From an uncultured Rhodospirillales bacterium (GTDB lineage: Bacteria > Pseudomonadota > Alphaproteobacteria > RF32 > CAG-239): a stretch of 64,000 nucleotides of DNA. Positions 1 to 64,000 of this stretch are shown piece by piece (the first letter of the stretch is position 1; the number at the start of each line of letters is the position of its first letter). The translations under genes were made by a program, and so were the position numbers. The notes under the pieces are model-generated. The model had not been told where the DNA came from and made no database searches. It saw only the letters and a list, made by a program, of their open reading frames with translations. The stretch spans positions 1-64,000 of the forward strand of contig CACWLK010000013.1 in assembly GCA_902761715.1 (NCBI GenBank). Reading direction: 5' to 3'.

Positions 1-8
1 AAAGATTT

Positions 9-50
9 AGTCGGAATTGAACGAACCCTGGGTTCGACCCCACGGGAAGC
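9..50. repeat. tRNA-derived repeat fragment next to tRNA-Arg
   Basis: The block tttagtcggaattgaacgaac is followed by a perfect small hairpin (cgaaccc/gggttcg). Almost the same left block (tttagccggaattgaacgaac) recurs at 42180-42200 beside tRNA-Arg(ACG), also followed by a TpsiC-arm-like hairpin, a terminator and tRNA 3' sequence. This is therefore one copy of a dispersed element associated with tRNA 3' ends. It may continue to the left of the window. Confidence 0.55.
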
Positions 51-80
51 AAAAAGCCCTGCACAATCTGCAGGGCTTTT
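51..80 (-). terminator. Rho-independent terminator of tRNA-Arg(CCG)
   Basis: Stem agccctgca/tgcagggct flanked by A- and T-runs. It lies just downstream of the minus-strand tRNA-Arg and can work in both directions. Confidence 0.75.
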
Positions 81-84
81 ATAA

Positions 85-161
85 TGGCGTACCCGGGGGG
101 ATTCGAACCCACGACCTTTGGCGTCGGAGGCCAACACTCTATCCAGCTGAGCTACGGGTAC
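85..161 (-). tRNA. tRNA-Arg (anticodon CCG)
   Basis: The minus strand folds into a 77-nt cloverleaf. The acceptor stem GTACCCG pairs with CGGGTAC, with discriminator G and an encoded CCA. The D-arm begins TAGCTCAG, and the TpsiC arm contains GGGTTCGAATCC. The anticodon loop CTCCGAC lies between TTGGC and GCCAA, giving anticodon CCG (arginine, codon CGG). Any open reading frame across this locus is an artefact of the tRNA sequence. Confidence 0.93.
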
Positions 162-233
162 CTTATAACAGGGCTATTATTACCCTTAAAAATGTTTTAA
201 AGCCACATTTTTTTTAAATTTTACAAATAATTC

Positions 234-262
234 TTGACTTTTACTTATAAAATGTCTATTAA
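234..262 (+). promoter_or_regulatory. Sigma-70-type promoter of rpmB
   Basis: A -35 box TTGACT (234-239) and a -10 box TATTAA (257-262) are separated by 17 bp and lie just upstream of the ribosomal protein gene. Confidence 0.7.
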
Positions 263-297
263 CAGGCAACAAGTTTAGTTTTTCAAGGATTAGAATT

Positions 298-663
298 ATG
301 GTAAAAAAATGTGATATTTCTGGCACCGGCGTTATGAGCGGCAACAATGTAAGCCACGCTAACAACCGCACACGTCGTCGTTTTATGCCAAACTTGCAAA
401 TTGTTTCTTTGTTTAGCGAAGCTTTAAACAAAGTATTCAAACTCAAAATCTGCTCAAAGACCCTTCGTTCTATTGAACACAACGGTGGTTTGGATGCTTA
501 TTTGGAATCTACATCTAACAGCAAGCTGACTCCTGAAGCTCAAAAGATTAAAAAATCTGTTGTCAGCAAAAAAGGCGTTCAAGCAAAGCCTGCCAAAAAA
601 ACTGCAACTAAAGCTAAATCAGCTCGCACGACCAAAGTTGCAAGCAAAAAAGCTGCTAAATAA
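298..663 (+). CDS. rpmB: 50S ribosomal protein L28 with basic C-terminal tail
   Basis: Structural protein of the large ribosomal subunit. The N-terminal part has the L28 signature: a CDISGTGV-like start, then GNNVSHANNRTRRRF and MPNLQ, with the KTLRSIEHNGGLDAYL block near residue 60. The family is usually 70-100 residues; this one is 121. The last roughly 40 residues form a Lys/Ala/Thr-rich tail resembling histone H1 tails, probably an rRNA-contacting extension (inference). An AAGGAT ribosome-binding site precedes the ATG. The gene is monocistronic, with its own promoter and a shared convergent terminator towards grpE. Confidence 0.95.
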   Translation: MVKKCDISGTGVMSGNNVSHANNRTRRRFMPNLQIVSLFSEALNKVFKLKICSKTLRSIEHNGGLDAYLESTSNSKLTPEAQKIKKSVVSKKGVQAKPAKKTATKAKSARTTKVASKKAAK

Positions 664-682
664 TAAAATAACAAAACAATGA

Positions 683-711
683 AAAACCCCGCAACTTGCG
701 GGGTTTATTTT
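683..711. terminator. Bidirectional terminator between rpmB and grpE
   Basis: Hairpin aaccccgca/tgcggggtt with T-runs on both strands, between convergent rpmB and grpE. Confidence 0.85.
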
Positions 712-1280
712 TACTTGCTAACAATCACCATCGCTTCTCGCAGCAGGCGATCGTTTATCATATATCCTGTTTGCAACTCGGCAATTACCGTGCCTGAGGG
801 TTTTTCTTTGTCATCAATTTCTTGTACAACCCTATGAAAAGCCGGATCAAAAACTTTACCGATTGACTCAATTTTGACAATTCCAAATTTCTTAAACACT
901 TTCATCAGTTCCGATTCGGTCAGTTTAACCCCTTCCTTAAACTGCTTTATCTGGACGGCATCTCCGCCATCAACCGCCTCAAGAGCACGGTGCAAATTAT
1001 CTGCCACACTCAATAAGTCTTTAGCAAAAGCAGATATTGCATACTTTGAATTTTTTTCAATTTCTTGAGCACAACGCCTTTTGGTATTTTCAGCATCAGC
1101 ATAGGCTCTCAAAAAATCCTCATGGAGTTTTTCATTATCAGCCTTCAACTTTTCATTTTCTGTTTTTAATTCTTCCACAGAAACAGCTTCTTCTTCCTGA
1201 CTGTCCTCTTCAACAGGGGTAGTCAAAAGTTCATCATCATCAAATTCTTCTGTTTCGGAATTGTCCTTATTTTTTTTCAT
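711..1280 (-). CDS. grpE: GrpE, nucleotide exchange factor of DnaK
   Basis: GrpE releases ADP from DnaK in the cytoplasmic Hsp70 cycle. The 189-residue protein has the family layout: an acidic disordered N-terminus (residues 1-35), a long coiled coil (about 36-100, with the block RAYADAENTKRR), then the beta-wing domain with GVKLTESELMKVFKKFGI and FDPAFHRVVQE. An AGAGGAT ribosome-binding site precedes the ATG. dnaK and hrcA are not adjacent. A plausible promoter lies about 50-80 bp upstream of the start. Confidence 0.96.
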   Translation of the reverse strand: MKKNKDNSETEEFDDDELLTTPVEEDSQEEEAVSVEELKTENEKLKADNEKLHEDFLRAYADAENTKRRCAQEIEKNSKYAISAFAKDLLSVADNLHRALEAVDGGDAVQIKQFKEGVKLTESELMKVFKKFGIVKIESIGKVFDPAFHRVVQEIDDKEKPSGTVIAELQTGYMINDRLLREAMVIVSK

Positions 1281-1329
1281 TTTATCCTCTTTAACTTTGT
1301 CTCAAGACATATATATTTTACTTATATAA

Positions 1330-1358
1330 AATGTAGTTACTAATACCTTGCAAGTCAA
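1330..1358 (-). promoter_or_regulatory. Candidate grpE promoter
   Basis: On the minus strand, TTGACT (1353-1358) and TACATT (1330-1335) are spaced by 17 bp. The box is preceded by CTC, giving CTTGACTTG, which loosely resembles a sigma-32 -35 element, but the -10 is not typical. No CIRCE inverted repeat is seen. Confidence 0.4.
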
Positions 1359-1456
1359 GAGCCGAAGTTTTTATTTTCAGTTTTAATCAAATATTAAACC
1401 TGATGATATAATATCCCACCATACTGATTAATTATTTTGCAATTGAGAGAATTGTA

Positions 1457-3499
1457 ATGAATATACAACACGTTGGCAGTAACAAGCAAACTGTCTTCAA
1501 GCCGCTTCCCAAAGGCTTTAACAAAAAGAATGTTATTTCTTTCGGAGTCGTAAACAACCCCATATTATCAGAGATTCAAAATCTCGGACGTCGCCAGTGC
1601 CTAGGCAAACATGAGTGGCCGCACATCAACGACATTAACGCTTGGATGATTACAGCTGAAACCGCTACTTTTATGAAATGGGGCGGTCTCGGCGTTGTTG
1701 CTTCCGAACTGCCCGAAGCCTTCAACACGACCTTTGCCGCCACTAACGACCGTGTCTCAATTGTTACTCCCATGTACATCGGCAACACCGGCAAAAAAGT
1801 TGCCTCATTTGACGGCAAAACATATTTCGGCGCCCAAAAAAACAACATTGAATTAACCAAGGCTTTAAGCATAAAAGTCCCCTTTAACGGCGCTAAAGGA
1901 ACTCTGGTGCAAAATGTAGTTGATGTATACACCGGAAAATTCAACGACATTACTTATATATTCCTACACAACGACCGTTTCTTTTCAATTAATCCTCACC
2001 CTGCAAACAATCCGGCTCAAGATGGTTGCTACATACTCAATTCTGAAAACATCAACGAAGTCGAGCGCTTTGCCTTCTTCTCTAAAGCCGTTTATTGCCT
2101 GCTCAAGCACTTAATTGAAAAGTCAAAACCTGAGATTGCCATGCCCAACATCCTTGTTGCCAATGACTGGCACAGCGGAGCGTTGTCCGGACTGTTAAAA
2201 TATTTCACTCTGGCACAGGTTGAAGCCGGCACAATGACACAAGTCTTGGCCGACAAGCTCAAAAATCTTCCCGTAATCCATCTTGCCCACCACCTCGGAT
2301 ATCAGGGTTGGGACTATGAACACACTCAACATATTCTCAATTCTCTTTATGAAAATTTGAGCAGCCTTGTCTTCAAAAATTCCAAGGCTATCAAAAACAG
2401 TAACCCTCGTACTAACAGCACTTTGATTGTTTATGATTGCTACAATCAAGCATCGTGCAACTTTCATTTAGCTGACCGCGTGGTTACGGTTTCTAAAAAT
2501 TACATGGAAGAAGTATCTAAAGAGCTCGATTTTGGTCTGGATTTTCGTGATATCTTAAAAATACGCAAAGACCACCGCAACTTTTTTGGCATTGTCAATG
2601 GATACGACAAAAAATTGATTGCCCCCAGCCAGGAAAAAATTGACAAGCTCAATAAATATTTTTCTCCGTCGCATTTTGTATTTTACGACGAAAAACATCT
2701 TTCAGGCAAACTCGAAAACAAAAAAGAATTTATAAAATTACTCTCCAAACTTGCCAGCGACAAAGCGTTCAAAGAAAAAGTTATTCCTTTGGTTGATTTG
2801 TACAAATTTGAAGACATCGCCGCTTCGGTTAAAAAAGTCGAAAGCACTCCCATAATTTGCGCCACCAGTCGCTTGGTTGAACAAAAGGGTTATGACATTG
2901 CCGCTCAGGCAATCATCAATTTGGCTGAACATTTTGCTCGGCTCAAAAACATTGAAGCCCCGATTTTCATTTTAGGCGGTGCCGGTGATGCCAATTATTT
3001 TGAACACCTCACTTCCCTCAAAGACAAAATCTCTGCAGAATATCCGCAATACGGAAAACGCATTTTTGTGTTCCGCGGTTATCAGGACGATTTTGCATAC
3101 AGTATTCAACTTGCCTCTGACTTCTATATGATGCCGTGTCGCTTTGAGCCTTGCGGTTTAACACAAATGGAAGCCATGGCCAAAGGTGCTCTTCCGGTTG
3201 CCATGTCCACCGGCGGACTTGTTGACACGATTGAGAACGGTGTTGACGGGTTCCGCACCGAGGTATTTTTCTCGCCGAGCAAACGGCGTGTATACGGTAA
3301 CAACATTACCGCCCAACGCTTAAAAAACAACATAAATGCTTATACCGAAACACTTGCCAAAGCGCTTGAAACATTCTATCGACATCATGACAAGCTTTTG
3401 CAAATGACAGCAAACGCCATGCACAAAGACTTTAGTTGGAGTGTTCCGGGCGGTAGCATTTACAAATATCGCCAGCTGTTTAAAACCGGTCATATTTAA
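1457..3499 (+). CDS. glgA: Glycogen synthase (GT5), unusually long
   Basis: Transfers glucose from a nucleotide sugar to alpha-1,4-glucan. Family motifs are in order: KWGGLGVVASELP (K-x-G-G-L substrate loop, about residue 74), VANDWHSGALSGLL, HHLGYQGWDYE, RVVTVSKNYMEEV, IVNGYD, ATSRLVEQKGYDI, and the C-terminal RFEPCGLTQMEAMAKGALP with STGGLVDTI. Bacterial GlgA is usually near 480 residues; this has 680. A 50-residue N-terminal extension and enlarged loops in both Rossmann domains explain the difference. No glgB, glgC or glgP lies beside it. ADP- versus UDP-glucose use cannot be read from the sequence. Confidence 0.88.
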   Translation: MNIQHVGSNKQTVFKPLPKGFNKKNVISFGVVNNPILSEIQNLGRRQCLGKHEWPHINDINAWMITAETATFMKWGGLGVVASELPEAFNTTFAATNDRVSIVTPMYIGNTGKKVASFDGKTYFGAQKNNIELTKALSIKVPFNGAKGTLVQNVVDVYTGKFNDITYIFLHNDRFFSINPHPANNPAQDGCYILNSENINEVERFAFFSKAVYCLLKHLIEKSKPEIAMPNILVANDWHSGALSGLLKYFTLAQVEAGTMTQVLADKLKNLPVIHLAHHLGYQGWDYEHTQHILNSLYENLSSLVFKNSKAIKNSNPRTNSTLIVYDCYNQASCNFHLADRVVTVSKNYMEEVSKELDFGLDFRDILKIRKDHRNFFGIVNGYDKKLIAPSQEKIDKLNKYFSPSHFVFYDEKHLSGKLENKKEFIKLLSKLASDKAFKEKVIPLVDLYKFEDIAASVKKVESTPIICATSRLVEQKGYDIAAQAIINLAEHFARLKNIEAPIFILGGAGDANYFEHLTSLKDKISAEYPQYGKRIFVFRGYQDDFAYSIQLASDFYMMPCRFEPCGLTQMEAMAKGALPVAMSTGGLVDTIENGVDGFRTEVFFSPSKRRVYGNNITAQRLKNNINAYTETLAKALETFYRHHDKLLQMTANAMHKDFSWSVPGGSIYKYRQLFKTGHI

Positions 3500-3588
3500 G
3501 CGTTCAAAAGTCCATTTTTTACTTGTAAATTATAGCTTTTCCTAATATCTTATAGTAACTTAGAAATTACTACCAGGAGGAGATAGGT

Positions 3589-4065
3589 ATGGGTGAAGCT
3601 TCTGTTGCCGCACAAATTGCCGCCAAATGGCGCAAAAAACGTGGCTCACTGATTATGGCTCTTCATGAGCTCCAAGACGTTAAAGGATATGTTCCATGGG
3701 CTGATGCTATGGAGTTGGCACAAGAAATGAACGTTCCTTTGGCCAGAATTTATGAGGTTTTGACTTTTTATAACTTTTTCAAACTCGAAGCTCCGGGCAA
3801 AGCTGTTATTTCTGTTTGTACCGGTACTGCCTGCTATTTGAAAGGCAATGACAAAACCCTTGAAGAATTCAAAAAACAACTTGGCATTAATGAAGGCGAA
3901 AGCACGCCTGACCATATGTTCCACCTGCAATGCGTACGTTGCGTAGGCTGCTGCGGCTTGGCTCCGGTGTGTGTTGTCAACGGCAAGACCTACGGACGAG
4001 TAACTACCGGCGATGTTTCAAACATTCTCGCTGAATGGCGCAAAAAATTTGAAGAAGAGGAGTAA
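3589..4065 (+). CDS. NuoE-like [2Fe-2S] subunit of trimeric [FeFe] hydrogenase
   Basis: A thioredoxin-like ferredoxin of the NuoE/HydC family, 158 residues. It has an N-terminal helical part and the four-cysteine [2Fe-2S] signature: CTGTACYLKG (cysteines about residues 81 and 86) and CVRCVGCCGLAPVCVV (about 120-135). It has a strong ribosome-binding site (AGGAGGAGA) and is the first gene of a three-gene operon with a NuoF-like subunit (5-bp gap) and HydA. By family knowledge it passes electrons between the NuoF-like flavoprotein and the hydrogenase. It is not part of a respiratory complex I cluster, because no other nuo genes are present. Confidence 0.9.
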   Translation: MGEASVAAQIAAKWRKKRGSLIMALHELQDVKGYVPWADAMELAQEMNVPLARIYEVLTFYNFFKLEAPGKAVISVCTGTACYLKGNDKTLEEFKKQLGINEGESTPDHMFHLQCVRCVGCCGLAPVCVVNGKTYGRVTTGDVSNILAEWRKKFEEEE

Positions 4066-4070
4066 GCAAC

Positions 4071-5744
4071 ATGGCCGATATGAGTGAAATTGAAAAAAGA
4101 TTTGATATCCACGAAATTGCTAAAAACAAAAATCAAGACTTAGACCGTTATCAGTGTAACATTTATTGCTGCCATTCCACCGGTTGTAAATCATCGGGTA
4201 GTGATGAAATTTTGGACCTGATGCAAAAAGCCATCGAAGAACATGAGTTGCAAGGCAAAGTCCGTATTGTAGCCACAGGCTGCATGGGTCTCTGTGCACA
4301 AGGTCCGTTAATTCGCGTTGAAATTAAAGGTCAAAAAGATGTTTTATACAAACGTGTTGAACCGTTAATTTCCCGCATTATCATTACCGAACACGTTGTT
4401 CCGGCTCTAAAACTCGAGCCCGGACAAGAATTTACCTTGCCTGACTTTTTGCAAAAATATGTTCTGTCGCTGGATTTGCCTTTCTTCAAAAAACAAGAAA
4501 AAGTCGTTTTGAAGATGGCCGGACACTTAGACCCCGAAGATATTCAGGAATATATTGCCAACGGCGGTTATTTGGCCCTGGAAAAAGTCTTAAAAACCAT
4601 GACCCCGCAACAGGTAATTGAAGAAATCAAAAAATCAGGTCTGCGCGGACGTGGCGGTGCCGGTTTCTCTACCGGTATGAAATGGGAGTTTGCCTCTAAA
4701 GTCAAAGCCGTAGATGACAAATTCATCATCTGTAACGGTGATGAGGGTGACCCCGGTGCCTATATGGACCGTAGTATTTTGGAATCCAACCCGCACTCGG
4801 TTATTGAAGGCATGATGATTGCCGCTTATGCAATCGGTGCTACTGAAGGTTGGTTCTATATCCGTGCTGAATATCCGTTGGCCGTTGAACGTATCGAAAA
4901 AGCCATTAAAGCTTGTAAGAAAAACCGCTTACTCGGCAACAATATTATGGGCACCAACTTTAGCTTTAATATTGATATCCGTCTTGGCGCCGGTGCCTTT
5001 GTTTGCGGTGAAGAAACTGCTCTTATCCACTCTATTGAGGGCAACCGCGGCACACCTCGTCCTCGTCCGCCTTATCCGACAGATAAAGGTTTGTGGGGCA
5101 AACCGAGTTGTATTAACAACGTTGAAACCCTTGCCAACATTTCTTCAATTATCATCAAAGGTGCTGACTGGTTTTCATCTTTTGGTACTGCAACTTCAAA
5201 AGGCACAAAGGTATTTGCTCTTACCGGTCAGGTTGAACACTCCGGTCTTATTGAAGTTCCGATGGGTACCACTATCAACGAAATCGTTAACGAAATCGGC
5301 GGTGGCGTTCCTAATGGCAAAAAGCTTAAAGCCGTTCAAACCGGTGGACCTTCCGGCGGTGTAATTCCTACCGAATACATCAATCTTCCGCTCTGTTATG
5401 ATGAGCTCAAAAAAGTCGGTTCAATTATGGGTTCCGGCGGTATGATTGTTATTGACGACAGTTCGGACATGGTTGACTTAGCAAAATTCTACCTTGACTT
5501 TACCGTTGATGAATCTTGCGGAAAATGCGCTCCTTGCCGTATCGGTGGCAAGCAAATGCTACTCTTGCTTGAAAAAATCAGCAAAGGTCGTGGAACCAAA
5601 GAAGATATTGCCCAACTCCGTCAAATTGCAACTGCTATGCAAAAAGCATCATTGTGCGGTTTGGGACAAACAGCACCTAACCCCGTACTTTCTACCTTGC
5701 GTTTCTTTGGTGAAGAGTACGAAGCAAAAGTTGCAAAAAAATAA
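4071..5744 (+). CDS. hydB: NuoF-like flavoprotein (HydB-type) of [FeFe] hydrogenase
   Basis: NADH- and FMN-binding subunit, 557 residues. The N-terminal 110 residues form a thioredoxin-like [2Fe-2S] domain (CCHSTGCKSSG, CMGLCAQGPLI). The NuoF core follows, with the glycine-rich NADH/FMN site GLRGRGGAGFSTGMKWEF (about residue 190), CNGDEGDPGAYMDR, GAGAFVCGEETAL and an SLBB segment. The 4Fe-4S motif ESCGKCAPCRIGGKQ lies near residue 480. It lacks the extra C-terminal 2[4Fe-4S] domain seen in the longer Thermotoga HydB. Such trimeric enzymes couple NADH and ferredoxin oxidation to H2 formation, or the reverse; the direction here is inferred. Confidence 0.9.
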   Translation: MADMSEIEKRFDIHEIAKNKNQDLDRYQCNIYCCHSTGCKSSGSDEILDLMQKAIEEHELQGKVRIVATGCMGLCAQGPLIRVEIKGQKDVLYKRVEPLISRIIITEHVVPALKLEPGQEFTLPDFLQKYVLSLDLPFFKKQEKVVLKMAGHLDPEDIQEYIANGGYLALEKVLKTMTPQQVIEEIKKSGLRGRGGAGFSTGMKWEFASKVKAVDDKFIICNGDEGDPGAYMDRSILESNPHSVIEGMMIAAYAIGATEGWFYIRAEYPLAVERIEKAIKACKKNRLLGNNIMGTNFSFNIDIRLGAGAFVCGEETALIHSIEGNRGTPRPRPPYPTDKGLWGKPSCINNVETLANISSIIIKGADWFSSFGTATSKGTKVFALTGQVEHSGLIEVPMGTTINEIVNEIGGGVPNGKKLKAVQTGGPSGGVIPTEYINLPLCYDELKKVGSIMGSGGMIVIDDSSDMVDLAKFYLDFTVDESCGKCAPCRIGGKQMLLLLEKISKGRGTKEDIAQLRQIATAMQKASLCGLGQTAPNPVLSTLRFFGEEYEAKVAKK

Positions 5745-5762
5745 AATAGAGGAGCTACAAAT

Positions 5763-7529
5763 ATGGTAAAATTAAAAATTGACAATCACGAAGTTGAAGT
5801 TCCTGCCGGCACCTCTGTTTTAGATGCAGCCCGCAGTGTTCAAATCGAAATCCCGACACTCTGTAACCACCCCGATGTTGATCCGTCTGCCGGTTGCGGA
5901 ATGTGTATTGTTCGTATCAACGGACGCATTATACGTTCTTGCTGCACACCTGTTTCTGAGGGCATGGAAGTAATTACTACCGATGCCGAACTTTTTGAAA
6001 CTCGTCGCATGGTATTAAAATTGATTTTGAGCAACCACCCAAGCTCTTGCTTGTCATGCGCTCGTTCCGGTGCTTGTGAACTGCAGGAAATGGCAAACAC
6101 CTTCAATATCACTGATGCACCCTTGCCTAACTTGACCAAGCGCTATGATATCGACGATTCGACCAAAGCTGTCGTTCTCGACAATTCAAAGTGCATATTA
6201 TGCGGACGTTGTGTAGAAGTCTGTCAAAATCAGCAAAATATTTGGGCTTTGAGCTATTTGCATCGTGGTCTTGCCACACGCATTACTCCGGCCAACGGCA
6301 TTAACCTTGCGGACAGCCCCTGCATTAAATGCGGACAATGTTCAGCCCACTGCCCGACCGGCGCTATTGTAGAATATGATGACACCGCCAAAGTTTGGGA
6401 AATGCTCCGCAATCCCGATTTATACACCATTGTTCAGATTGCACCTGCAGTACGTGTTGCCATCGGTGAAGAATTCGGCTTTGAATTCGGCGCCAACCTT
6501 ACCGGCAAAACTTATGCCGCACTTCGTCGCATGGGCTTTGACAAGGTGTTTGACACCAACTTTGGTGCTGACTTAACCATCATTGAAGAAGCCACCGAGT
6601 TTGTCCGTCGCTTTACCAAAGAGCCGGAAAGCTTGCCGATGTTCACCTCATGTTGTCCGGCGTGGGTTGATATGCTGGAAAAATTCAATTCTGACATGAT
6701 TCCTAACTTCTCAACCTGTAAATCTCCGCACGAGATGGTCGGTGCTATGGCTAAAACTTATTTTGCTGACAAAGCCGGTATTGATCCTGCCAAAATCAGA
6801 GTTGTTTCGGTAATGCCGTGTACCGCCAAAAAATGGGAAATTTCACGTAGTGAAGATATGAAATCATCAGGTTATCAAGACGTTGACGTTTCCATCACAA
6901 CTCGTGAGCTTGCCAAAATGATCAAGCAAGCCGGCATTGACTTCCGTAATATTAAAGAAGAACAAGCTGACAGCCCGTTGGGAGAATACTCCGGTGCCGC
7001 CACCATCTTTGGTACAACCGGTGGTGTTATGACTGCGGCTTTGCGCACAGCTTATTTCTACATTACCGGCAAAGAACTCGCTCAGCCCGAATTTAAGGAC
7101 ATTGAGGGACTTGAAGGCGTGAAAGAGACCAAAGTTACCATTAACGGTGCTGAAGTTCGTATCGCTGTTGCTCACGGTGTCGGCAATGTTGAAAAGATCT
7201 TGAACCGCATTCGTGAAGCCAAAGCTAATGGTGAAGAATTACCTTATCACTTTGTTGAGGTTATGGCCTGCCGTGGTGGCTGTGTCGCCGGCGGTGGACA
7301 ACCGCGAGTTATCGGTGGTGAATATGCAAAACCGTATGGCATTACTGACCATATCCGTCAGCTCCGAGCTAATGGGTTGTTTACCGAAGACGAAAAAGCT
7401 ACCAACCGAGTTTCACATCATAACAAGTCTATTCAGTCCCTGTATGATGAATACATCGGGAAACCCGGCGGCGAAAAAGCTCACCATTTGTTACACACTC
7501 ATTATACACCGAGAAACATGTACAAATAG
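5763..7529 (+). CDS. hydA: [FeFe] hydrogenase catalytic subunit
   Basis: Reduces protons or oxidises H2 at the H-cluster, 588 residues. In order: a plant-type [2Fe-2S] domain (CNHPDVDPSAGCGMC, residues 34-60), a His-Cys3 4Fe-4S site (HPSSCLSCARSGAC), two 4Fe-4S motifs (CILCGRCVEVC and CIKCGQCSAHCP), then the H-cluster motifs TSCCPAWV (L1), MPCTAKKWE (L2) and VMACRGGCVAGGGQP (L3). The C-terminal small-subunit-like tail ends HTHYTPRNMYK. L3 carries Arg where many enzymes have Pro after MAC. The ribosome-binding site is GGAG. The maturases HydE, HydF and HydG are not in this window. Confidence 0.96.
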   Translation: MVKLKIDNHEVEVPAGTSVLDAARSVQIEIPTLCNHPDVDPSAGCGMCIVRINGRIIRSCCTPVSEGMEVITTDAELFETRRMVLKLILSNHPSSCLSCARSGACELQEMANTFNITDAPLPNLTKRYDIDDSTKAVVLDNSKCILCGRCVEVCQNQQNIWALSYLHRGLATRITPANGINLADSPCIKCGQCSAHCPTGAIVEYDDTAKVWEMLRNPDLYTIVQIAPAVRVAIGEEFGFEFGANLTGKTYAALRRMGFDKVFDTNFGADLTIIEEATEFVRRFTKEPESLPMFTSCCPAWVDMLEKFNSDMIPNFSTCKSPHEMVGAMAKTYFADKAGIDPAKIRVVSVMPCTAKKWEISRSEDMKSSGYQDVDVSITTRELAKMIKQAGIDFRNIKEEQADSPLGEYSGAATIFGTTGGVMTAALRTAYFYITGKELAQPEFKDIEGLEGVKETKVTINGAEVRIAVAHGVGNVEKILNRIREAKANGEELPYHFVEVMACRGGCVAGGGQPRVIGGEYAKPYGITDHIRQLRANGLFTEDEKATNRVSHHNKSIQSLYDEYIGKPGGEKAHHLLHTHYTPRNMYK

Positions 7530-7544
7530 TGCTTCAAAAAAACT

Positions 7545-7577
7545 CAAAACACCCTCTGAAACAGAGGGTGTTTTGTT
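7545..7577 (+). terminator. Terminator of the hydrogenase operon
   Basis: Hairpin aaaacaccctct/agagggtgtttt with a T-run, 16 bp after the hydA stop. Confidence 0.9.
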
Positions 7578-7606
7578 ATAAAATATAAAAAAGCTAAAAA
7601 AAGTAC

Positions 7607-7634
7607 TTGCAAAATTTTTCTTATATGCTATTAA
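7607..7634 (+). promoter_or_regulatory. Promoter of tRNA-Gly
   Basis: TTGCAA (7607-7612), a 16-bp spacer and TATTAA (7629-7634), 18 bp before the mature tRNA 5' end. Confidence 0.65.
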
Positions 7635-7652
7635 ATATTCCGTTCTACCGAT

Positions 7653-7727
7653 GCGGGCGTAGCTCAGGGGTAGAGCGCAACCTTGCCAAGGTTGATGTCG
7701 AGGGTTCGAATCCCTTCACCCGCTCCA
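7653..7727 (+). tRNA. tRNA-Gly (anticodon GCC)
   Basis: A 75-nt cloverleaf: acceptor GCGGGCG/CGCCCGC-like pairing, D-arm TAGCTCAGGGGTAGAGC, anticodon stem CAACC/GGTTG around TTGCCAA giving GCC, and TpsiC arm AGGGTTCGAATCCCT, ending CCA. It is followed by its own terminator and by a partial duplicate of its 3' end at 7896. Confidence 0.95.
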
Positions 7728-7763
7728 ATAACAAAAGCCACCTTTACGGTGGTTTTTTTGTTA
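7709..7763 (+). repeat. tRNA-Gly 3' end plus terminator, copy A
   Basis: This 55-bp block covers the tRNA 3' arm, CCA and the hairpin terminator (aaaagccacc/ggtggttttttt, 7733-7759). It recurs nearly identically at 7896-7949, with one substitution in the acceptor region and one missing T in the terminator loop. The two copies frame about 130 bp of hairpin-rich DNA. Confidence 0.85.
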
Positions 7764-8306
7764 TTGAATTGAGGGTGGATGATGAGAACCCTCGAAAAAG
7801 AGGGTTCGACTACAAGCGAAAGGCGGACGGGAGTACGCCGGTCGGCTCTGCCGATGAGCGCAGTTGAATAAGCATTGCGTAGCAATGTCGCGGACAATCC
7901 CTTCATCCGCTCCAATAACAAAAGCCACCTTACGGTGGTTTTTTTGTTACATTTTAACGGGACATTTGGTCGGAAGGGTTTCATGTCATTGTGAGGACAA
8001 AAGCCCGAAGCAATCCAGCTTTTGCGGATAGAATAATGTCGGAATTTGTTTGATTTAAAATGTCCGATTTTGGTAACAAAAATGTCCGCGAAAAGACTTT
8101 TGAAATAATAAATATTCGGCTTAATACCGACAAAACCTAAATAACACAAAAGGACAAAAATGGGTTATTTGAAAAATTCGTTCATTTTAATGCTCGCTTG
8201 CAAACTGCCCAATGACAAATATTGCAATTATTGTATAAATTTGCTAATATACTTTTGTTGCATGGTTCTATAAACTTCATCGGTGTTATAAGGGAGGTAC
8301 TGTCTT
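7728..8306. other. 579-bp gene-free stretch with tRNA-derived and palindromic repeats
   Basis: No convincing coding gene is seen. After the tRNA-Gly terminator comes gaattgag, then a hairpin of gaaccctc/gagggttc, a TpsiC-like palindrome. Then come short GC-rich hairpins (ggtcggc/gccgat, gcattgc/gcaatg) and the second tRNA 3' copy. Around 7983-8023 lies a tcattgtgaggac...gcccgaagcaatcc segment, which looks like a degenerate REP-type palindromic element. The last 200 bp are AT-rich and hold the ribosome-binding site of the next gene. Confidence 0.6.
7896..7949 (+). repeat. tRNA-Gly 3' end plus terminator, copy B
   Basis: Truncated duplicate of 7709-7763: aatcccttca, ccgctccaataac and a second complete hairpin terminator (7920-7947). 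The anticodon and D arms are absent, so it is not a functional tRNA. It looks like a second attachment-site core or a duplication scar. Confidence 0.8.
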
Positions 8307-8750
8307 TTGTCTAGTATCGGCTGGTCTTTCAGAACACAAGTTTTAAGGTTTTGTTCTAAACCATATATATGTATAGCAGTTTCAATAGTTATTTCAGCTA
8401 TATTAACTTTATATTACTATTGTGCATATCAATTTCCATATGACAAAACGAACAATATTAAATTTATGCCTATTATGTTTGGAGGACAGTTGTTCTTAGC
8501 ATATATTTTATTGATGATACCTCGTTTTCTACTTGACTTCATCAAAGCTTTCTACACTGGTAGAATCAACGTCAGCAAACTAAAAGAGAATCCATTACTA
8601 CGATTTATTTGTTCAGATAATTTCTTTTTAGATTTATCTAAAAATTCAAAATTAAGTTTAGAGGATAGAATTATTGACATACTTACAATACTATTATGGT
8701 TTATAGTGCTTATCCTTATATTTGTTTATTATCCTATGTCTGTCAGATAG
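8307..8750 (+). CDS. Hypothetical small membrane protein, AT-rich orphan
   Basis: Not recognised. The 147-residue product has hydrophobic segments at about residues 22-40, 53-72 and 125-143, so three membrane helices are likely, with a charged cytosolic or periplasmic stretch (residues 73-120) between the last two. The start is TTG at 8307, preceded by GGGAGGT at a good distance. Base composition is visibly AT-richer than its neighbours, with many ATA and TTA codons. It sits alone beside the duplicated tRNA-Gly 3' end. Together these features suggest acquired DNA (inference). No catalytic motif is visible. Confidence 0.5.
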   Translation: MSSIGWSFRTQVLRFCSKPYICIAVSIVISAILTLYYYCAYQFPYDKTNNIKFMPIMFGGQLFLAYILLMIPRFLLDFIKAFYTGRINVSKLKENPLLRFICSDNFFLDLSKNSKLSLEDRIIDILTILLWFIVLILIFVYYPMSVR

Positions 8751-8830
8751 GGTTTGAATTTTTTGCACCAAAATAATTCTCAATCTCACTGTTCTTTCTT
8801 CTCAAACCGAATGTATTTTTTCATTTGTTT

Positions 8831-9532
8831 TTACTTTTCAATTTTTTTGTAGAATTTCTTTCGTTCTTTGCGTTCCATTGACCACAGATTGCCCCAACCA
8901 TTAATCGGCTGGACATCATGTTTTGACTTAAAATCAAAATTCCTGCTTAAAAATAACGATGTTGCTTTAGTATAACAATTCATCGGGCAAAACCCGTAAA
9001 AATCAATCTGCAACAATCCTGCTTGCTTGAGTTCGCTAACAGCCTTTCGATACTCTTCGCTAGTATTAATGCGATCGCTATCGTCCAAAATAATCATTCC
9101 GCCATCAGCCAATGCTTTCACTGCTACAGCTGCGCATTTTTCACGCCTTTTACCATCAACGACAATCACATCATATTTATCGCCGTCTTCAAAAATAGCG
9201 TTTTCGTACCCCTCGCCTTCATCACGCCAACGAATATCGAGGTTCGCATACTCAAACTCTTTTTTCCACTTTTCAAACCACTCGGTTTTATCTTCAATGC
9301 TGGTTACACTTTTTGCTCTCTCTGCCCAAAAAGCCGAGGAGTATCCACAACCAAACTCAAAAATCTTTTTATCTGTATAGTCAAACTGCAACAAATATTC
9401 TATTGCCGGATATGTGTACCACGGAATAGGATTACCGTCTTTATCTTGGCATATTTTTTCATCAAGACTGCGTTCAAAGGCAAAATCTTTTTGCCACATT
9501 TCAATAAATTTTTGAAACTTTTCGCTATACAT
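8831..9532 (-). CDS. Class I SAM-dependent methyltransferase-like protein
   Basis: The 233-residue protein has a Rossmann-type methyltransferase core. Motif I is KIFEFGCGYSSAFWA (about residue 55), an acidic residue ends strand 2 (VTSIEDKTEW), and the strand-4 motif is YDVIVVDGKRREK, followed by GGMIILDDSDR. This resembles the Methyltransf_24/FkbM-like group, whose substrates vary (glycans, small molecules). The C-terminal part (FYGFCPMNCYTKATSLFLSR) is typical of small class I enzymes of unknown substrate. It starts one base before the holA stop region and is the last gene of the leuS-lptE-holA run, so it is probably co-transcribed. Confidence 0.7.
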   Translation of the reverse strand: MYSEKFQKFIEMWQKDFAFERSLDEKICQDKDGNPIPWYTYPAIEYLLQFDYTDKKIFEFGCGYSSAFWAERAKSVTSIEDKTEWFEKWKKEFEYANLDIRWRDEGEGYENAIFEDGDKYDVIVVDGKRREKCAAVAVKALADGGMIILDDSDRINTSEEYRKAVSELKQAGLLQIDFYGFCPMNCYTKATSLFLSRNFDFKSKHDVQPINGWGNLWSMERKERKKFYKKIEK

Positions 9533-10540
9533 CTATCGCCTTGCCGCTCCTGACACCTTCAACAGCGTCATACTTACTATCTCCTCTGTCGGCATTCCCG
9601 TAGACTTACAATCTTTTTCGGCTTCATACAACAAATTAAGTACACGCAACAACTTGTCTCTGTTCCATAATCTCAACTGTTCCTTAAAAGCATCTACTCG
9701 ATAAAAAATGATTGGCGGCACCAATTTCTTAACTGCTGCATCGATTCCCGCCTTTTGCTCCATACTTGCATGGCAGTTCAACAGCTTTAACACATGATAA
9801 GTCAAAGTTCTGATTACCGAAACAGCCTCGTTTCCCTCATTTACATATTTTTGATATAAATTCTCTGCCTTGGCTCTGTCGCCCCCCATCGCCGCATAAC
9901 AAATATCATCAGCGCTTGAATCTGATTGGTCGCTGATTACCTTATCTACAATATCAGCGGTAACAGTCTTGGCATCCCCCATATATGTTTTTAACTTATC
10001 CAGTTCTGCCAAATTTATCATTCGGTCGCCGGACAACCTTGCATAGAGCATCCGCAGTGCTGTTGGGTCAAAAGTCAGTCCCATAGTTTTAAGAGTGTTA
10101 TAGATGTCTTCATCCTTGTCTTCATAACATCCGACACAAGCAATATCCTCACTGCTTTCTGCCAACTTTACTAACGATGATTTTTTGTTCAAATCATTAG
10201 AGTACAAAATCAGCAGATTTTCGGAGTTGCTGTCATCAAGCATTTTACGCAAATCTTTTGTCATCTGATTGCCGGCATCACGCACCATAATCACACGACG
10301 ACCGCCCATTAACGATTGTCCGTTATATTCACCATATAATTTACCAAAATCGGCGACCACATCTTCACCGGACAATTCCGCAACCTGAAAAGCATCGTCC
10401 AAATCAGGACATACCGAACGTGCGATTCTCTTAGCTGTATCCAAAACCAAACCGTCATTATTACCAAAAACCAAAAAAGCTTTTATTTTGCTATCCGGTT
10501 TTTTGATATAACTCTCGACTTGACCTGACTTAAAAATCAT
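9533..10540 (-). CDS. holA: DNA polymerase III delta subunit
   Basis: Clamp-loader subunit that opens the beta clamp. The 335-residue protein has the N-terminal delta domain (KAFLVFGNNDGLVLDTAKRIA, about residues 20-40), the segment GGRRVIMVRDAG, the middle domain with LYARLSGDRMINLAELDKL (about 165) and the helical collar (EAVSVIRTLTYHVLKLL and later). Length is normal for HolA. It overlaps the end of lptE by 11 bp, the same lptE-holA coupling seen in many proteobacteria. Confidence comes from both sequence and context. Confidence 0.9.
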   Translation of the reverse strand: MIFKSGQVESYIKKPDSKIKAFLVFGNNDGLVLDTAKRIARSVCPDLDDAFQVAELSGEDVVADFGKLYGEYNGQSLMGGRRVIMVRDAGNQMTKDLRKMLDDSNSENLLILYSNDLNKKSSLVKLAESSEDIACVGCYEDKDEDIYNTLKTMGLTFDPTALRMLYARLSGDRMINLAELDKLKTYMGDAKTVTADIVDKVISDQSDSSADDICYAAMGGDRAKAENLYQKYVNEGNEAVSVIRTLTYHVLKLLNCHASMEQKAGIDAAVKKLVPPIIFYRVDAFKEQLRLWNRDKLLRVLNLLYEAEKDCKSTGMPTEEIVSMTLLKVSGAARR

Positions 10541-11081
10541 TCATTTCTTCCCGATTTGTCGCTACACTGTGAAAATATGCACCCAATCGCAACGATATAT
10601 CGTTGGCAATTGTTGTAACCGCATCTTGGTCGCCTTTTTTCTTAGCCATTGTTGTTGAATACGGATTCGCTAAAATATCATAACTTGAATATGCCACACT
10701 GTCGCCGCTCAACAATTTTTCTGTTCCTGACATCATATAATAAGTAACATGATATTTGACCATTTTACGAGTTGCCGTAATATCCGAACGCAAAGCCTGA
10801 TTGGTTTCAGTCTTGCTTGCCAACTTCACAAACAGACGATACTTCGGTTTTTGCGGTTGTCCTTTCGGTGACAGCAAATCGATAAGGTTATTGCGCAAAA
10901 GCTGACCGAACCGATCACTTATCGGTTCTACTTTAACCTTTGCCATTTCTTGCGAAATAGACGTATCAAACTCCCCGTCAAAATACCACAAATTATCATG
11001 TTTTTTTTCAACATAGAGAGGTTCAAAACCGCACGCTGCGATTAGCAACAAAAGCAGTAATATATATTTCTTATGCAACAA
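10530..11081 (-). CDS. lptE: LPS assembly lipoprotein LptE
   Basis: Outer-membrane lipoprotein that plugs LptD during LPS insertion. The 183-residue protein starts with a lipoprotein signal (LLLLLIAAC, lipobox cysteine at about residue 17), then CGFEPLY, typical of alphaproteobacterial LptE. It continues with conserved RNNLIDLLSP and alternating strands (YRLFVKLASKTETNQALRSD). It sits between leuS and holA, the conserved position for lptE, and overlaps both. Its presence indicates a diderm cell with LPS. Confidence 0.88.
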   Translation of the reverse strand: MLHKKYILLLLLLIAACGFEPLYVEKKHDNLWYFDGEFDTSISQEMAKVKVEPISDRFGQLLRNNLIDLLSPKGQPQKPKYRLFVKLASKTETNQALRSDITATRKMVKYHVTYYMMSGTEKLLSGDSVAYSSYDILANPYSTTMAKKKGDQDAVTTIANDISLRLGAYFHSVATNREEMNDF

Positions 11082-13569
11082 TGTTCACAATCCTGTTTGG
11101 TACCACAATTATCTTTTTGACCTGACGGCCCTCCAACTGACGAGCCACATTCTCTAAAGCTAATGCTTTTTGTTCTACATCTGCCTGCGGAGCATCTTTC
11201 GGCATTTCAATAGTTCCGCGCATTTTTCCGCAAATTTGAACCGCCAGAGTAACCACGTTATCTTCTGCCATCTTGGCATCTCCTTGCGGCCATGGTTCAT
11301 TCAATACCAATGTATCTTTACCCATGCGTGCCCACATTTCTTCACTCAAATGCGGCGCAAACGGAGAAAGCAACTTCATCAAAGTTTCATACATTACCTG
11401 CGGAATAGTATCCATTCCAGCCAAATAGTTTACATAGGTCATCAAAGATGAAACTGCGGTATTAAATCTCATTCCGTCGATTCTCTCGGTAACTTCAAGT
11501 ATGCACTTATGCATAGCCCGCAAATCAGCTTCTTTAGGTTCAATTTTGCCTACTTTTTTGAACAGACCGTAAATTTTTCCGACAAAACGATAAACTCCCA
11601 TCAGGCTTTCTTCTGACCACATTGCCACCTGATCAAACGGTCCGATAAACATTTCATACAGACGGAAAGTATCAGCACCGTAATTATTTACAATATCATC
11701 GGGGTTAACCACATTGCCGCGCGACTTAGACATTTTTTCGCCATCTGACGCCAAAATCATACCGTGCGATGTGCGGCGATTATATGGCTCTTTCGTCGGA
11801 ACATATCCGCAGTCGTACAAAAACTTGTGCCAAAAACGAGAATACAACAAGTGCAATGTTGTATGCTCCATACCACCATTATACCAGTCAACATTCATCC
11901 AATATTCGAGCGCTTCTTTTGATGCAAATTCTTTTGAATTGTGAGGATCACAATAACGCAAGAAATACCATGACGAACCTGCCCAGTTCGGCATAACATC
12001 GGTTTCACGCTTTGCATGACCACCACACTTCGGACAGGTTGTATTAACCCATTCGGTCGCATTTGCCAAAGGAGAATCTCCGTTATCGTTCGGGCGATAA
12101 TCCGGAACATCGGGCAAAGTCAACGGCAACTGATCTTCCGGAATAGGCTGCCAACCGCAATGTTCACAATAAACCATCGGTATCGGCTCACCCCAGTAAC
12201 GTTGACGCGAGAACACCCAATCACGCAACTTGAAATTTACTTTTGCATGACCAAAGCCGTTTTTAACCGCATAATCAATGGCCGCACGCATTCCGTCTTC
12301 TTTGTTCATTCCGTTCAAAAATTCCGAATTAATATGTGAGCCGTCTTCTTCCCAAGCTTTTTCGCTTATATCTCCACCTTCCAAAACCTGAATAATCGGC
12401 AGGTTAAATACTTTAGCAAAATCATAATCTCGCTGGTCATGTGCCGGAACAGCCATAATTGCTCCGGTTCCGTATCCGGTCAAAACATAGTCGGAAATAA
12501 ACACCGGAATTAGTTTTCCGTTATACGGGTTGCGAGCCTTAATTCCCTTAAGTTCTACACCGGTTTTGGTAGTGTCCGCCGTACGCTGAAGTTCAGACTT
12601 TTTAGCTGTTGCCTCAACATAACCTTGAACTTCGCTCGCATTTTCAAACTTATTCATCAACTCTTGTACAAATTGATGTTCCGGCGCCATAACACAATAA
12701 GTAACACCGAAAGTCGTATCCGGACGAGTGGTATAAACCACCATTGTTTTGCCCAAATTGTTGCCGTTATTATCGGTCAATTCAAACTCTAACTCTGCAC
12801 CTTCCGAGCGCCCGATCCAATTGACTTGGGTTGACTTAACGCGGTCAATAAAATCTACTGTTTCAATATCGTCAATCAATCGATCGGCATATTTGGTAAT
12901 TGCCAACATCCATTGTTCTTTGTCGCGACGCACCACCTCGGCACCGCAACGCTCACAATGTCCGTTAACAACTTCCTCATTTGCCAAACCCACTTTACAG
13001 GACGGACACCAGTTAATTGCCATCTTATCTTTGTATGCCAAACCATGTTTCCAAAATTGAATAAACATCCACTGTGTCCACTTATAATAATCCGGATCAC
13101 AGGTTGTTACACATCTGTCCCAATCAAAGCTGAAACCCAACGATTTAAGCTGTCTGGTAAAATTGGCAATATTGGCTTTTGTTGATACCGCCGGATGTAC
13201 ACCGGTTTTAATGGCATAGTTTTCGGCCGGCAACCCGAACGCATCAAACCCCATCGGGTACAAAACATTATAGCCCTGCATTCTTTTTTTACGTGCGACC
13301 ACATCAAGAGCCGTATAAGAGCGTGGATGTCCAACGTGCAAACCTGCACCTGACGGATAAGGAAATTCTACCAGTACATAAAATTTTTCCTTATTCTTAT
13401 CAATATCTACATGGTAAACTTTTTCGTCTTCCCAAATTTTTTGCCACTTTCCTTCAATTGTGCGGAAGTTATATCTGTCTTCCACTGTCCATTCTTTTTG
13501 CCACTCTTCAAAACTCTTGCCGTTGTGGCGAGCATTAGCATCACACATAAAAAAGCCTTTCTTACTCAT
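11071..13569 (-). CDS. leuS: Leucyl-tRNA synthetase
   Basis: Charges tRNA-Leu. The 832-residue protein has the class I signatures: PYPSGAGLHVGHPRSY (HIGH variant HVGH, about residue 75) and DGEKMSKSRGN (about residue 625). The CP1 editing domain contains TTRPDTTFGVTY, and the tRNA-binding C-terminus begins near residue 700. Zinc-ligand-like cysteines appear in CPSCKVGLANEEV. The start is given as the first ATG (13569); an in-frame ATG at 13548, preceded by AAAGG, is an alternative. First gene of leuS-lptE-holA. Confidence 0.96.
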   Translation of the reverse strand: MSKKGFFMCDANARHNGKSFEEWQKEWTVEDRYNFRTIEGKWQKIWEDEKVYHVDIDKNKEKFYVLVEFPYPSGAGLHVGHPRSYTALDVVARKKRMQGYNVLYPMGFDAFGLPAENYAIKTGVHPAVSTKANIANFTRQLKSLGFSFDWDRCVTTCDPDYYKWTQWMFIQFWKHGLAYKDKMAINWCPSCKVGLANEEVVNGHCERCGAEVVRRDKEQWMLAITKYADRLIDDIETVDFIDRVKSTQVNWIGRSEGAELEFELTDNNGNNLGKTMVVYTTRPDTTFGVTYCVMAPEHQFVQELMNKFENASEVQGYVEATAKKSELQRTADTTKTGVELKGIKARNPYNGKLIPVFISDYVLTGYGTGAIMAVPAHDQRDYDFAKVFNLPIIQVLEGGDISEKAWEEDGSHINSEFLNGMNKEDGMRAAIDYAVKNGFGHAKVNFKLRDWVFSRQRYWGEPIPMVYCEHCGWQPIPEDQLPLTLPDVPDYRPNDNGDSPLANATEWVNTTCPKCGGHAKRETDVMPNWAGSSWYFLRYCDPHNSKEFASKEALEYWMNVDWYNGGMEHTTLHLLYSRFWHKFLYDCGYVPTKEPYNRRTSHGMILASDGEKMSKSRGNVVNPDDIVNNYGADTFRLYEMFIGPFDQVAMWSEESLMGVYRFVGKIYGLFKKVGKIEPKEADLRAMHKCILEVTERIDGMRFNTAVSSLMTYVNYLAGMDTIPQVMYETLMKLLSPFAPHLSEEMWARMGKDTLVLNEPWPQGDAKMAEDNVVTLAVQICGKMRGTIEMPKDAPQADVEQKALALENVARQLEGRQVKKIIVVPNRIVNIVA

Positions 13570-13717
13570 ATTTTCTTAAGTTTACAAACATCTGCGGGTC
13601 AGAGTATATTATTTTCAATAAAAATACAATAGTGTTAAATTATTTTCTCACTTGTCATTCGCTTAATATTTTCATAAACTGGGCATCGATAAACGTTTTT
13701 GGCAAGAGGTTGCAAAA

Positions 13718-14986
13718 TTGAATATCCGAACATTATCCACACAAATCTACCAGACAATTTTATCCGGAAAACTTGATTCTCGATTCGATACAATTTCCGA
13801 CCCACAGGAACGTGCTTTTGCTAAAAAGCTGATTTTTACCGCTCTTCGCAAACAAACTTTTATCAAAAAAGTTATCGGACGATATTCTTCAAAACAATTG
13901 CCGCAAAAACTTACCATTGAGCAAATTGCTCTCATTTTGGGGGCAACCGAAATTCTTTATCTCAACACTCCTGAATACGCCGTTGTCAGCACTTATGTTG
14001 ACATTGCCAAACAGCTCGGCAACAAATATGCCGGCGGTTTTGTAAACGCCGTTTTGCGCAAAATATGCCAAGACAAAGATTCGATTCGCCAAGCTTCTAA
14101 TGTACCGTTTTTCAGCAAAAACTTTCGTCGCCTTTTGCAAAATGACTACACAACCAAACAAATTGCCGCCATTGAAAAATATGCGGCCCTTGAACCACCG
14201 CTTGATATAACCGTAAAATCAAACCCCGAGCAATGGGCTCAAACCTTAGACGCAAAACTTCTGCCCAACAATTCTGTCCGACTTTATTCTGCGGGTGCAG
14301 TTTACACACTTGAAGGATATACAGACGGTGCTTGGTGGGTACAAGATTTTGCTTCATCACTTGCCGTAAAGGCACTTGGCAATATTCAAGAAAAAAACGT
14401 TCTTGATCTCTGCGCCGCTCCCGGTGGCAAAACCGCACAACTCATTAACGCCGGAGCGCATGTAACTGCTGTTGACATCTCCGAAAATCGATTGCAAAAG
14501 TTACGAGAAAATCTCAATCGTCTTAATTTTAAAGCTGAAAACATAATCTGTTCTGACGCTGTAACCTACCTGCAAAATTCTAATCAGACATTTGATGTTA
14601 TCATGCTCGATGCTCCATGCTCTGCAACCGGAACATTACGCCGACACCCCGAAATTGTACACACTAAAACCATTGATGACGTTACCCAAAGCGTTATCGT
14701 TCAAAAACAAATTCTTGATGTTGCCGCCTCTCACATAAAAAAAGGCGGAACACTGCTTTATTCCGTGTGCTCTTTAGCCAAAGCCGAAGGCGAAAAACAA
14801 ATTGCAGATTTCATTTCTGCACACAACGACTTCAAAATTGTACCGATAACATTATCATCTTTATTCGGCAACTACACCGTGCCGGAGATTATAACGCCTG
14901 AAGGCTTTGTTCGTTGTCTGCCGTCAATCCTCGGTTCTGAGGGAGGTATGGACGGTTTTTTCATTGCAAAACTGCAAAAGGAGTAA
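13718..14986 (+). CDS. rsmB: 16S rRNA (cytosine-967-C5)-methyltransferase
   Basis: Methylates C967 of 16S rRNA. The 422-residue protein has an N-terminal NusB-like RNA-binding domain (residues 1-140, with ERAFAKKLIFTALR and ALILGATEILYLN). The SAM-binding catalytic domain follows: LDLCAAPGGKTAQL (motif I), DAPCSATGTLRRHPEI (motif IV, catalytic Cys pair partner) and YSVCSLAKAEGE (motif VI). The start is TTG at 13718 with AAGAGGT seven bases upstream; no ATG gives the full NusB domain. The next gene follows after 3 bp. Confidence 0.93.
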   Translation: MNIRTLSTQIYQTILSGKLDSRFDTISDPQERAFAKKLIFTALRKQTFIKKVIGRYSSKQLPQKLTIEQIALILGATEILYLNTPEYAVVSTYVDIAKQLGNKYAGGFVNAVLRKICQDKDSIRQASNVPFFSKNFRRLLQNDYTTKQIAAIEKYAALEPPLDITVKSNPEQWAQTLDAKLLPNNSVRLYSAGAVYTLEGYTDGAWWVQDFASSLAVKALGNIQEKNVLDLCAAPGGKTAQLINAGAHVTAVDISENRLQKLRENLNRLNFKAENIICSDAVTYLQNSNQTFDVIMLDAPCSATGTLRRHPEIVHTKTIDDVTQSVIVQKQILDVAASHIKKGGTLLYSVCSLAKAEGEKQIADFISAHNDFKIVPITLSSLFGNYTVPEIITPEGFVRCLPSILGSEGGMDGFFIAKLQKE

Positions 14987-14989
14987 AAC

Positions 14990-15886
14990 ATGGCTGATCC
15001 AATTTATATTGTCGGCAACAATCCACTGGCACATTATCTCGGTTATCAACTTCAGTCCGCCGGTCATGAAGTAATCATTTTGCTTGATCGAACTTTGACC
15101 TCGACACCGCCGAATGCAATTGAATTCTCAATAAAAGATGACCGCAAACTATCAAACCGCCATTGTCATCTGAATGCTGAATTGTCCATGCAAAAAAACG
15201 CCGGAATGGTCATCATAACCTCTTTTCCCAACCGGTTTAACACCGCAATTGCCACACTTTCACCACTCAAAATAAAAAACGCTCCCATAATTTGCTTTAC
15301 CCCGTTTAAGGATATGTCATATTTATTGCCGATTATTTCCGATAACTTATATTCAGCTTTTTTTGACGGCTATATCATTTCTCGCAAAAACAGCATATCT
15401 CTCGAGGGAAGAACTCCGGAAATCAGCATTTATTCACACGGGCAAACCGAAATATCTCCTGAAATACTTGAAACTTTCGGTTCCTCCGCAATACGTATTA
15501 CACCATCCGAAAACCGGCTGTACGACTTTTGGAACTATATAATTCCTTACACAATTTGCTCAATTTGGAGCGCTGCCGAAAACAACAAAATCTCGGTTTT
15601 GCTCAAAGATAAAAACAACACTCAATTTTTACATTCCTTGGTTGACGAATTTTGTTCAATGGCGGCTTCCGACGGCATAAAACCGGACAAATCAGCCATC
15701 ATGAAAAAAATTTACGGCACCCCTGCCAACTACACCTATCCGTTACACAGATCAATTCTCAATGGTGGCAAAGATGATTTTGATTTTCTTACATCTGTAA
15801 TCACTCAAACGGCAATTTCTCAAGAAATCAACATCCCGCAAACCTACAAATTACTGAAAAAACTCTACAACTCTGCATTGTCATAA
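14990..15886 (+). CDS. Divergent ketopantoate reductase-like (ApbA/PanE fold) protein
   Basis: The 298-residue protein begins with a Rossmann-like segment, IYIVGNNPLAHYLGYQLQSAGHEV, equivalent to the GxGxxG dinucleotide site of PanE but with the glycines degraded (GNNPLAH). The C-terminal half is helical and aligns in style with the ApbA_C domain. The catalytic Lys/Asn block usual at the start of that domain (NKL..N) is replaced by FWNYIIPYTICSIW. It may have lost reductase activity or use another substrate. It is translated right after rsmB (ribosome-binding site AAAGGAG, 3-bp gap). Confidence 0.5.
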   Translation: MADPIYIVGNNPLAHYLGYQLQSAGHEVIILLDRTLTSTPPNAIEFSIKDDRKLSNRHCHLNAELSMQKNAGMVIITSFPNRFNTAIATLSPLKIKNAPIICFTPFKDMSYLLPIISDNLYSAFFDGYIISRKNSISLEGRTPEISIYSHGQTEISPEILETFGSSAIRITPSENRLYDFWNYIIPYTICSIWSAAENNKISVLLKDKNNTQFLHSLVDEFCSMAASDGIKPDKSAIMKKIYGTPANYTYPLHRSILNGGKDDFDFLTSVITQTAISQEINIPQTYKLLKKLYNSALS

Positions 15887-15956
15887 ACATTGTGGTTGAA
15901 GAAAGGTTAGTTTAATATTATAAAAGATATAAGCTTAAGAGTAAGAGAGAAAATTG

Positions 15957-17030
15957 ATGATAAACGGTACTTTTTTAATAAATCTATTTATCACTTTTAT
16001 ATGTTTTATAGTTCCGGCTGTTATCTATAACTTCGCCGCCGAGCGGAACAACTTTTTATTCAAACAAACTCCGTTTATGCCCATCTGCTTAACCGTCGCT
16101 ACAGCTTCTTTGCTGTCTTATTTTTTCCTCTACGACGAACGTCAGTTTTTAACTTTAATGAGTGCTGTTGAATTGGTAGCACCTTTTATTGTTGCCATGT
16201 TAATTTATTTCATTATTCAAAACGAAAAATTTCATAAACTTACCTATTTGATCGTAGCAGGTGGCGCTTTAGTCTGTGCCTTTGCTGTTCCGCAGGAAAT
16301 TACCGTTGCAATATCCCCCTTGCCCCCAATTTGCAACCAACTGCTGATTGCCGCTACATGGACTGCTTTTTGCTGGCTTTTTACTTACTCAAACACCTGC
16401 GAAGCCATGTCTGCCTTGCAAGCATTCACTATCTGCATCGGTGTTGCCGTGCTTGGTTTTATTAATGCTATTCCTCAATTTTTAGGGATACTTTCTGCCT
16501 ATTTTGCCGCTGCTTATTTTGCGCTACTAATTTTCAACTGGTATCCGGCACGCATACAATTAAGCAAAAACGATATAATTTGTCTCGGCTTTTTGCTTTT
16601 TGCTCCAATCTCATGGACAATTTATGAAAACGCCGCAAGCTGTGTCATCATTTTTTCAATGTATTTGTTGGCCGATTTTGCATATGCCGTAATGCTGTTG
16701 CTCACTTTTGCTCCCCAATACCGAAATTTGCTTAACAACACTTCTTGCCGGCAAGCGTTGCAAAAAGGTCTCTCCCCTTCAATGGCAGCATCATTTTCGT
16801 GTCGAATTCAGTTGCTCCTGATCTTTTTTGGAGTCTTCCAGACTTTGTCGGTTCATCAATACTCTTTACTCACCGTATCAACAATTATAACCGTTTGGTT
16901 TTTGTACCGTTTCCACAACCTTGACCAACAGCAACAAAGCATCGCTGAAATCAACCGCAAAGTTTTGGAAGACCTTCAAGATCGTGTCAACGATATAAAA
17001 CAATACATTCACGGAGATGATGAGCAATAA
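15957..17030 (+). CDS. Hypothetical polytopic membrane protein
   Basis: Not recognised. The 357-residue product is hydrophobic from residue 5 to about 310, with roughly ten predicted membrane helices. It ends in a charged, Gln-rich coiled-coil-like tail (HNLDQQQQSIAEINRKVLEDL and following) likely facing the cytosol. ATG at 15957 is chosen over TTG at 15954, because the purine-rich AGAGAG is better spaced to it. The stop overlaps the ATG of the following repeat protein by one base, so the two are translationally coupled and probably act together. No transporter signature was found by eye. Confidence 0.6.
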   Translation: MINGTFLINLFITFICFIVPAVIYNFAAERNNFLFKQTPFMPICLTVATASLLSYFFLYDERQFLTLMSAVELVAPFIVAMLIYFIIQNEKFHKLTYLIVAGGALVCAFAVPQEITVAISPLPPICNQLLIAATWTAFCWLFTYSNTCEAMSALQAFTICIGVAVLGFINAIPQFLGILSAYFAAAYFALLIFNWYPARIQLSKNDIICLGFLLFAPISWTIYENAASCVIIFSMYLLADFAYAVMLLLTFAPQYRNLLNNTSCRQALQKGLSPSMAASFSCRIQLLLIFFGVFQTLSVHQYSLLTVSTIITVWFLYRFHNLDQQQQSIAEINRKVLEDLQDRVNDIKQYIHGDDEQ

Positions 17031-18409
17031 TGACTTGGAAATTTTGGCATAAAACATCAGATCAACAAACAGATCTAGCCCCGTCTGTCGGCTCTCCTGT
17101 TTCCGGACCTGTATTCAGAATTATTGTTGCCGACTTCTATGACAACATAAGCAATTGCGGCGCCCCTAACTTGGCGGCTGCTCTCGGTTCGTGCGAAGGT
17201 TTGCAAACCGAGGCTTATCTTGAAAACTTTGACCACTCTTTTCTTAACCTTGAAAGCCGCAATATTTTTGACCTGATCGACACCGGACAATCAATCTTAA
17301 AGCGCACACAATCTGATGTCATCATTTGGGGATATCGCGACAATGACAAGATTCGCTTAAATTTTCAAAACAATACACACTACGAAAATAACGGCAATTC
17401 ATTTATTTCTTTAATGGATAGTTTTTATATTCCATCATCTGTTGTTGACAGCCCTGACAGTAAAATTCCCGCAGAGCTTTTGCTGTTGCTGTACGGCGCC
17501 GCATTAAGCACCGTTAACAACCCCTCACGTGAATATCAAATCTACAAAAAATATTTGCTCCGCAAAGTTGTTCATCAACTTTCAAAAATTGACTCTTCGC
17601 AAACCCTGACTGAAGAATACCTACCTTACATACTCAATTTTGTCGGCATTATTTACCTAAGCTTGGCTTATGACAGTTCATACGACGGTGATCTCAAAAT
17701 TATCCGTAATATTTTTGAAGACGCCCTCAAACTTCAGAGCAAAATTTTGCAGCCCACCCACATCGGATGCATTTATTATCACTTGGGACAGCTTTACGAC
17801 TGTGCAACCCGCTACATTGCCAACCACCCGACATCATACTTTAAACCGGCAATTAAAAATTATCAAAACACCCAAAAATACTTGAGCAAATACACTTATC
17901 CGTATGACTACGGTTATGTCTGCTACAAGCTTTCCGAACTCTATGTAAGTTATTGGAAACAAACTGAAGATATTCAAGCGCTTCGTGATGCTGTCTTTCA
18001 GCTCCGTGAAGCCGAAAAAGTCTATACACAAATTTTGTTTCCGGACTTTTGGGGGCAAATACAAGGCCGCTTAGGCTATTTACTACATAACCTCGGACAC
18101 CTTACCCAAAGCCGCGAAATATGCGAACTTTCGATTCGCGCTTACAAAAATCAGCAAAAAATTATTACCGAGAAAAACGATCCCAAATCATGGGCGCAAA
18201 TTCAGGAAAAAATTGGCAATATCGAGTATTTTCTCGGTCGTCTTCAAGACGATGTTTCGCTCATTCAAGAGGCCTTATCCTGTTTTCATGATGCTCTTTA
18301 TATCTATGAAAATGCCGGTATGAACGCCCAAATAAAACAAATAAAATCCGATATCGACAAAGCTTATCAAAGCCTTGAAAAATTAAAATCCTCCGATGAA
18401 GAAGAATAA
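17030..18409 (+). CDS. TPR-like repeat protein with unknown N-terminal domain
   Basis: A 459-residue, probably soluble protein without signal peptide. Residues 20-130 form an alpha/beta domain with the segments FRIIVADFYDNISNCGAPN, LIDTGQSILKRTQSDVIIWG and YRDNDKIRLNFQ. From about residue 200 the protein is helical, with repeating units such as GCIYYHLGQLYDCATRY, GYVCYKLSELYVSYW, GQIQGRLGYLLHNLG and AQIQEKIGNIEYFLGRL, which match the tetratricopeptide pattern. It overlaps the upstream membrane-protein stop by one base. A role as cytosolic partner or scaffold of that membrane protein is inference. Confidence 0.65.
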   Translation: MTWKFWHKTSDQQTDLAPSVGSPVSGPVFRIIVADFYDNISNCGAPNLAAALGSCEGLQTEAYLENFDHSFLNLESRNIFDLIDTGQSILKRTQSDVIIWGYRDNDKIRLNFQNNTHYENNGNSFISLMDSFYIPSSVVDSPDSKIPAELLLLLYGAALSTVNNPSREYQIYKKYLLRKVVHQLSKIDSSQTLTEEYLPYILNFVGIIYLSLAYDSSYDGDLKIIRNIFEDALKLQSKILQPTHIGCIYYHLGQLYDCATRYIANHPTSYFKPAIKNYQNTQKYLSKYTYPYDYGYVCYKLSELYVSYWKQTEDIQALRDAVFQLREAEKVYTQILFPDFWGQIQGRLGYLLHNLGHLTQSREICELSIRAYKNQQKIITEKNDPKSWAQIQEKIGNIEYFLGRLQDDVSLIQEALSCFHDALYIYENAGMNAQIKQIKSDIDKAYQSLEKLKSSDEEE

Positions 18410-18439
18410 ATAGACGTTTAAAACGGCTCATTCGCACAA

Positions 18440-18469
18440 AAAAACCGCCCGAACAACAGGCGGTATACT
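18440..18469 (-). terminator. Terminator downstream of tRNA-Ser and the TPR gene
   Basis: Hairpin accgcc/ggcggt. On the minus strand it is followed by seven T, matching the tRNA-Ser orientation; it may also serve the convergent TPR gene. Confidence 0.7.
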
Positions 18470-18472
18470 TAT

Positions 18473-18563
18473 TGGCGGATGAGGAGGGATTTGAACCCCC
18501 GTTACGGGATTACCGTAAACACGATTTCGAATCGCGCGCATTCAGCCGCTCTGCCACTCATCC
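18473..18563 (-). tRNA. tRNA-Ser (anticodon CGA)
   Basis: A 91-nt class II tRNA with acceptor GGATGAG/CTCATCC, discriminator G and encoded CCA. The D-arm is TGGCAGAGCGGCTGAAT. The anticodon stem CGCGA/TCGTG encloses TTCGAAA (anticodon CGA, codon UCG). A long variable arm (GTTTACGGTAATCCCGTAAC) and TpsiC GGTTCAAATCC follow. Confidence 0.93.
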
Positions 18564-18646
18564 CCGACGCGACTAGTACCTATTTAAATCAAATGATAAA
18601 TTTTGCAAGCATTTTTTGCTAAAAGCTAAATTGCCTAAACCCCAAA

Positions 18647-19528
18647 TTAAATACTGTTGATTATGTTTTTATAATATGCAGCAACCGCCTTAACTCGCAA
18701 TAAATTTTTTGTATTATTATTGGCAATCAAGCAAAGATTTAATTTACTGTCAAAGCCGAAGTCATCAAACCACACCAAATTATCACCATGGGAACGTTTA
18801 GGCATAACTCCGATTACCAACCCTTTTCTCACCGCCTCACTTACGGCATAAATTGAGTTTGAGGCAAACGCATAATGTTTAGCTTTGCTCAACACCTCTT
18901 TCCACTCATGATTAGTTCCCAGTTTTCCGAGCTGACATGCAATTCTGTGATTTTTCAGTAAATCGTCCATATTTTCCGGTTTACCGTATTTCTGCAAATA
19001 TTTCTGAGATGCCGCCAAACCGAATTCGACTGTTTGTCTTTGCAACAACGTATAATGTTTTGATTTTTCATCAAAGTCTAAAACTATCGCCAAATCAGCG
19101 CCGGTTTCTTCATATTTGGGAGATTCAACACTTGCAAGCGACGTAATCTTAATTTCGGGATATTCCTCAAAAAATGCGCTCATTTTATCACTGAAAAAGT
19201 CGACACCTCCTATCAGAGGAACGCATACGGACACTTCTCCACGGCATCTATTATTCTCTGGTCGTTGATTATATATTTGCTCTAAAACATCCGTAATGCT
19301 CTGCAACTTTTCTACCATATTTTTGGCACAAGTAGTAAGCTTACAACCATTGGTACTGTTAACCACTAACTGCACGCCCAGATTCTGCTCCAAATTGCGC
19401 AGATACTTATTGATTGTATCAATTGATGTATTGATGTTTTCAGCAACCTTGCGTTTGCTTCTGCACTTATCAACTTCCATCAACATCATCAAAGCATTCA
19501 AATTTTGCAAGGTTCGTTTTGTTATCAT
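18647..19528 (-). CDS. LysR-family transcriptional regulator
   Basis: The 293-residue protein has an N-terminal winged helix (residues 5-65: RSKRKVAENINTSIDTINKYLRNLEQNLGVQLVV) followed by a linker helix. The substrate-binding domain (90-290) carries GEVSVCVPLIGG and GLVIGVMPKRSHGDN. The DNA-binding part is divergent: the usual A-A-x-x-L-x-x-S-Q turn reads AENINTSIDTINK. The gene is divergent from the lysozyme gene, with 186 bp between the two starts, so it may control it or itself (inference). The effector cannot be told. Confidence 0.8.
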   Translation of the reverse strand: MITKRTLQNLNALMMLMEVDKCRSKRKVAENINTSIDTINKYLRNLEQNLGVQLVVNSTNGCKLTTCAKNMVEKLQSITDVLEQIYNQRPENNRCRGEVSVCVPLIGGVDFFSDKMSAFFEEYPEIKITSLASVESPKYEETGADLAIVLDFDEKSKHYTLLQRQTVEFGLAASQKYLQKYGKPENMDDLLKNHRIACQLGKLGTNHEWKEVLSKAKHYAFASNSIYAVSEAVRKGLVIGVMPKRSHGDNLVWFDDFGFDSKLNLCLIANNNTKNLLRVKAVAAYYKNIINSI

Positions 19529-19663
19529 AACATACCTTTATCCGCTTGTTTTTCAAACAACAAAAATATATTAATTTTTTCAAATTGCTACACCTATTTT
19601 TAGTTGTATACAAACAAATTTTTCGTACACCCAAAGTTGTATTTTATTAATTATAGAAAAAAT

Positions 19664-19692
19664 TTGACAAAAAACGCCGAATCTGATATTAT
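19664..19692 (+). promoter_or_regulatory. Promoter of the GH24 lysozyme gene
   Basis: TTGACA (19664-19669), a 17-bp spacer and TATTAT (19687-19692): a near-consensus promoter. It lies inside any longer reading frame starting at 19604, so it supports the ATG at 19715 as the true start. Confidence 0.8.
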
Positions 19693-19714
19693 CTACCCAA
19701 TAACATTTATAATT

Positions 19715-20584
19715 ATGAAGAAATTTTACATTACGGCCACAATCATGACCGTACTTTATGCCCTGCACTCCCCTTCAAAGGATACACCTGTTGCTGCTAC
19801 AACAGATGCCGCCTTGCCGGTCAGTGAAAAACTTGTCAAATCCCCGCCCGCACAACCGCCTCAGACTATACCGGATGACGAAAATCAATCAGCATATGAT
19901 GACTGGAAAGATGACGTTCCCTTGGAAATATCTCCTCAAAACGAGGAATTTTACTTAGGACTTGAGGACGAACTTATCATCTGCCTTGCTTATGTTGAAG
20001 ACTATAAGTCATCATCGTATTTCTGCGGAAAACGCTGGACCATCGGCTACGGATCAACAATTTATGCTGACGGCACCCGTGTTAAAAGTGGCGAAACAAT
20101 TGACATGCTTTCCGCCCAAAAATGTGTTCGAGCTCACTTGCGCAAGCACGTCTTTCCTTACATAGACCAATATGTAAAAAGACCTCTGACCAGACAAGAA
20201 ATCATTGGCACCAGCATGTTTATCTACAATGTCGGACCCGGTAACTTCAAGAACAGTGCTTTCCTAAAAGCCATAAACAACGGCATTACTCCGTTTGAAT
20301 GTTCGCGACGTATGACCGAATTTACTAAATCAGCCGGCAAAGTAGCCAAGGGACTGCTGAAAAGAGAATGGGTACAAAGTGCAATCTATTGCGGTTACAT
20401 CACTCCTTACGACTTATTGGAGTTGAAACCTGCGGGATTCTATAACTACCGGGTTGAAGATTTTTACAAAACTTCCGGACGCTTGCAAGACGGTTATTAC
20501 AAATATAACTTCTCAAAGCAAAAGTTACAAGAATTCCTCCACGACAATCAAAGCTCTTCAAAAAGAGTTATTGACATTATCTGA
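19715..20584 (+). CDS. Secreted phage-type lysozyme (GH24)
   Basis: Hydrolyses peptidoglycan. A 289-residue product starts MKKFYITATIMTVLYALHS, an N-terminal signal peptide or signal anchor. A Pro-rich linker (25-70) follows, then the GH24 domain from about residue 85. The catalytic Glu lies in AYVEDYKSS, followed by a Cys at +9 and the conserved Thr in WTIGYGST; LKREWVQSAIYCG carries the conserved R-x-x-E-W-like region. The Glu/Cys/Thr spacing is close to phage endolysins, including signal-arrest-release types. No other phage genes are near, so it may be a domesticated cell-wall enzyme or a competition effector. Confidence 0.82.
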   Translation: MKKFYITATIMTVLYALHSPSKDTPVAATTDAALPVSEKLVKSPPAQPPQTIPDDENQSAYDDWKDDVPLEISPQNEEFYLGLEDELIICLAYVEDYKSSSYFCGKRWTIGYGSTIYADGTRVKSGETIDMLSAQKCVRAHLRKHVFPYIDQYVKRPLTRQEIIGTSMFIYNVGPGNFKNSAFLKAINNGITPFECSRRMTEFTKSAGKVAKGLLKREWVQSAIYCGYITPYDLLELKPAGFYNYRVEDFYKTSGRLQDGYYKYNFSKQKLQEFLHDNQSSSKRVIDII

Positions 20585-20586
20585 AA

Positions 20587-20622
20587 CAAAAAACCGTTGC
20601 TCCCCAAAGCAACGGTTTTTCG
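20587..20622. terminator. Bidirectional terminator between GH24 gene and groEL
   Basis: Stem aaaccgttgc/gcaacggttt with A- and T-runs on both sides, between convergent genes. Confidence 0.85.
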
Positions 20623-20639
20623 TTTTTGCAATTTAATAA

Positions 20640-22292
<1,653 letters not shown>

Positions 22293-22297
22293 TTAAC

Positions 22298-22585
22298 TTA
22301 TTCAACAATACCCAACAAATCAGACTCTTTTACAATCAGTCTTTCTTCTCCATTAATCTTAACTTCTGTACCGCCCCACTTAGCAAACAGTACATGGTCA
22401 CCGACCTTAACCGTCATCGGAATAATTTTCCCATCTTCGGTTCTGGCGCCGGTTCCAACAGCTTCAACAATCCCTTCAGACGGTTTTTCTTTAGCTGTAT
22501 CCGGAATAATAATTCCTCCGGCAGTTTTTGTAAGTTCATCAACTCTCTTAATTAGAACTCTGTCATATAATGGTCTGATATTCAT
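22298..22585 (-). CDS. groES: Co-chaperonin GroES (Hsp10)
   Basis: Lid of the GroEL chamber, 95 residues. It begins [17 protein letters not shown] and contains the mobile-loop region [22 protein letters not shown] with the GroEL-binding III tripeptide, then [17 protein letters not shown]. An AGGAG ribosome-binding site precedes the ATG. Upstream, a CTTGACTTTGAAA stretch could hold a promoter, possibly sigma-32 dependent, but the -10 is unclear. No CIRCE repeat (TTAGCACTC-N9-GAGTGCTAA) is present. Confidence 0.97.
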
Positions 22586-22659
22586 AGCCTTTAAACTCCT
22601 ATAAAATTTTGCTATACTTTAGTTAGTGATTGTTTTTTTCAAAGTCAAGTTTTTAGGCA

Positions 22660-22691
22660 AAAAAAATACCGGAGCAATCCGGTATTTTTTC
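22660..22691 (-). terminator. Terminator of the ion channel gene
   Basis: Hairpin ataccgga/tccggtat with a T-run on the minus strand, just after the channel gene stop. Confidence 0.8.
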
Positions 22692-22702
22692 AAACAGTAT
22701 TT

Positions 22703-23413
22703 TTATAGTCGTGATTTTACGTTAAATTCTTTTTTTACCATCATCGCTACCACGCTCAAAACAAAACTGACCACCAGCCACAATGACACCATAACAAAAC
22801 TTACAAAGAAAATCCACGCATACGGATAAAAACGCATAACCGGTCTGGCAATTGTAGAAGCCCAACCATCAAGCGTAAACGCTTGCAAAAGCGTAAACAC
22901 CGAAGTCCCCAAATCATTGAATGCCTCTATTGAATCTCCGAACAGAACAACTCCCATAACTCCAAACACATAGATAACCACACTCATAATCGCACACATG
23001 GCAGCAAAATTAGGCAAAATCAAAAGCATGATATTAATAATGCTTTTTAAGCGTCTAAACCGATCAACATATTTCAGCAGTCTAAACAATCTGAATGTTC
23101 TCAATATAATCAGGTAGCTGCTTCCCGGTAAAGACGACACCGTGATGATTGACAAATCAAAGACATTCCATCCCGACTTAAAAAACTTAGGACCATATGC
23201 ATACATCTTAAGCAACATTTCTACGATAAAAATCGCCATACACAGACGATCAAGCAAAAACATCGTCTTAATAAATTCAATCCCGTAAAAACCGATTGTC
23301 AACATGCCCAACGCCAATGCATCCATACAGATTACGAACATAATCAAATAGTCAAAATTATCACTTTCGACTACCTGTTTGGCTTTTTTTCTTTCCTCAA
23401 CTATATCAACCAT
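22703..23413 (-). CDS. Voltage-gated cation channel, bacterial Nav/Cav type
   Basis: Single-domain six-helix ion transport protein, 236 residues, expected to form a homotetramer in the inner membrane. S1-S3 span about residues 20-110. S4 is the arginine-rich ILRTFRLFRLLKYVDRFRRL (about 102-125), the voltage sensor. S5 (MLLILPNFAAMCAIMSVVIY) and the pore helix with filter AFTLDGWAS (about 180) follow, then S6. NaChBac-type filters read TLESW; here Asp replaces Glu and Gly replaces Ser, which could alter Na+/Ca2+ choice (inference). The C-terminal tail is short. It ends at a terminator and lies 17 bp downstream of the prepilin peptidase gene. Confidence 0.85.
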   Translation of the reverse strand: MVDIVEERKKAKQVVESDNFDYLIMFVICMDALALGMLTIGFYGIEFIKTMFLLDRLCMAIFIVEMLLKMYAYGPKFFKSGWNVFDLSIITVSSLPGSSYLIILRTFRLFRLLKYVDRFRRLKSIINIMLLILPNFAAMCAIMSVVIYVFGVMGVVLFGDSIEAFNDLGTSVFTLLQAFTLDGWASTIARPVMRFYPYAWIFFVSFVMVSLWLVVSFVLSVVAMMVKKEFNVKSRL

Positions 23414-23429
23414 TTTTACCTACCCTCAT

Positions 23430-24101
23430 TCAGATTAAAAACAATAAATATACTATTGCCGCCGCACTCAACGCCGGTCCAAAAGCACCTGTTCTTTTGC
23501 GTTTTATCAGCATACAAACTGCAAAAATCACACAAGAAATCAAAATTGTGTACAACAACCCCTCTACTCCCAGCCACGCACCTATCGCCGACAACAGCTT
23601 TATATCTCCGCCGCCGAAAGCTTCCTTGCTCTTCCACAACATTAAAATTGTGGCCACAACCGGTACCGCATAACCGAGAAGTGCCGCCAACGCACTCTCA
23701 AACGCTCCTACTTCGGGATTAAACGACGATGCCGCAAAGAAAAATCCGCAAATCAGCAATGGAACCGTCAAAATATCCGGCAATAAATACATTTTGAAAT
23801 CCGTTTCGGCCAACAAAAGCATAACCCAAACAAAAACTATCCACCAAGCTTCGCTTAATTCCCCGAATTTATAAACCACGACCGCTGATATACCGGCGCA
23901 AATCAACGCATAAATCAAGCTGCGAAGCACATACTTCCTTTTCAATAGTTTATATTTTTCATTTTCACGGCTTGTATGTTTATTGGGTTTAACCAAACGA
24001 TACAACGCATACGCCGGTGTTGCCGGCATAAATTTTGCAAAACGCCGTGCCATATAGGGAATTATTCCGCCAAAAATAAAACTTGCTAAAATCCAAATCA
24101 T
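23430..24101 (-). CDS. Prepilin peptidase (A24 family)
   Basis: Inner-membrane aspartic protease that cleaves type IV prepilin-like leaders. The 223-residue protein has about seven hydrophobic segments. The catalytic aspartates are in ETDFKMYLLPDILT (about residue 105) and GGGDIKLLSAIGAWLG (about residue 160, motif GxGD). The C-terminal FGPAL resembles the family FGPF motif. The N-terminal methyltransferase domain with its zinc cysteines is missing, so it resembles the short TadV/CpaA-like or archaeal-type enzymes. No pilin or pilus-assembly genes are beside it. Confidence 0.85.
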   Translation of the reverse strand: MIWILASFIFGGIIPYMARRFAKFMPATPAYALYRLVKPNKHTSRENEKYKLLKRKYVLRSLIYALICAGISAVVVYKFGELSEAWWIVFVWVMLLLAETDFKMYLLPDILTVPLLICGFFFAASSFNPEVGAFESALAALLGYAVPVVATILMLWKSKEAFGGGDIKLLSAIGAWLGVEGLLYTILISCVIFAVCMLIKRKRTGAFGPALSAAAIVYLLFLI

Positions 24102-24164
24102 GCTTAATGCCTAAAGAGTTCTACACCCTAACTCTACATGGCAAAGACTAAAAAATGCTTAAAA

Positions 24165-24866
24165 TCAATTAAACAAGCGGCAAAATTCTTGCAAACTATC
24201 TATTCTCAAATACGGATTACACTTTTTTTCATCTGCCAACGTAAACGGTCCGGCGGGAAGACCGGCCGACAGTCTTTTTTTTGCTGTTTCGGCATATTTT
24301 ATGCCGGATTCTCCCTCCAAATTTGCCATTCCGTAAACCGTATATTCATGCCCCGGATAAAAAAGCACATCATCCGGCAGATTTTTTATTTTTTGCAAAC
24401 TGCTCCACATCTGCTCCGGCGTCCCCTCAAACAACCCGCCGATACTCAAATTAAACAATGTATCGCCTGTAAACAAAACCTTGTCTTGAGGAAAATACCA
24501 TAAAATATGACCGATTGTATGCCCATCCGCACTTATAATATGCGCCTTACTGTCTCCAAGCTCAAAAACATCGCCGTCATTCAAGGCAATATCCATGTTT
24601 TCAATTCTGTCTTTATCTTCAGCGGCTCCGACAATTTTAGCGCCGAACAGCTCTCTCAGTTCGGCATTTCCCTCAACATGGTCAAAATGGTGATGTGTAT
24701 TTAATAAAAACTGCGGTTTAACATTCTTTTTTTGGCATTCGGCAATTATCGGTGCCGCCTCCGATGCATCCAAAATCGCAGAAATGCCGGTACTTTTATC
24801 AACCAGCAGATAGGCATAATTATCCATTTGTCCGGCTCGGCACAAAATCGGCACCACTTCCAACAC
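24165..24866 (-). CDS. gloB: MBL-fold hydrolase, glyoxalase II-like
   Basis: The 233-residue metallo-beta-lactamase-fold protein has the binuclear metal motif THHHFDHVEG (about residue 57), a second histidine in GHTIGHI (about 115), the bridging Asp in FTGDTLF (about 134) and YPGHEYT (about 172). These match hydroxyacylglutathione hydrolase, which hydrolyses S-lactoylglutathione. Some relatives act on other thioesters, so the substrate is likely but not certain. It begins with GTG two bases after the stop of the glucosaminidase gene, at the end of the murJ-DUF2333-nfu-bax run. Confidence 0.85.
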   Translation of the reverse strand: MLEVVPILCRAGQMDNYAYLLVDKSTGISAILDASEAAPIIAECQKKNVKPQFLLNTHHHFDHVEGNAELRELFGAKIVGAAEDKDRIENMDIALNDGDVFELGDSKAHIISADGHTIGHILWYFPQDKVLFTGDTLFNLSIGGLFEGTPEQMWSSLQKIKNLPDDVLFYPGHEYTVYGMANLEGESGIKYAETAKKRLSAGLPAGPFTLADEKKCNPYLRIDSLQEFCRLFN

Positions 24867-24868
24867 TT

Positions 24869-25780
24869 CTAATTCTCCCCGAGTGAAACATTTTTCAAAT
24901 GTGTTTCATCAATATTAACCAGATCATAAAACGTCAGAATATAGTTAAGCAGTCCGGCATAATTTTCCAACGGAGAGCCCAAAACCATACCATTTACCGT
25001 CGTTCTTCCTTTCAATATCTGATTATGATCACGCAGTTGTGCTCTTGCTACCCACATATGTTGAAAATTAACATCGCTGTTCAGTTTCAAAGCATAATCT
25101 CTTATTGCCTCCAAAAGATTGGGATATTCTCTGATGCGATAACTGTCGTCATCTTCACCTTTAGGCTTTATTCCTTTATCCGTAAACCAGTCTTTTAACT
25201 TATAAAGTGCATTTCCCTGTTTGACCTCATCGGCAGTTCCCCAGTTGCTTTCTGCCGCCGCTGCCGCAATCAGCAATGCCGGAGCAATTTGGTCAACTTT
25301 CAGCAAAAGATTTTTAAGCAAAATATCATAACGCTCTCTGCCCTTCATTCTTGTAAAAACATCATATTTAGTTGCCATAGCTTCAAGTTCTTTTGTTTGC
25401 TCTTTTGACAATTTTCCTTTTTCTTCGAGCTGTTTTTTCAAGTCAATAATTTTGCCGCGCTCCAGTATAATCTCTTCATTGACCTTCAAAGTCAGAGGCG
25501 CCATAATTCTTATAAACAGGCGATTACGGATGTTTTTATTTTTTATTTTATCAAAATCATCGGGCATTGTTTCTAAAAAAATTGAAGGAATGGCACGGTC
25601 ATTTGTAACAAAATCCGTATACCCGAAATCTTCGTATATTTTTTGCAAAAGTGCTGTATTAACATTGCCTATATACATTCCGTCCGGAAGCAATTCCATC
25701 TTCAACTTATCCGCCGCATTTACATCGGCAACGCACAAGCACATTGCAACAACCAAATATTTTACAACATTATTCCTCAT
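24869..25780 (-). CDS. Bax-like glucosaminidase-domain protein, secreted
   Basis: A 303-residue protein with an N-terminal signal peptide (residues 1-22, cleavage after DVNA). A coiled, charged region follows, then a glucosaminidase domain from about residue 140: LLKVDQIAPALLIAAAAAESNWG holds the catalytic Glu, followed by GNALYKLKDWFT, REYPNLLEAIRDYALKLNS and a final helical part. Family members cleave N-acetylglucosaminyl bonds in peptidoglycan. It overlaps the end of nfu by 11 bp, in a cluster with the lipid II flippase gene murJ. Confidence 0.82.
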   Translation of the reverse strand: MRNNVVKYLVVAMCLCVADVNAADKLKMELLPDGMYIGNVNTALLQKIYEDFGYTDFVTNDRAIPSIFLETMPDDFDKIKNKNIRNRLFIRIMAPLTLKVNEEIILERGKIIDLKKQLEEKGKLSKEQTKELEAMATKYDVFTRMKGRERYDILLKNLLLKVDQIAPALLIAAAAAESNWGTADEVKQGNALYKLKDWFTDKGIKPKGEDDDSYRIREYPNLLEAIRDYALKLNSDVNFQHMWVARAQLRDHNQILKGRTTVNGMVLGSPLENYAGLLNYILTFYDLVNIDETHLKNVSLGEN

Positions 25781-26306
25781 ATTTTTCCACCGCTTTTACT
25801 TCCGGAATATAGGTTTTAAGAAGTTTTTCCACCCCGTCTTTCAAGGTTCTTTGCGCATAAGGACACCCGACGCATTTTCCCTGTAACTCCACATATGCAA
25901 TACCGTCTTCAAAGTGTTTGAGCTTTATATCTCCGCCGTCTTTTTGGATTGCCGGACGGATTCTTGCGCTTAGTAACCCCTCTATCTTTTTCAAAAGCTC
26001 GTCATCATCTGCATTTTTTCCGTCAAGCACTACTTCTGCGCCTGACGCCAAAAAATCCATAATTTCAGCCAAAATTTGCGGTTTGAGCACATCCCAAGAG
26101 ATATTTTCAACCTTAGTAACCGATATGCAATCCGGTGTCATCATAACTGAACGAATACCGCCCAAATCAAACAATGCTTCTGCCAATGGCGACTTTCTTA
26201 TCGACTTCGCATCGCTATATTCACTGCTTCCGGCAATTTTTAAGCCTCCTTCAGGATAAAAATGCATAATATTTTTATCGACCGATTCTTGTATTTCAAT
26301 TTGCAT
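25770..26306 (-). CDS. Nfu-type iron-sulfur carrier protein
   Basis: Delivers Fe-S clusters to target proteins. The 178-residue protein has an N-terminal Nfu_N domain (residues 1-85: MHFYPEGGLKIAG, KSPLAEALFDLGGIRSVMM) and a C-terminal NifU domain with RPAIQKDGGDIKLKHFEDG and the cluster motif CVGCPYAQRTLKDGVE (CxxC, about residue 148). This alphaproteobacterial/mitochondrial NFU1 layout fits a cell with Fe-S-rich hydrogenase and ferredoxin. It overlaps both neighbouring genes by 11 bp. Confidence 0.93.
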   Translation of the reverse strand: MQIEIQESVDKNIMHFYPEGGLKIAGSSEYSDAKSIRKSPLAEALFDLGGIRSVMMTPDCISVTKVENISWDVLKPQILAEIMDFLASGAEVVLDGKNADDDELLKKIEGLLSARIRPAIQKDGGDIKLKHFEDGIAYVELQGKCVGCPYAQRTLKDGVEKLLKTYIPEVKAVEKYEE

Positions 26307-27300
26307 CTATAACTTCCTCTTTCAAACGAGCGTTTATCTTCATCAAACCATTTTCGGCTTTTGTCGCATAAAAACCAAGGTTAATCAAATGATTAGCCTT
26401 AAACGATTCGCTGGTTTTTCCATTCAGCACAATATCGGGATTAATTTCCGCACCGTTCTGTAAAGCTCGCAGCACCTCAGTCCAATCCTGATATAAACTG
26501 TCAGCCATCAAAACTTGTTTATAGTCTCTGCCGATTTTTTTTAAAGTCAGCATATATGCATACACTCTTCCTTGGTTCAAATAAAAAACATTATCGGCTC
26601 TGGTGTCAAACCAAGTGGTGTTTCCCTCTCTTATTTCGTTTTCCAACTGTCGACGAGCTATCCTAAGTCCCTTCAATACCTGAAGATTTATTGCATACAG
26701 GCTTTTTCCATCTCTTACCCAAAAACATTTTTCTTCCTCAAGCGCCTGATTAAATCCCTTCAATTTCTTGCGAGCCTTTCGATATTGACTTGTCGATGAC
26801 GCTGCCATTTTCAATTTGTTTTTCGGAGAAACCAACCACACATTTTCCGGATACGCTAACAGTCTTGCCGCATCTGACAAATAAGCCACTTCTTTTTGCC
26901 CCTCGGCGCAATTAACCTGCTTTGACAATCCGGACACCACGCTTTTTATTCCGCGAATTACCCCGATTTGAAAATTCGGCATATTATCAAGACTGTATGC
27001 CGGAAAGAAAAACGGTAAATTCGGTGTCCAAATATGTTGATTCACTTCCCTATCAATCAAAAAAGCAATTGATTCAATACTTTGTAACTGCTTTTCTGAT
27101 ATTGATGAAAAATCATAATCTTCTGTTTTATCTATACGTTCACTCAACCTTCCGCCCAGCGGATAATATCCTATCATCAGCGCTGCAACCACGGCTATAA
27201 ACGCTTTTGGCCAGGTATTAAAAGCGCTCTTAATCAGCTCAACAACCTTTGCATATATTTTTTTAGCCGTTTGGACTATTTTTTTTACATCAGCATTCAC
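26296..27300 (-). CDS. DUF2333 family membrane protein
   Basis: The 334-residue protein has one N-terminal membrane helix (WPKAFIAVVAALMIGYYPLGG, about residues 25-45) and a large periplasmic part. The conserved signature of DUF2333 is visible: YYPLGGRLSERID, then NQHIWTPNLPFFFPAYSLDNMPNFQ and a final NHLINLGFYATKAENGLMKI. The start is GTG at 27300, in GTGA overlapping the murJ stop, with AGGAGA eight bases upstream. A longer frame reaching back to 27363 would run deep into murJ and lacks a site. The function is unknown; coupling to murJ suggests an envelope role. Confidence 0.75.
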   Translation of the reverse strand: MNADVKKIVQTAKKIYAKVVELIKSAFNTWPKAFIAVVAALMIGYYPLGGRLSERIDKTEDYDFSSISEKQLQSIESIAFLIDREVNQHIWTPNLPFFFPAYSLDNMPNFQIGVIRGIKSVVSGLSKQVNCAEGQKEVAYLSDAARLLAYPENVWLVSPKNKLKMAASSTSQYRKARKKLKGFNQALEEEKCFWVRDGKSLYAINLQVLKGLRIARRQLENEIREGNTTWFDTRADNVFYLNQGRVYAYMLTLKKIGRDYKQVLMADSLYQDWTEVLRALQNGAEINPDIVLNGKTSESFKANHLINLGFYATKAENGLMKINARLKEEVIDAN

Positions 27301-28880
27301 TTCCGTTTTCTCCTGCGAGCCATCATATTTTTGCCAAAAGTAAATACATCGACAATTCCGCACATTTTAATCATCAGCAAAAATGCCAAAACTGCAACGC
27401 TTCCGATTATACCCAGTAACAACAATTTAACTATCACCGAAAATTCCAGCCAATTCGGATTCCACCAAGTTAAAAGACATCTTTCTGCATACAAAATCAC
27501 GCCCATCAGTGTTGAGCAAACAAAGATCTTTGCCATTCTTTTCTTAAGTTCTGCAGAAAAACTCCAATAACCTCTTTTTTTCAGCCCTCTCACATATTGA
27601 AACACCGAAACAAAAGCCGCTATTGTTGTTGCTGTTGCAATCCCCACATGTCCGAAAGGCACCATCAGTGCCGCAGAAAATATCAAATTTGCCAACAACA
27701 CAACCGCACTGTACTTGACCGGTGTTTTGGTATCGCCACGAGCAAAAAAGTTTGGCGCCATCGCTTTTACCATTACATACAGTGGCAATCCCAAAGCATA
27801 AGCAATTACCGCCTTTGAGGTCATAAGCGTTTGTAGCCCGCCAAATTTTCCGTGTTGAAACAACACATTAACCGTAGGTGCTGCCAACACTATCAAAGCC
27901 GCCGCCGCCGGCATTGACATCAGCGCCCCGTATTCTATCGCCTTGTCCTGCGTACGTCTTGCCGCAATTGAATCCTCTGATTTTACTTGTTTTGATAATA
28001 TTGGCAAAACCGCCACCCCAATTGCGGCTCCGACCACACCCAATGGCAGTTGTTGCAATCTGTTGGCATAATACAGCCACGAAATTGCGCCGGTTCCCAC
28101 CAATGATACCAATATTGTATCAACCATCATATTAATTTGATAAATTCCCGCACCGAACACCCCCGGAGCAATGCGTTTAAACAACATTTTTATTTCATCG
28201 GAACTAATCAAATTCAGCACATCTTTTTGCGGAGTAACAAACACGCCCTCTCGGCGCAAAAAATAATTCAACCACAAAACTTCCAACACACCCGCAATCG
28301 GGATTGCCAACGCAATTCTATATGCCGGCGTAGCCAAAAAAGGCATAAAAACAAAAACCGACGTAATCATGGTCAGGTTTAGAATCACCGGCGCCGCTGC
28401 CGGTGCCGCAAATTTGCCCAAAGAATTTAAGATTCCTGACTGAAAAGATACAATTGACACCAAAAGTAAAAACGGAAAAGTAATTCTAGACAAAAAAACT
28501 GCCAATTCGATTTTTCCGGCATCATTTGCAAACCCCGGCGCCAACACCATAACCACCGCCGGCATAATTACTTCCATAATCAGCACAAAAAGCCCGACCA
28601 ATACTGCCAATACTGATATTGCTTGTGCAGCAAATTTTACCGCCTGCTTTTTATCACCGCCAGCCAGCTTTTGTGAAAAAATCGGCACAAATGCCGCACT
28701 AAAAGCCCCCTCGGCAAACAAGCTCCTGAACAAATTTGGCAATTTAAATGATACAAAAAACGCATCGGAAACCAGCCCGGCGCCCAAATAATTTGCCAAC
28801 ACTACATCACGGAAAAACCCCGTAATTCTGCTGATTAGCGTCCATCCGCCAAAAGTTGTTACTGATTTTAATAAAGACAT
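27297..28880 (-). CDS. murJ: Lipid II flippase MurJ
   Basis: Flips lipid-linked peptidoglycan precursor across the inner membrane. The product is 527 residues with about fourteen membrane helices (MATE/MOP fold). It starts MSLLKSVTTFGGWTLISRITGF, a classic MurJ N-terminus, and has NLFRSLFAEGAFSAAFVPIF (about residue 50) and FFARGDTKTPVKYSAVVL (about 370). ATG at 28880 with AGGGAT upstream is preferred to TTG at 28895. It heads the run murJ-DUF2333-nfu-bax-gloB. Confidence 0.95.
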   Translation of the reverse strand: MSLLKSVTTFGGWTLISRITGFFRDVVLANYLGAGLVSDAFFVSFKLPNLFRSLFAEGAFSAAFVPIFSQKLAGGDKKQAVKFAAQAISVLAVLVGLFVLIMEVIMPAVVMVLAPGFANDAGKIELAVFLSRITFPFLLLVSIVSFQSGILNSLGKFAAPAAAPVILNLTMITSVFVFMPFLATPAYRIALAIPIAGVLEVLWLNYFLRREGVFVTPQKDVLNLISSDEIKMLFKRIAPGVFGAGIYQINMMVDTILVSLVGTGAISWLYYANRLQQLPLGVVGAAIGVAVLPILSKQVKSEDSIAARRTQDKAIEYGALMSMPAAAALIVLAAPTVNVLFQHGKFGGLQTLMTSKAVIAYALGLPLYVMVKAMAPNFFARGDTKTPVKYSAVVLLANLIFSAALMVPFGHVGIATATTIAAFVSVFQYVRGLKKRGYWSFSAELKKRMAKIFVCSTLMGVILYAERCLLTWWNPNWLEFSVIVKLLLLGIIGSVAVLAFLLMIKMCGIVDVFTFGKNMMARRRKRK

Positions 28881-28971
28881 TTTATCCCTGGACAAATCAT
28901 TAAAACAAGTGCATTATAATTTAGAATAGAAAATAAATCCAACCGATTTTTTTATTACTTGCATTTTTTTG

Positions 28972-29000
28972 TTGACAAAACTTTTAAATATTGAGATAAT
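28972..29000 (+). promoter_or_regulatory. Strong promoter of the 84-aa gene
   Basis: TTGACA (28972-28977), 17-bp spacer, GATAAT (28995-29000): near consensus, 43 bp before the ATG of the small gene. Confidence 0.8.
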
Positions 29001-29043
29001 AGACAAAAAAGAAGAATAAGAATGTGATTTTAGGAGAATTTCA

Positions 29044-29298
29044 ATGAGTAAGTTACTAACAGCTGAGGCGGCAAAAAAAGTATTTTCGACCGAGGCCGGA
29101 CATGAATTCTTTAAAAAGGGTAATGTCCACTATTTATCTTATGGCGACAAAGATGCCAAAGACCCCTCACGTGCGCCTATCAGCAATCATCAATGGAGTG
29201 GTTCCAAAGATTCCATTGATCCGGTAGCTGCTTTACGTACGGTTCAAAATGCCGAAGCTGAAATTGTTTCCAAATCAAAAAACGGATTACAAAGATAA
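29044..29298 (+). CDS. Hypothetical 84-residue soluble protein
   Basis: Not recognised. A small hydrophilic protein without signal peptide or membrane segment, rich in Lys, Ser and Ala, with the central stretch KGNVHYLSYGDKDAKDPSRA and NHQWSGSKDSIDPVAAL. It has a near-consensus promoter, an AGGAG ribosome-binding site and its own terminator, so it is very likely a real, well-expressed monocistronic gene. It could be a stress or structural protein, but nothing in the sequence shows a role. Confidence 0.7.
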   Translation: MSKLLTAEAAKKVFSTEAGHEFFKKGNVHYLSYGDKDAKDPSRAPISNHQWSGSKDSIDPVAALRTVQNAEAEIVSKSKNGLQR

Positions 29299-29317
29299 AT
29301 CACATCCTCTCCCTATA

Positions 29318-29348
29318 TTAAAAGCACCGCATGGTAGCGGTGCTTTTA
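29318..29348 (+). terminator. Terminator of the 84-aa gene
   Basis: Hairpin aaaagcaccgc/gcggtgctttt with a T-run; it may also serve the convergent downstream gene. Confidence 0.8.
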
Positions 29349-29966
29349 TTTTTTATAGCAATTAGCTACATCTATCATCATCGGTATAGTCGTTTTTTCA
29401 ACAATCTCCGGATTCTGGTAAAAATCGCGCAAATATCTTTTCAATTCCATTTGTATTATATTGGGTTTACCAAATTTTTCTTGATAACGTCTTGTAAATC
29501 CGCCTTTTCCCGTATAACCGGGATAATTAACTATTGTCCTTAAATCATACTTTTCCAAAATAGCAATTATATCTTCCAAATATGGATATCCTTTAGCCTC
29601 ATGTTCATATATTCCTAAGCAAACATCATATTCTATATCTTGATTAAACCCATGTACATCAACAAAAAAATGTTTTTCCAGCCCCTTGTTTGTTACATAA
29701 TCTGAAATTAACACTTTTTCATTTACATATTTACTCCTAATAAGCGTAGATGTTTCTGTCTTTTCGCCAACATATTCAACTATTGCACCTGTATATAAAT
29801 CTGCAGGCTTCTCTTTTTTATTAACAAAGCTCTTTGTTGCATGCGGAGCAGACAAAATAAGTTTTGATTTTCGATCCGTATACTTAAATACTTCAGGATA
29901 TTCTTCTTTTCCGTAAGAATTGTTATTCATATAAAAAGCATTATATTCTTTTAATTTATTTATCAT
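29346..29966 (-). CDS. N-formylglutamate amidohydrolase-like metallohydrolase
   Basis: The 206-residue cytosolic protein carries features of the FGase/zinc-carboxypeptidase-like fold: LILSAPHATKSF (His ligand, about residue 40), FFVDVHGFN (Asp and His, about 102) and IIQMELKRYLRD (catalytic-type Glu, about 175). Related enzymes hydrolyse N-formyl- or N-acyl-amino acids. Codon use is AT-rich, and no hut genes are nearby, so a role in histidine degradation is not supported. It ends at a terminator shared with the 84-residue gene. Confidence 0.6.
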   Translation of the reverse strand: MINKLKEYNAFYMNNNSYGKEEYPEVFKYTDRKSKLILSAPHATKSFVNKKEKPADLYTGAIVEYVGEKTETSTLIRSKYVNEKVLISDYVTNKGLEKHFFVDVHGFNQDIEYDVCLGIYEHEAKGYPYLEDIIAILEKYDLRTIVNYPGYTGKGGFTRRYQEKFGKPNIIQMELKRYLRDFYQNPEIVEKTTIPMMIDVANCYKK

Positions 29967-29979
29967 TTATCTTCTTTCA

Positions 29980-30011
29980 AAAAGAAAGCCCCTCCAAGAG
30001 GGGCTTTCTCT
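29980..30011 (-). terminator. Terminator of the Cys-rich pseudo-protease gene
   Basis: Stem agaaagcccctc/gaggggctttct followed by a T-run on the minus strand, 11 bp after the stop. Confidence 0.85.
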
Positions 30012-30022
30012 AGTTTTACTGA

Positions 30023-32677
30023 TTATTTTCTGTTCTTAACCGGCATAGCTTCCGGAGCTTTTGCCTCAGGATTGTCGATAAACTCGGCAACCGGCTTTTT
30101 CCAAACTTTTGGCTTTGGCTTAACTTCTGGGAATGCCTTGCCGCAAATCTCAACGCCCAAACTGCGCATTGCGGTTTCCATTGGCAAGAACAAGTGTGCA
30201 CCGTCCGGCGCTCTGTGAGCAATACCGGTTACACGTCCTTTGTTATCAACTAAAACTCCGCCGATAACCGTTCCTTGATTGAAGCTGTCAATCATAATCT
30301 CGGCCGCACCATCCTGAGTATAGCGATAGCTGTTAACTTTTTCGCTTTCTGCCATACAATCGGTACCATTACCTACCGGCTTTAAGCCTACAAATTGATA
30401 GCTGTCTTTACCGACTGCCGGCAATTCCAAATTCAATCCCAACGGAGTATACTCGGCGGCCTCGCCCAATACCAACAACGCTGTGTTGCGACGTGGGTTA
30501 GCACGGAACGCCTTGGCTGACATTGTCTTGCCGCTTGCTGTTTCAACCGTATATTGGTTATTGCTGCGGTCTATCAAATCAGCCGATGTCATCACAAATT
30601 GTTCTGAAATCAACAGACCTGCACCCTCAACTCCTTTGGCATTTTTAATCTTAACAACGGAATTTCTCATTTTGCAGACATCTTCCGTAGTCATATTATC
30701 AATATCTGCTCTTTCAACAATACAGAGTTTATCGGCCTCAAATATTGCACTTGAAACAACAGGTTCCGGAGTTTCAATCTTAACTTCATCAACAGCGGCC
30801 GAACCTGTTGAAACCACACCGAAATCTTCAACCACTTTAGGCTGACAAATTCCGCTAGCCTTTTGAGCTTCCATGATAATTCTTCTCTGCTGTTCAATTT
30901 CTTCAGGAGAAAGTCTTACCTTCAACTGATCCTCAAAACCTGGTTGATATTGCAGATTGTTAGAAGCATCGGCAAATGCGCGCTGAACCAAAACGGTCTC
31001 GCCGTTATATTCGCCACCTTCAAGTTTTCCGTAACCTTTGGTTTCGCCTTTCCACAAAACATTGGTTTTGCTGACGTCCATAAGTCTCCAAACTACTGTA
31101 ATCTCTGAAGAGCCACTGCGACTGTTTTCCATTCTGACATCGCCCCAGTTATATTCATCGCAAACATCAAGGAACAAATCAGTAATTTCAGCAGTCAAAA
31201 CATATTCCGGCAACGGACTATTTTCATCAATACACTCTTGCATATTTACAATTTTGTAGCAGTCTGAAACCATATCGGTAAAGATTTCGTTGAAGTTCAT
31301 ATCCTTCTCTACCAAACGACCTTCGTTCAAAACGGTATTCTTGGCATTTCTGCGGCAACCAAAAATTCTGAAACGATATTTGCCCAAATTACGTGAATAG
31401 GTCTTATTATCGCCGTTACGATTAATTCTGAAGTCAACCCATTCCATGCTGATTGGTGCAAACAATGAACAATCGCGGATTGTCGGCTCAACGGTGCGTT
31501 TCTTTACGCACGGCTTTGGAGCCGGTTCCGGTTTCGGCTGTTTACATTTTGTGCAAGATCCTTTCTTTTTGCATCTGGTGCAACTGCCGCTTTCCAAGAT
31601 TGTACCTTTTTTCATGCAACTCTTGCAACTTCCGCTTTCCAGAATTGTGCCTTTCTTCATACAGCTCTTGCAGCTTCCGCTTTCCAGAATTGTGCCTTTC
31701 TTCATGCAACTCTTGCAGCTTCCACCTGGGAAAATAGCTCCGCTGTTATGAACTTTTTCAGCTTGAGCCTGTTGCTTAGCACTGCATGGGCATGAAGACT
31801 GCGGAGCAACCACTTGTGCATTGATTTGTGCACCTACGCCATAATTTCCCGAACAATTGCATGGAGCAGGCATTGGAGCCGGAATAGTTGCATAAGTAGT
31901 TGCCGGAACATATGCCGGAGCCGGAACATATGCCGGAGCCGGAACATATGCCGGAGCCGGAATAGTAACCGGTGCTGATACTGGAACGCCCCCGTTACAA
32001 TTGCAATTACAATTGCACGGAGCCGGCATTGCCGCCGGAGCTGGCATCGGAGCCGGAATCTGCGCATGAGACACATATTTTTGTTTGCAACTCTGACAAG
32101 GCTCGCTATTAAAAATAGTACCTTTTTTCAAACAGCTTTTGCATGATGCACCACCGAAAATGCTTCCATTTTTGTTTCTTGAATGGCAATCACGTCCACC
32201 GAAAATGCTTCCGTCACGGCAAGGCTCATCACCGAAAGCAATTTGTCTTTCCGAGCGAGATGACATAACAAACTCGGGACCATTGTTCGGTTTTGCGCCA
32301 CGTGTTTCCGTGCATGTTGACACTCTGTTGCGCATAGAAACTTCAACATCGTCAAGTGGTTTTAAGTGTTTGTTTTGATAAGTGCTTACATTGGGGATAA
32401 AAGCAACTTTTTTGGGAGCCGGACGAACAAATTTCGCTTGTTGAACAGGCATTTCCGGTGCCGGTACATACGCCGGTTTCGGAGCAGAGCAGTCATAATT
32501 CTTGACTACAGGTTGTATAATTTCCGGTTTATAACCCGAATTTTTCACAAAACGTGGAGCTTGTTCCTCAAGCCTTTCGTTACAAGCGGCACAGGCTGCA
32601 TTGGCAGACTTGGCGGTCCAAAACATACCGCTCACCACCAGCGCCATCAGCAGTGTTTTTGATATTTTCTTAAACAT
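30023..32677 (-). CDS. Large exported Cys-repeat protein with degenerate trypsin-like domain
   Basis: The 884-residue product has a signal peptide (residues 1-27, ANA/AC). Residues 28-390 are low complexity: Pro-Ala-Tyr-Val repeats (PAPAYV about four times, near 240-262), CNCNCNCN, and many CxxC pairs. The CxxC pairs include three exact 15-residue units CKSCMKKGTILESGS (about 317-361) and looser SIFGG/CxxC units before them. Residues 400-600 form a globular domain (YVLTAEITDLFLDVC, VVWRLMDVSKTNVLWKGET). Residues 650-845 resemble an HtrA/trypsin fold, but the catalytic sites are lost: TSADLID for the His site and GTVIGGVL for the GNSGG serine site. It is probably a periplasmic or surface structural protein; the role is unknown. 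Confidence 0.75.
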   Translation of the reverse strand: MFKKISKTLLMALVVSGMFWTAKSANAACAACNERLEEQAPRFVKNSGYKPEIIQPVVKNYDCSAPKPAYVPAPEMPVQQAKFVRPAPKKVAFIPNVSTYQNKHLKPLDDVEVSMRNRVSTCTETRGAKPNNGPEFVMSSRSERQIAFGDEPCRDGSIFGGRDCHSRNKNGSIFGGASCKSCLKKGTIFNSEPCQSCKQKYVSHAQIPAPMPAPAAMPAPCNCNCNCNGGVPVSAPVTIPAPAYVPAPAYVPAPAYVPATTYATIPAPMPAPCNCSGNYGVGAQINAQVVAPQSSCPCSAKQQAQAEKVHNSGAIFPGGSCKSCMKKGTILESGSCKSCMKKGTILESGSCKSCMKKGTILESGSCTRCKKKGSCTKCKQPKPEPAPKPCVKKRTVEPTIRDCSLFAPISMEWVDFRINRNGDNKTYSRNLGKYRFRIFGCRRNAKNTVLNEGRLVEKDMNFNEIFTDMVSDCYKIVNMQECIDENSPLPEYVLTAEITDLFLDVCDEYNWGDVRMENSRSGSSEITVVWRLMDVSKTNVLWKGETKGYGKLEGGEYNGETVLVQRAFADASNNLQYQPGFEDQLKVRLSPEEIEQQRRIIMEAQKASGICQPKVVEDFGVVSTGSAAVDEVKIETPEPVVSSAIFEADKLCIVERADIDNMTTEDVCKMRNSVVKIKNAKGVEGAGLLISEQFVMTSADLIDRSNNQYTVETASGKTMSAKAFRANPRRNTALLVLGEAAEYTPLGLNLELPAVGKDSYQFVGLKPVGNGTDCMAESEKVNSYRYTQDGAAEIMIDSFNQGTVIGGVLVDNKGRVTGIAHRAPDGAHLFLPMETAMRSLGVEICGKAFPEVKPKPKVWKKPVAEFIDNPEAKAPEAMPVKNRK
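31585..31728 (-). repeat. Tandem 45-bp repeats in the Cys-rich gene
   Basis: Three in-frame 45-bp units encode CKSCMKKGTILESGS with only a few silent differences, plus partial units on both sides. They sit inside the coding region. Their unit size and identity suggest expansion and contraction by slippage or recombination. Confidence 0.85.
31895..31965 (-). repeat. 18-bp tandem repeats encoding PAPAYV
   Basis: The unit ggaacatatgccggagcc is repeated about three to four times in frame, encoding a Pro-Ala-Tyr-Val spacer in the same protein. Confidence 0.8.
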
Positions 32678-32690
32678 TGTTCGTCATCTC

Positions 32691-34214
32691 CTAAATCTTA
32701 TATTCCGGCACTTTCCAGCGCATGGATAGTGCCTCGGCTATGTGTATCTTATGCAATTTAATCTCATTTTGCAAGTCCGCAATTGTTCTTGCTAACTTTA
32801 AAGTGCGATTATACCCTCTGGCTGACAATTTTACACGATTCGCATAATTTATCAATAGTTCTTTTGCCTCGCTGTCCATAATTGCCGCTTCCTCAAGCAT
32901 ATCACCGCTTAGCTCGGAATTTGTGTGCAAATCTTTTCTCCCGAAACGGTCAAATCTGTCTTGTTGCAGTTCTCGGGCGGCTACCACGCGCTTACGAATA
33001 TCGGCGCTACTTTCTCCTGCCGCAACTTTTGACATATCCCACGGGCTCACTGCCGGCACTTCGATTTGAATATCTATTCTGTCCAGCAACGGACCCGAAA
33101 TTTTTGCCTGATATTCTTGCGCACATTTAGGAGCTCTCGGGCACTCACGGGCAGTATTGCCTAAATGTCCACAACGACAAGGGTTCATTGCCGCAATCAG
33201 TTGAATTTTTGCCGGAAATTCGACATGTGAGCTCACTCTCGAAATATTAATTCTGCCATTTTCTAACGGTTGCCTTAATGCTTCAAGTGTCGATCGTGCA
33301 AACTCCGGCAACTCGTCCAAAAACAAAACTCCGTTATTAGCCAACGAAATTTCTCCCGGTCTTGCCGGTCTTCCGCCGCCGACCAAAGCCGGTGTTGAGG
33401 CACTATGGTGCGGGGAACGGAAAGGTCTCACAAAGCTCAGTTTATCCCCCTTAAATTCTCCGGCAATTGACGCAACCATACTGGTTTCTATTGCCTCGCC
33501 TTTTGTCATCAAGGGTAAAATTGTCGGCATTCTTGCCGCCAACATTGATTTTCCGGCTCCCGGAGGACCAACCATAATCAAATTATGCCCGCCTGCCGCC
33601 GCAATCTCCATTGCCCGCTTAGCGCTCTCCTGACCTTTAACGTCCTTCATATCAAGTTCGCTTGTTGTTTCAGCCATAACCTGCGCTGTTGGCGGTTCTA
33701 TAACCGTCTCACCTTTCAAAAAGGCTATCAATTCCGCTAAATTTCTGGCCGGAACAATATTTTTTGCATCACTCCAAGCGGCTTCTCCGCCCTGCTCATA
33801 CGGACATATAAAGCCTACCCCTGTTTTTTGGGCTCTGATCGCCGCCGGCAATACCCCGTCAACTTTAATGATTGCACCGTCCAACCCGACCTCGCCGACT
33901 GCAATATATTCTGATAATTTTTCTTGCTTTATCAACCCCATACCACACAAAAGTCCTAAAGCCAGCGGCAAATCATAGTGAGTTCCTTCTTTCAAAATAT
34001 CGGCAGGAGCCAAATTAATCGTAATCCGCTTTGCCGGCAACTTGAGTCCGAGCGAGAAGAGAGCCGCCCTGATACGCTCTCGGCTTTCGGCAACCGCCTT
34101 ATCCGGTAGTCCGACAATTGTAAAAGCCGGCATTCCCGACAAAATCTGCACTTGAACTTCTACATCAAGAATTTCCAAACCGTTAAAGGCGACCGTCTTC
34201 ACTCTTGACAGCAT
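32691..34214 (-). CDS. comM: YifB/ComM Mg-chelatase-like AAA+ ATPase
   Basis: The 507-residue protein has an N-terminal Lon-protease-like (ChlI) domain (residues 1-170: FTIVGLPDKAVAESRERIRAAL, NLAPADILKEGTHYDLPLAL). The AAA+ core contains Walker A GPPGAGKSMLAARMP (about residue 218) and Walker B LFLDELPEF (about 300). A zinc-finger-like block (CRCGHLGNTARECP) and a C-terminal helical lid (ARGYNRTLKLARTIADL) follow. ComM is a branch-migration helicase in natural transformation in Vibrio and Haemophilus, but it occurs widely without known competence. It is translated 3 bp after the small lipoprotein gene. Confidence 0.93.
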   Translation of the reverse strand: MLSRVKTVAFNGLEILDVEVQVQILSGMPAFTIVGLPDKAVAESRERIRAALFSLGLKLPAKRITINLAPADILKEGTHYDLPLALGLLCGMGLIKQEKLSEYIAVGEVGLDGAIIKVDGVLPAAIRAQKTGVGFICPYEQGGEAAWSDAKNIVPARNLAELIAFLKGETVIEPPTAQVMAETTSELDMKDVKGQESAKRAMEIAAAGGHNLIMVGPPGAGKSMLAARMPTILPLMTKGEAIETSMVASIAGEFKGDKLSFVRPFRSPHHSASTPALVGGGRPARPGEISLANNGVLFLDELPEFARSTLEALRQPLENGRINISRVSSHVEFPAKIQLIAAMNPCRCGHLGNTARECPRAPKCAQEYQAKISGPLLDRIDIQIEVPAVSPWDMSKVAAGESSADIRKRVVAARELQQDRFDRFGRKDLHTNSELSGDMLEEAAIMDSEAKELLINYANRVKLSARGYNRTLKLARTIADLQNEIKLHKIHIAEALSMRWKVPEYKI

Positions 34215-34217
34215 TCA

Positions 34218-34580
34218 TCACCACCTTGGCGCAGTTTCGCCATCACGCCAACGTCTGGTCGGATACGTCCCCGACTTCAAAAAATCATAGTTTGCAATGC
34301 CTCTCGGTAAGTCCTCAACCCGCTTAAAACAAGTCTGTTCCAGTGCCCATGCACATTCTTCAGCACTCACCATGGGCGTATCTTGGCAACACGCCAACTC
34401 ACCGGTTTTTTGGTTGACCAAAAAAATTGTAGATTGCGTATTATACGGACGGTTGCCGAGTACAACCACCTCCGCCTCGTTCTCGCAGTCCTCTTCTGAC
34501 ATCCAAACTGCATCATCGTATGCGCAACCAGTCATAAAAAACAACAAAAACAATGCGCAAACAAAAATATTATGTTTCAT
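34218..34580 (-). CDS. Small lipoprotein, hypothetical
   Basis: The 120-residue product has a lipoprotein signal (FLLFFMTGC, lipobox cysteine at residue 19) followed by an acidic mature part with six further cysteines. Segments such as DDAVWMSEEDCENEAEVVVLG and QKTGELACCQDTPMVSAEECAW suggest a small disulphide-stabilised envelope protein (inference). No known family is recognised. It is the first gene of a pair with comM. Ribosome binding is probably by the AAAGGG just upstream of the ATG. Confidence 0.7.
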   Translation of the reverse strand: MKHNIFVCALFLLFFMTGCAYDDAVWMSEEDCENEAEVVVLGNRPYNTQSTIFLVNQKTGELACCQDTPMVSAEECAWALEQTCFKRVEDLPRGIANYDFLKSGTYPTRRWRDGETAPRW

Positions 34581-34672
34581 TTTTTAACCCTTTGAAACCC
34601 TAGTTTTTTCAAAGAATAAATGTTTTTATTTACCTTTGCAATAAATTAAATCGGTTTATTACCAAAAAAAGC

Positions 34673-34700
34673 TTGCCAAATTAAAGTTTTATTGTATATT
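34673..34700 (+). promoter_or_regulatory. Promoter of rpsF-rpsR-rplI
   Basis: TTGCCA (34673-34678), 16-bp spacer, TATATT (34695-34700), about 95 bp before the rpsF start. Confidence 0.7.
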
Positions 34701-34703
34701 AGC

Positions 34704-34790
34704 GGACGTCCCTTGCCGGAGTCCGTACTTCGGCTATACATTAACCTCCCTTAGCAATAAGGGGTTTTGTTGAGAATCCATAAGGAGTTT
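34704..34790 (+). promoter_or_regulatory. Structured rpsF leader, possible S6:S18 autoregulatory site
   Basis: The 5' untranslated region contains cggac...gtccg and cctccctta...taaggggt pairings and a CCG-containing loop region. Autogenous binding of the S6:S18 complex to rpsF leaders is established in other bacteria. Assigning this leader to that class is inference without an alignment. Confidence 0.35.
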
Positions 34791-34794
34791 ATAT

Positions 34795-35136
34795 ATGCAA
34801 AAATATGAAAGCGTGCTGATTGCACGTCAGGATCTCGGCGCTTCACAAGTAAATAACATTGTATCAGAACTTTCTGATGTTATCAAAAAAGAAGGCGGCG
34901 AGGTTGTAAGAGTTGATAACTGGGGTCTTAAGACCTTGGCTTATCGCATCAAGAAAAACCGCAAAGGACATTACGTATTGATGAACATTTCAGCTCCGGC
35001 TTCTGCCATTGCTGAATATGAGCGTGTTATGCGCTTTAACGAAGACATCATTCGTTATATGACCTTAAAAGTTGACGAGTTCTGTGAAGGACTTTCATCT
35101 TCTGAAGACAAAGAACCAGTTGAAGAAGCGGAGTAA
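34795..35136 (+). CDS. rpsF: 30S ribosomal protein S6
   Basis: Small-subunit protein that binds S18 on the platform. The 113-residue protein starts MQKYESVLIARQDL and has RVDNWGLKTLAYRIKKNRKGHY and the C-terminal YERVMRFNEDIIRYM typical of S6, then an acidic tail (EDKEPVEEAE). A strong AAGGAG precedes the ATG. First gene of rpsF-rpsR-rplI. Confidence 0.96.
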   Translation: MQKYESVLIARQDLGASQVNNIVSELSDVIKKEGGEVVRVDNWGLKTLAYRIKKNRKGHYVLMNISAPASAIAEYERVMRFNEDIIRYMTLKVDEFCEGLSSSEDKEPVEEAE

Positions 35137-35142
35137 TAGACC

Positions 35143-35373
35143 ATGGCAAATAAACAAACTTTCTTTAAAAAGAAAAAAGGCTGCCCGTTTTCAGGTGAAG
35201 ATGGAATGGTTATCGACTATAAAGACGTAAAACTCTTGAGCCGTTACATTTCTGAAAAAGGCAAAATCATTCCAAGTCGTATTACTAACGTTTCTGCCAA
35301 AAAGCAGAGAGAATTGGCTCGCGCCATCAAACGCGCCCGCTACATTGCTCTTCTTCCTTTTGTCGCTGATTAA
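35143..35373 (+). CDS. rpsR: 30S ribosomal protein S18
   Basis: The 76-residue small-subunit protein has the S18 core: [42 protein letters not shown] and IALLPFVAD. The N-terminus carries a single Cys within KKKGCPFSG. It lies 6 bp after rpsF, the order conserved in most bacteria. Confidence 0.97.
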
Positions 35374-35384
35374 GGAGAAAAGAA

Positions 35385-35867
35385 ATGGAAGTAATTCTTT
35401 TGGAACATGTAAACAAATTGGGTAAAATGGGTGATAAAGTTACCGTAAAGAACGGTTATGCCCGTAACTACCTTTTGCCTGCAAAAAAGGCTCTTCGTGC
35501 AACCGAAGCCAATCTGGCTGTTTATGAAAAACAAAAAGCTGAGCTCGAAGCTCACAACAAAGCTTTGTTGGAAAACGCCACCAAGCAGGCTGCTGATCTC
35601 CAAGGTTTCAAAGTTGTTTTGATTCGTCAAGCGGCTGAAACCGGTCAGCTTTATGGTTCAGTAAGCATTCGCGATATTGCCGCCGCTATGAAAGAGGCCG
35701 GCAAGAATGTTGAGCGTCGTTTTATTTCTTTGGAACGTCCGATTAAAGACCTCGGTGTTTACCGCGTAAACATCAATCTTCACCCGGAAGTCAGCCAGGA
35801 AATCTTGGTTAACGTTGCTCGTACTGAAGATGAAGCCAAAAAACAGGAAAACAATTTTAACAAATAA
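35385..35867 (+). CDS. rplI: 50S ribosomal protein L9
   Basis: Binds 23S rRNA near the L1 stalk. The 160-residue protein has the N-terminal RNA-binding domain (MEVILLEHVNKLGKMGDKVTVKNGYARNYLLP), the long connecting helix (about residues 40-75) and the C-terminal domain with GQLYGSVSIRDIAAAMKEAG and YRVNINLHPEV. The tail is slightly extended and basic. Last gene before a terminator. Confidence 0.97.
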   Translation: MEVILLEHVNKLGKMGDKVTVKNGYARNYLLPAKKALRATEANLAVYEKQKAELEAHNKALLENATKQAADLQGFKVVLIRQAAETGQLYGSVSIRDIAAAMKEAGKNVERRFISLERPIKDLGVYRVNINLHPEVSQEILVNVARTEDEAKKQENNFNK

Positions 35868-35882
35868 TTGCTGTTTTTTTAT

Positions 35883-35912
35883 AAAAGCCCCGCTTCGGCG
35901 GGGTTTTTTGTT
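35883..35912 (+). terminator. Terminator of rpsF-rpsR-rplI
   Basis: Stem aaagccccgc/gcggggtttt with TTCG loop and T-run. Confidence 0.9.
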
Positions 35913-36036
35913 GTTGTTTTTTCTATAACTTTTATATTGACAATATTATTTTTTCCTCTTATAAGAAACCCACAATAACCGAGAACTCTGTATAAAACAG
36001 AGCTTTAAATAACTATAATAAACCGGAGAATATAAA

Positions 36037-36171
36037 ATGAAACGTACATATCAACCTTCAAAAATCGTAAGAGCCCGTCGTCACGGCTTTCGCACTCGTA
36101 TGGCTACTCAAGGTGGACGCAAAGTATTGGCTGCCCGCAGAGCCAGAGGACGTGCAAAATTGTCAGCCTAG
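36037..36171 (+). CDS. rpmH: 50S ribosomal protein L34
   Basis: A 44-residue, very basic protein: [18 protein letters not shown], then [21 protein letters not shown] and KLSA, the complete L34 signature. The ribosome-binding site is CCGGAG, 9 bp before the ATG. It precedes rnpA by 16 bp, the universal rpmH-rnpA order. dnaA and the origin are not visible upstream, as expected in alphaproteobacteria. Confidence 0.97.
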
Positions 36172-36187
36172 TTAAGGCTCTTTGCCA

Positions 36188-36598
36188 ATGCCATCTTTTT
36201 CGGTATTAAAAAAACGCCGTGATTTTGTAAAAATCACAAAACACGGAGAGAGTGTGGCTACTTCAAGTCTGGTTCTTCAGGCTGCTCCCAGTAATTTATC
36301 CGAACCCGTATCACACCCGAGGATCGGTTACACCACCACCAAAAAGATAGGCAAGGCTCACATCCGCAATCGTTGTCGTCGCAGACTGAGAGCTGCGGCG
36401 GCATTGTTTTTTGACAAACTGGCATTGCCTGATTTTGACTATGTGCTGATTGCTCGCTATACCACCGCAGATGTTGCTTTTTCCACCATATGCCATGATT
36501 TACAATATGCTCTTCAAAAAATCAATCGCCGTTTTATGCCGGAGAGTGCCGATGACACTGCAAAAAATAATACGCCTGCCGCTAATCCTGCTGATTAA
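36188..36598 (+). CDS. rnpA: Ribonuclease P protein component
   Basis: Protein cofactor of RNase P in tRNA 5' maturation. The 136-residue protein begins [20 protein letters not shown] and has the family motif [20 protein letters not shown] (about residue 60) that contacts the RNA subunit. ATG at 36188 is preferred over an in-frame TTG at 36182. The 3' end overlaps yidD by 47 bp. The gene for the RNA subunit (rnpB) is not in this window. Confidence 0.93.
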
Positions 36599-36803
36599 AT
36601 TTTATCAAAAATGCATTTCACCGCTGATGCCTAACGTCTGTCGCTACCAACCGACATGCTCACAATATATGATTGAGGCCATTGAAATCCACGGTGTTAT
36701 TAAAGGCATTTATCTCGGCACCAAACGCATTTTGCGTTGCCACCCGTGGGGCGGAAGCGGCTTTGATCCGGTTCCTCCCAAAGCTGAACATAAACACAGA
36801 TAA
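36552..36803 (+). CDS. yidD: Membrane protein insertion efficiency factor YidD
   Basis: The 83-residue protein has the YidD signature: [35 protein letters not shown] and [13 protein letters not shown]. It has an N-terminal amphipathic or hydrophobic helix and three conserved cysteines. It helps YidC-dependent insertion. The start is ATG at 36552, six bases after GGAGAG; longer in-frame starts further inside rnpA would add unrelated sequence. It sits between rnpA and yidC as in most proteobacteria. Confidence 0.94.
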
Positions 36804-36871
36804 AAACTTGCAATACTGACAAATACTGCTATATTCAAACCAATTCAATCAACTGATGGGAATTTTTTCTG

Positions 36872-38536
36872 ATGAAAGACGAATTAAAAAGTTTCTATGC
36901 CGCTGTTTTGCTGTCTTTAGCGGTAATTTTTGTATGTAATTTCTTTTTTGCCGGACGTAAACCTGCTCAGCAAGCCGTTGTTGAACCTCAGCCTGCCGTC
37001 AGTACCGAAAACACTGCAATCACAAAGCAATCTTCTGCACCGCAAACCGCAAATGCATCGGTTGAAGAAGTTTTGCAATCGTCCCCGCGAATTTTTCTTT
37101 CAAACAATTCTCTTCAAGGCTCAATCCGTATTGCCGGCAACCGCATTGACAACCTTTGGCTCAAAAAATACAAACAAACATTAGAGCCCGACAGTCCTGA
37201 TGTTGAGCTTTTTGCTCCGGCCAAAACGACCAACCCTTATTATGCCGAATTTGGCTGGTTATCTTCAGACAAAAACCTCAAACTCCCTACTGCCGATACC
37301 ATTTGGACGGTAAAAGGACAATCACTTACACCGACAACACCACTAACTCTTGAATGGAACAACGGTCAAGGTCTGCGCTTTATTACTCAAATCAGCATTG
37401 ATGAACACTACATGTTCAGCATTAACCAATCTGTAGAAAACAACACATCATCGCCGATCACCGTTTATCCCTACGGCTTAATTGCCCGTAACAACGAACA
37501 AAGCGCCCGAAGCGGTGTTGTTCACGAAGGCATGATCGGTGTTTTTAATGATGAATTGGAAGAAATTAAATATTCTGACTTAAAGAAAGAAGCTAAAAAA
37601 TTTGAAACCACCAAAGGGTGGCTCGGTTTTTCGGATCGTTATTGGTTTTCTGCCTTTATTCTTAATGGTCAGCAACCATCAAACATTACCTTCAGCAAAA
37701 ATGACAGCCTTTATCAGGCCGATTTTGTCGGCTCGCCATTGACCGTTGCCGCCGGAAGCATTGCCACTTCACAACAAATGCTCTACGCCGGCGCCAAAGA
37801 AATAAAACTTTTGGATAAATACACTAAAGAGCTCAACATTAACAAGTTTGATTTGGCTGTTGATTTCGGTTGGTACTACTTTTTAACCAAGCCGTTTTTC
37901 TACATTTTGGATTATCTCTATAAAATCATCGGTAACATGGGGTGGGCAATTTTGCTCTTTGCCGCACTGCTTCGCTTTGCCATGTTCCCGATTGCCAACA
38001 AGTCATATGAAAACATGGCTAAAATGAAAAAACTGCAACCCAAACTGCGTGAATTACAGGAAAAATACGCCGACGACAAACGCAAGGCTCAACAGGAAAC
38101 TCTCCTTCTTTATCAAAAAGAAAAAATTAATCCGGCTTCTGGCTGTCTGCCGATGTTTATCCAAATCCCTGTATTTTTCTCACTTTACAAAGTGTTGAAT
38201 ATTGCTATCGAAATCCGTCATGCTCCATTCATCGGGTGGATAAAAGACCTTTCTGCACCTGATCCGCTGACCATTTCGACTTGGTCACACTTGCCGATTC
38301 CCGGCATTTTGGATATTGGTGTTTGGCCGATAGTAATGGGCTTGACCATGTTTATCCAACAAAAGATGAACCCGGCTCCGACCAACAAAGATCAAGCTCG
38401 TGCTTTTGCTATGATGCCGTTTATCTTTACCTTTATGATGGGGCACTTTGCTGCCGGTCTTGTAATTTACTGGTCTTTCAGTAACCTGCTTTCTATTTTG
38501 CAACAACGAGCCATTCTTTATAAGAACAAGGACTAA
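36872..38536 (+). CDS. yidC: Membrane protein insertase YidC
   Basis: The 554-residue protein has an N-terminal membrane anchor (residues 8-27), a large periplasmic beta domain (about 60-330) and the five-helix insertase core (about 345-545). The core includes MGWAILLFAALLRFAMFPIANKSYENMAKM, KLQPKLRELQEKYADDKRKAQ and NPASGCLPMFIQIPVFFSLYKVL. The conserved hydrophilic-groove arginine is within LRFAMFP. Size and layout are those of Gram-negative YidC. It lies between yidD and engB. Confidence 0.96.
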   Translation: MKDELKSFYAAVLLSLAVIFVCNFFFAGRKPAQQAVVEPQPAVSTENTAITKQSSAPQTANASVEEVLQSSPRIFLSNNSLQGSIRIAGNRIDNLWLKKYKQTLEPDSPDVELFAPAKTTNPYYAEFGWLSSDKNLKLPTADTIWTVKGQSLTPTTPLTLEWNNGQGLRFITQISIDEHYMFSINQSVENNTSSPITVYPYGLIARNNEQSARSGVVHEGMIGVFNDELEEIKYSDLKKEAKKFETTKGWLGFSDRYWFSAFILNGQQPSNITFSKNDSLYQADFVGSPLTVAAGSIATSQQMLYAGAKEIKLLDKYTKELNINKFDLAVDFGWYYFLTKPFFYILDYLYKIIGNMGWAILLFAALLRFAMFPIANKSYENMAKMKKLQPKLRELQEKYADDKRKAQQETLLLYQKEKINPASGCLPMFIQIPVFFSLYKVLNIAIEIRHAPFIGWIKDLSAPDPLTISTWSHLPIPGILDIGVWPIVMGLTMFIQQKMNPAPTNKDQARAFAMMPFIFTFMMGHFAAGLVIYWSFSNLLSILQQRAILYKNKD

Positions 38537-38539
38537 ACC

Positions 38540-39187
38540 ATGGACAGTGCGACACCTCGCTACACAGAAACCCAAATCAGCGCCGGTAAAAACCTTTTTA
38601 CCTCTGATTGCTCTTTTATGTTAGGTGTTGCTTCCCTAAGTCAACTTCCGCCTGATAATGTCCTTGATGAGATTGCCTTTGCCGGACGTTCCAATGTCGG
38701 AAAATCCAGCCTGATTAACGCCCTCACCGGTCGCAAGACTTTGGCCAAAACATCTAATACCCCTGGGCGCACTCAACAATTAAATTATTTTAATTTGGCT
38801 GACCAGCTATATATTGTTGACATGCCCGGCTACGGCTTTGCTCAAGCTCCGGATTCGCTCGTTAAAAAATGGCAAAAAATGATTTTTGCTTATCTGCAGG
38901 GACGTGTAAACTTAAAGCGTGTCTTTTTGCTGATAGATTCGCGCCACGGTATCAAAAAGGTTGATTCTGAAATTATGGAAATGCTTGATAAAGCCGCCGT
39001 CAACTACCAAATTGTTTTGACCAAAACCGACAAGATTTCCGCAGTCGAGTTAGCCAAAGTCATCAACGAAACCAATAAAATAATCAAAGAGCATGCCGCC
39101 GCTCATATCAACCTTATTGCCACCAGTTCTGAAAAAAATCGCGGAATTGATGAATTGCGTGCCGAAATCGCCGGAATTTTAAAATAG
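38540..39187 (+). CDS. engB: Ribosome biogenesis GTP-binding protein EngB/YsxC
   Basis: The 215-residue GTPase has G1 FAGRSNVGKSSLINAL (about residue 55), G2 NTPGRTQQLNYF, G3 VDMPGYGFA (about 95), G4 TKTDK (about 155) and G5 SSEKNRGID. It is involved in late 50S assembly. It starts 3 bp after the yidC stop and ends the rpmH-engB block. Confidence 0.95.
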   Translation: MDSATPRYTETQISAGKNLFTSDCSFMLGVASLSQLPPDNVLDEIAFAGRSNVGKSSLINALTGRKTLAKTSNTPGRTQQLNYFNLADQLYIVDMPGYGFAQAPDSLVKKWQKMIFAYLQGRVNLKRVFLLIDSRHGIKKVDSEIMEMLDKAAVNYQIVLTKTDKISAVELAKVINETNKIIKEHAAAHINLIATSSEKNRGIDELRAEIAGILK

Positions 39188-39265
39188 AAAATTAGACAAA
39201 AAAATATTGTCTATTCACATAAAATTTGCTACTATAATGTCATAAGCAACGCCTCGGAGATTTAC

Positions 39266-40123
39266 ATGGAAAAAAATCAGGGCACAGAAAAAGGTATGGT
39301 AATTTTTGATATTGACGGTGTAGTTAATAGCTTTTCCAACCACCGTTTTTATTACAATTTTATGCGCCAATCCATAAAAGGCCTCGCCAAAGTACGAGGT
39401 CATCGTGCGCTCGCCGTTCAACTGCCCGAAATACGAAAGATAGGCGGTCCTAATGCAATGTTTGCTTTTGCTCACCAATACTGCGGCGATGGGCAAGCTT
39501 TTGACAAATTCTCTCGCGACCTTATTAAAAACCTTAATTTTGACCAAATCAACCATGATCCGTCGCTATGCAAATTTATCAAAAGATTGAGCAACTATGG
39601 CGACCTTGCTGTGCGTAGTGATGGTCTCACTCCTATTGCCGCCGCAGCGTGGATGCGGGTAGTTGAAAACAAATCAGATGCCGAAATCAAAAAAGAAATT
39701 TTATTCTCCCCGAAACAATCAACAACAACTCGATATATCGATGACAAACCGGTGCTTGTCAGCGGTATTGATGACAATGGCATGAGAACCAAGACCGACG
39801 TTCAAAGCTGGCTTGATTTTGCCGAACGTAATAAATGCGATCTCCATCAATCTGTACTTTTGGACGACAGTCGGGAAAACCTCAAAATTGCCAAAGAACT
39901 GGGCATGACAACTATCCACATCAGCAAACTTGACAGTTTGCTAAAATCTTCCGTATTCGGTTGCGGATTGTCCGACATTATCGGGGACCGTATGTCAGAT
40001 TCGCTTAAACGTTGCAAACTAACCTGCGGAAAAAATGTTGACGCCCGCACTTTGTTCCGTGTACTCTTAAAACAACCTAATCGCATTGGTAAATTTAACA
40101 GATTTACATACAACAGCAGATAA
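39266..40123 (+). CDS. HAD-superfamily hydrolase-like protein
   Basis: The 285-residue protein has HAD motif I MVIFDIDGVVNSF (nucleophile Asp and acid/base Asp, about residues 14-16), a possible motif II in LAVRSDGLTP, and motif IV LLDDSRENLKIAKELGMTTIHI (about residue 200). The phosphate-handling core is intact. The substrate is unknown. It is the first of four closely spaced plus-strand genes: 18 bp separate it from the 80-residue protein that precedes the zeta-like kinase. It may therefore belong to the same unit. Confidence 0.7.
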   Translation: MEKNQGTEKGMVIFDIDGVVNSFSNHRFYYNFMRQSIKGLAKVRGHRALAVQLPEIRKIGGPNAMFAFAHQYCGDGQAFDKFSRDLIKNLNFDQINHDPSLCKFIKRLSNYGDLAVRSDGLTPIAAAAWMRVVENKSDAEIKKEILFSPKQSTTTRYIDDKPVLVSGIDDNGMRTKTDVQSWLDFAERNKCDLHQSVLLDDSRENLKIAKELGMTTIHISKLDSLLKSSVFGCGLSDIIGDRMSDSLKRCKLTCGKNVDARTLFRVLLKQPNRIGKFNRFTYNSR

Positions 40124-40141
40124 TTTTTGGGAAGACACCTA

Positions 40142-40384
40142 ATGAACAAAAAAGTTGAACAGCGCATAGACAATATCGAAAACGCTAATTTTATAATTTT
40201 AAACTTAATCCAAAAACTCTCGGTTTTATCCCAAAATTGTGATGAAACCACTGCTCAAACTTACAAACAGCAGATTCTCCAGTTGCAAAAAGACCTCAAA
40301 CATCTGGATAATCCTCAAATTTTTGCTAAAGTACAAAACACATATATGCCATACTTAAAACAGTTATTGGAGACCGATAAATGA
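40142..40384 (+). CDS. Small helical protein, possible antitoxin of the zeta-like kinase
   Basis: An 80-residue protein of almost purely helical character (NKKVEQRIDNIENANFIILN, then QQILQLQKDLKHLD, then TYMPYLKQLLETD), a three-helix pattern. No family is recognised. ATG at 40142 with GGGAAG upstream is preferred to TTG at 40127. It overlaps the zeta-like gene in ATGA. Size, helical make-up and position match epsilon-type antitoxins, which precede zeta toxins, but no sequence similarity is claimed. Confidence 0.55.
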   Translation: MNKKVEQRIDNIENANFIILNLIQKLSVLSQNCDETTAQTYKQQILQLQKDLKHLDNPQIFAKVQNTYMPYLKQLLETDK

Positions 40385-41304
40385 CCGAATACGCCCCACT
40401 TCTCTCACCTAAAGAACACGAAAAATGGGTTAACGAGTTAATTATTCCGACTTTTACACAAGGTCGCTCCCCCGCAAAAAATCCGACATTTATTTTAATT
40501 ACCGGACAACCGGGCGCCGGAAAAAGCTATTCTTCACATCGCTATGCTCAAGAACACCTTGAACAAACTCCGGTACTTTTTGGCGCTGACGACATCAGAG
40601 CCTTACACCCTCAAGCCGAGGAAATCATGCGCACCGACCGCGCTAACTATCCGTTTATTACCAAAAAAGATTCCGGCTTAGCCCGAGCCAAGCTCCTCGA
40701 TTACTGTTTTCAACATGGCTACAATATTGTTGTTGAAAGTATTCTTTCCAGCAAGGATGACTATAAAATGCCGACGCTTCTTCAGGCTCGTGAACAGGGT
40801 TATCGGGTTGAGTGTGCAGCACTTGCTGTACACCGCAGTATCAGCGAAGTTTCAATTTTCTGGCGACAGGAAGAACAGCTCGCCATCACTAAAGAAATCG
40901 GCTTTCCCCCAACTCTCGAGATTCATGATCAGGTTTATTCATGGTTACCACACATTTTGGCCAACATGAACGACTATCATACCGTTGACAAGCTCAGCAT
41001 TTACACTCGTTCATACCAATGCTACTATGACAGCGATGTAGATCCGAAAGACCCGATTTATATAAAACAACGCATGAAAGAAGGGCGCAACAGCTACCTC
41101 AACCTTGAAGACATGAGCGATGTTGCCATCAAATGGCGGGAAGTATTGCGTATGATGGTAGCACGCGGTGCCTCTCAAAAAGAAATTGACAACGTTCGTG
41201 AACTAAGCGCCAACTTTATGAAAAACTCAGGACTTACCATGTCTTCTGAATTCAGAAATTACTCGGCTTTGCTTGATCAAATTAAACGAGGCGGCAGAGA
41301 CTGA
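40381..41304 (+). CDS. Zeta-toxin-family P-loop kinase
   Basis: The 307-residue protein carries the zeta/PezT layout: Walker A LITGQPGAGKSYSSHRYA (about residue 40), the catalytic Asp segment FGADDIRALHP (about 70), VVESILSSKDDY (substrate-side Glu/Ser, about 120), and a lid with basic residues (FWRQEEQLAITKE). Characterised zeta toxins phosphorylate UDP-N-acetylglucosamine and block peptidoglycan synthesis. Here activity is inferred. The C-terminal 90 residues (MKEGRNSYLNLEDMSDVAI and later) are an extra helical region. ATGA overlap links it to the upstream small protein and TGATG to the downstream phosphatase. Confidence 0.78.
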   Translation: MTEYAPLLSPKEHEKWVNELIIPTFTQGRSPAKNPTFILITGQPGAGKSYSSHRYAQEHLEQTPVLFGADDIRALHPQAEEIMRTDRANYPFITKKDSGLARAKLLDYCFQHGYNIVVESILSSKDDYKMPTLLQAREQGYRVECAALAVHRSISEVSIFWRQEEQLAITKEIGFPPTLEIHDQVYSWLPHILANMNDYHTVDKLSIYTRSYQCYYDSDVDPKDPIYIKQRMKEGRNSYLNLEDMSDVAIKWREVLRMMVARGASQKEIDNVRELSANFMKNSGLTMSSEFRNYSALLDQIKRGGRD

Positions 41305-41888
41305 TGAAAAAGACATTTTATATTTTTCGCCACGGACAAAGCAGCTACAACCTCGCCGGACGCACACAGGGACAAACCAACGATTCGGTCTTGACCGAAC
41401 TCGGACAACAGCAGGCTATCCAAGTCGGACAAAGACTGCAAGACAAGCATATAGAGCTCATTTTATGCTCGCCTTTGGTTCGTGCACGCCAAACTGCAGA
41501 GCTGGTCAATCGCAGTCTTAATGTCCCGATTATCTACGACAACCGCTTTATTGAGGTCAACGTTGGAGAAATAGAAGGCTTGCACTATACTGAAATAATG
41601 GAAAAATATGGCGAAAAATACCAGCAATGGCGCAGTTCTGATCAACAATTTGAAAACTTGCGTTTTAATGGCGGAGAAAGCAAAAAAGAAGTCCGCCAAC
41701 GTGTTTTTGCTGGTTTGCAGGAATACGCCGAACAATCACCTTACTCCGTGATTGCTGTTTCTTCTCACGGCATCATGCTGACACAACTGTTTATTGCTTT
41801 GGGAGAAAAAGCCGTAGATATCCCCAACGGCTCAATTTTACAGCTCGAATACCAAGACAATTCATGGAAAATCATCGGACTTATATAA
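41304..41888 (+). CDS. Histidine phosphatase family (PGAM-like) protein
   Basis: The 194-residue protein begins MKKTFYIFRHGQSSYNLAG: RHG is the phospho-histidine motif. It continues with TELGQQQAIQVGQRL, LCSPLVRARQTAEL (second Arg), VNVGEIEG (acid Glu) and VSSHGIMLTQL (second catalytic His, about residue 155). All active-site residues are present. The substrate could be a phosphosugar, nucleotide or alpha-ribazole phosphate. Translational coupling to the zeta-like kinase suggests a linked role (inference). Confidence 0.82.
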   Translation: MKKTFYIFRHGQSSYNLAGRTQGQTNDSVLTELGQQQAIQVGQRLQDKHIELILCSPLVRARQTAELVNRSLNVPIIYDNRFIEVNVGEIEGLHYTEIMEKYGEKYQQWRSSDQQFENLRFNGGESKKEVRQRVFAGLQEYAEQSPYSVIAVSSHGIMLTQLFIALGEKAVDIPNGSILQLEYQDNSWKIIGLI

Positions 41889-41910
41889 TCTGGTTTTGTA
41901 TCGAATTGAA

Positions 41911-41999
41911 CGAACTCACAAGTTCGAAGCCCGCCAAATTTAAAAACATAAAACCCCTCTTTAATCGAGGGGTTCATAATGGCGCGCTCGGCGGATGGC
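41911..41999 (-). repeat. 89-bp tRNA-Arg-derived repeat, copy 1
   Basis: The unit contains a hairpin (cgaact/agttcg) extended by a TpsiC-like gttcgaagcccgcc, then a terminator hairpin aacccctc/gaggggtt (about 41951-41974). It closes with tggcgcgctcggcgg, identical to the 3' acceptor end of tRNA-Arg(ACG). It is directly tandem to copy 2. Confidence 0.85.
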
Positions 42000-42088
42000 C
42001 GAACTCACAAGTTCGAAGCCCGCCGGATTTAAAAACATAAAACCCCTCTTTAATCGAGGGGTTCATAATGGCGCGCTCGGCGGACGGC
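42000..42088 (-). repeat. 89-bp tRNA-Arg-derived repeat, copy 2
   Basis: Same unit as copy 1 with two or three base changes (ggattt for aaattt, gacggcc for gatggcc). It adjoins copy 1 without a gap. Confidence 0.85.
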
Positions 42089-42195
42089 CGCAGAAAAAAT
42101 TGCTCTAACGCAGTTTTTTCAAGGAGACACAATGAGGCTTGATTTTGTAAGCAAGATTTCATCGAAGCGAAACAAAATCTTTAGCCGGAATTGAA

Positions 42196-42284
42196 CGAAC
42201 TCACAAGTTCGAAGCCCGCCAAATTTAAAAACATAAAACCCCTCTTTAATCGAGGGGTTCATAATGGCGCGCTCGGCGGATGGC
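42196..42284 (-). repeat. 89-bp tRNA-Arg-derived repeat, copy 3
   Basis: Third unit, including the terminator (about 42236-42259) that serves tRNA-Arg(ACG) on the minus strand. Its left flank tttagccggaattgaacgaac matches the block at positions 9-29 of this window. Confidence 0.85.
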
Positions 42285-42297
42285 CGGGGGGTTATAA

Positions 42298-42374
42298 TGG
42301 CGCGCTCGGCGGGATTCGAACTCACAACCTTCTGATCCGTAGTCAGATGCTCTATCCAATTGAGCTACGAGCGC
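42298..42374 (-). tRNA. tRNA-Arg (anticodon ACG)
   Basis: A 77-nt cloverleaf: acceptor GCGCTCG/CGAGCGC, discriminator G, encoded CCA, D-arm TAGCTCAATTGGATAGAGC. The anticodon stem TCTGA/TCAGA encloses CTACGGA (anticodon ACG, read as ICG), and the TpsiC arm is GTGAGTTCGAATCCCGC. It is followed on its own strand by the repeat array. Confidence 0.94.
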
Positions 42375-42396
42375 ATTATTTTGCGTTACGCACACC

Positions 42397-42425
42397 TTAA
42401 TACATTCTTTTATTTTTTTTTGCAA
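42397..42425 (-). promoter_or_regulatory. Promoter of tRNA-Arg(ACG)
   Basis: Minus strand: TTGCAA (42420-42425), 17-bp spacer, TATTAA (42397-42402), 23 bp before the tRNA. These are the same two boxes as at tRNA-Gly. Confidence 0.65.
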
Positions 42426-42583
42426 GCAAAATTTAAACAAATTTAATTTTTTTCGGTTATTCTTAGCTACATAGACGTACTTTATGGTTACGCCCTCAAA
42501 ATTTTCTTTACAAAAACAAAGAAAAGTGTAAAAAATCATTAGGTCAAGAATTTAATTTTTTTGAATAAAAGGTAATTAATTAT

Positions 42584-43648
42584 ATGAAAAACGTTATCAT
42601 CAAAGCATTTGCAACCATATGCGCACTTGGGCTTTCAGCTTGTGCTTCCGACAACCAGGGATATCCGGCTTTGCTCGGAACAGATTCGCAGGAAAACATT
42701 TATGCCAACAGTTCCAACGTTGTAAACGGTTCTTACACCGGCACTTTTGTCGGACAAAGAGTCGCCACTTTCCGTCAGGAATTAAAGCAACTCAATCAGG
42801 CTCAAAGATCCAACCAAAAAGAGCTTGATAAAATTAGCTCAAACATCTCGAAAAATGCCCGCTTGTACCAAAAAACCATCTCATCTGTTCAAAACAAACT
42901 GCAAGCCGGCACCACTCCGGGCAACCCGAATATGTATGCAATGTTGCAACAGGCACAAGGCAATGTACAAAACATGTTTGCCAATGCCAATGCTCTTGAA
43001 AATCTTTCAACCAAGACCGCAACAACTCTGACTTCGGTTAATTACCTTGAAAATTCAATTTCTGCTGCATTTGATATTTCAGGCGCAGTTGATGAAGACC
43101 ACAAACAACTGCGTGAACTTCAGAGTGAAGCCATGGCATTAGCTCAAAAGGCATCATCCCTTAACGAAAATGTTTCAAGCGCCGCTAATTTCCAGCAACA
43201 AAATGCTGTTCAGTCCAGCCAGGAAATCAACGCCTTGCACGACAGCGTTAGAACCGGCGGCAATTCTGTTTCTTTTTCACGTTCGACCCCTCGCCGCAAC
43301 ATGAAATTCAACAAACCATTTGCCGCAAACGCCGGTTTTTCTCCACGTCCTGCACCGGCAATGCGCACATCGGGAATGCCTCTGTTTTCCGTCCGTTTTA
43401 ACGACAATAATGTTGAATACAGAGACGGTCTCAGATCTGCTGTAGCATCAGCATTAAACCGCAAGTCTAATGCAGTATTTGATATTGTTGCTACCTCAAC
43501 TGAAGTTGACCAAAACCGTGCACAAAATTATGCAACAAAAATCATGAACGAAGTTGTTAGCTTGGGCGTTAATCCCTCCAATGTTAATTTGAACGCTCGC
43601 ATCAGCGAAAATAATCGTGTTCCTGAGGTTCTGCTTTTTGTAAGATAA
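42584..43648 (+). CDS. Outer-envelope lipoprotein, hypothetical, coiled-coil
   Basis: The 354-residue product has a lipoprotein signal (CALGLSAC, lipobox Cys at about residue 20). A long helical, Gln/Asn-rich coiled-coil region follows (about 60-215: FRQELKQLNQAQRSNQKELD and so on), then a Pro/Arg linker. The C-terminal domain (about 265-354) has FSVRFNDNNVEYRDGLRSAV, RAQNYATKIMNEVVSLGVNP and VPEVLLFVR; it recalls OmpA-like periplasmic domains in length and strand/helix order but lacks the clear peptidoglycan-binding motif. The function is unknown. Confidence 0.6.
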   Translation: MKNVIIKAFATICALGLSACASDNQGYPALLGTDSQENIYANSSNVVNGSYTGTFVGQRVATFRQELKQLNQAQRSNQKELDKISSNISKNARLYQKTISSVQNKLQAGTTPGNPNMYAMLQQAQGNVQNMFANANALENLSTKTATTLTSVNYLENSISAAFDISGAVDEDHKQLRELQSEAMALAQKASSLNENVSSAANFQQQNAVQSSQEINALHDSVRTGGNSVSFSRSTPRRNMKFNKPFAANAGFSPRPAPAMRTSGMPLFSVRFNDNNVEYRDGLRSAVASALNRKSNAVFDIVATSTEVDQNRAQNYATKIMNEVVSLGVNPSNVNLNARISENNRVPEVLLFVR

Positions 43649-43664
43649 AAACTTTTATTCAATC

Positions 43665-43698
43665 AAAAAACTCCGGAACAAAATCCGGAGTTTTTTAT
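43665..43698. terminator. Bidirectional terminator between lipoprotein gene and rodA
   Basis: Stem aaaactccgga/tccggagtttt with T-runs, between convergent genes. Confidence 0.85.
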
Positions 43699-43699
43699 T

Positions 43700-44839
43700 T
43701 TAGTCTTTTCCGAGATTCGTATCTTTATTTACATACATTGCCATAATCACACCAAAACTTGCCATCACCGACAGCATCACCGTTCCGCCGTACGAAATCA
43801 TCGGCAATGGTACGCCCACTACCGGAATCAACCCCAGCACCATCGCAATATTAATAAAGACGTATAAAAAGTAATTTGTAGTCAATCCGATAATCGTCAA
43901 TTTTCCGAAATAACTCGTAGTCTTCAGTGCAAACGAATAACTGTACAGCAAAATCAAAAAGTTAATAATCACCACCGCCAGTGCACCAATAATCCCGAAC
44001 TCTTCCGACAGCATCGTAAAAATAAAATCAGTATGCTTTTCTGGCAAAAAGTTAAGATGACTTTGCGTACCGCTCAAAAAACCTTTTCCGAACACCCCGC
44101 CTGAACCCAATGCAATTTTAGACTGCATAATGTGATATCCGGCCCCCAGAGGATCACGTTCGGGGTTAAGAAAAGTAAGCACCCTTTGTCTTTGATAGTC
44201 GTGCAAAAAATGCCAAGCTATCGGCATCAAAGCCGTAACGCCGGCTCCGACGGCAACAAACTTCCAAATTTGAACACCTACCACAAACAAAATCACTCCT
44301 GTTGTCATCAACAGCATCATGCCGGTACCCAAATCAGGTTGTACCATAATCAAGCCCGCCGGAACCAATGCCATTAAAATCGGTGGAATAATTCCTCGAA
44401 TTGTTTCTATATTTTGTAATGTTGTTGAGTGAAAATATTTTGCCAATGCCAACACCAACGCAATTTTCATCAGTTCTGAAGGTTGCAACTTCATAAACCC
44501 TAGGTTTATCCATCTTGTAGCGCCCATTCCCGTGTATCCGGCCACTTGAACCACAATCAACAGTAATAATGTTGCGGCATAAAAATAATAAGCATAGTGC
44601 AAAAACACTTTTATGTCGACAAACACTAAAACTCCCATAAAAGCTGCACCCATTGCAAACCTTACGACATGCTTCAGCGCCCATACATTCCAATCACCAT
44701 TAGCAGCCGAATACAACATAAGCACACCGACTGCCGCCAACACAGATATAAAAAAGAAATAGGTAAAATTGATATTATTCCACTTTTCCTTAAAAGTAAG
44801 ATTCGGATTATGAAATCCTATTTTATAAAACTTATACAC
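43700..44839 (-). CDS. rodA: Peptidoglycan glycosyltransferase RodA
   Basis: SEDS-family glycan polymerase of the elongasome. The 379-residue protein has about ten membrane helices. Conserved blocks are ATRWINLGFMKLQPSELMKIALV, GVFGKGFLSGTQSHLNFLPEKHTDFIFTM (the large periplasmic loop) and a final PMISYGGTVMLSVMASFG. It follows the PBP2 gene directly, with no gap; the pair works as one enzyme. Confidence 0.96.
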   Translation of the reverse strand: MYKFYKIGFHNPNLTFKEKWNNINFTYFFFISVLAAVGVLMLYSAANGDWNVWALKHVVRFAMGAAFMGVLVFVDIKVFLHYAYYFYAATLLLLIVVQVAGYTGMGATRWINLGFMKLQPSELMKIALVLALAKYFHSTTLQNIETIRGIIPPILMALVPAGLIMVQPDLGTGMMLLMTTGVILFVVGVQIWKFVAVGAGVTALMPIAWHFLHDYQRQRVLTFLNPERDPLGAGYHIMQSKIALGSGGVFGKGFLSGTQSHLNFLPEKHTDFIFTMLSEEFGIIGALAVVIINFLILLYSYSFALKTTSYFGKLTIIGLTTNYFLYVFINIAMVLGLIPVVGVPLPMISYGGTVMLSVMASFGVIMAMYVNKDTNLGKD

Positions 44840-46660
44840 TTACTCTTTCTCCTCATCCAAAATCAGCGCTTCTTTCAATAACTTTGAGGCTATCGGAGCG
44901 GCCACGCTCGAGCCGCCACCCCCGTGTTCAACCAACACGGCGACTGCATATTTTGGGTTATCGTGCGGGGCATAGCCGACAAACAATGCGTGGTTACGAT
45001 ATTTCCACGGCGTATCTTCTTGTCTGACAATACCGGTTTGGCGCTCTTTCATTGTAATTCTTTTAACTTGGGTTGTTCCGGTTTTACCGCACATTTTTTT
45101 ACCATTATAATCAAATGCCGACATCAATGCTGTTCCACCGGGGCGATTAACCACGCTACACATACCTTCTTTTACCAATGCCATATGCGCAGGATTAATT
45201 CCCATATCCTTAAATTTGGCAATTTTTTTGGGGCTTACTTTGGTCAAACTTGGTTCAACCATTTTACCACCATTGGCGATTCTTGCCGTCATCACCGCCA
45301 ATTGTATCGGCGTGGTCAAAACATATCCTTGTCCGATTCCCGCAATCAGAGTTTCACCGCCTTGCCACGGCTCACCCAAATTTGCCAACTTCCAAGCCTT
45401 ATCCGGAATAACGCCGGATTTTTCGTCATCAAACTTTAATGCCGTCTGTGCACCCAAACCGAAACGCCGTGCCATCGCAGCAATTTTATCGATTCCGACA
45501 CGATGAGCAACTTCATAAAAATAAACATCGCACGAGTGTTGCAAAGCTTCTACCACATTCAATGCTCCATGTCCCGGCTTTTTCCAGCAGTGGAACAAAT
45601 GGTTGCCGAAATTTATTTTTCCATTGCAACCAACTTTGGTGTCTTTTGTAATTACACCGGCATCAAGAGCCGCCAAAGCTACCATCATCTTAAATGTAGA
45701 CCCCGGAGAATACCTGCCGGCAATCGCCTTATTAATCAGCGGTTGTTTTTCATCATATAACAAAACATTATACAAATCCTGACTTACACCTTGCACAAAG
45801 TCATTTGAATCATACGAAGGCATAGAAATAAACGTCAAAATTTCGCCACTGTTAACGTCCATCAAAACCGCTGCTCCACTCTGCTCGCCAAACAACTCAT
45901 ATGCTTTTTGTTGCAAACGGCTGTCCAATGTCAGGTTGAGCGGTTTTCCCGCTTCTCCGTCTTCTCTTTCAATTTCTTTCATAATCCTGCCGACAGCATT
46001 AACCTCGAGCTTAAGGTTACCGCCCTTGCCGCGTAATGTTCTCTCATACCGTTTTTCCAAACCGATTTTACCGATTTTAAACCCCGGTGTTTCTAACAAC
46101 GGATCGCTGTCTTTTTTCAAATCGTCTTCCGAAACAGCCGCCACATACCCCAAAACATGCGCAGTCTGCTTACCGAAAGGATATCTCCGGCTCAAGCCGT
46201 CATCAACGACTACTCCTGACATTTCACGAGTTGCCAACAAAATTTTTGAAACTTCTTCCCAGTTTAGCCCTTCTTTTAATTTTATCGGCACAAAACGACG
46301 ATATCTCTTCAAATCTCGACGCACTCTTGCTTCTTCTTTATCGCTGAGCGGCATAAGTTTTTTGAATTGATTTATTGTCTTATCAACGCTGTTTGTCTGT
46401 TCTGCTACCAGCATTGCCTGAAAATTTTGTTTGTTATCGGCAAGCGGTACACCGTTGCGATCATAAATAACCCCGCGCGGCGGCACTAAAATTCGTGAAG
46501 AAATTCTGTTTTCTTCTGACATTGTTTTATATTTATCGGCTTCATAAACCTGTAAATAAAACAGTCTTGTTACAATAACCAATAACAGCAACAACTGGAT
46601 TCCACCCCAAACCAGTGTTCGTAAAATCAAAACTTTACCTTTGCTGTTATCTCTGTTCAT
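44840..46660 (-). CDS. mrdA: Penicillin-binding protein 2 (elongasome transpeptidase)
   Basis: The 606-residue protein has an N-terminal membrane anchor (residues 15-37), a PBP dimer domain (RGVIYDRNGVPLADN) and a transpeptidase domain. The active site shows SPGSTFKM (SxxK, about residue 325), SCDVYFYE (SxN-like, about 380) and CGKTGTTQ (KTG, about 530). The ATG at 46660 overlaps the mreD stop in TGATG, with AGGACG upstream. It cross-links side-wall peptidoglycan together with RodA. Confidence 0.95.
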   Translation of the reverse strand: MNRDNSKGKVLILRTLVWGGIQLLLLLVIVTRLFYLQVYEADKYKTMSEENRISSRILVPPRGVIYDRNGVPLADNKQNFQAMLVAEQTNSVDKTINQFKKLMPLSDKEEARVRRDLKRYRRFVPIKLKEGLNWEEVSKILLATREMSGVVVDDGLSRRYPFGKQTAHVLGYVAAVSEDDLKKDSDPLLETPGFKIGKIGLEKRYERTLRGKGGNLKLEVNAVGRIMKEIEREDGEAGKPLNLTLDSRLQQKAYELFGEQSGAAVLMDVNSGEILTFISMPSYDSNDFVQGVSQDLYNVLLYDEKQPLINKAIAGRYSPGSTFKMMVALAALDAGVITKDTKVGCNGKINFGNHLFHCWKKPGHGALNVVEALQHSCDVYFYEVAHRVGIDKIAAMARRFGLGAQTALKFDDEKSGVIPDKAWKLANLGEPWQGGETLIAGIGQGYVLTTPIQLAVMTARIANGGKMVEPSLTKVSPKKIAKFKDMGINPAHMALVKEGMCSVVNRPGGTALMSAFDYNGKKMCGKTGTTQVKRITMKERQTGIVRQEDTPWKYRNHALFVGYAPHDNPKYAVAVLVEHGGGGSSVAAPIASKLLKEALILDEEKE

Positions 46661-47178
46661 CAGTCTTCGTCCTGCAGGCAAGCATTAACTATAAGCGCAT
46701 TTATTCCTCCAAATACCGGATAAAGCGCTACGCTGATTAAATATGAAAAAATCAAACTTTTCAGCGGTAAAAAGTCCGCATAATAAATCGAGGTCAACAA
46801 CCATCCCGACAGCATTGATACCGGCAAAAGCAATGCCAAGCCGATCCATAAAATTTCAAAAGTTTTATCATTAATATATTTAGATATTTTGGTAACCGAC
46901 AAATACATGACCAAATACATAAACAAGTGGATTCCTAGCGGAGCTACGGACAAAATATCAGAAATAACTCCTAATATAAAAATAGACATCAGCGAAAACA
47001 AATCAGAACGATACGCTGTCCAAAAATACACACACATCAAACCGAGCATAGGTCTTGCATTAGCGCTAATTTCTGACCTGAGAGGAATAAACGAAACCAT
47101 AAGCCACAGCACCGAAACAAACAGCGGCAACCATCTTAACAGCCAACTTGTCAGAGCTTCATTCCACCCTTCTCTCAT
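46660..47178 (-). CDS. mreD: Rod-shape-determining protein MreD
   Basis: The 172-residue polytopic protein has about five or six hydrophobic helices, and includes the MreD-like block RPMLGLMCVYFWTAYRSDLFSL, then GVISDILSVAPLGIHLFMYLVMY. Sequence conservation in MreD is low, and the call rests on this block plus position between mreC and mrdA. It overlaps mreC by one base and mrdA by one base. Confidence 0.88.
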   Translation of the reverse strand: MREGWNEALTSWLLRWLPLFVSVLWLMVSFIPLRSEISANARPMLGLMCVYFWTAYRSDLFSLMSIFILGVISDILSVAPLGIHLFMYLVMYLSVTKISKYINDKTFEILWIGLALLLPVSMLSGWLLTSIYYADFLPLKSLIFSYLISVALYPVFGGINALIVNACLQDED

Positions 47179-48044
47179 TAGCGTCTGCCCTCATAAACTT
47201 CATCAGCCGGATCGGGCAACTTATAATCTACAATCATAACATACTCAAGACGCGACAAATTATTAGCCGGCTCAATTTTTGCCCCGCTTTTGCTGACCGA
47301 GGCAATCTTGCCCACCGGCAGTCCCACCGGGAACACTCCGCCAATACCTGAAGTAATAACTTTATCTCCGACTTTCAGCTCTGCATCCAACGGCAAAAAC
47401 ACCATCTCCGGCCAAATATCATTTTGACCGACCATCATGCCTCTCACACGAGAACTCTCTATCATTACTGAAATTTTTGAATTAATATTATTAATCAACG
47501 CAATCTTTGCATAACGTGACCCCACGTCTTCCACACGACCGACAACGCCTTTATCGCTTATGGCGACCTGCCCTTTTTCAACATGATTATTTTCACCGAC
47601 ATACACGGTCAGCGAATGCGCAAACGCTGTTCCTTCCTGTGCCACGACTTTTGCCGTTATAAAATCAGCCTTTGGTGGCACAACATAATTCAACATGTCT
47701 GAAAGAATTTTATTTTCTACCTCAAGGGCACGATTTTTTGCATTCGCAATTATCAGTTTATGGTTTTCTTCACGTAAGGCTTGATTTTCAAGGTCAATTT
47801 TACGCAGACTTCTCAAATAGTCATATCCGTTCAGCAACATACTGGCCGGCATAACCAAAATTTCAGTAATCGGAGTAACAATTTCTTCTGCGGTTGTAGA
47901 GGTTTTTTCTATCAGCGCATTGTTAGTTTTGTTCAGCAACATAAACACAAAAACCAACACAAACAATACTGCAATTGCAGATTTTTTAATTGTTCTCCGC
48001 AATCTGCTTAAATGCAAAAAAAGAACTCTCCGTCTTCTTACCAC
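47178..48044 (-). CDS. mreC: Rod-shape-determining protein MreC
   Basis: The 288-residue protein has an N-terminal membrane helix (about residues 20-38), a coiled coil (LRSLRKIDLENQALREENHKL, about 85-110) and the periplasmic double beta-barrel with VGENNHVEKGQVAISDKGVVGRV, RVRGMMVGQ and GDKVITSGIGGVFPVGLPVG. The start is GTG with GGGAA upstream. mreB, usually directly upstream, is absent: htpG and a terminator are there instead. Confidence 0.93.
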   Translation of the reverse strand: MVRRRRVLFLHLSRLRRTIKKSAIAVLFVLVFVFMLLNKTNNALIEKTSTTAEEIVTPITEILVMPASMLLNGYDYLRSLRKIDLENQALREENHKLIIANAKNRALEVENKILSDMLNYVVPPKADFITAKVVAQEGTAFAHSLTVYVGENNHVEKGQVAISDKGVVGRVEDVGSRYAKIALINNINSKISVMIESSRVRGMMVGQNDIWPEMVFLPLDAELKVGDKVITSGIGGVFPVGLPVGKIASVSKSGAKIEPANNLSRLEYVMIVDYKLPDPADEVYEGRR

Positions 48045-48142
48045 CGCTTTATTCCCGAAAATCGTACAACTATGTTAGTAACTAACACATAAAACCGCCG
48101 CTGGCAAACAAAAATCCTCTTATTTCCACGCTATTTAAAATC

Positions 48143-48173
48143 AAAAGAGGGGCTTTGACGTCCCTCTTTTTCC
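48143..48173 (-). terminator. Terminator of htpG
   Basis: Minus-strand stem AGAGGGAC-type/CCCCTCT followed by TTTT, between htpG and mreC; it separates the two transcription units. Confidence 0.7.
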
Positions 48174-48181
48174 GATTATTT

Positions 48182-50032
48182 TTATTGTTTTTTATCAAGC
48201 CCTTGTAAGATAAAATCACTTATCGTCGTAACATAAAACGACGGATCCCCGATTGGTTCTCCCTCGGCAATCTTGGCCTGATCAAGCAAAACTTTTGCAA
48301 TTTTCTCAATCTCCGATTTCTTCGTTTTATCTTCTGTCATCTCGCTCATTTTAATAATCAGAGGATGATACGGGTTCAGTTCCAAAATTCGTGTAGAATT
48401 AAACGCCGTCTGCTGTTGATGGCTGCGCATCAATCGTTCCAAGTGTATGCTCATCTGTCCGTTTTCAACCGTCAAACTTGCCGGAGACGATGTCAGTCTT
48501 TCCGTAACCGAAACTTTTCCGATTTCGTCCTTAAACAGCTCGGACATTTGTTTTACCAACTTATCCAAACTGCCTTCGTCAGCTTTTGGTTCTTTACGCT
48601 CAATCTTAAAATCCAAATCGGCTTGAGCAATGTGTTTAATCGGTTTTCCTTTATAATTCGGCAAAGTCTGTGTCCAGAACTCATCTATCGGGTCAACCAG
48701 CAACAACACTTCCAGTCCTTTTTGCTTAAAGGCTTCCAATTGCGGATTGTTTGCCAAAACCTTTACGTCATCGCCGGTAATATAATAAATATCCTTCTGT
48801 TCCGGCTGCATTCTTTCAATATACCCATCAAGTGTCGTCAACTTTTCCGCATCGTGTGTGGAACTAAACAACGACAATCCGGCAACTTCTTCTCTGTTGG
48901 CAAAATCTTCATAAATCCCTTCTTTAAACGCCATGCCGAAATTATTCCAAAACTTAATATAGTCATCATAATTTTCAGCCCGTTTTTTCAAATCCTTAAG
49001 CAGTCTTCCGACAATACCGTGCTTAATTTTTGCAATCAATGCATTTTGCTGTAACATTTCACGAGAAATATTCAGCGGCAAATCTGATGAATCAACGATT
49101 CCCTTTATAAACCGCAAATAATTCGGCATTAACTCTTCAACCTTATCAGATACAAACACCCTGTTCACATAGAGTTTCAAACCTTGTTTTTGATCGGGTT
49201 GGAACAAATCCGCCGGTTGAGTCGAGGGAATAAATAGCAGGGAAGTATATTCAATGTTTCCTTCTGCCTTAAAGTGCAACGTCAACCACGGATCATCAAA
49301 ATTGTGAGAAATATGCTGATAAAAATCTTTATACTGTTCTTGAGTAATCTCACTCTTATTTCTCGTCCACAAAGCCGAGCCGGTATTTATTGTTTCATCG
49401 CCCGCCTCACCCATGTTGAGTACAATCGGATAATTAATATGGTCAGAGTAAGTACGCACCAAATGTCTTATGTAAATTGTATCGGTAAAATTCATATCTT
49501 CAGCTTTGAGATAAAGTTTTATCTCCGTACCGATTCCGTCCTTTTCGGCTTCTTCAATTTCAAACCCGTCGATTCCGTTTGAAATCCATTTATATGCTTG
49601 AGTCTCACCGGCTTTTTTAGTAACGATTTCAACCTTATCAGCAACCATAAATGCCGAATAGAATCCGACGCCGAATTGACCGATCAAATCTGCAGCCGAG
49701 CCGTTTTCTTTCATACTGGCTACAAACTCCGAAGTACCCGATTTTGCAATTGTTCCGAGATGATTTATTAAATCATCTTTATTCATGCCTATTCCGTTAT
49801 CGGAAATTGTTAACGTGTTTGCCTTATCATCAGGTTTTAAAACAATTTTCAGTTCCCCGTTGCCTTTGGCAATATCAGGTTTGCTTAACATTAAATATTT
49901 TAACTTATCGCAGGCATCAGACGCATTGGAAATAAGTTCGCGTAAAAAGATATATTTTTCGGAATACAACGAATTGACAACAATGTTCAACATCTTGTTG
50001 ACTTCTGCCTGAAAATTCATTTTTTCACTCAT
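48182..50032 (-). CDS. htpG: Chaperone HtpG (Hsp90)
   Basis: The 616-residue protein has the GHKL ATPase domain (LYSEKYIFLRELISNASDAC, DNGIGMNKDDLINHLG, GQFGVGFYSAFMVAD), the middle domain (LPLNISREMLQQN) and the C-terminal dimer domain. ATG at 50032 fits GGGAG six bases upstream; an in-frame ATG at 50050 lies before that site. A clear heat-shock promoter precedes it. Length is normal for bacterial HtpG. Confidence 0.97.
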   Translation of the reverse strand: MSEKMNFQAEVNKMLNIVVNSLYSEKYIFLRELISNASDACDKLKYLMLSKPDIAKGNGELKIVLKPDDKANTLTISDNGIGMNKDDLINHLGTIAKSGTSEFVASMKENGSAADLIGQFGVGFYSAFMVADKVEIVTKKAGETQAYKWISNGIDGFEIEEAEKDGIGTEIKLYLKAEDMNFTDTIYIRHLVRTYSDHINYPIVLNMGEAGDETINTGSALWTRNKSEITQEQYKDFYQHISHNFDDPWLTLHFKAEGNIEYTSLLFIPSTQPADLFQPDQKQGLKLYVNRVFVSDKVEELMPNYLRFIKGIVDSSDLPLNISREMLQQNALIAKIKHGIVGRLLKDLKKRAENYDDYIKFWNNFGMAFKEGIYEDFANREEVAGLSLFSSTHDAEKLTTLDGYIERMQPEQKDIYYITGDDVKVLANNPQLEAFKQKGLEVLLLVDPIDEFWTQTLPNYKGKPIKHIAQADLDFKIERKEPKADEGSLDKLVKQMSELFKDEIGKVSVTERLTSSPASLTVENGQMSIHLERLMRSHQQQTAFNSTRILELNPYHPLIIKMSEMTEDKTKKSEIEKIAKVLLDQAKIAEGEPIGDPSFYVTTISDFILQGLDKKQ

Positions 50033-50060
50033 TTTCATCTCCCGTAACATTCATTGTTTA

Positions 50061-50092
50061 TTATATGGGGAGCAAAAAATCCTTTCGCAAGT
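50061..50092 (-). promoter_or_regulatory. Sigma-32-type heat-shock promoter of htpG
   Basis: On the minus strand, CTTGCGA (50085-50091) is followed after 14 bp by CCCCATATAA (50061-50070). This matches the known RpoH consensus (CTTGAAA, then CCCCATNTA), 30 bp before the htpG start. Confidence 0.8.
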
Positions 50093-50111
50093 ATGTTTGT
50101 TATTTTTTTGC

Positions 50112-50139
50112 TTGATTTTATCTTAAATATGTTTAGATT
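50112..50139 (+). promoter_or_regulatory. Promoter of the ferredoxin gene
   Basis: TTGATT (50112-50117), 16-bp spacer, TAGATT (50134-50139), 33 bp before the ATG. Confidence 0.5.
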
Positions 50140-50171
50140 TAGGGCTGAAAATAATAACAAGGAGATAAACC

Positions 50172-50411
50172 ATGGTTTCTGTTGTTAATGACAGCTGCGT
50201 AAAATGCAAATCTTGCGCCGACGTATGCCCTGTTGATGCTTTTCACGAAGGTGATACCCAATTGGTAGTTGATCCCGATACCTGCATCAGCTGTGGTGTT
50301 TGCATTTCTGAATGCCCGCAAGAAGCTATCAGCCCTGAAGAAGAAGCTGATCCGAAATGGGTTGCATTCAACGCTGAAAACGCCAAAAACTGGCCGAATG
50401 CTAATGAATAA
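50172..50411 (+). CDS. 2[4Fe-4S] ferredoxin
   Basis: A 79-residue electron carrier with two classical motifs: CVKCKSCADVCPVDAF (cysteines 9, 12, 15, 19) and CISCGVCISECPQEAI (about residues 38-48). The C-terminal 25 residues (EEADPKWVAFNAENAKNW) resemble the tail of alphaproteobacterial and bacterial-type FdxA ferredoxins, though no seven-iron pattern is evident. It could be the low-potential donor to the [FeFe] hydrogenase (inference). It has an AAGGAG ribosome-binding site, its own promoter and its own terminator. Confidence 0.94.
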   Translation: MVSVVNDSCVKCKSCADVCPVDAFHEGDTQLVVDPDTCISCGVCISECPQEAISPEEEADPKWVAFNAENAKNWPNANE

Positions 50412-50415
50412 AATA

Positions 50416-50447
50416 AAAAACCGCTCGAAAATGAGCGGTTTTTTTAT
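50416..50447. terminator. Bidirectional terminator between ferredoxin and pyk
   Basis: Stem aaaaccgctc/gagcggtttt with T-runs, between convergent genes. Confidence 0.85.
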
Positions 50448-50456
50448 TGCTTGTCA

Positions 50457-51878
50457 TTATTTTATATGCACCGTGTGCAAAATATTGGTGCGACCTTTTA
50501 TCCCCAACGGGAAACCGCCGGTAATAATTATATGGTCGCCATGGTGAACCAACCCGCTGTCCAAAGCAGCCTGAACAGCATTATCTTCAAACTTATCAAA
50601 GCTCGAAAAATGAGACTTTTTAATCATCGGGCGTGCTCCCCACACCAACGCCAGTTTGCACGCAACTTTTTCATCAGGCGTAAGCGCAATAATCGGAATA
50701 TTCGGTCGTTCTCTGGCGATTAAAAACGTTGTTTTTCCCGAGGTCGTATAGGTAACAACTGCCGCAACCTTCAAAACTTTAGATATCTCATTGGCCGCAT
50801 AAGCAATTGAGTCTTCCTCTCCTATGCAGAAACTTACACCTTGATTCTTTTTAATGTTTTGGAAAAACTGGGGATCAGCCTCAACTTGTGTGATGATTTT
50901 GTTCATCATTTTAACTGCTTCAACCGGATATTTTCCGACAGCAGTTTCTGCCGAAAGCATAACCGCATCACAACCGTCATAAACCGCCGTTGCCACATCA
51001 GAAACCTCTGCTCGTGTTGGGGTTGGTTTTTCAATCATTGATTCCAACATCTGAGTTGCCACAATTACCGGTCGTGCAAACTTGCGGCAGGCACTGACTA
51101 TTTTTTTCTGCAGAACCGGAACGGTTTGCAACGGACACTCAACCCCCAAGTCTCCTCGTGCCACCATAATTGCATCTGACAAATGAATAATCTCGTCAAG
51201 TTCTTCGATTGCACTCGGTTTTTCAAGTTTGGAAATAATCATTGCTTTATCGCCAATCAGTTTTCTGGCTTCTTTTACATCTTCAACTGATTGCACAAAT
51301 GACAAACAAACCCAGTCTACCCCGAGTTTCAAAGCAAATTTCAAATCCTCTTTGTCTTTTTCGGTAATTGCCGAAATCGGTAACTTAATATTCGGCAAGT
51401 TCACGCCCTTATGGCTTGATAACTCGCCGCCGACTTTAACTGTTGTTACTGCACTGTTTGCGGTTTTTGACTTAATCTTCAGTACAATATTGCCATCATT
51501 CAGCAACAGCTCATCACCGACCTTAATTGCGGCAAAAATTTCTTTATGTGGCAAAGTAACACGCTCTTTGGTGCCGAGTTCATCTTTCATATCCAAAACA
51601 AATCGCTGTCCTTCTTCAAGAACAACTTTATTATCCCTAAACTCTCCGACACGCAACTTTGGTCCCTGCATATCAGCCACAACTGCAATATAGCGACCTT
51701 TTTGCTTTGCCAGTTTGCGCACAACATTCAGTCGCTGCTTATGCTCCTTGTGTGTACCATGACTAAAATTAAAACGAAAAGCATCAACTCCGGCATCAAT
51801 TAATTCGGCGATTTTTTCGTCACTTGCCGTCGCCGGTCCGATTGTTGCCAAGATACGCGTACATGTATTTTTCGGCAT
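50457..51878 (-). CDS. pyk: Pyruvate kinase
   Basis: Converts phosphoenolpyruvate and ADP to pyruvate and ATP. The 473-residue protein starts with RILATIGPATASDEKI and has FRFNFSHGTHKEH, the active-site block MIISKLEKPSAIEELDEI, MVARGDLGVECPLQ (metal/substrate site), TQMLESMIEKPTPTRAE, DVATAVYDGCDAVMLSAETA and the C-terminal allosteric domain. Length is normal. A glycolytic end-step enzyme fits the fermentative setting. Confidence 0.97.
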   Translation of the reverse strand: MPKNTCTRILATIGPATASDEKIAELIDAGVDAFRFNFSHGTHKEHKQRLNVVRKLAKQKGRYIAVVADMQGPKLRVGEFRDNKVVLEEGQRFVLDMKDELGTKERVTLPHKEIFAAIKVGDELLLNDGNIVLKIKSKTANSAVTTVKVGGELSSHKGVNLPNIKLPISAITEKDKEDLKFALKLGVDWVCLSFVQSVEDVKEARKLIGDKAMIISKLEKPSAIEELDEIIHLSDAIMVARGDLGVECPLQTVPVLQKKIVSACRKFARPVIVATQMLESMIEKPTPTRAEVSDVATAVYDGCDAVMLSAETAVGKYPVEAVKMMNKIITQVEADPQFFQNIKKNQGVSFCIGEEDSIAYAANEISKVLKVAAVVTYTTSGKTTFLIARERPNIPIIALTPDEKVACKLALVWGARPMIKKSHFSSFDKFEDNAVQAALDSGLVHHGDHIIITGGFPLGIKGRTNILHTVHIK

Positions 51879-51917
51879 ACTTTTTCCCTAAAAAATTTAT
51901 GTTATACTCAGTATTCA

Positions 51918-51947
51918 ATATAAGGTTTAATTTTTGGTAAAGTGCAA
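51918..51947 (-). promoter_or_regulatory. Candidate pyk promoter
   Basis: Minus strand TTGCAC (51942-51947), 18-bp spacer, TTATAT (51918-51923), 40 bp before the start. Confidence 0.45.
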
Positions 51948-51956
51948 ATTTATTTC

Positions 51957-51985
51957 TTGTCAAAACATATCGCTTTTGCTAATCT
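51957..51985 (+). promoter_or_regulatory. Promoter of gapR
   Basis: TTGTCA (51957-51962), 17-bp spacer, TAATCT (51980-51985), 37 bp before the ATG. Confidence 0.6.
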
Positions 51986-52021
51986 CTCTAACAATATTTT
52001 TAATGATAGAAGGAGAAAAAA

Positions 52022-52264
52022 ATGACCGAAGTTGGAGGAATTGCCACCGACCGTTTACGCTCACTGATTGAACGTATTGAGCGCCTTGAAGAAGAAAAAA
52101 AAGCCCTTGGTGGCGATATTCGTGATATTTACGCCGAGGCAAAATCTGCCGGTTTTGACGTAAAAATCATGCGCACCATCATTAAACTGCGTAAAATGAA
52201 CGCCAGCGACCGTGAAGAACAGGAATACCTGCTCGACACTTACCGCAAAGCCTTGGATTTATAA
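52022..52264 (+). CDS. gapR: GapR-like nucleoid-associated protein (DUF2312)
   Basis: The 80-residue helical protein has the DUF2312 signature: LRSLIERIERLEEEKKALGGDIRDIY, then AKSAGFDVKIMRTIIKLRKM. In Caulobacter, GapR binds overtwisted AT-rich DNA and supports replication. The family is a hallmark of alphaproteobacteria, so it supports the taxonomic reading. It has an AGAAGGAG ribosome-binding site and its own promoter. Its 3' end overlaps the convergent chromate transporter gene by 6 bp. Confidence 0.95.
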   Translation: MTEVGGIATDRLRSLIERIERLEEEKKALGGDIRDIYAEAKSAGFDVKIMRTIIKLRKMNASDREEQEYLLDTYRKALDL

Positions 52265-52777
52265 TTTTAATATTACTCCGACAATACCGCCGAGTATAAT
52301 ATATAACACGGGGTGCAATTTCACAAAGTGGATTGCGCCCCAAAATATTATTGCAATAAAAATTGTTATCGGACTAATCAAGACCATTTTTCCCAGCTCG
52401 ATTCCCGCAAACAAAATCATTGCAATTGAGGCCGGATGCACCGCATACATCAAATTGTTAAACATCGGCGATTGGCGATACCTGTCTAAAATTTTTGCGA
52501 CTATTATAACAATAATCAACGACGGCAAAACCAATCCGATTGTCGCCACGATTCCCCCTAAAACACCCGCCGTCTTAAAACCAACATAAGTTGCCATATT
52601 AACACCTATTGGTCCGGGAGACGATTCGGAAACCGCTATCATATCAATCAATTCTTGGGGACTGAACCACCCGTATTTTGATGACAAATCAAACAAAAAC
52701 GGAACCGTTACCAAACCGCCCCCCAAAGCAAACAGTCCTATTTTTAAAAATTCAAAAAACAACAAAAACCAAATCAT
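52259..52777 (-). CDS. Chromate transporter family protein, half-size (second)
   Basis: The 172-residue membrane protein corresponds to one ChrA half: FFEFLKIGLFALGGGLVTVPFL (conserved GGG), the block ELIDMIAVSESSPGPIGVNMATYVG and then three or four helices. Half-size ChrA proteins are known to work as heteromeric pairs. The start overlaps the stop of the partner gene in ATGA. The substrate may be chromate, sulfate or another anion; it cannot be told from the sequence. Confidence 0.87.
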   Translation of the reverse strand: MIWFLLFFEFLKIGLFALGGGLVTVPFLFDLSSKYGWFSPQELIDMIAVSESSPGPIGVNMATYVGFKTAGVLGGIVATIGLVLPSLIIVIIVAKILDRYRQSPMFNNLMYAVHPASIAMILFAGIELGKMVLISPITIFIAIIFWGAIHFVKLHPVLYIILGGIVGVILKL

Positions 52778-53304
52778 GCTGCTTTACCTTTCCGCAAAAA
52801 CAGTCCCAAAACCGCCGCTCCGCAAACAACCCACACCGGCGACAAGGAAACCGCCAACATTAATCCGACAACCGCAACAAAAATTGCCAACTGATATCTG
52901 TCTTTAATATTTTTTCTGCCCATATTTAACACAATATCCGCAATCAACGCCGTAACCACAACGCGGATTCCCGTAAAGGCATGTAATACGTATTCATTGT
53001 TCAGAAACAGACTTATAACTCCTGCCAAAATCAAAATGATAATCAATGATGGGGTAATCACACCCATCGTCGCCGCTATTGCCCCTTTTACTCCGGCCAT
53101 TTTATATCCCGTAAAAGTTGAGACATTTACCGCAATAATCCCCGGCGTGCATTGCCCTATGGCATAATAATCAACCACCTCTTTTTCTTTAAGCCACTTT
53201 TTGCGTTCCACCACCTCTGTTTGTAACAATGGCAATATTGCAGCACCACCACCGAACATAAACATACCGATTTTGAAAAACGTTATAAAAAGTTTGAATA
53301 TCAT
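52774..53304 (-). CDS. Chromate transporter family protein, half-size (first)
   Basis: The 176-residue partner half: FFKIGMFMFGGGAAILPLL, KEVVDYYAIGQCTPGIIAVNVSTF and TGYKMAGVKGAIAATMGV match the ChrA motif set. ATG at 53304 with AGGAA upstream is preferred to TTG at 53328. The 4-bp overlap with the second half and the presence of complete motif sets in both show a true gene pair rather than a frameshifted single gene. Confidence 0.87.
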   Translation of the reverse strand: MIFKLFITFFKIGMFMFGGGAAILPLLQTEVVERKKWLKEKEVVDYYAIGQCTPGIIAVNVSTFTGYKMAGVKGAIAATMGVITPSLIIILILAGVISLFLNNEYVLHAFTGIRVVVTALIADIVLNMGRKNIKDRYQLAIFVAVVGLMLAVSLSPVWVVCGAAVLGLFLRKGKAA

Positions 53305-53386
53305 TTTTATTTTTCCTGACCGTTTCAAAACACATTATTGCCATTATATACAAATAAGCTTTCTCAATTATTAAACAGGAGCAAAA

Positions 53387-54352
53387 ATGCTTATCGGTGT
53401 AATAAAAGAAACCATTGAACACGAAAATCGGGTAGCAATAACCCCCGATATTGCCAAAAAATTAACCGCTGATGGTCTTCAAATCATTATTGAAAAAAAT
53501 GCCGGATTCTCTGCCGGATATTCTGACGAACAATATATTCTGAGCGGAGCGAAAATATGCGATTCCCAGCAACAAATATGTGCAACCTGCAATGTTCTTT
53601 TCAAAATTTGGGCTCCGTCAAATCAAGAATGTTCGTGGCTTGAAAATTCACCACTCATAATTGCCGATTTTCGGCGTGCCGATAATTTTTTATGCCGCAC
53701 ATTCCGTGCATTTGCCCTCAACAAAATTCCACGCATTTCACGTGCTCAAAGCATGGATATTTTGTCTTCTCAAGACAACCTCAGCGGCTACAAAGCAGCT
53801 CTTCTTGCCATAAATTTATCCAACCGCTGTGCTCCGTTGCTGATTACGTCTGCCGGAACACTTGCCCCACTCAAAATTTTGATTTTCGGTCTCGGTGTAT
53901 GCGGGCTTCAGGCTGCTGCAACCGCCAAGCGCTTAGGGGCAAAAGTTTATGCCACTGACATTCGTGCGGAAACCAAAGAACAATCATTATCCGTCGGAGC
54001 AGTATTTCTCGATTCGATAACCGATTTTACAGGTTATGACATTATCATCACCTGCGCCGGAACTTTTCCGCATGCTCCTGTTATAATTACTCCGGCCATA
54101 TTTGATACCATTTCTGAATCAACAATTTTGATTGACGTCAGCGGCAACATCGATTCCTCAATTTTCTCTCCTAATCTTTTTCGCGAGCACAATCTTCCGT
54201 CAAAAATTGCCAATTCCGCAAGCACGCTTTTTGCCAACAACATCTACAATTTTTTTCGCCTTATCTATGACTTTTCTGCCCAAAATTTTAATCTTGATTT
54301 TCAAGATGAGATTATAAGTGCCACCTATATTGGAGAAAAAGCTGATGATTGA
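53387..54352 (+). CDS. pntAA: NAD(P) transhydrogenase alpha subunit, soluble part
   Basis: NAD(H)-binding domain I of the proton-pumping transhydrogenase. It begins MLIGVIKETIEHENRVAITP and has RAQSMDILSSQDNLSGYKA (family: RAQ-MD-LSSQ-N-AGYKA) and the Rossmann motif IFGLGVCGLQAAATAKRLGAKV. At 321 residues it is shorter than the usual 370-390; the region between the two motifs and the C-terminus is trimmed. pntAB starts inside its last codons. The complex makes NADPH from NADH at the expense of proton motive force. Confidence 0.88.
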   Translation: MLIGVIKETIEHENRVAITPDIAKKLTADGLQIIIEKNAGFSAGYSDEQYILSGAKICDSQQQICATCNVLFKIWAPSNQECSWLENSPLIIADFRRADNFLCRTFRAFALNKIPRISRAQSMDILSSQDNLSGYKAALLAINLSNRCAPLLITSAGTLAPLKILIFGLGVCGLQAAATAKRLGAKVYATDIRAETKEQSLSVGAVFLDSITDFTGYDIIITCAGTFPHAPVIITPAIFDTISESTILIDVSGNIDSSIFSPNLFREHNLPSKIANSASTLFANNIYNFFRLIYDFSAQNFNLDFQDEIISATYIGEKADD

Positions 54353-54617
54353 TTTAAGTATTCTGCTGGTAATTTTTGTTCTGTCCTCTTTCATCGGATA
54401 TTTTGTGGTTCTTGGCGTAACTCCTGTTTTATATTCACCGTTTATGAGTATATCTAATGCTGTTTCCGGCATAATAATCATCGGTGCCATCACCGCCCGC
54501 GGATCCGATTTTTGGAATTTTCTTGCTGTTTTTCTCGCCTCAATCAACATTTTCGGAGGCTTTGCCGTGTCATCTCGCATGCTTTCCATGTTCAAAAAAA
54601 AGGAGCATAAAAATTGA
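54345..54617 (+). CDS. pntAB: NAD(P) transhydrogenase alpha subunit, membrane part
   Basis: A 90-residue protein with three hydrophobic helices: MIDLSILLVIFVLSSFIGYF, then VTPVLYSPFMSISNAVSGII (conserved TPL-SPLMS-TNAISGI pattern) and FLAVFLASINIFGGFAVSSRML. ATG at 54345 lies in the end of pntAA, with TGGAGA upstream. It overlaps pntB by 4 bp. This is the split alpha-subunit arrangement typical of alphaproteobacteria. Confidence 0.92.
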   Translation: MIDLSILLVIFVLSSFIGYFVVLGVTPVLYSPFMSISNAVSGIIIIGAITARGSDFWNFLAVFLASINIFGGFAVSSRMLSMFKKKEHKN

Positions 54618-55942
54618 ATTTAATTTATATTTATCTTTTGTGTATTTGCGCCGTAATTCTCGGAATACGCTTTATGTCATCACCCCAAACCGCATCGCTC
54701 GGTGCCGGAGTCAGCGGTTTTGCTATGTTTCTGGCAATCGTTTCTGACTTTGTGCCCGTTCCCCAAAATGCACTGTATTTAATATCCGCAATCATCTTAG
54801 GTGCATTAACCGGCTCACTGTTAGGTTCAAAAATCAAAATAACTTCTCTACCGCAAATGGTTGCACTCTTAAACGGACTTGGCGGCGGAGCAGTTGTATG
54901 CATTGCCATTGGCGATATGCATATCTTTTCTTTTGCCTTAGTCATCGGTAGTATCATCGGAGCAATAACTTTTTCCGGCTCAGCCGTTGCTTTTGGTAAA
55001 CTGCAAGGATTTTTGCCAACTTTTAATTTTCGACTTTTAAATCCAATGGTTTTAAATTCCTTATTTCTCTGTATCATTGCCTTTTTTACAATAATGCTGC
55101 ACCACCAAATCCCCCCTGTATATTTCTCAGCATTGCTTGTTTTTTCATTTTTCTGGGGTATTTTTATGGTTATGCCCATTGGCGGAGCCGATATGCCGAT
55201 TATCATTTCGATTCTCAATGCTCTCTCCGGCTGGACATCAGTTGCCGTCGGATTCGCACAGCAAAATATTCTGTTAATTGCTGTCGGCTCAATCATCGGT
55301 ATCGGCGGCATATTTTTGGCCCGAATTATGATTAAAGCCACAAACACATCATTATTAAAATTGCTTAACCGTCCCGCCACTGGCACAATAGCTGAGCACA
55401 CACACAAACAAAATGCTCAAACCATTAGCGCCCAAGATGCCGCTTTTATTATGAAAAACGCTGACAAAATTATTATTGTTCCTGGTTTCGGTATGGCTGC
55501 CGCATCTGCCCAGCACGCCCTTAAAAATATGGGCAACATATTACGCAACAAGTTCTCTGTTGATGTCAAATATGCTATACACCCCGTAGCAGGACGCATG
55601 CCTGGACACATGAATGTTCTGCTTGCCGAAGCCGATGTTGACTATGAGGAAGTTTTTGAACTTGATGACATTAACCGAGAATTTTCTGAAACCGATATCG
55701 CCTATGTAATCGGCGCTAATGACATAACTAACCCCGATGCCATCAACAATCCTCAATCTGTACTATATGGTATGCCTATACTGGATGTTCAAAAAGCCAA
55801 AACCGTTATTTTTGTAAAACGCTCTCTCAGCAGCGGATATTCAGGCGTTGAAAACCCGTTGTTTTTTGCTCCCAACACTTTCATGTTGTACGGAGATGCA
55901 AAAAAAATGACCGAAGAGGTTGATAAATTTTTAGAACAGTAG
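54614..55942 (+). CDS. pntB: NAD(P) transhydrogenase beta subunit
   Basis: The 442-residue protein has about nine N-terminal membrane helices, including the GSIIGAITFSGSAVAFGKLQG block. The NADP(H)-binding domain III (from about residue 270) follows, with IIVPGFGMAAASAQHAL, YAIHPVAGRMPGHMNVLLAEA and VIGANDITNPDA. The start is TTG, eight bases after AAGGAG, and overlaps the pntAB stop. All motifs for proton-coupled hydride transfer are present. Confidence 0.96.
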   Translation: MNLIYIYLLCICAVILGIRFMSSPQTASLGAGVSGFAMFLAIVSDFVPVPQNALYLISAIILGALTGSLLGSKIKITSLPQMVALLNGLGGGAVVCIAIGDMHIFSFALVIGSIIGAITFSGSAVAFGKLQGFLPTFNFRLLNPMVLNSLFLCIIAFFTIMLHHQIPPVYFSALLVFSFFWGIFMVMPIGGADMPIIISILNALSGWTSVAVGFAQQNILLIAVGSIIGIGGIFLARIMIKATNTSLLKLLNRPATGTIAEHTHKQNAQTISAQDAAFIMKNADKIIIVPGFGMAAASAQHALKNMGNILRNKFSVDVKYAIHPVAGRMPGHMNVLLAEADVDYEEVFELDDINREFSETDIAYVIGANDITNPDAINNPQSVLYGMPILDVQKAKTVIFVKRSLSSGYSGVENPLFFAPNTFMLYGDAKKMTEEVDKFLEQ

Positions 55943-56494
55943 AGCGCCCATTATCATCAACGCCAATAAACCATAAAGAATTACACCCTTGGGATACATA
56001 AATGCCACACGAAAATCTGCTCCCGAAGGCACTGCGTTTTCTATAATTATCGTTTGCAACAACACATATAAAATATAGTTAACCGCAGTTAAACGCATTG
56101 TCGGCAAAAAATACCTGTTTAAATAAAACCCGACAAACAACAGCAACAGAGGAGCCATTGCCGATGGCACCGCATTATAGAATCTGACATTACGAAAACC
56201 AACACTGCCCATTACATATCCGCCGTCCAAACTCCTTTTCGGAAAAAGCGTAAAGTTGCATGGTCTCGCATTCAAAATCAGTCCGACAGAATAGTGCATC
56301 AACTCGTGCAAAGCCGTCCCCGGAACATTAACCAAAGCCGTTGCCCACATACTGCTGTATGTATGATATTTAAGACGCACCAAAACTATCACCAGCAAAA
56401 TCAAAAAGAACCGGTTATTTGCCAGCAAATTCAAAACTTCCGGACTGTTTATCCACCGGTTGAACCCATAAAACAGCTGTTGCAAAAATTCCAT
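55931..56494 (-). CDS. Membrane metallopeptidase-like protein (M50-like), first
   Basis: The 187-residue protein has about four or five hydrophobic segments. It carries GTALHELMHYSVGL (HExxH zinc motif, about residue 62), and later AVPSAMAPLLLLFVG and ENAVPSGADFRVAF, whose Asp could be the third zinc ligand as in site-2-protease-like families. The substrate is unknown. It starts directly after the stop of the TetR regulator gene, so the two are probably co-transcribed. The second such protein lies 3 kb away. Confidence 0.65.
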   Translation of the reverse strand: MEFLQQLFYGFNRWINSPEVLNLLANNRFFLILLVIVLVRLKYHTYSSMWATALVNVPGTALHELMHYSVGLILNARPCNFTLFPKRSLDGGYVMGSVGFRNVRFYNAVPSAMAPLLLLFVGFYLNRYFLPTMRLTAVNYILYVLLQTIIIENAVPSGADFRVAFMYPKGVILYGLLALMIMGALLF

Positions 56495-57085
56495 TTATTC
56501 TTTCTCCAAAAGAGTTATGCCGGCCAAGAATGTATTAACAAAAATCCGACACATATTTTTACCTGATTGCTCGTCAAGTGTACCCGATGCCAACATTGCG
56601 CTCAAACCGAACAAACCCGTTTCAAGCACATTTTTCATCACTTTGCAGCGGCTGCGTCCGAGCTTGGAAAACAGCTTTTCAAAACTCTCGGTTGTCAAAC
56701 CAAACAATCTGAACAACCGCTTTTTATAACTTGTTGTCAATTTATAGTCTTTTCTGTTCAAATGGAACAAGTACAGCAACAACCAAAGTTCCTTATTCTG
56801 CGAAACAAACTTGGTAAATGTTTCTATCATTACATTAAGATTATAATAGCTGTCATTTTTATAATCAGCCACATACAATTTTTCTGCCAATTCGTGCAAA
56901 GTTATCTCATTTTGTTCGGCAACAAAATCATCCATGCTGTTAAACTGGTTATAGATGGTTCCGATTGAACAGCCCGAAGCTTCCGACAGCTTGCGTGCCG
57001 TCAAAAAATCCTGACCTTTGCTTTTTACCAATTCTCTGCCGGCAACAAGCAATTTTTGATGAATTTCTTCTCTGATATTCTGCAT
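56495..57085 (-). CDS. TetR/AcrR-family transcriptional regulator
   Basis: The 196-residue protein has an N-terminal helix-turn-helix (residues 8-55): LTARKLSEASGCSIGTIYNQFNSMDDFV, the classic TetR recognition helix GTIYNQF. The C-terminal ligand domain is all-helical. Its promoter (-35 TTGAAC at 57148-57153, -10 TATCAT at 57125-57130, 17 bp apart) overlaps a 13-bp perfect palindrome, consistent with autorepression and control of the divergent gene. The effector is unknown. Confidence 0.88.
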   Translation of the reverse strand: MQNIREEIHQKLLVAGRELVKSKGQDFLTARKLSEASGCSIGTIYNQFNSMDDFVAEQNEITLHELAEKLYVADYKNDSYYNLNVMIETFTKFVSQNKELWLLLYLFHLNRKDYKLTTSYKKRLFRLFGLTTESFEKLFSKLGRSRCKVMKNVLETGLFGLSAMLASGTLDEQSGKNMCRIFVNTFLAGITLLEKE

Positions 57086-57124
57086 GTTTTCGCATTCTTA
57101 ATAAAATTTTTGCAATTTAAGAGT

Positions 57125-57153
57125 ATGATATATCAATTATGAACAGTGTTCAA
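57125..57153 (-). promoter_or_regulatory. tetR promoter with overlapping operator palindrome
   Basis: Minus-strand TTGAAC (57148-57153), 17-bp spacer, TATCAT (57125-57130). The odd palindrome TGAACAGTGTTCA (57140-57152) covers the -35 region and lies 30 bp before the divergent gene start. It is the probable binding site of the TetR protein. Confidence 0.65.
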
Positions 57154-57181
57154 TTTTTTTATCTCACAAGAGGATAATTTC

Positions 57182-58072
57182 ATGAAAAAAATATGTTTTG
57201 CTCTGATTTTATGCATAACACCTTTTATTGCCTGTGCTCAAGATACTGATGACTTTTTCAAACAAGCAATGACTGTTGTTGACGAGGTAAAACCTGAAGA
57301 AACTGCTGATCAGGCAAAAAACAAAGCCAGCAGCCTGCTTGATACCAAGGCTCCCGTAATCAAAATAGAAGGCGAGCACTCTGTTCTGCCGTTTCGCTTT
57401 GAGCGTGAAGATGTTTCCTTGGGCGATCTCCCTCTTGAAACCAGTGCCGTCCGCCCTAACGTTGCAGTCATTGATAAAATTGTAACCAAATACGGCGAAG
57501 GTCCTTTCGGGCTCTCATGGGGCGGAACTTATAACCAAATCAAATCTCTTGGTGTAAACATGGAAAGAACCGAAATCAAAGACTACCCTAACAGTTTTTT
57601 AGCTACAAAATTGCCCAAGAATCTCCCCGATATCAGCAAGGTTGCCGTCTCTTTCGGAGAGGACAATCTCTTATGGCGTATTTTAGCATATAGCACTCCG
57701 GTTCAGGATTCGCCTGATGCCGCAAACGCTTTGATGCTCTATAACAAATATTACAAACTGCTCTCGCACAAATACGGCAATCCTCAACAATTTTTTACCC
57801 CAAAAATCACTATTGTTGAAAAGACCGTAAAAGACGAAATGGGACGAGACAAGATTGAAACCAGCCGTGTTGAAGAACCCATCGGGGGCAAAAACTTTTT
57901 ATCCGAACTGCAAAGCGGCGAAGCAACGCTTTATTCTACCTTTGAGGACCAAAAGGTTGGGGCTGCATTAGCTATTGGCGTTGACGGCGACGGAAAAAGT
58001 TATATTATAATCGATTTTACAAACCTGGAAATTTTCAGAGAACGCGAACAAAGTGCTCTCAACGCACTATAG
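57182..58072 (+). CDS. Hypothetical exported protein
   Basis: The 296-residue product has an N-terminal signal (MKKICFALILCITPFIACAQ); cleavage after ACA or lipidation at the Cys in FIAC are both possible. The mature part has GEGPFGLSWGGTYNQIKSLGVN, a pattern seen in periplasmic proteins of unknown role, and KVGAALAIGVDGDGKSYIIIDFTN near the C-terminus. ATG at 57182 with AGAGGA upstream is chosen. It precedes the Mur ligase gene by 17 bp and lies under the putative TetR operator. Confidence 0.6.
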   Translation: MKKICFALILCITPFIACAQDTDDFFKQAMTVVDEVKPEETADQAKNKASSLLDTKAPVIKIEGEHSVLPFRFEREDVSLGDLPLETSAVRPNVAVIDKIVTKYGEGPFGLSWGGTYNQIKSLGVNMERTEIKDYPNSFLATKLPKNLPDISKVAVSFGEDNLLWRILAYSTPVQDSPDAANALMLYNKYYKLLSHKYGNPQQFFTPKITIVEKTVKDEMGRDKIETSRVEEPIGGKNFLSELQSGEATLYSTFEDQKVGAALAIGVDGDGKSYIIIDFTNLEIFREREQSALNAL

Positions 58073-58089
58073 TTGAAGGAATAAAGAAC

Positions 58090-59451
58090 ATGACTAAAGT
58101 ATGCTTTTGTGGAATCTCCGGCAACGGCATGAGTCCGCTCGCCCAAATTTTAAGCCTTAAAGGCTATGACGTCTACGGTTCAGACCGCAGTTTTGATGTC
58201 GGACGCGATGCCGACAGACGTCAGGCGCTTGAAGACATGGGCATAAAAATTGTTCCTCAAAACGGTAGCTCCATCACCAAAGATATGGAGGTTTACGTTT
58301 CTGCAGCACTTGATGAAACCAACCCCGACGTTAAAGCCGCTTTACAACTGGGTATTCCTGTCAAAAAACGCTCTGACTTGTTGGCACAGGTCTTTTCTGA
58401 ATACAAATATGGCATTGCCGTCGGCGGAACATCGGGCAAAACCACCACCACCGCAATGATCGGATACATACTCAATACTCTGAACAAAAAACCTTGTATG
58501 ATAAACGGCGGAATGCTTCGCAATTATGAAAAACAAAAAGGCATTTCTAACTTTATTTACAATACTGAAGATATTTGTGTTATTGAGGCTGACGAAAGCG
58601 ACGGATCAATCTGTAAATATTACCCGAGTGTCGGAATTATCAACAACATTTCTCACGACCACACTTCTATGGAAAAATTGCAGGAATACTTCCTGACCTT
58701 TGCTTCACACGTTAAAGAGGCGCTCATCATTAATTACGATTGCGAACTTACTCGCAACATAAAACATGCTAACGCCATAACTTTTTCAACCGTAAATCCT
58801 TCCGCCGACTTTTACGCTGACAACATCAAATTCAACGCCGAGGGACTCGAATATTCTTTCCGCGGACAAAACTTCCGCCTCAAATTATTTGGCGCCTTCA
58901 ACGTATCTAATGCCTTGGCTGCCATTGCCGCCTGCACTCAAGCCGGAGTTGATCCTCTTGCCGCCGCCAAGACATTGGAAGGATTTTTAGGCATTCAGCG
59001 CCGCTTGGAAATTGTCGGCACAACCAAAACCAACATCACATTAATTGACGACTTTGCTCACAATCCCAGCAAAATCGGTTCATCTTTAGGGGCCTTAAAA
59101 GAATACGACGGAAGACTTATTGTAATGTACCAATCACATAGTGCTTTTTCTGCCCAAAACACCGGGCACGAGGTTGCAGAAGTCGTTGCCAAAACTCTCG
59201 GACCCGATGACATCTTTTTAATGCCTGAAGTTTATATGCTTAACCCCGAAACCGACAAAGGTATTACCGCTGCTAACATTATCAACGACATCAAATCTTT
59301 TGGTTTTAAGAACGCCTATTTTCTTAAAACACAAAGCGCCGTTCACGATTACATTGCCCAAAACGCCAAAGCCGGAGACCGCGTGGTTATAATGGGCGCC
59401 AGAGACAACACACTCCCAACCTTCAGCCGTAATTTGCTAAAAGAACTGTAA
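58090..59451 (+). CDS. Mur ligase family protein (MurC/Mpl-like)
   Basis: The 453-residue protein has the three Mur ligase domains: an N-terminal UDP-binding Rossmann part (FCGISGNGMSPLAQIL, YGSDR), the ATPase domain with GGTSGKTTTTAMIGY (P-loop, about residue 112), VIEADESDGS and NISHDHTSMEKL, and the C-terminal domain with LIDDFAHNPSKI. Compared with MurC and Mpl (GTHGKTTT, DDYGHHP), several signature residues differ. It lies outside any division/cell-wall cluster, and may be a peptidoglycan-recycling Mpl-type ligase or a MurC paralogue. Ligase chemistry is well supported; the substrate is not. Confidence 0.8.
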   Translation: MTKVCFCGISGNGMSPLAQILSLKGYDVYGSDRSFDVGRDADRRQALEDMGIKIVPQNGSSITKDMEVYVSAALDETNPDVKAALQLGIPVKKRSDLLAQVFSEYKYGIAVGGTSGKTTTTAMIGYILNTLNKKPCMINGGMLRNYEKQKGISNFIYNTEDICVIEADESDGSICKYYPSVGIINNISHDHTSMEKLQEYFLTFASHVKEALIINYDCELTRNIKHANAITFSTVNPSADFYADNIKFNAEGLEYSFRGQNFRLKLFGAFNVSNALAAIAACTQAGVDPLAAAKTLEGFLGIQRRLEIVGTTKTNITLIDDFAHNPSKIGSSLGALKEYDGRLIVMYQSHSAFSAQNTGHEVAEVVAKTLGPDDIFLMPEVYMLNPETDKGITAANIINDIKSFGFKNAYFLKTQSAVHDYIAQNAKAGDRVVIMGARDNTLPTFSRNLLKEL

Positions 59452-59463
59452 TTTGTAAGTTAA

Positions 59464-60138
59464 TTAATACAGCAGGTTTAGGAGATAAGCAAAATTTGCT
59501 TTGCTCAATTGCCATAGCAAATCCTGATACGCCACAAAACCTGCCCAGCTTTTGGAATTGAAAGCTAACAGGCTTCCGAACACCCACATATTTGCCCCCG
59601 GTAAAAATGCGCAACAAAAAGGATAGCCCACTTCTTTCAGGTCAGTCTGTTTATCGTGAATTTGTGATATCACCGTATCTACATAATATCCAACAAAATA
59701 TCCGAAAAACAAACTCATCATCCAATTAGCCGGCATTACTCGTAAATAAATTGAAACACCTATCATATAAATAAAACAAAAAAGCGGAAAGAAATACGGC
59801 GCAATCACAATCAGCCAATTACCTTTCCCGACAAAGCCCATCGAACCTCCGGAATTATCTTCCGCAACTCGAATATGCTTTACCGAATGAAGGGTTAAAA
59901 TTGCAAAAAAACTGTGAGTAAGCTCATGAGCAATAATCTGCATCGAGGTTTTAGCACCTGAATCCAGCGTCATCGATCCGACAAAATAAGTAAAAAATCC
60001 ACCGACTAAGGCCAAAAAGTAATAGTTTCGGAAATTAAAATAATCAAACGACTGACAAACCGCCGGCACAATCCACACTGTGCAGAATGCGGCCGGCCAT
60101 TTTAATGTGTTTATTATTTTATCTAAAACATCGCTCAT
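59464..60138 (-). CDS. Membrane metallopeptidase-like protein (M50B-like), second
   Basis: The 224-residue polytopic protein has about six hydrophobic segments. It shows MQIIAHELTHSFFAILT (HExxH, about residue 70), then GSMGFVGKGNWLIVIAPYFFPLF (the conserved N-x-L-x-x-L-x-P-like region) and HDKQTDLKEVGYPF, whose Asp may be the third ligand. This fits the M50B peptidase-like group. It shares its layout with the protein at 55931-56494, but sequence identity looks low. It is convergent with the Mur ligase gene. Confidence 0.68.
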   Translation of the reverse strand: MSDVLDKIINTLKWPAAFCTVWIVPAVCQSFDYFNFRNYYFLALVGGFFTYFVGSMTLDSGAKTSMQIIAHELTHSFFAILTLHSVKHIRVAEDNSGGSMGFVGKGNWLIVIAPYFFPLFCFIYMIGVSIYLRVMPANWMMSLFFGYFVGYYVDTVISQIHDKQTDLKEVGYPFCCAFLPGANMWVFGSLLAFNSKSWAGFVAYQDLLWQLSKANFAYLLNLLY

Positions 60139-60245
60139 GTTTTATGATTATAAAATAAAATTTATTAAAATCATCAAAATTAAATCATATGTTAACATTC
60201 ATGATATACAATTACGATAGAAATATTTATCGGAAGGTTTACACG

Positions 60246-60533
60246 ATGAAAGACACTTTTGATTTTATAATCAACGACGAAGACGAAGTTATGTTGTTGC
60301 TTTATGCTCGAGAAGGAGATCCCAAAGACCCTGTCATTGAAATCAACCCTTCTGACAACACAGCTGTTTTGCACCGCAATAACGAAGACGAAATCATGCT
60401 TCAGGACGTTCCTGATCAAGTTATAGACAGTCTCCACGATGCCGATTCGCTCCTTGTTTGCGAGCTCAGCCGCGAGGAAAAAGAAGAAGACTCAAAGATT
60501 GTCCGTGCATATGAAGCTGATGTAAGTTTATAA
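60246..60533 (+). CDS. Hypothetical acidic 95-residue protein
   Basis: Not recognised. Highly acidic, without signal peptide or membrane helix. Alternating short strands (DFIINDEDEVMLLLYAREGD, VIEINPSDNTAVLHRNNEDE) suggest a small beta-rich fold. ATG at 60246 is preceded by GGAAGG, and a longer frame reaching back has no such site. It is convergent with the cation transporter gene, ending 2 bp from its stop. No function is proposed. Confidence 0.6.
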   Translation: MKDTFDFIINDEDEVMLLLYAREGDPKDPVIEINPSDNTAVLHRNNEDEIMLQDVPDQVIDSLHDADSLLVCELSREEKEEDSKIVRAYEADVSL

Positions 60534-60534
60534 A

Positions 60535-61458
60535 TTACTTTGCTAATTTATTATCTAACCGCTCTTCTTCAAATCCTGCCGGATCTTGATGAATTATAAC
60601 CTGTGACTTAGGGTACAATTCTTTTATTTTGCTTTCAGCAATATCAGTAAACCGATGCGCTTCATACAACGGTAGATTTCCGTCGAGCTCAAGATGCAAC
60701 TCAAACATATAAATTCCGCCGGAATCACGGCTTCTCAAGTCGTGCACGCCACGACAAAAATCACACCCTTTGACTGCTGCAATAACTTTTTCTCTAACCT
60801 CGTCCGGCAACTCTTTATCCAACAGCAACGCTACTGCTTCTTTGGCTATTTTATACGCATTGTGCAATAAATATACTGAAACAAAAACCGCCGCCAACGG
60901 ATCAAACCATTCTATTCCGAAAAACTTTACCACAACCAGACTCAGAATAATTGCCGCATTTGATGCTATATCAACCACATAATGAGCACTATCTGCCTCA
61001 ACGGCAAGTGAGTCGGTCTTTTTTGCCACATATTGCTGAAAACATACCACCGCAATCGTACACACCAAGCTAAAAATCATTATTCCGATACCAAAAGCCG
61101 TATCAACCAGCACCGCCGGATTAATAAACCTGTTAACACCTTCATAAATAACAAAAAGCCCTGAACCGGCAACAAAAGCCGACTGCACCAATGCGCTCAA
61201 CGCCTCAATTTTTCCAAAACCGTACCTATGACCAAAACTCGCCGGTAACGATGAAAAGCGCACCGCAACCAACGATATTGCCGACGCAAAAATATCAGAA
61301 ATACTGTCAACTAATGATGATAAAATAGCCAACGACCCCGTGTACAGCGACGCAACAATCTTTACCAACATCAACATCAAGGCCAAAACTATACCAGCTG
61401 ATGCCGCTATGTGCTTGAGCTGATTATCGCTCACGTTTTTTAGAAGTTTTAACCACAT
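60535..61458 (-). CDS. Cation diffusion facilitator (FieF/MntE-like)
   Basis: Exports divalent metal ions by proton exchange. The 307-residue protein has six membrane helices. Metal-site motifs are LVDSISDIFASAISL (helix 2), HRYGFGKIEALSAL (loop) and ADSAHYVVDIASNAAI (helix 5, HxxxD). A cytosolic C-terminal domain (about 205-290) ends with QVIIHQDPAGFEEE. The metal could be Fe, Mn or Zn. The ATG overlaps the end of the upstream GldG-DUF4340 gene by 35 bp. Confidence 0.92.
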   Translation of the reverse strand: MWLKLLKNVSDNQLKHIAASAGIVLALMLMLVKIVASLYTGSLAILSSLVDSISDIFASAISLVAVRFSSLPASFGHRYGFGKIEALSALVQSAFVAGSGLFVIYEGVNRFINPAVLVDTAFGIGIMIFSLVCTIAVVCFQQYVAKKTDSLAVEADSAHYVVDIASNAAIILSLVVVKFFGIEWFDPLAAVFVSVYLLHNAYKIAKEAVALLLDKELPDEVREKVIAAVKGCDFCRGVHDLRSRDSGGIYMFELHLELDGNLPLYEAHRFTDIAESKIKELYPKSQVIIHQDPAGFEEERLDNKLAK

Positions 61459-64000
61459 TATTTATTTCCTCAAATTGCTTTGCACCTATTTTGTAGTAGC
61501 ATTTTTGAACAACTTTTTCAAAACGCTGCAAATGTCCGTCGCCAGAATTTTCTATATTGCCATACTTTACATATATATTTCCGTCATGCTTAAAAAATTC
61601 AATGCCAACCCGAACATCATTTTCAGCAAATACTTTCAAATCCATAATCTTCGAGCCCTTCGGTTTTCCGACATAACGCTCCTCAAACTCTGTGCCTAAC
61701 AAATCTTTTGTCATCGTCAATGTTCTGTTCAGATTTGTATTATCATTAAAGCTCATCAACCTGCCAAAGCGCAAATTCCACAAACTTCCATAAGTCCAGG
61801 CTGTCTCATTTAAGGTCATATCAATAAAATCGGCTCGCACCATCCATACTTGGAATTCGTTCTTAAACCTGATGTATGCCGCACGTCCGCCACGACCGAT
61901 ATCAATATCATACTTACCCAAATAAAATTCTGCGTTCACTTCGTTGCCTGTAAACAGCTGAACTTTTACTCCCTCAGTCTCTTTGTTATCTGAAGTCATC
62001 AGACCGAAAGCGCTCAAATTTTCAATACGATTCGATTTCTTTTCATAATAAGTCATTTGTGCAATCGTCGTCAAAAGTCTGCGGATTCGCTCTTGATATA
62101 CTGCCAGACACGGCTCGCCGTCCAAAACCCATTCTCCGTCAACATCTTCAAAACTTAAAACTTTATCCTGCTGACTCAAAACCACCTTATCTACTTTGGC
62201 TAAATTACTATCTAAATCAACAAAAACTTTTTTATTTTCAAAGTTTGACCAATCACCTCGGTTAGCATAATACACCGAGATCAAACCGGCACTCATTGCC
62301 AATAGTGTAATACCACTCACAATCTTGAATTCACGGTTGATTGCCAGTCTGAAACGGCAACCTCGTTCTCCCTTATGCTTCAGCAAAGCACGCATTAACA
62401 ATACCGCCAATATAAGTAGCGGTACGGCCGCTATGTTTAGCAACTTAATTGCAAATGCACTTCTGTTCACGTCATCGTGCATATTTTGCCGGATAAATCG
62501 CAAATCATCAACCAGGGACTGTAGTTTTTGCCTTGTACCGGCAATCAACGCCAACTCATCAGGTGTAAAATTATCCCGTTCCTCAAAGTTTCTTTTTGCC
62601 GTAATTTCATTAAGGCTTTCTTTTGTTTGATAAATCTTATCAAAAATTTCGTGTTCCTTAATCTGAAAATCCAGCAAATTTTGTTTTCTGCGACTTTCCA
62701 AATCCTCAAATATTCTGCTTTTCGGACTGTGTCCGCGCAAATCTATAAGCGCCTCATCACCGCTCAAATAATCAAGCGAATTCAAAATAAAATTAGCGTT
62801 ATCATAGAGTGGAATAAAATAGTTGTTCTCGAGCAATGTTATACTTTTGCTCCAAAAAGAATCATAAGCAAAATCAGTGTCGGCAACCACTATAACTTCA
62901 AACGGAAACTTTTTATTTTTGCTCTTTAATAACGCTGCCAAAACCTTTAATTTATTAATCGGCTTAAATCTTCCCAACAAAACATCAGGACTGGTGCCGT
63001 CATAAACCACGTTTGACGACATAACGCCCGAGTTTTTTCCGCCTACAATCAACGGAATAAACTCGCTGTTATATCCGTCAGGAACCAATAGTGATGCCGA
63101 GGCAAACAATATTGATTGCAAATTTCGGGTAACCTTAAAATCAGGATTCATACAATTGTTGGGCAACGCAAACTGTACTACATCTTGTGTAAAAATCGGA
63201 TTCGTTGAATAATTTTTTGTGGCATCAACGGTTATTGAGTTTTCAAGATCAACAACCACCATCTCATCAAACATTCTAAAGCCCCAAAACTTTTCCAACC
63301 CGCTCAAATCAGACGGCGAAAACTCAATGTTTCTTGAAGAAAAAATTCTTTGTGCTTCAGCGGCTGTGTCCATCAACACCAGCGCCTTTCCACCGTGTTG
63401 AGAATACCTTTTAATTTCGTTTACCATCTCCGCACTGAGTTTTTGCGGATGTACCAACATTAAAACATCAACTTTAGGCAAATCATCCGGTGATTTTATT
63501 ACAATCACATTATAAAATCTTCTTATCTCATCAACTATATGCCATTGCGGAGAAACATAGCCGTAATCCTGTCCGGTTTCAAATATCGGCAACCCGCTGA
63601 TTAACCCTACAGTTTTTTTCTTATGCAGAAGCTCATATATTTTCTCAATTAAGTCCTGTTCCAAAAAGGACCGTCTCTCCGTCGGAAAATACGAAATCAC
63701 CTGTTTATTATCCGTAGCATCCGCAAAAACAAGTCCCATAAAACCGTTTTGGCTTATATCAATCATCGGTATTGGTTGCAGCTTATCGGCAATAGCCGCA
63801 TCTTCTTCTGCTGTCAGCGGCTCCGGATTATAAATTCTATAACTGAATTTGTCCGGCTCCAAGTTTTGAAATCTTTGCAACAGCAATCGAATTTTATCAT
63901 ACATATCTCTTATTTCCGGATTCCTCTGTCCCAATATCGGAGAATAATACAGTTTTGCCGTAATTTTTTCCGGAATAGAGCTTAAAACCGCCTTAGATGA
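61424..64000 (-). CDS. GldG-type ABC transporter auxiliary protein fused to DUF4340, 5' partial
   Basis: The reading frame is open to the window edge (858 residues visible); an internal TTG at 63934 is not a real start, because conserved GldG sequence (SIPEKITAKLYYSPILGQRN) continues upstream of it. The GldG_N/ABC_transp_aux domain spans roughly the first 480 visible residues (SQNGFMGLVFADATDNKQVI, TVGLISGLPIFETGQDYG, SQHGGKALVLMDTAAEAQRI). A coiled coil and membrane helix (AAVPLLILAVLLMRALL) follow, then a second helix (VSGITLLAMSAGLISVYYA) and a DUF4340 domain (DGEWVLDGEPCLAVYQERIRR and the beta-rich end). In most genomes these are two genes; here one frame joins them. The ABC permease and ATPase genes are expected just beyond the right edge. 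Confidence 0.85.
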   Translation of the reverse strand, partial: SSKAVLSSIPEKITAKLYYSPILGQRNPEIRDMYDKIRLLLQRFQNLEPDKFSYRIYNPEPLTAEEDAAIADKLQPIPMIDISQNGFMGLVFADATDNKQVISYFPTERRSFLEQDLIEKIYELLHKKKTVGLISGLPIFETGQDYGYVSPQWHIVDEIRRFYNVIVIKSPDDLPKVDVLMLVHPQKLSAEMVNEIKRYSQHGGKALVLMDTAAEAQRIFSSRNIEFSPSDLSGLEKFWGFRMFDEMVVVDLENSITVDATKNYSTNPIFTQDVVQFALPNNCMNPDFKVTRNLQSILFASASLLVPDGYNSEFIPLIVGGKNSGVMSSNVVYDGTSPDVLLGRFKPINKLKVLAALLKSKNKKFPFEVIVVADTDFAYDSFWSKSITLLENNYFIPLYDNANFILNSLDYLSGDEALIDLRGHSPKSRIFEDLESRRKQNLLDFQIKEHEIFDKIYQTKESLNEITAKRNFEERDNFTPDELALIAGTRQKLQSLVDDLRFIRQNMHDDVNRSAFAIKLLNIAAVPLLILAVLLMRALLKHKGERGCRFRLAINREFKIVSGITLLAMSAGLISVYYANRGDWSNFENKKVFVDLDSNLAKVDKVVLSQQDKVLSFEDVDGEWVLDGEPCLAVYQERIRRLLTTIAQMTYYEKKSNRIENLSAFGLMTSDNKETEGVKVQLFTGNEVNAEFYLGKYDIDIGRGGRAAYIRFKNEFQVWMVRADFIDMTLNETAWTYGSLWNLRFGRLMSFNDNTNLNRTLTMTKDLLGTEFEERYVGKPKGSKIMDLKVFAENDVRVGIEFFKHDGNIYVKYGNIENSGDGHLQRFEKVVQKCYYKIGAKQFEEINNVVKTSKKRER

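What the first reader, a model, noticed from the sequence alone, without database searches (positions are those of the whole stretch)
39266..41888. Zeta-kinase cassette with HAD and histidine-phosphatase partners
Four same-strand genes: HAD phosphatase, 80-aa three-helix protein, zeta/PezT-like kinase with intact P-loop and Asp/Glu residues, and PGAM-type phosphatase. The last three are coupled by ATGA and TGATG overlaps. Known epsilon/zeta systems lack attached phosphatases. A kinase that makes a phosphorylated nucleotide sugar plus two phosphatase folds could be a toxin, antitoxin and detoxification module, a reversible wall-synthesis switch, or an anti-phage system.
Basis: partly seen in the sequence, partly recalled or inferred. 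Interest (0 to 1): 0.68.

Follow-up and report, generated by a model that had tools for sequence, protein, structure and literature searches.

The report
Zeta kinase, helper and phosphatase trio
A toxin-like zeta kinase, a small three-helix protein that probably restrains it and a phosphatase that could undo its product form a conserved, mobile three-gene unit in one family of gut and rumen bacteria; we found no published zeta toxin with a built-in phosphatase.

Summary
The HAD gene is not part of the unit: relatives carry it after engB without the others, and the sampled trio-bearing relatives lack it. The other three are a real module. Every assessable locus of this zeta clade (21 of 21 genomes, 5 genera) keeps small protein, kinase and histidine phosphatase side by side. 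The phosphatase lies upstream in most genomes but downstream in one nested clade that includes this window, so it changed sides without losing contact. About 38 other zeta loci have no such neighbour. The kinase is a full-length zeta fold (Z 26.9) with intact P-loop, catalytic Asp and Arg158 equivalents. In all members the UDP-GlcNAc motif GTxR is replaced and zeta Arg171 is Phe, so UDP-GlcNAc is doubtful. The small protein models as a three-helix bundle; PezA's toxin-binding domain matches over its full length, not above background. The phosphatase catalytic residues are invariant. Likeliest: a zeta toxin with a binding antitoxin and a product-reversing phosphatase, resembling the published faRel operon. 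Toxicity, binding, substrate and reversal are inferred. New variant of a known kind; no prior description found in the open papers searched.

The parts
40142..40384 (+). 80-aa three-helix protein, putative antitoxin
   Evidence: kept next to the kinase in 21/21 loci; AlphaFold pLDDT 85.5, helices 3-31, 35-52, 58-79; PezA 68-154 aligned over all 80 residues, Z 6.6, not above helical background.
40381..41304 (+). Zeta/PezT-fold kinase, putative toxin
   Evidence: Zeta_toxin E 3e-31; model Z 26.9 over 272 residues to zeta 3q8x; P-loop K48, D70, R162 invariant in 21 relatives; GTxR motif and R171 lost.
41304..41888 (+). Branch-1 histidine phosphatase (PGAM type), putative product-reversing enzyme
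   Evidence: His_Phos_1 E 1e-44; RHGQS, R60, E84, H155 invariant in 20 relatives.
40381..40384 (+). ATGA stop/start overlap, small protein to kinase
   Evidence: overlap or gap of -16 to +15 nt in 21 loci.
41302..41306 (+). TGATG stop/start overlap, kinase to phosphatase
   Evidence: -1 to -4 nt in the four loci of this order; PGAM-small gap is -25 to +27 nt in the other order.
39266..40123 (+). HAD-like gene: adjacent, judged NOT part of the module
   Evidence: Present after engB without the trio in G011 and G002; absent from trio-bearing G007, G014, G023.

Best explanation
A three-gene toxin-antitoxin variant. The zeta-fold kinase phosphorylates a small molecule, probably a nucleotide or nucleotide sugar other than or besides UDP-GlcNAc, and so stops growth. 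The 80-aa three-helix protein binds and silences it as epsilon/PezA do. The histidine phosphatase removes the phosphate that the kinase added, keeping leaky activity harmless and allowing recovery. Shown: genes, folds, intact catalytic residues, conserved three-way linkage, single change of order with contact kept, patchy presence. Inferred: toxicity, binding, substrate, and that kinase and phosphatase share a metabolite.
For: Trio intact in every assessable locus of the clade (22 genomes of 152 in the family; one contig cut inside the kinase; 21/21 small, 21/21 phosphatase including one contig-edge fragment). Two gene orders; small-zeta-PGAM is one clade nested among PGAM-small-zeta loci. About 38 control zeta loci in family, class and phylum have no PGAM neighbour. 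Several different flanking contexts. In this genus the engB-tRNA interval holds HAD+trio, trio, HAD, other genes, or nothing. Relatedness of the trio contradicts EngB: g3 trio proteins are closer to this one than g12's, EngB the reverse, so the set seems to move together. Full zeta fold. Published precedent: faRel is flanked by a type II-like antitoxin and a hydrolase that neutralises the toxic product (PMC11782079).
Against: No experiment. The antitoxin fold match is within background and no sequence link to epsilon/PezA or to the partner proteins of other zetas was found. UNAG-binding residues are lost, so toxicity by the known route cannot be assumed. The same phosphatase subfamily occurs without a kinase, beside an antiporter, so it has a life of its own. 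In G153 the phosphatase groups with the antiporter-linked ones.
Confidence: 0.5

Rival explanations
1. A metabolic kinase/phosphatase switch, not a toxin: kinase and phosphatase make and remove one regulatory phosphometabolite, as the fused P-loop kinase and histidine phosphatase of PFK-2/FBPase-2 do; the small protein is a regulator.
For: Both catalytic sites are intact and conserved; the phosphatase is the most conserved member (52-75% identity to the window copy). PFK-2/FBPase-2 structures match both halves (phosphatase E 2e-14; kinase Z about 11). UNAG motif lost.
Against: Patchy presence (22 of 152 genomes), varying sites and discordant relatedness look like an accessory unit rather than core metabolism; the kinase is far closer to zeta toxins (Z 26.9) than to PFK-2 (Z 11).
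Confidence: 0.22
2. An ordinary two-gene zeta toxin-antitoxin pair that happens to sit beside a phosphatase gene of unrelated function.
For: The phosphatase subfamily is wider than the kinase clade and sits beside a Na+/H+ exchanger-type gene without kinase in G021, G022 and G013.
Against: 21/21 retention, change of side with contact kept, overlapping reading frames, joint relocation to different sites.
Confidence: 0.16
3. An anti-phage abortive-infection module in which the kinase is released on infection.
For: Patchy, tRNA-adjacent variable site; some toxSAS toxin-antitoxin systems act against phage (abstracts).
Against: No PADLOC match beyond a marginal mad8 P-loop hit; not in viral contigs by pattern scan; no defence genes recognised beside it.
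Confidence: 0.07
4. The four-gene cassette of the first reader, with HAD as a second phosphatase of the same system.
For: 18-nt gap, same strand, likely co-transcription in this genome.
Against: HAD and trio occur apart in relatives.
Confidence: 0.03

Closest known systems
PezAT (Streptococcus pneumoniae) and epsilon/zeta (pSM19035) toxin-antitoxin systems
   Same: Full-length zeta/PezT fold (Z 24-27), P-loop Lys, catalytic Asp, Arg158 equivalent, small three-helix partner encoded just upstream.
   Different: GTxR UNAG motif replaced by [STC]-I-L-x, Arg171 replaced by Phe, partner unrelated in sequence and without PezA's DNA-binding part, plus a dedicated histidine phosphatase.
Non-canonical zeta kinases: Rv0366c (PezT-Mtb), AvrRxo1, gonococcal zeta1
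   Same: Zeta fold with altered substrate site; Rv0366c also lacks GTxR (PMC6362051); AvrRxo1 Z 14 and zeta1 Z 11.5.
   Different: None reported with a phosphatase in the papers read; both AvrRxo1 and zeta1 match far less well than PezT and zeta.
faRel toxSAS operon (Cellulomonas marina)
   Same: Toxin gene kept with both a type II-like antitoxin and an enzyme that neutralises the toxic product (PMC11782079).
   Different: Different toxin chemistry and proteins; the reversing enzyme there is a small alarmone hydrolase; reversal is reported there, only inferred here.
PFK-2/FBPase-2 bifunctional enzyme
   Same: P-loop kinase paired with a branch-1 histidine phosphatase.
   Different: Fused, metabolic, kinase only distantly similar; no small partner.

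Membership tests
epsilon/zeta-PezAT toxin-antitoxin | Zeta kinase fold with P-loop Lys and catalytic Asp | tested here: met
   K48 and D70 in 21/21; Z 26.9 to 3q8x.
epsilon/zeta-PezAT toxin-antitoxin | UNAG-binding GTxR motif (zeta 117-121; Thr118, Arg120) | tested here: not met
   I in place of Thr118 and L in place of Gly119 in 21/21; Arg120 never present. Thr128 is kept in 21/21; the Glu100 position is variable.
epsilon/zeta-PezAT toxin-antitoxin | Nucleotide-contact Arg158, Arg171 and Glu116 | tested here: inconclusive
   R158 kept 21/21; R171 is Phe 21/21; E116 kept as E or D (12/9). By sequence alignment, not by a liganded structure.
epsilon/zeta-PezAT toxin-antitoxin | Small three-helix antitoxin encoded next to the toxin | tested here: inconclusive
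   Adjacent 80-aa three-helix model; PezA match Z 6.6 tied with unrelated bundles; no sequence match.
epsilon/zeta-PezAT toxin-antitoxin | Kinase toxic, partner neutralises it by binding | not testable with these tools
   Needs expression and binding assays.
Branch-1 histidine phosphatases (His_Phos_1) | RHG motif, second Arg, catalytic Glu, second His | tested here: met
   R9 H10 G11, R60, E84, H155 invariant in 20/20.
Branch-1 histidine phosphatases (His_Phos_1) | Membership in a named activity (CobC, PspA, GpmB, SixA) | tested here: not met
   The window protein is far below all NCBIfam cutoffs, e.g. CobC 105 vs 163 bits; other members match the same models.
Known anti-phage defence systems (PADLOC) | Match to a system profile | tested here: not met
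   only mad8, E 0.0024, on the kinase's P-loop region.
Tripartite TA with product-reversing enzyme (faRel-like) | Third gene's enzyme destroys the toxin's product | not testable with these tools
   Architecture is analogous only; enzymology needed.

The most novel reading that the evidence does not exclude
A new tripartite zeta system in which a kinase toxin with a new small-molecule substrate is held by a binding antitoxin and its product is actively dephosphorylated by a dedicated histidine phosphatase, giving a reversible growth switch.
Probability: 0.35. Interest if true: 0.7.

Novelty: new variant of a known kind. Interest (0 to 1): 0.5.

Why it matters
Zeta toxins are widespread toxin-antitoxin effectors. 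As far as the open papers searched here show, no enzyme that takes the phosphate off their products has been named. A phosphatase fixed beside a zeta kinase offers a directly testable candidate for such reversal, and the changed substrate pocket points to a target other than UDP-GlcNAc. It would add a second chemistry to the rare class of toxin-antitoxin operons with both a binding and an enzymatic antidote.

Tried and rejected
HAD as a member: rejected by relatives. Phage or plasmid origin: no viral-contig relatives of kinase or phosphatase; plasmid and phage-record zetas reach only about 30% identity. A sequence link between the 80-aa protein and the 92-98-aa partners of other zetas of the family: hhalign probability 4%. 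Foldseek of the small model: nothing below E 1. A promoter directly before the trio: promoter-like sites at the chance level (6 vs 6.2 expected). Kinase clade outside the family: none in 385 genomes of the class at comparable score, and all 15 genome-contig hits are titled Alphaproteobacteria, Rhodospirillales or proteobacterium. Literature searches combining zeta toxin with histidine phosphatase, phosphoglycerate mutase or UNAG-3P dephosphorylation returned no papers; antitoxin with histidine phosphatase gave only unrelated ones. One search was malformed and gave nothing. A joint model of small protein and kinase could not be made with single-chain folding.

Full report
What is there. The window lies in a 1.43 Mb genome in 26 contigs; the nearest named relatives are rumen and gut Alphaproteobacteria MAGs. 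At 38540-41888 the order is engB, HAD-like gene, 80-aa gene, zeta kinase, histidine phosphatase, all on +. ATGA joins small gene and kinase, TGATG joins kinase and phosphatase.

The HAD gene is a neighbour, not a member. Strong HAD relatives exist in G011 and G002 directly after engB without any trio, and in G028 elsewhere. Trio-bearing G007, G014 and G023 have no HAD match. In this genus the interval between engB and the tRNA-Arg/lipoprotein side is variable: HAD+trio here, trio alone in G007, HAD in G011 and G002, two unrelated genes in G008, and only 79 bp between the matching flanks in G012, whose flanks are 83-85% identical to ours. A shared variable site is enough to explain why HAD and trio are adjacent here.

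The three-gene unit is real. A profile of four kinases found 22 strongly matching kinases in 152 genomes of the family. One contig begins inside the kinase. In all 21 others the small gene is directly upstream of the kinase, and in all 21 the phosphatase is next to the pair, one of them as a fragment at a contig edge. Spacing is -25 to +27 nt, mostly overlapping. Two orders occur: PGAM-small-zeta in genus g12, in G153 (g10) and in G141 (g3), and small-zeta-PGAM in G000, G007 (g1), G014 and G137 (g3). On the kinase tree the second order is one clade nested within the first, so the phosphatase changed sides once and stayed in contact. About 38 other zeta-type loci from the same family, class and phylum have no phosphatase of this kind within 1.5 kb.

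The unit moves. It lies after engB, in a glycosyltransferase region, beside a Na+/H+ exchanger-type gene, or behind an alpha/beta hydrolase; in G094 a MazG-type gene precedes it and TldD/TldE-type genes follow. EngB of this genome is closer to g12 (66-69%) than to g3 (60-62%), but the kinase and phosphatase are closer to g3 (kinase 56-65%, phosphatase 72-75%) than to g12 (44%, 62-65%). That fits transfer of the whole unit. Pairwise distances of the three proteins correlate (r 0.82-0.86), which common descent alone would also give.

Origin of the phosphatase. It belongs to a well-supported subfamily that also has kinase-free members, three of them beside a Na+/H+ exchanger gene. The phosphatase of G153, whose kinase branches first (support 92/88), groups with these (98/89). 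Either the unit was born beside the antiporter and later moved, or the pair met this phosphatase subfamily twice; the data do not decide.

The kinase. Sequence: PezT E 8e-25, zeta E 3e-17. Model: pLDDT 90.8, Z 26.9 over 272 residues to zeta 3q8x, Z 24.4 to PezT. Mapped through the HMMER alignments, P-loop Lys, D70 (zeta D67) and R162 (zeta R158) are invariant, position 119 (zeta E116) is E or D, and T132 (zeta T128) is invariant. The UNAG motif GTxR (PMC3062530; PMC6362051) is replaced by [STC]-I-L-x and R171 by Phe in all 21. In PezT a Thr-to-Val change at the Thr118 equivalent is reported as non-toxic, so unchanged UNAG chemistry is unlikely. This rests on sequence alignment.

The small protein. 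No family match above cutoff. AlphaFold gives a three-helix bundle (pLDDT 85.5). VIA-align places PezA residues 68-154 second, over all 80 residues (Z 6.6, rmsd 3.5), but unrelated bundles score alike, so this is suggestive only. Streptococcal epsilon antitoxins are three-helix bundles whose first helix reaches into the active site and blocks ATP binding (PMC5923241).

The phosphatase. Catalytic residues are invariant in 20 of 20. The window protein meets no curated activity model, so its substrate is open.

Mechanism. The best account is a zeta toxin with a binding antitoxin and an enzymatic antidote. The nearest working precedent is faRel, whose toxin gene is flanked by a type II-like antitoxin and a hydrolase that neutralises the toxic product (PMC11782079). 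The main rival is a metabolic kinase/phosphatase switch. Growth inhibition, binding, the substrate and product reversal are all untested.

Limits. Members are MAGs of one bacterial family and are not independent; 21 of 21 should not be read as a probability. The control profile could miss very divergent phosphatases. The papers searched are open-licence only.

Noticed in passing
window 41903-42312: Three 99-nt direct repeats carry a terminator-like hairpin and a copy of the 3' end of the adjacent tRNA-Arg(acg) gene (42298-42374, - strand); the 13-nt tRNA end occurs 4 times against 0.03 expected. Copy number differs in G012 and G008. Resembles the rtT repeats of E. coli tyrT (from memory).
   Followed up: partly
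window 39188-42300; L161, L162: The engB to tRNA-Arg interval is a hot spot of gene content in this genus; G008 has two proteins there (252 and 224 aa, L162:3664-4422 and 4542-5216) without Pfam matches.
   Followed up: partly
L099:2829-8610: In G094 the trio sits in an apparent operon with an alpha/beta hydrolase-like gene and a MazG-domain gene upstream and TldD/TldE-type metallopeptidases downstream; G101 (L100) looks the same by eye.
   Followed up: no
L061, L062, L064: A sister histidine phosphatase (48-54% identity) sits next to a Na+/H+ exchanger-family gene, without any kinase, in three genera (Pfam checked on L061 only).
   Followed up: partly
L167:3256-4020 (own genome, contig C20): A second Zeta_toxin-family kinase (E 3e-19) in the same genome, with no histidine phosphatase neighbour.
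   Followed up: no
window 39266-40123: The HAD-like protein has a partial match to a phage polynucleotide kinase family (phrog_415, E 8e-8, residues 134-175) and a marginal PNKP-phosphatase hit.
   Followed up: no
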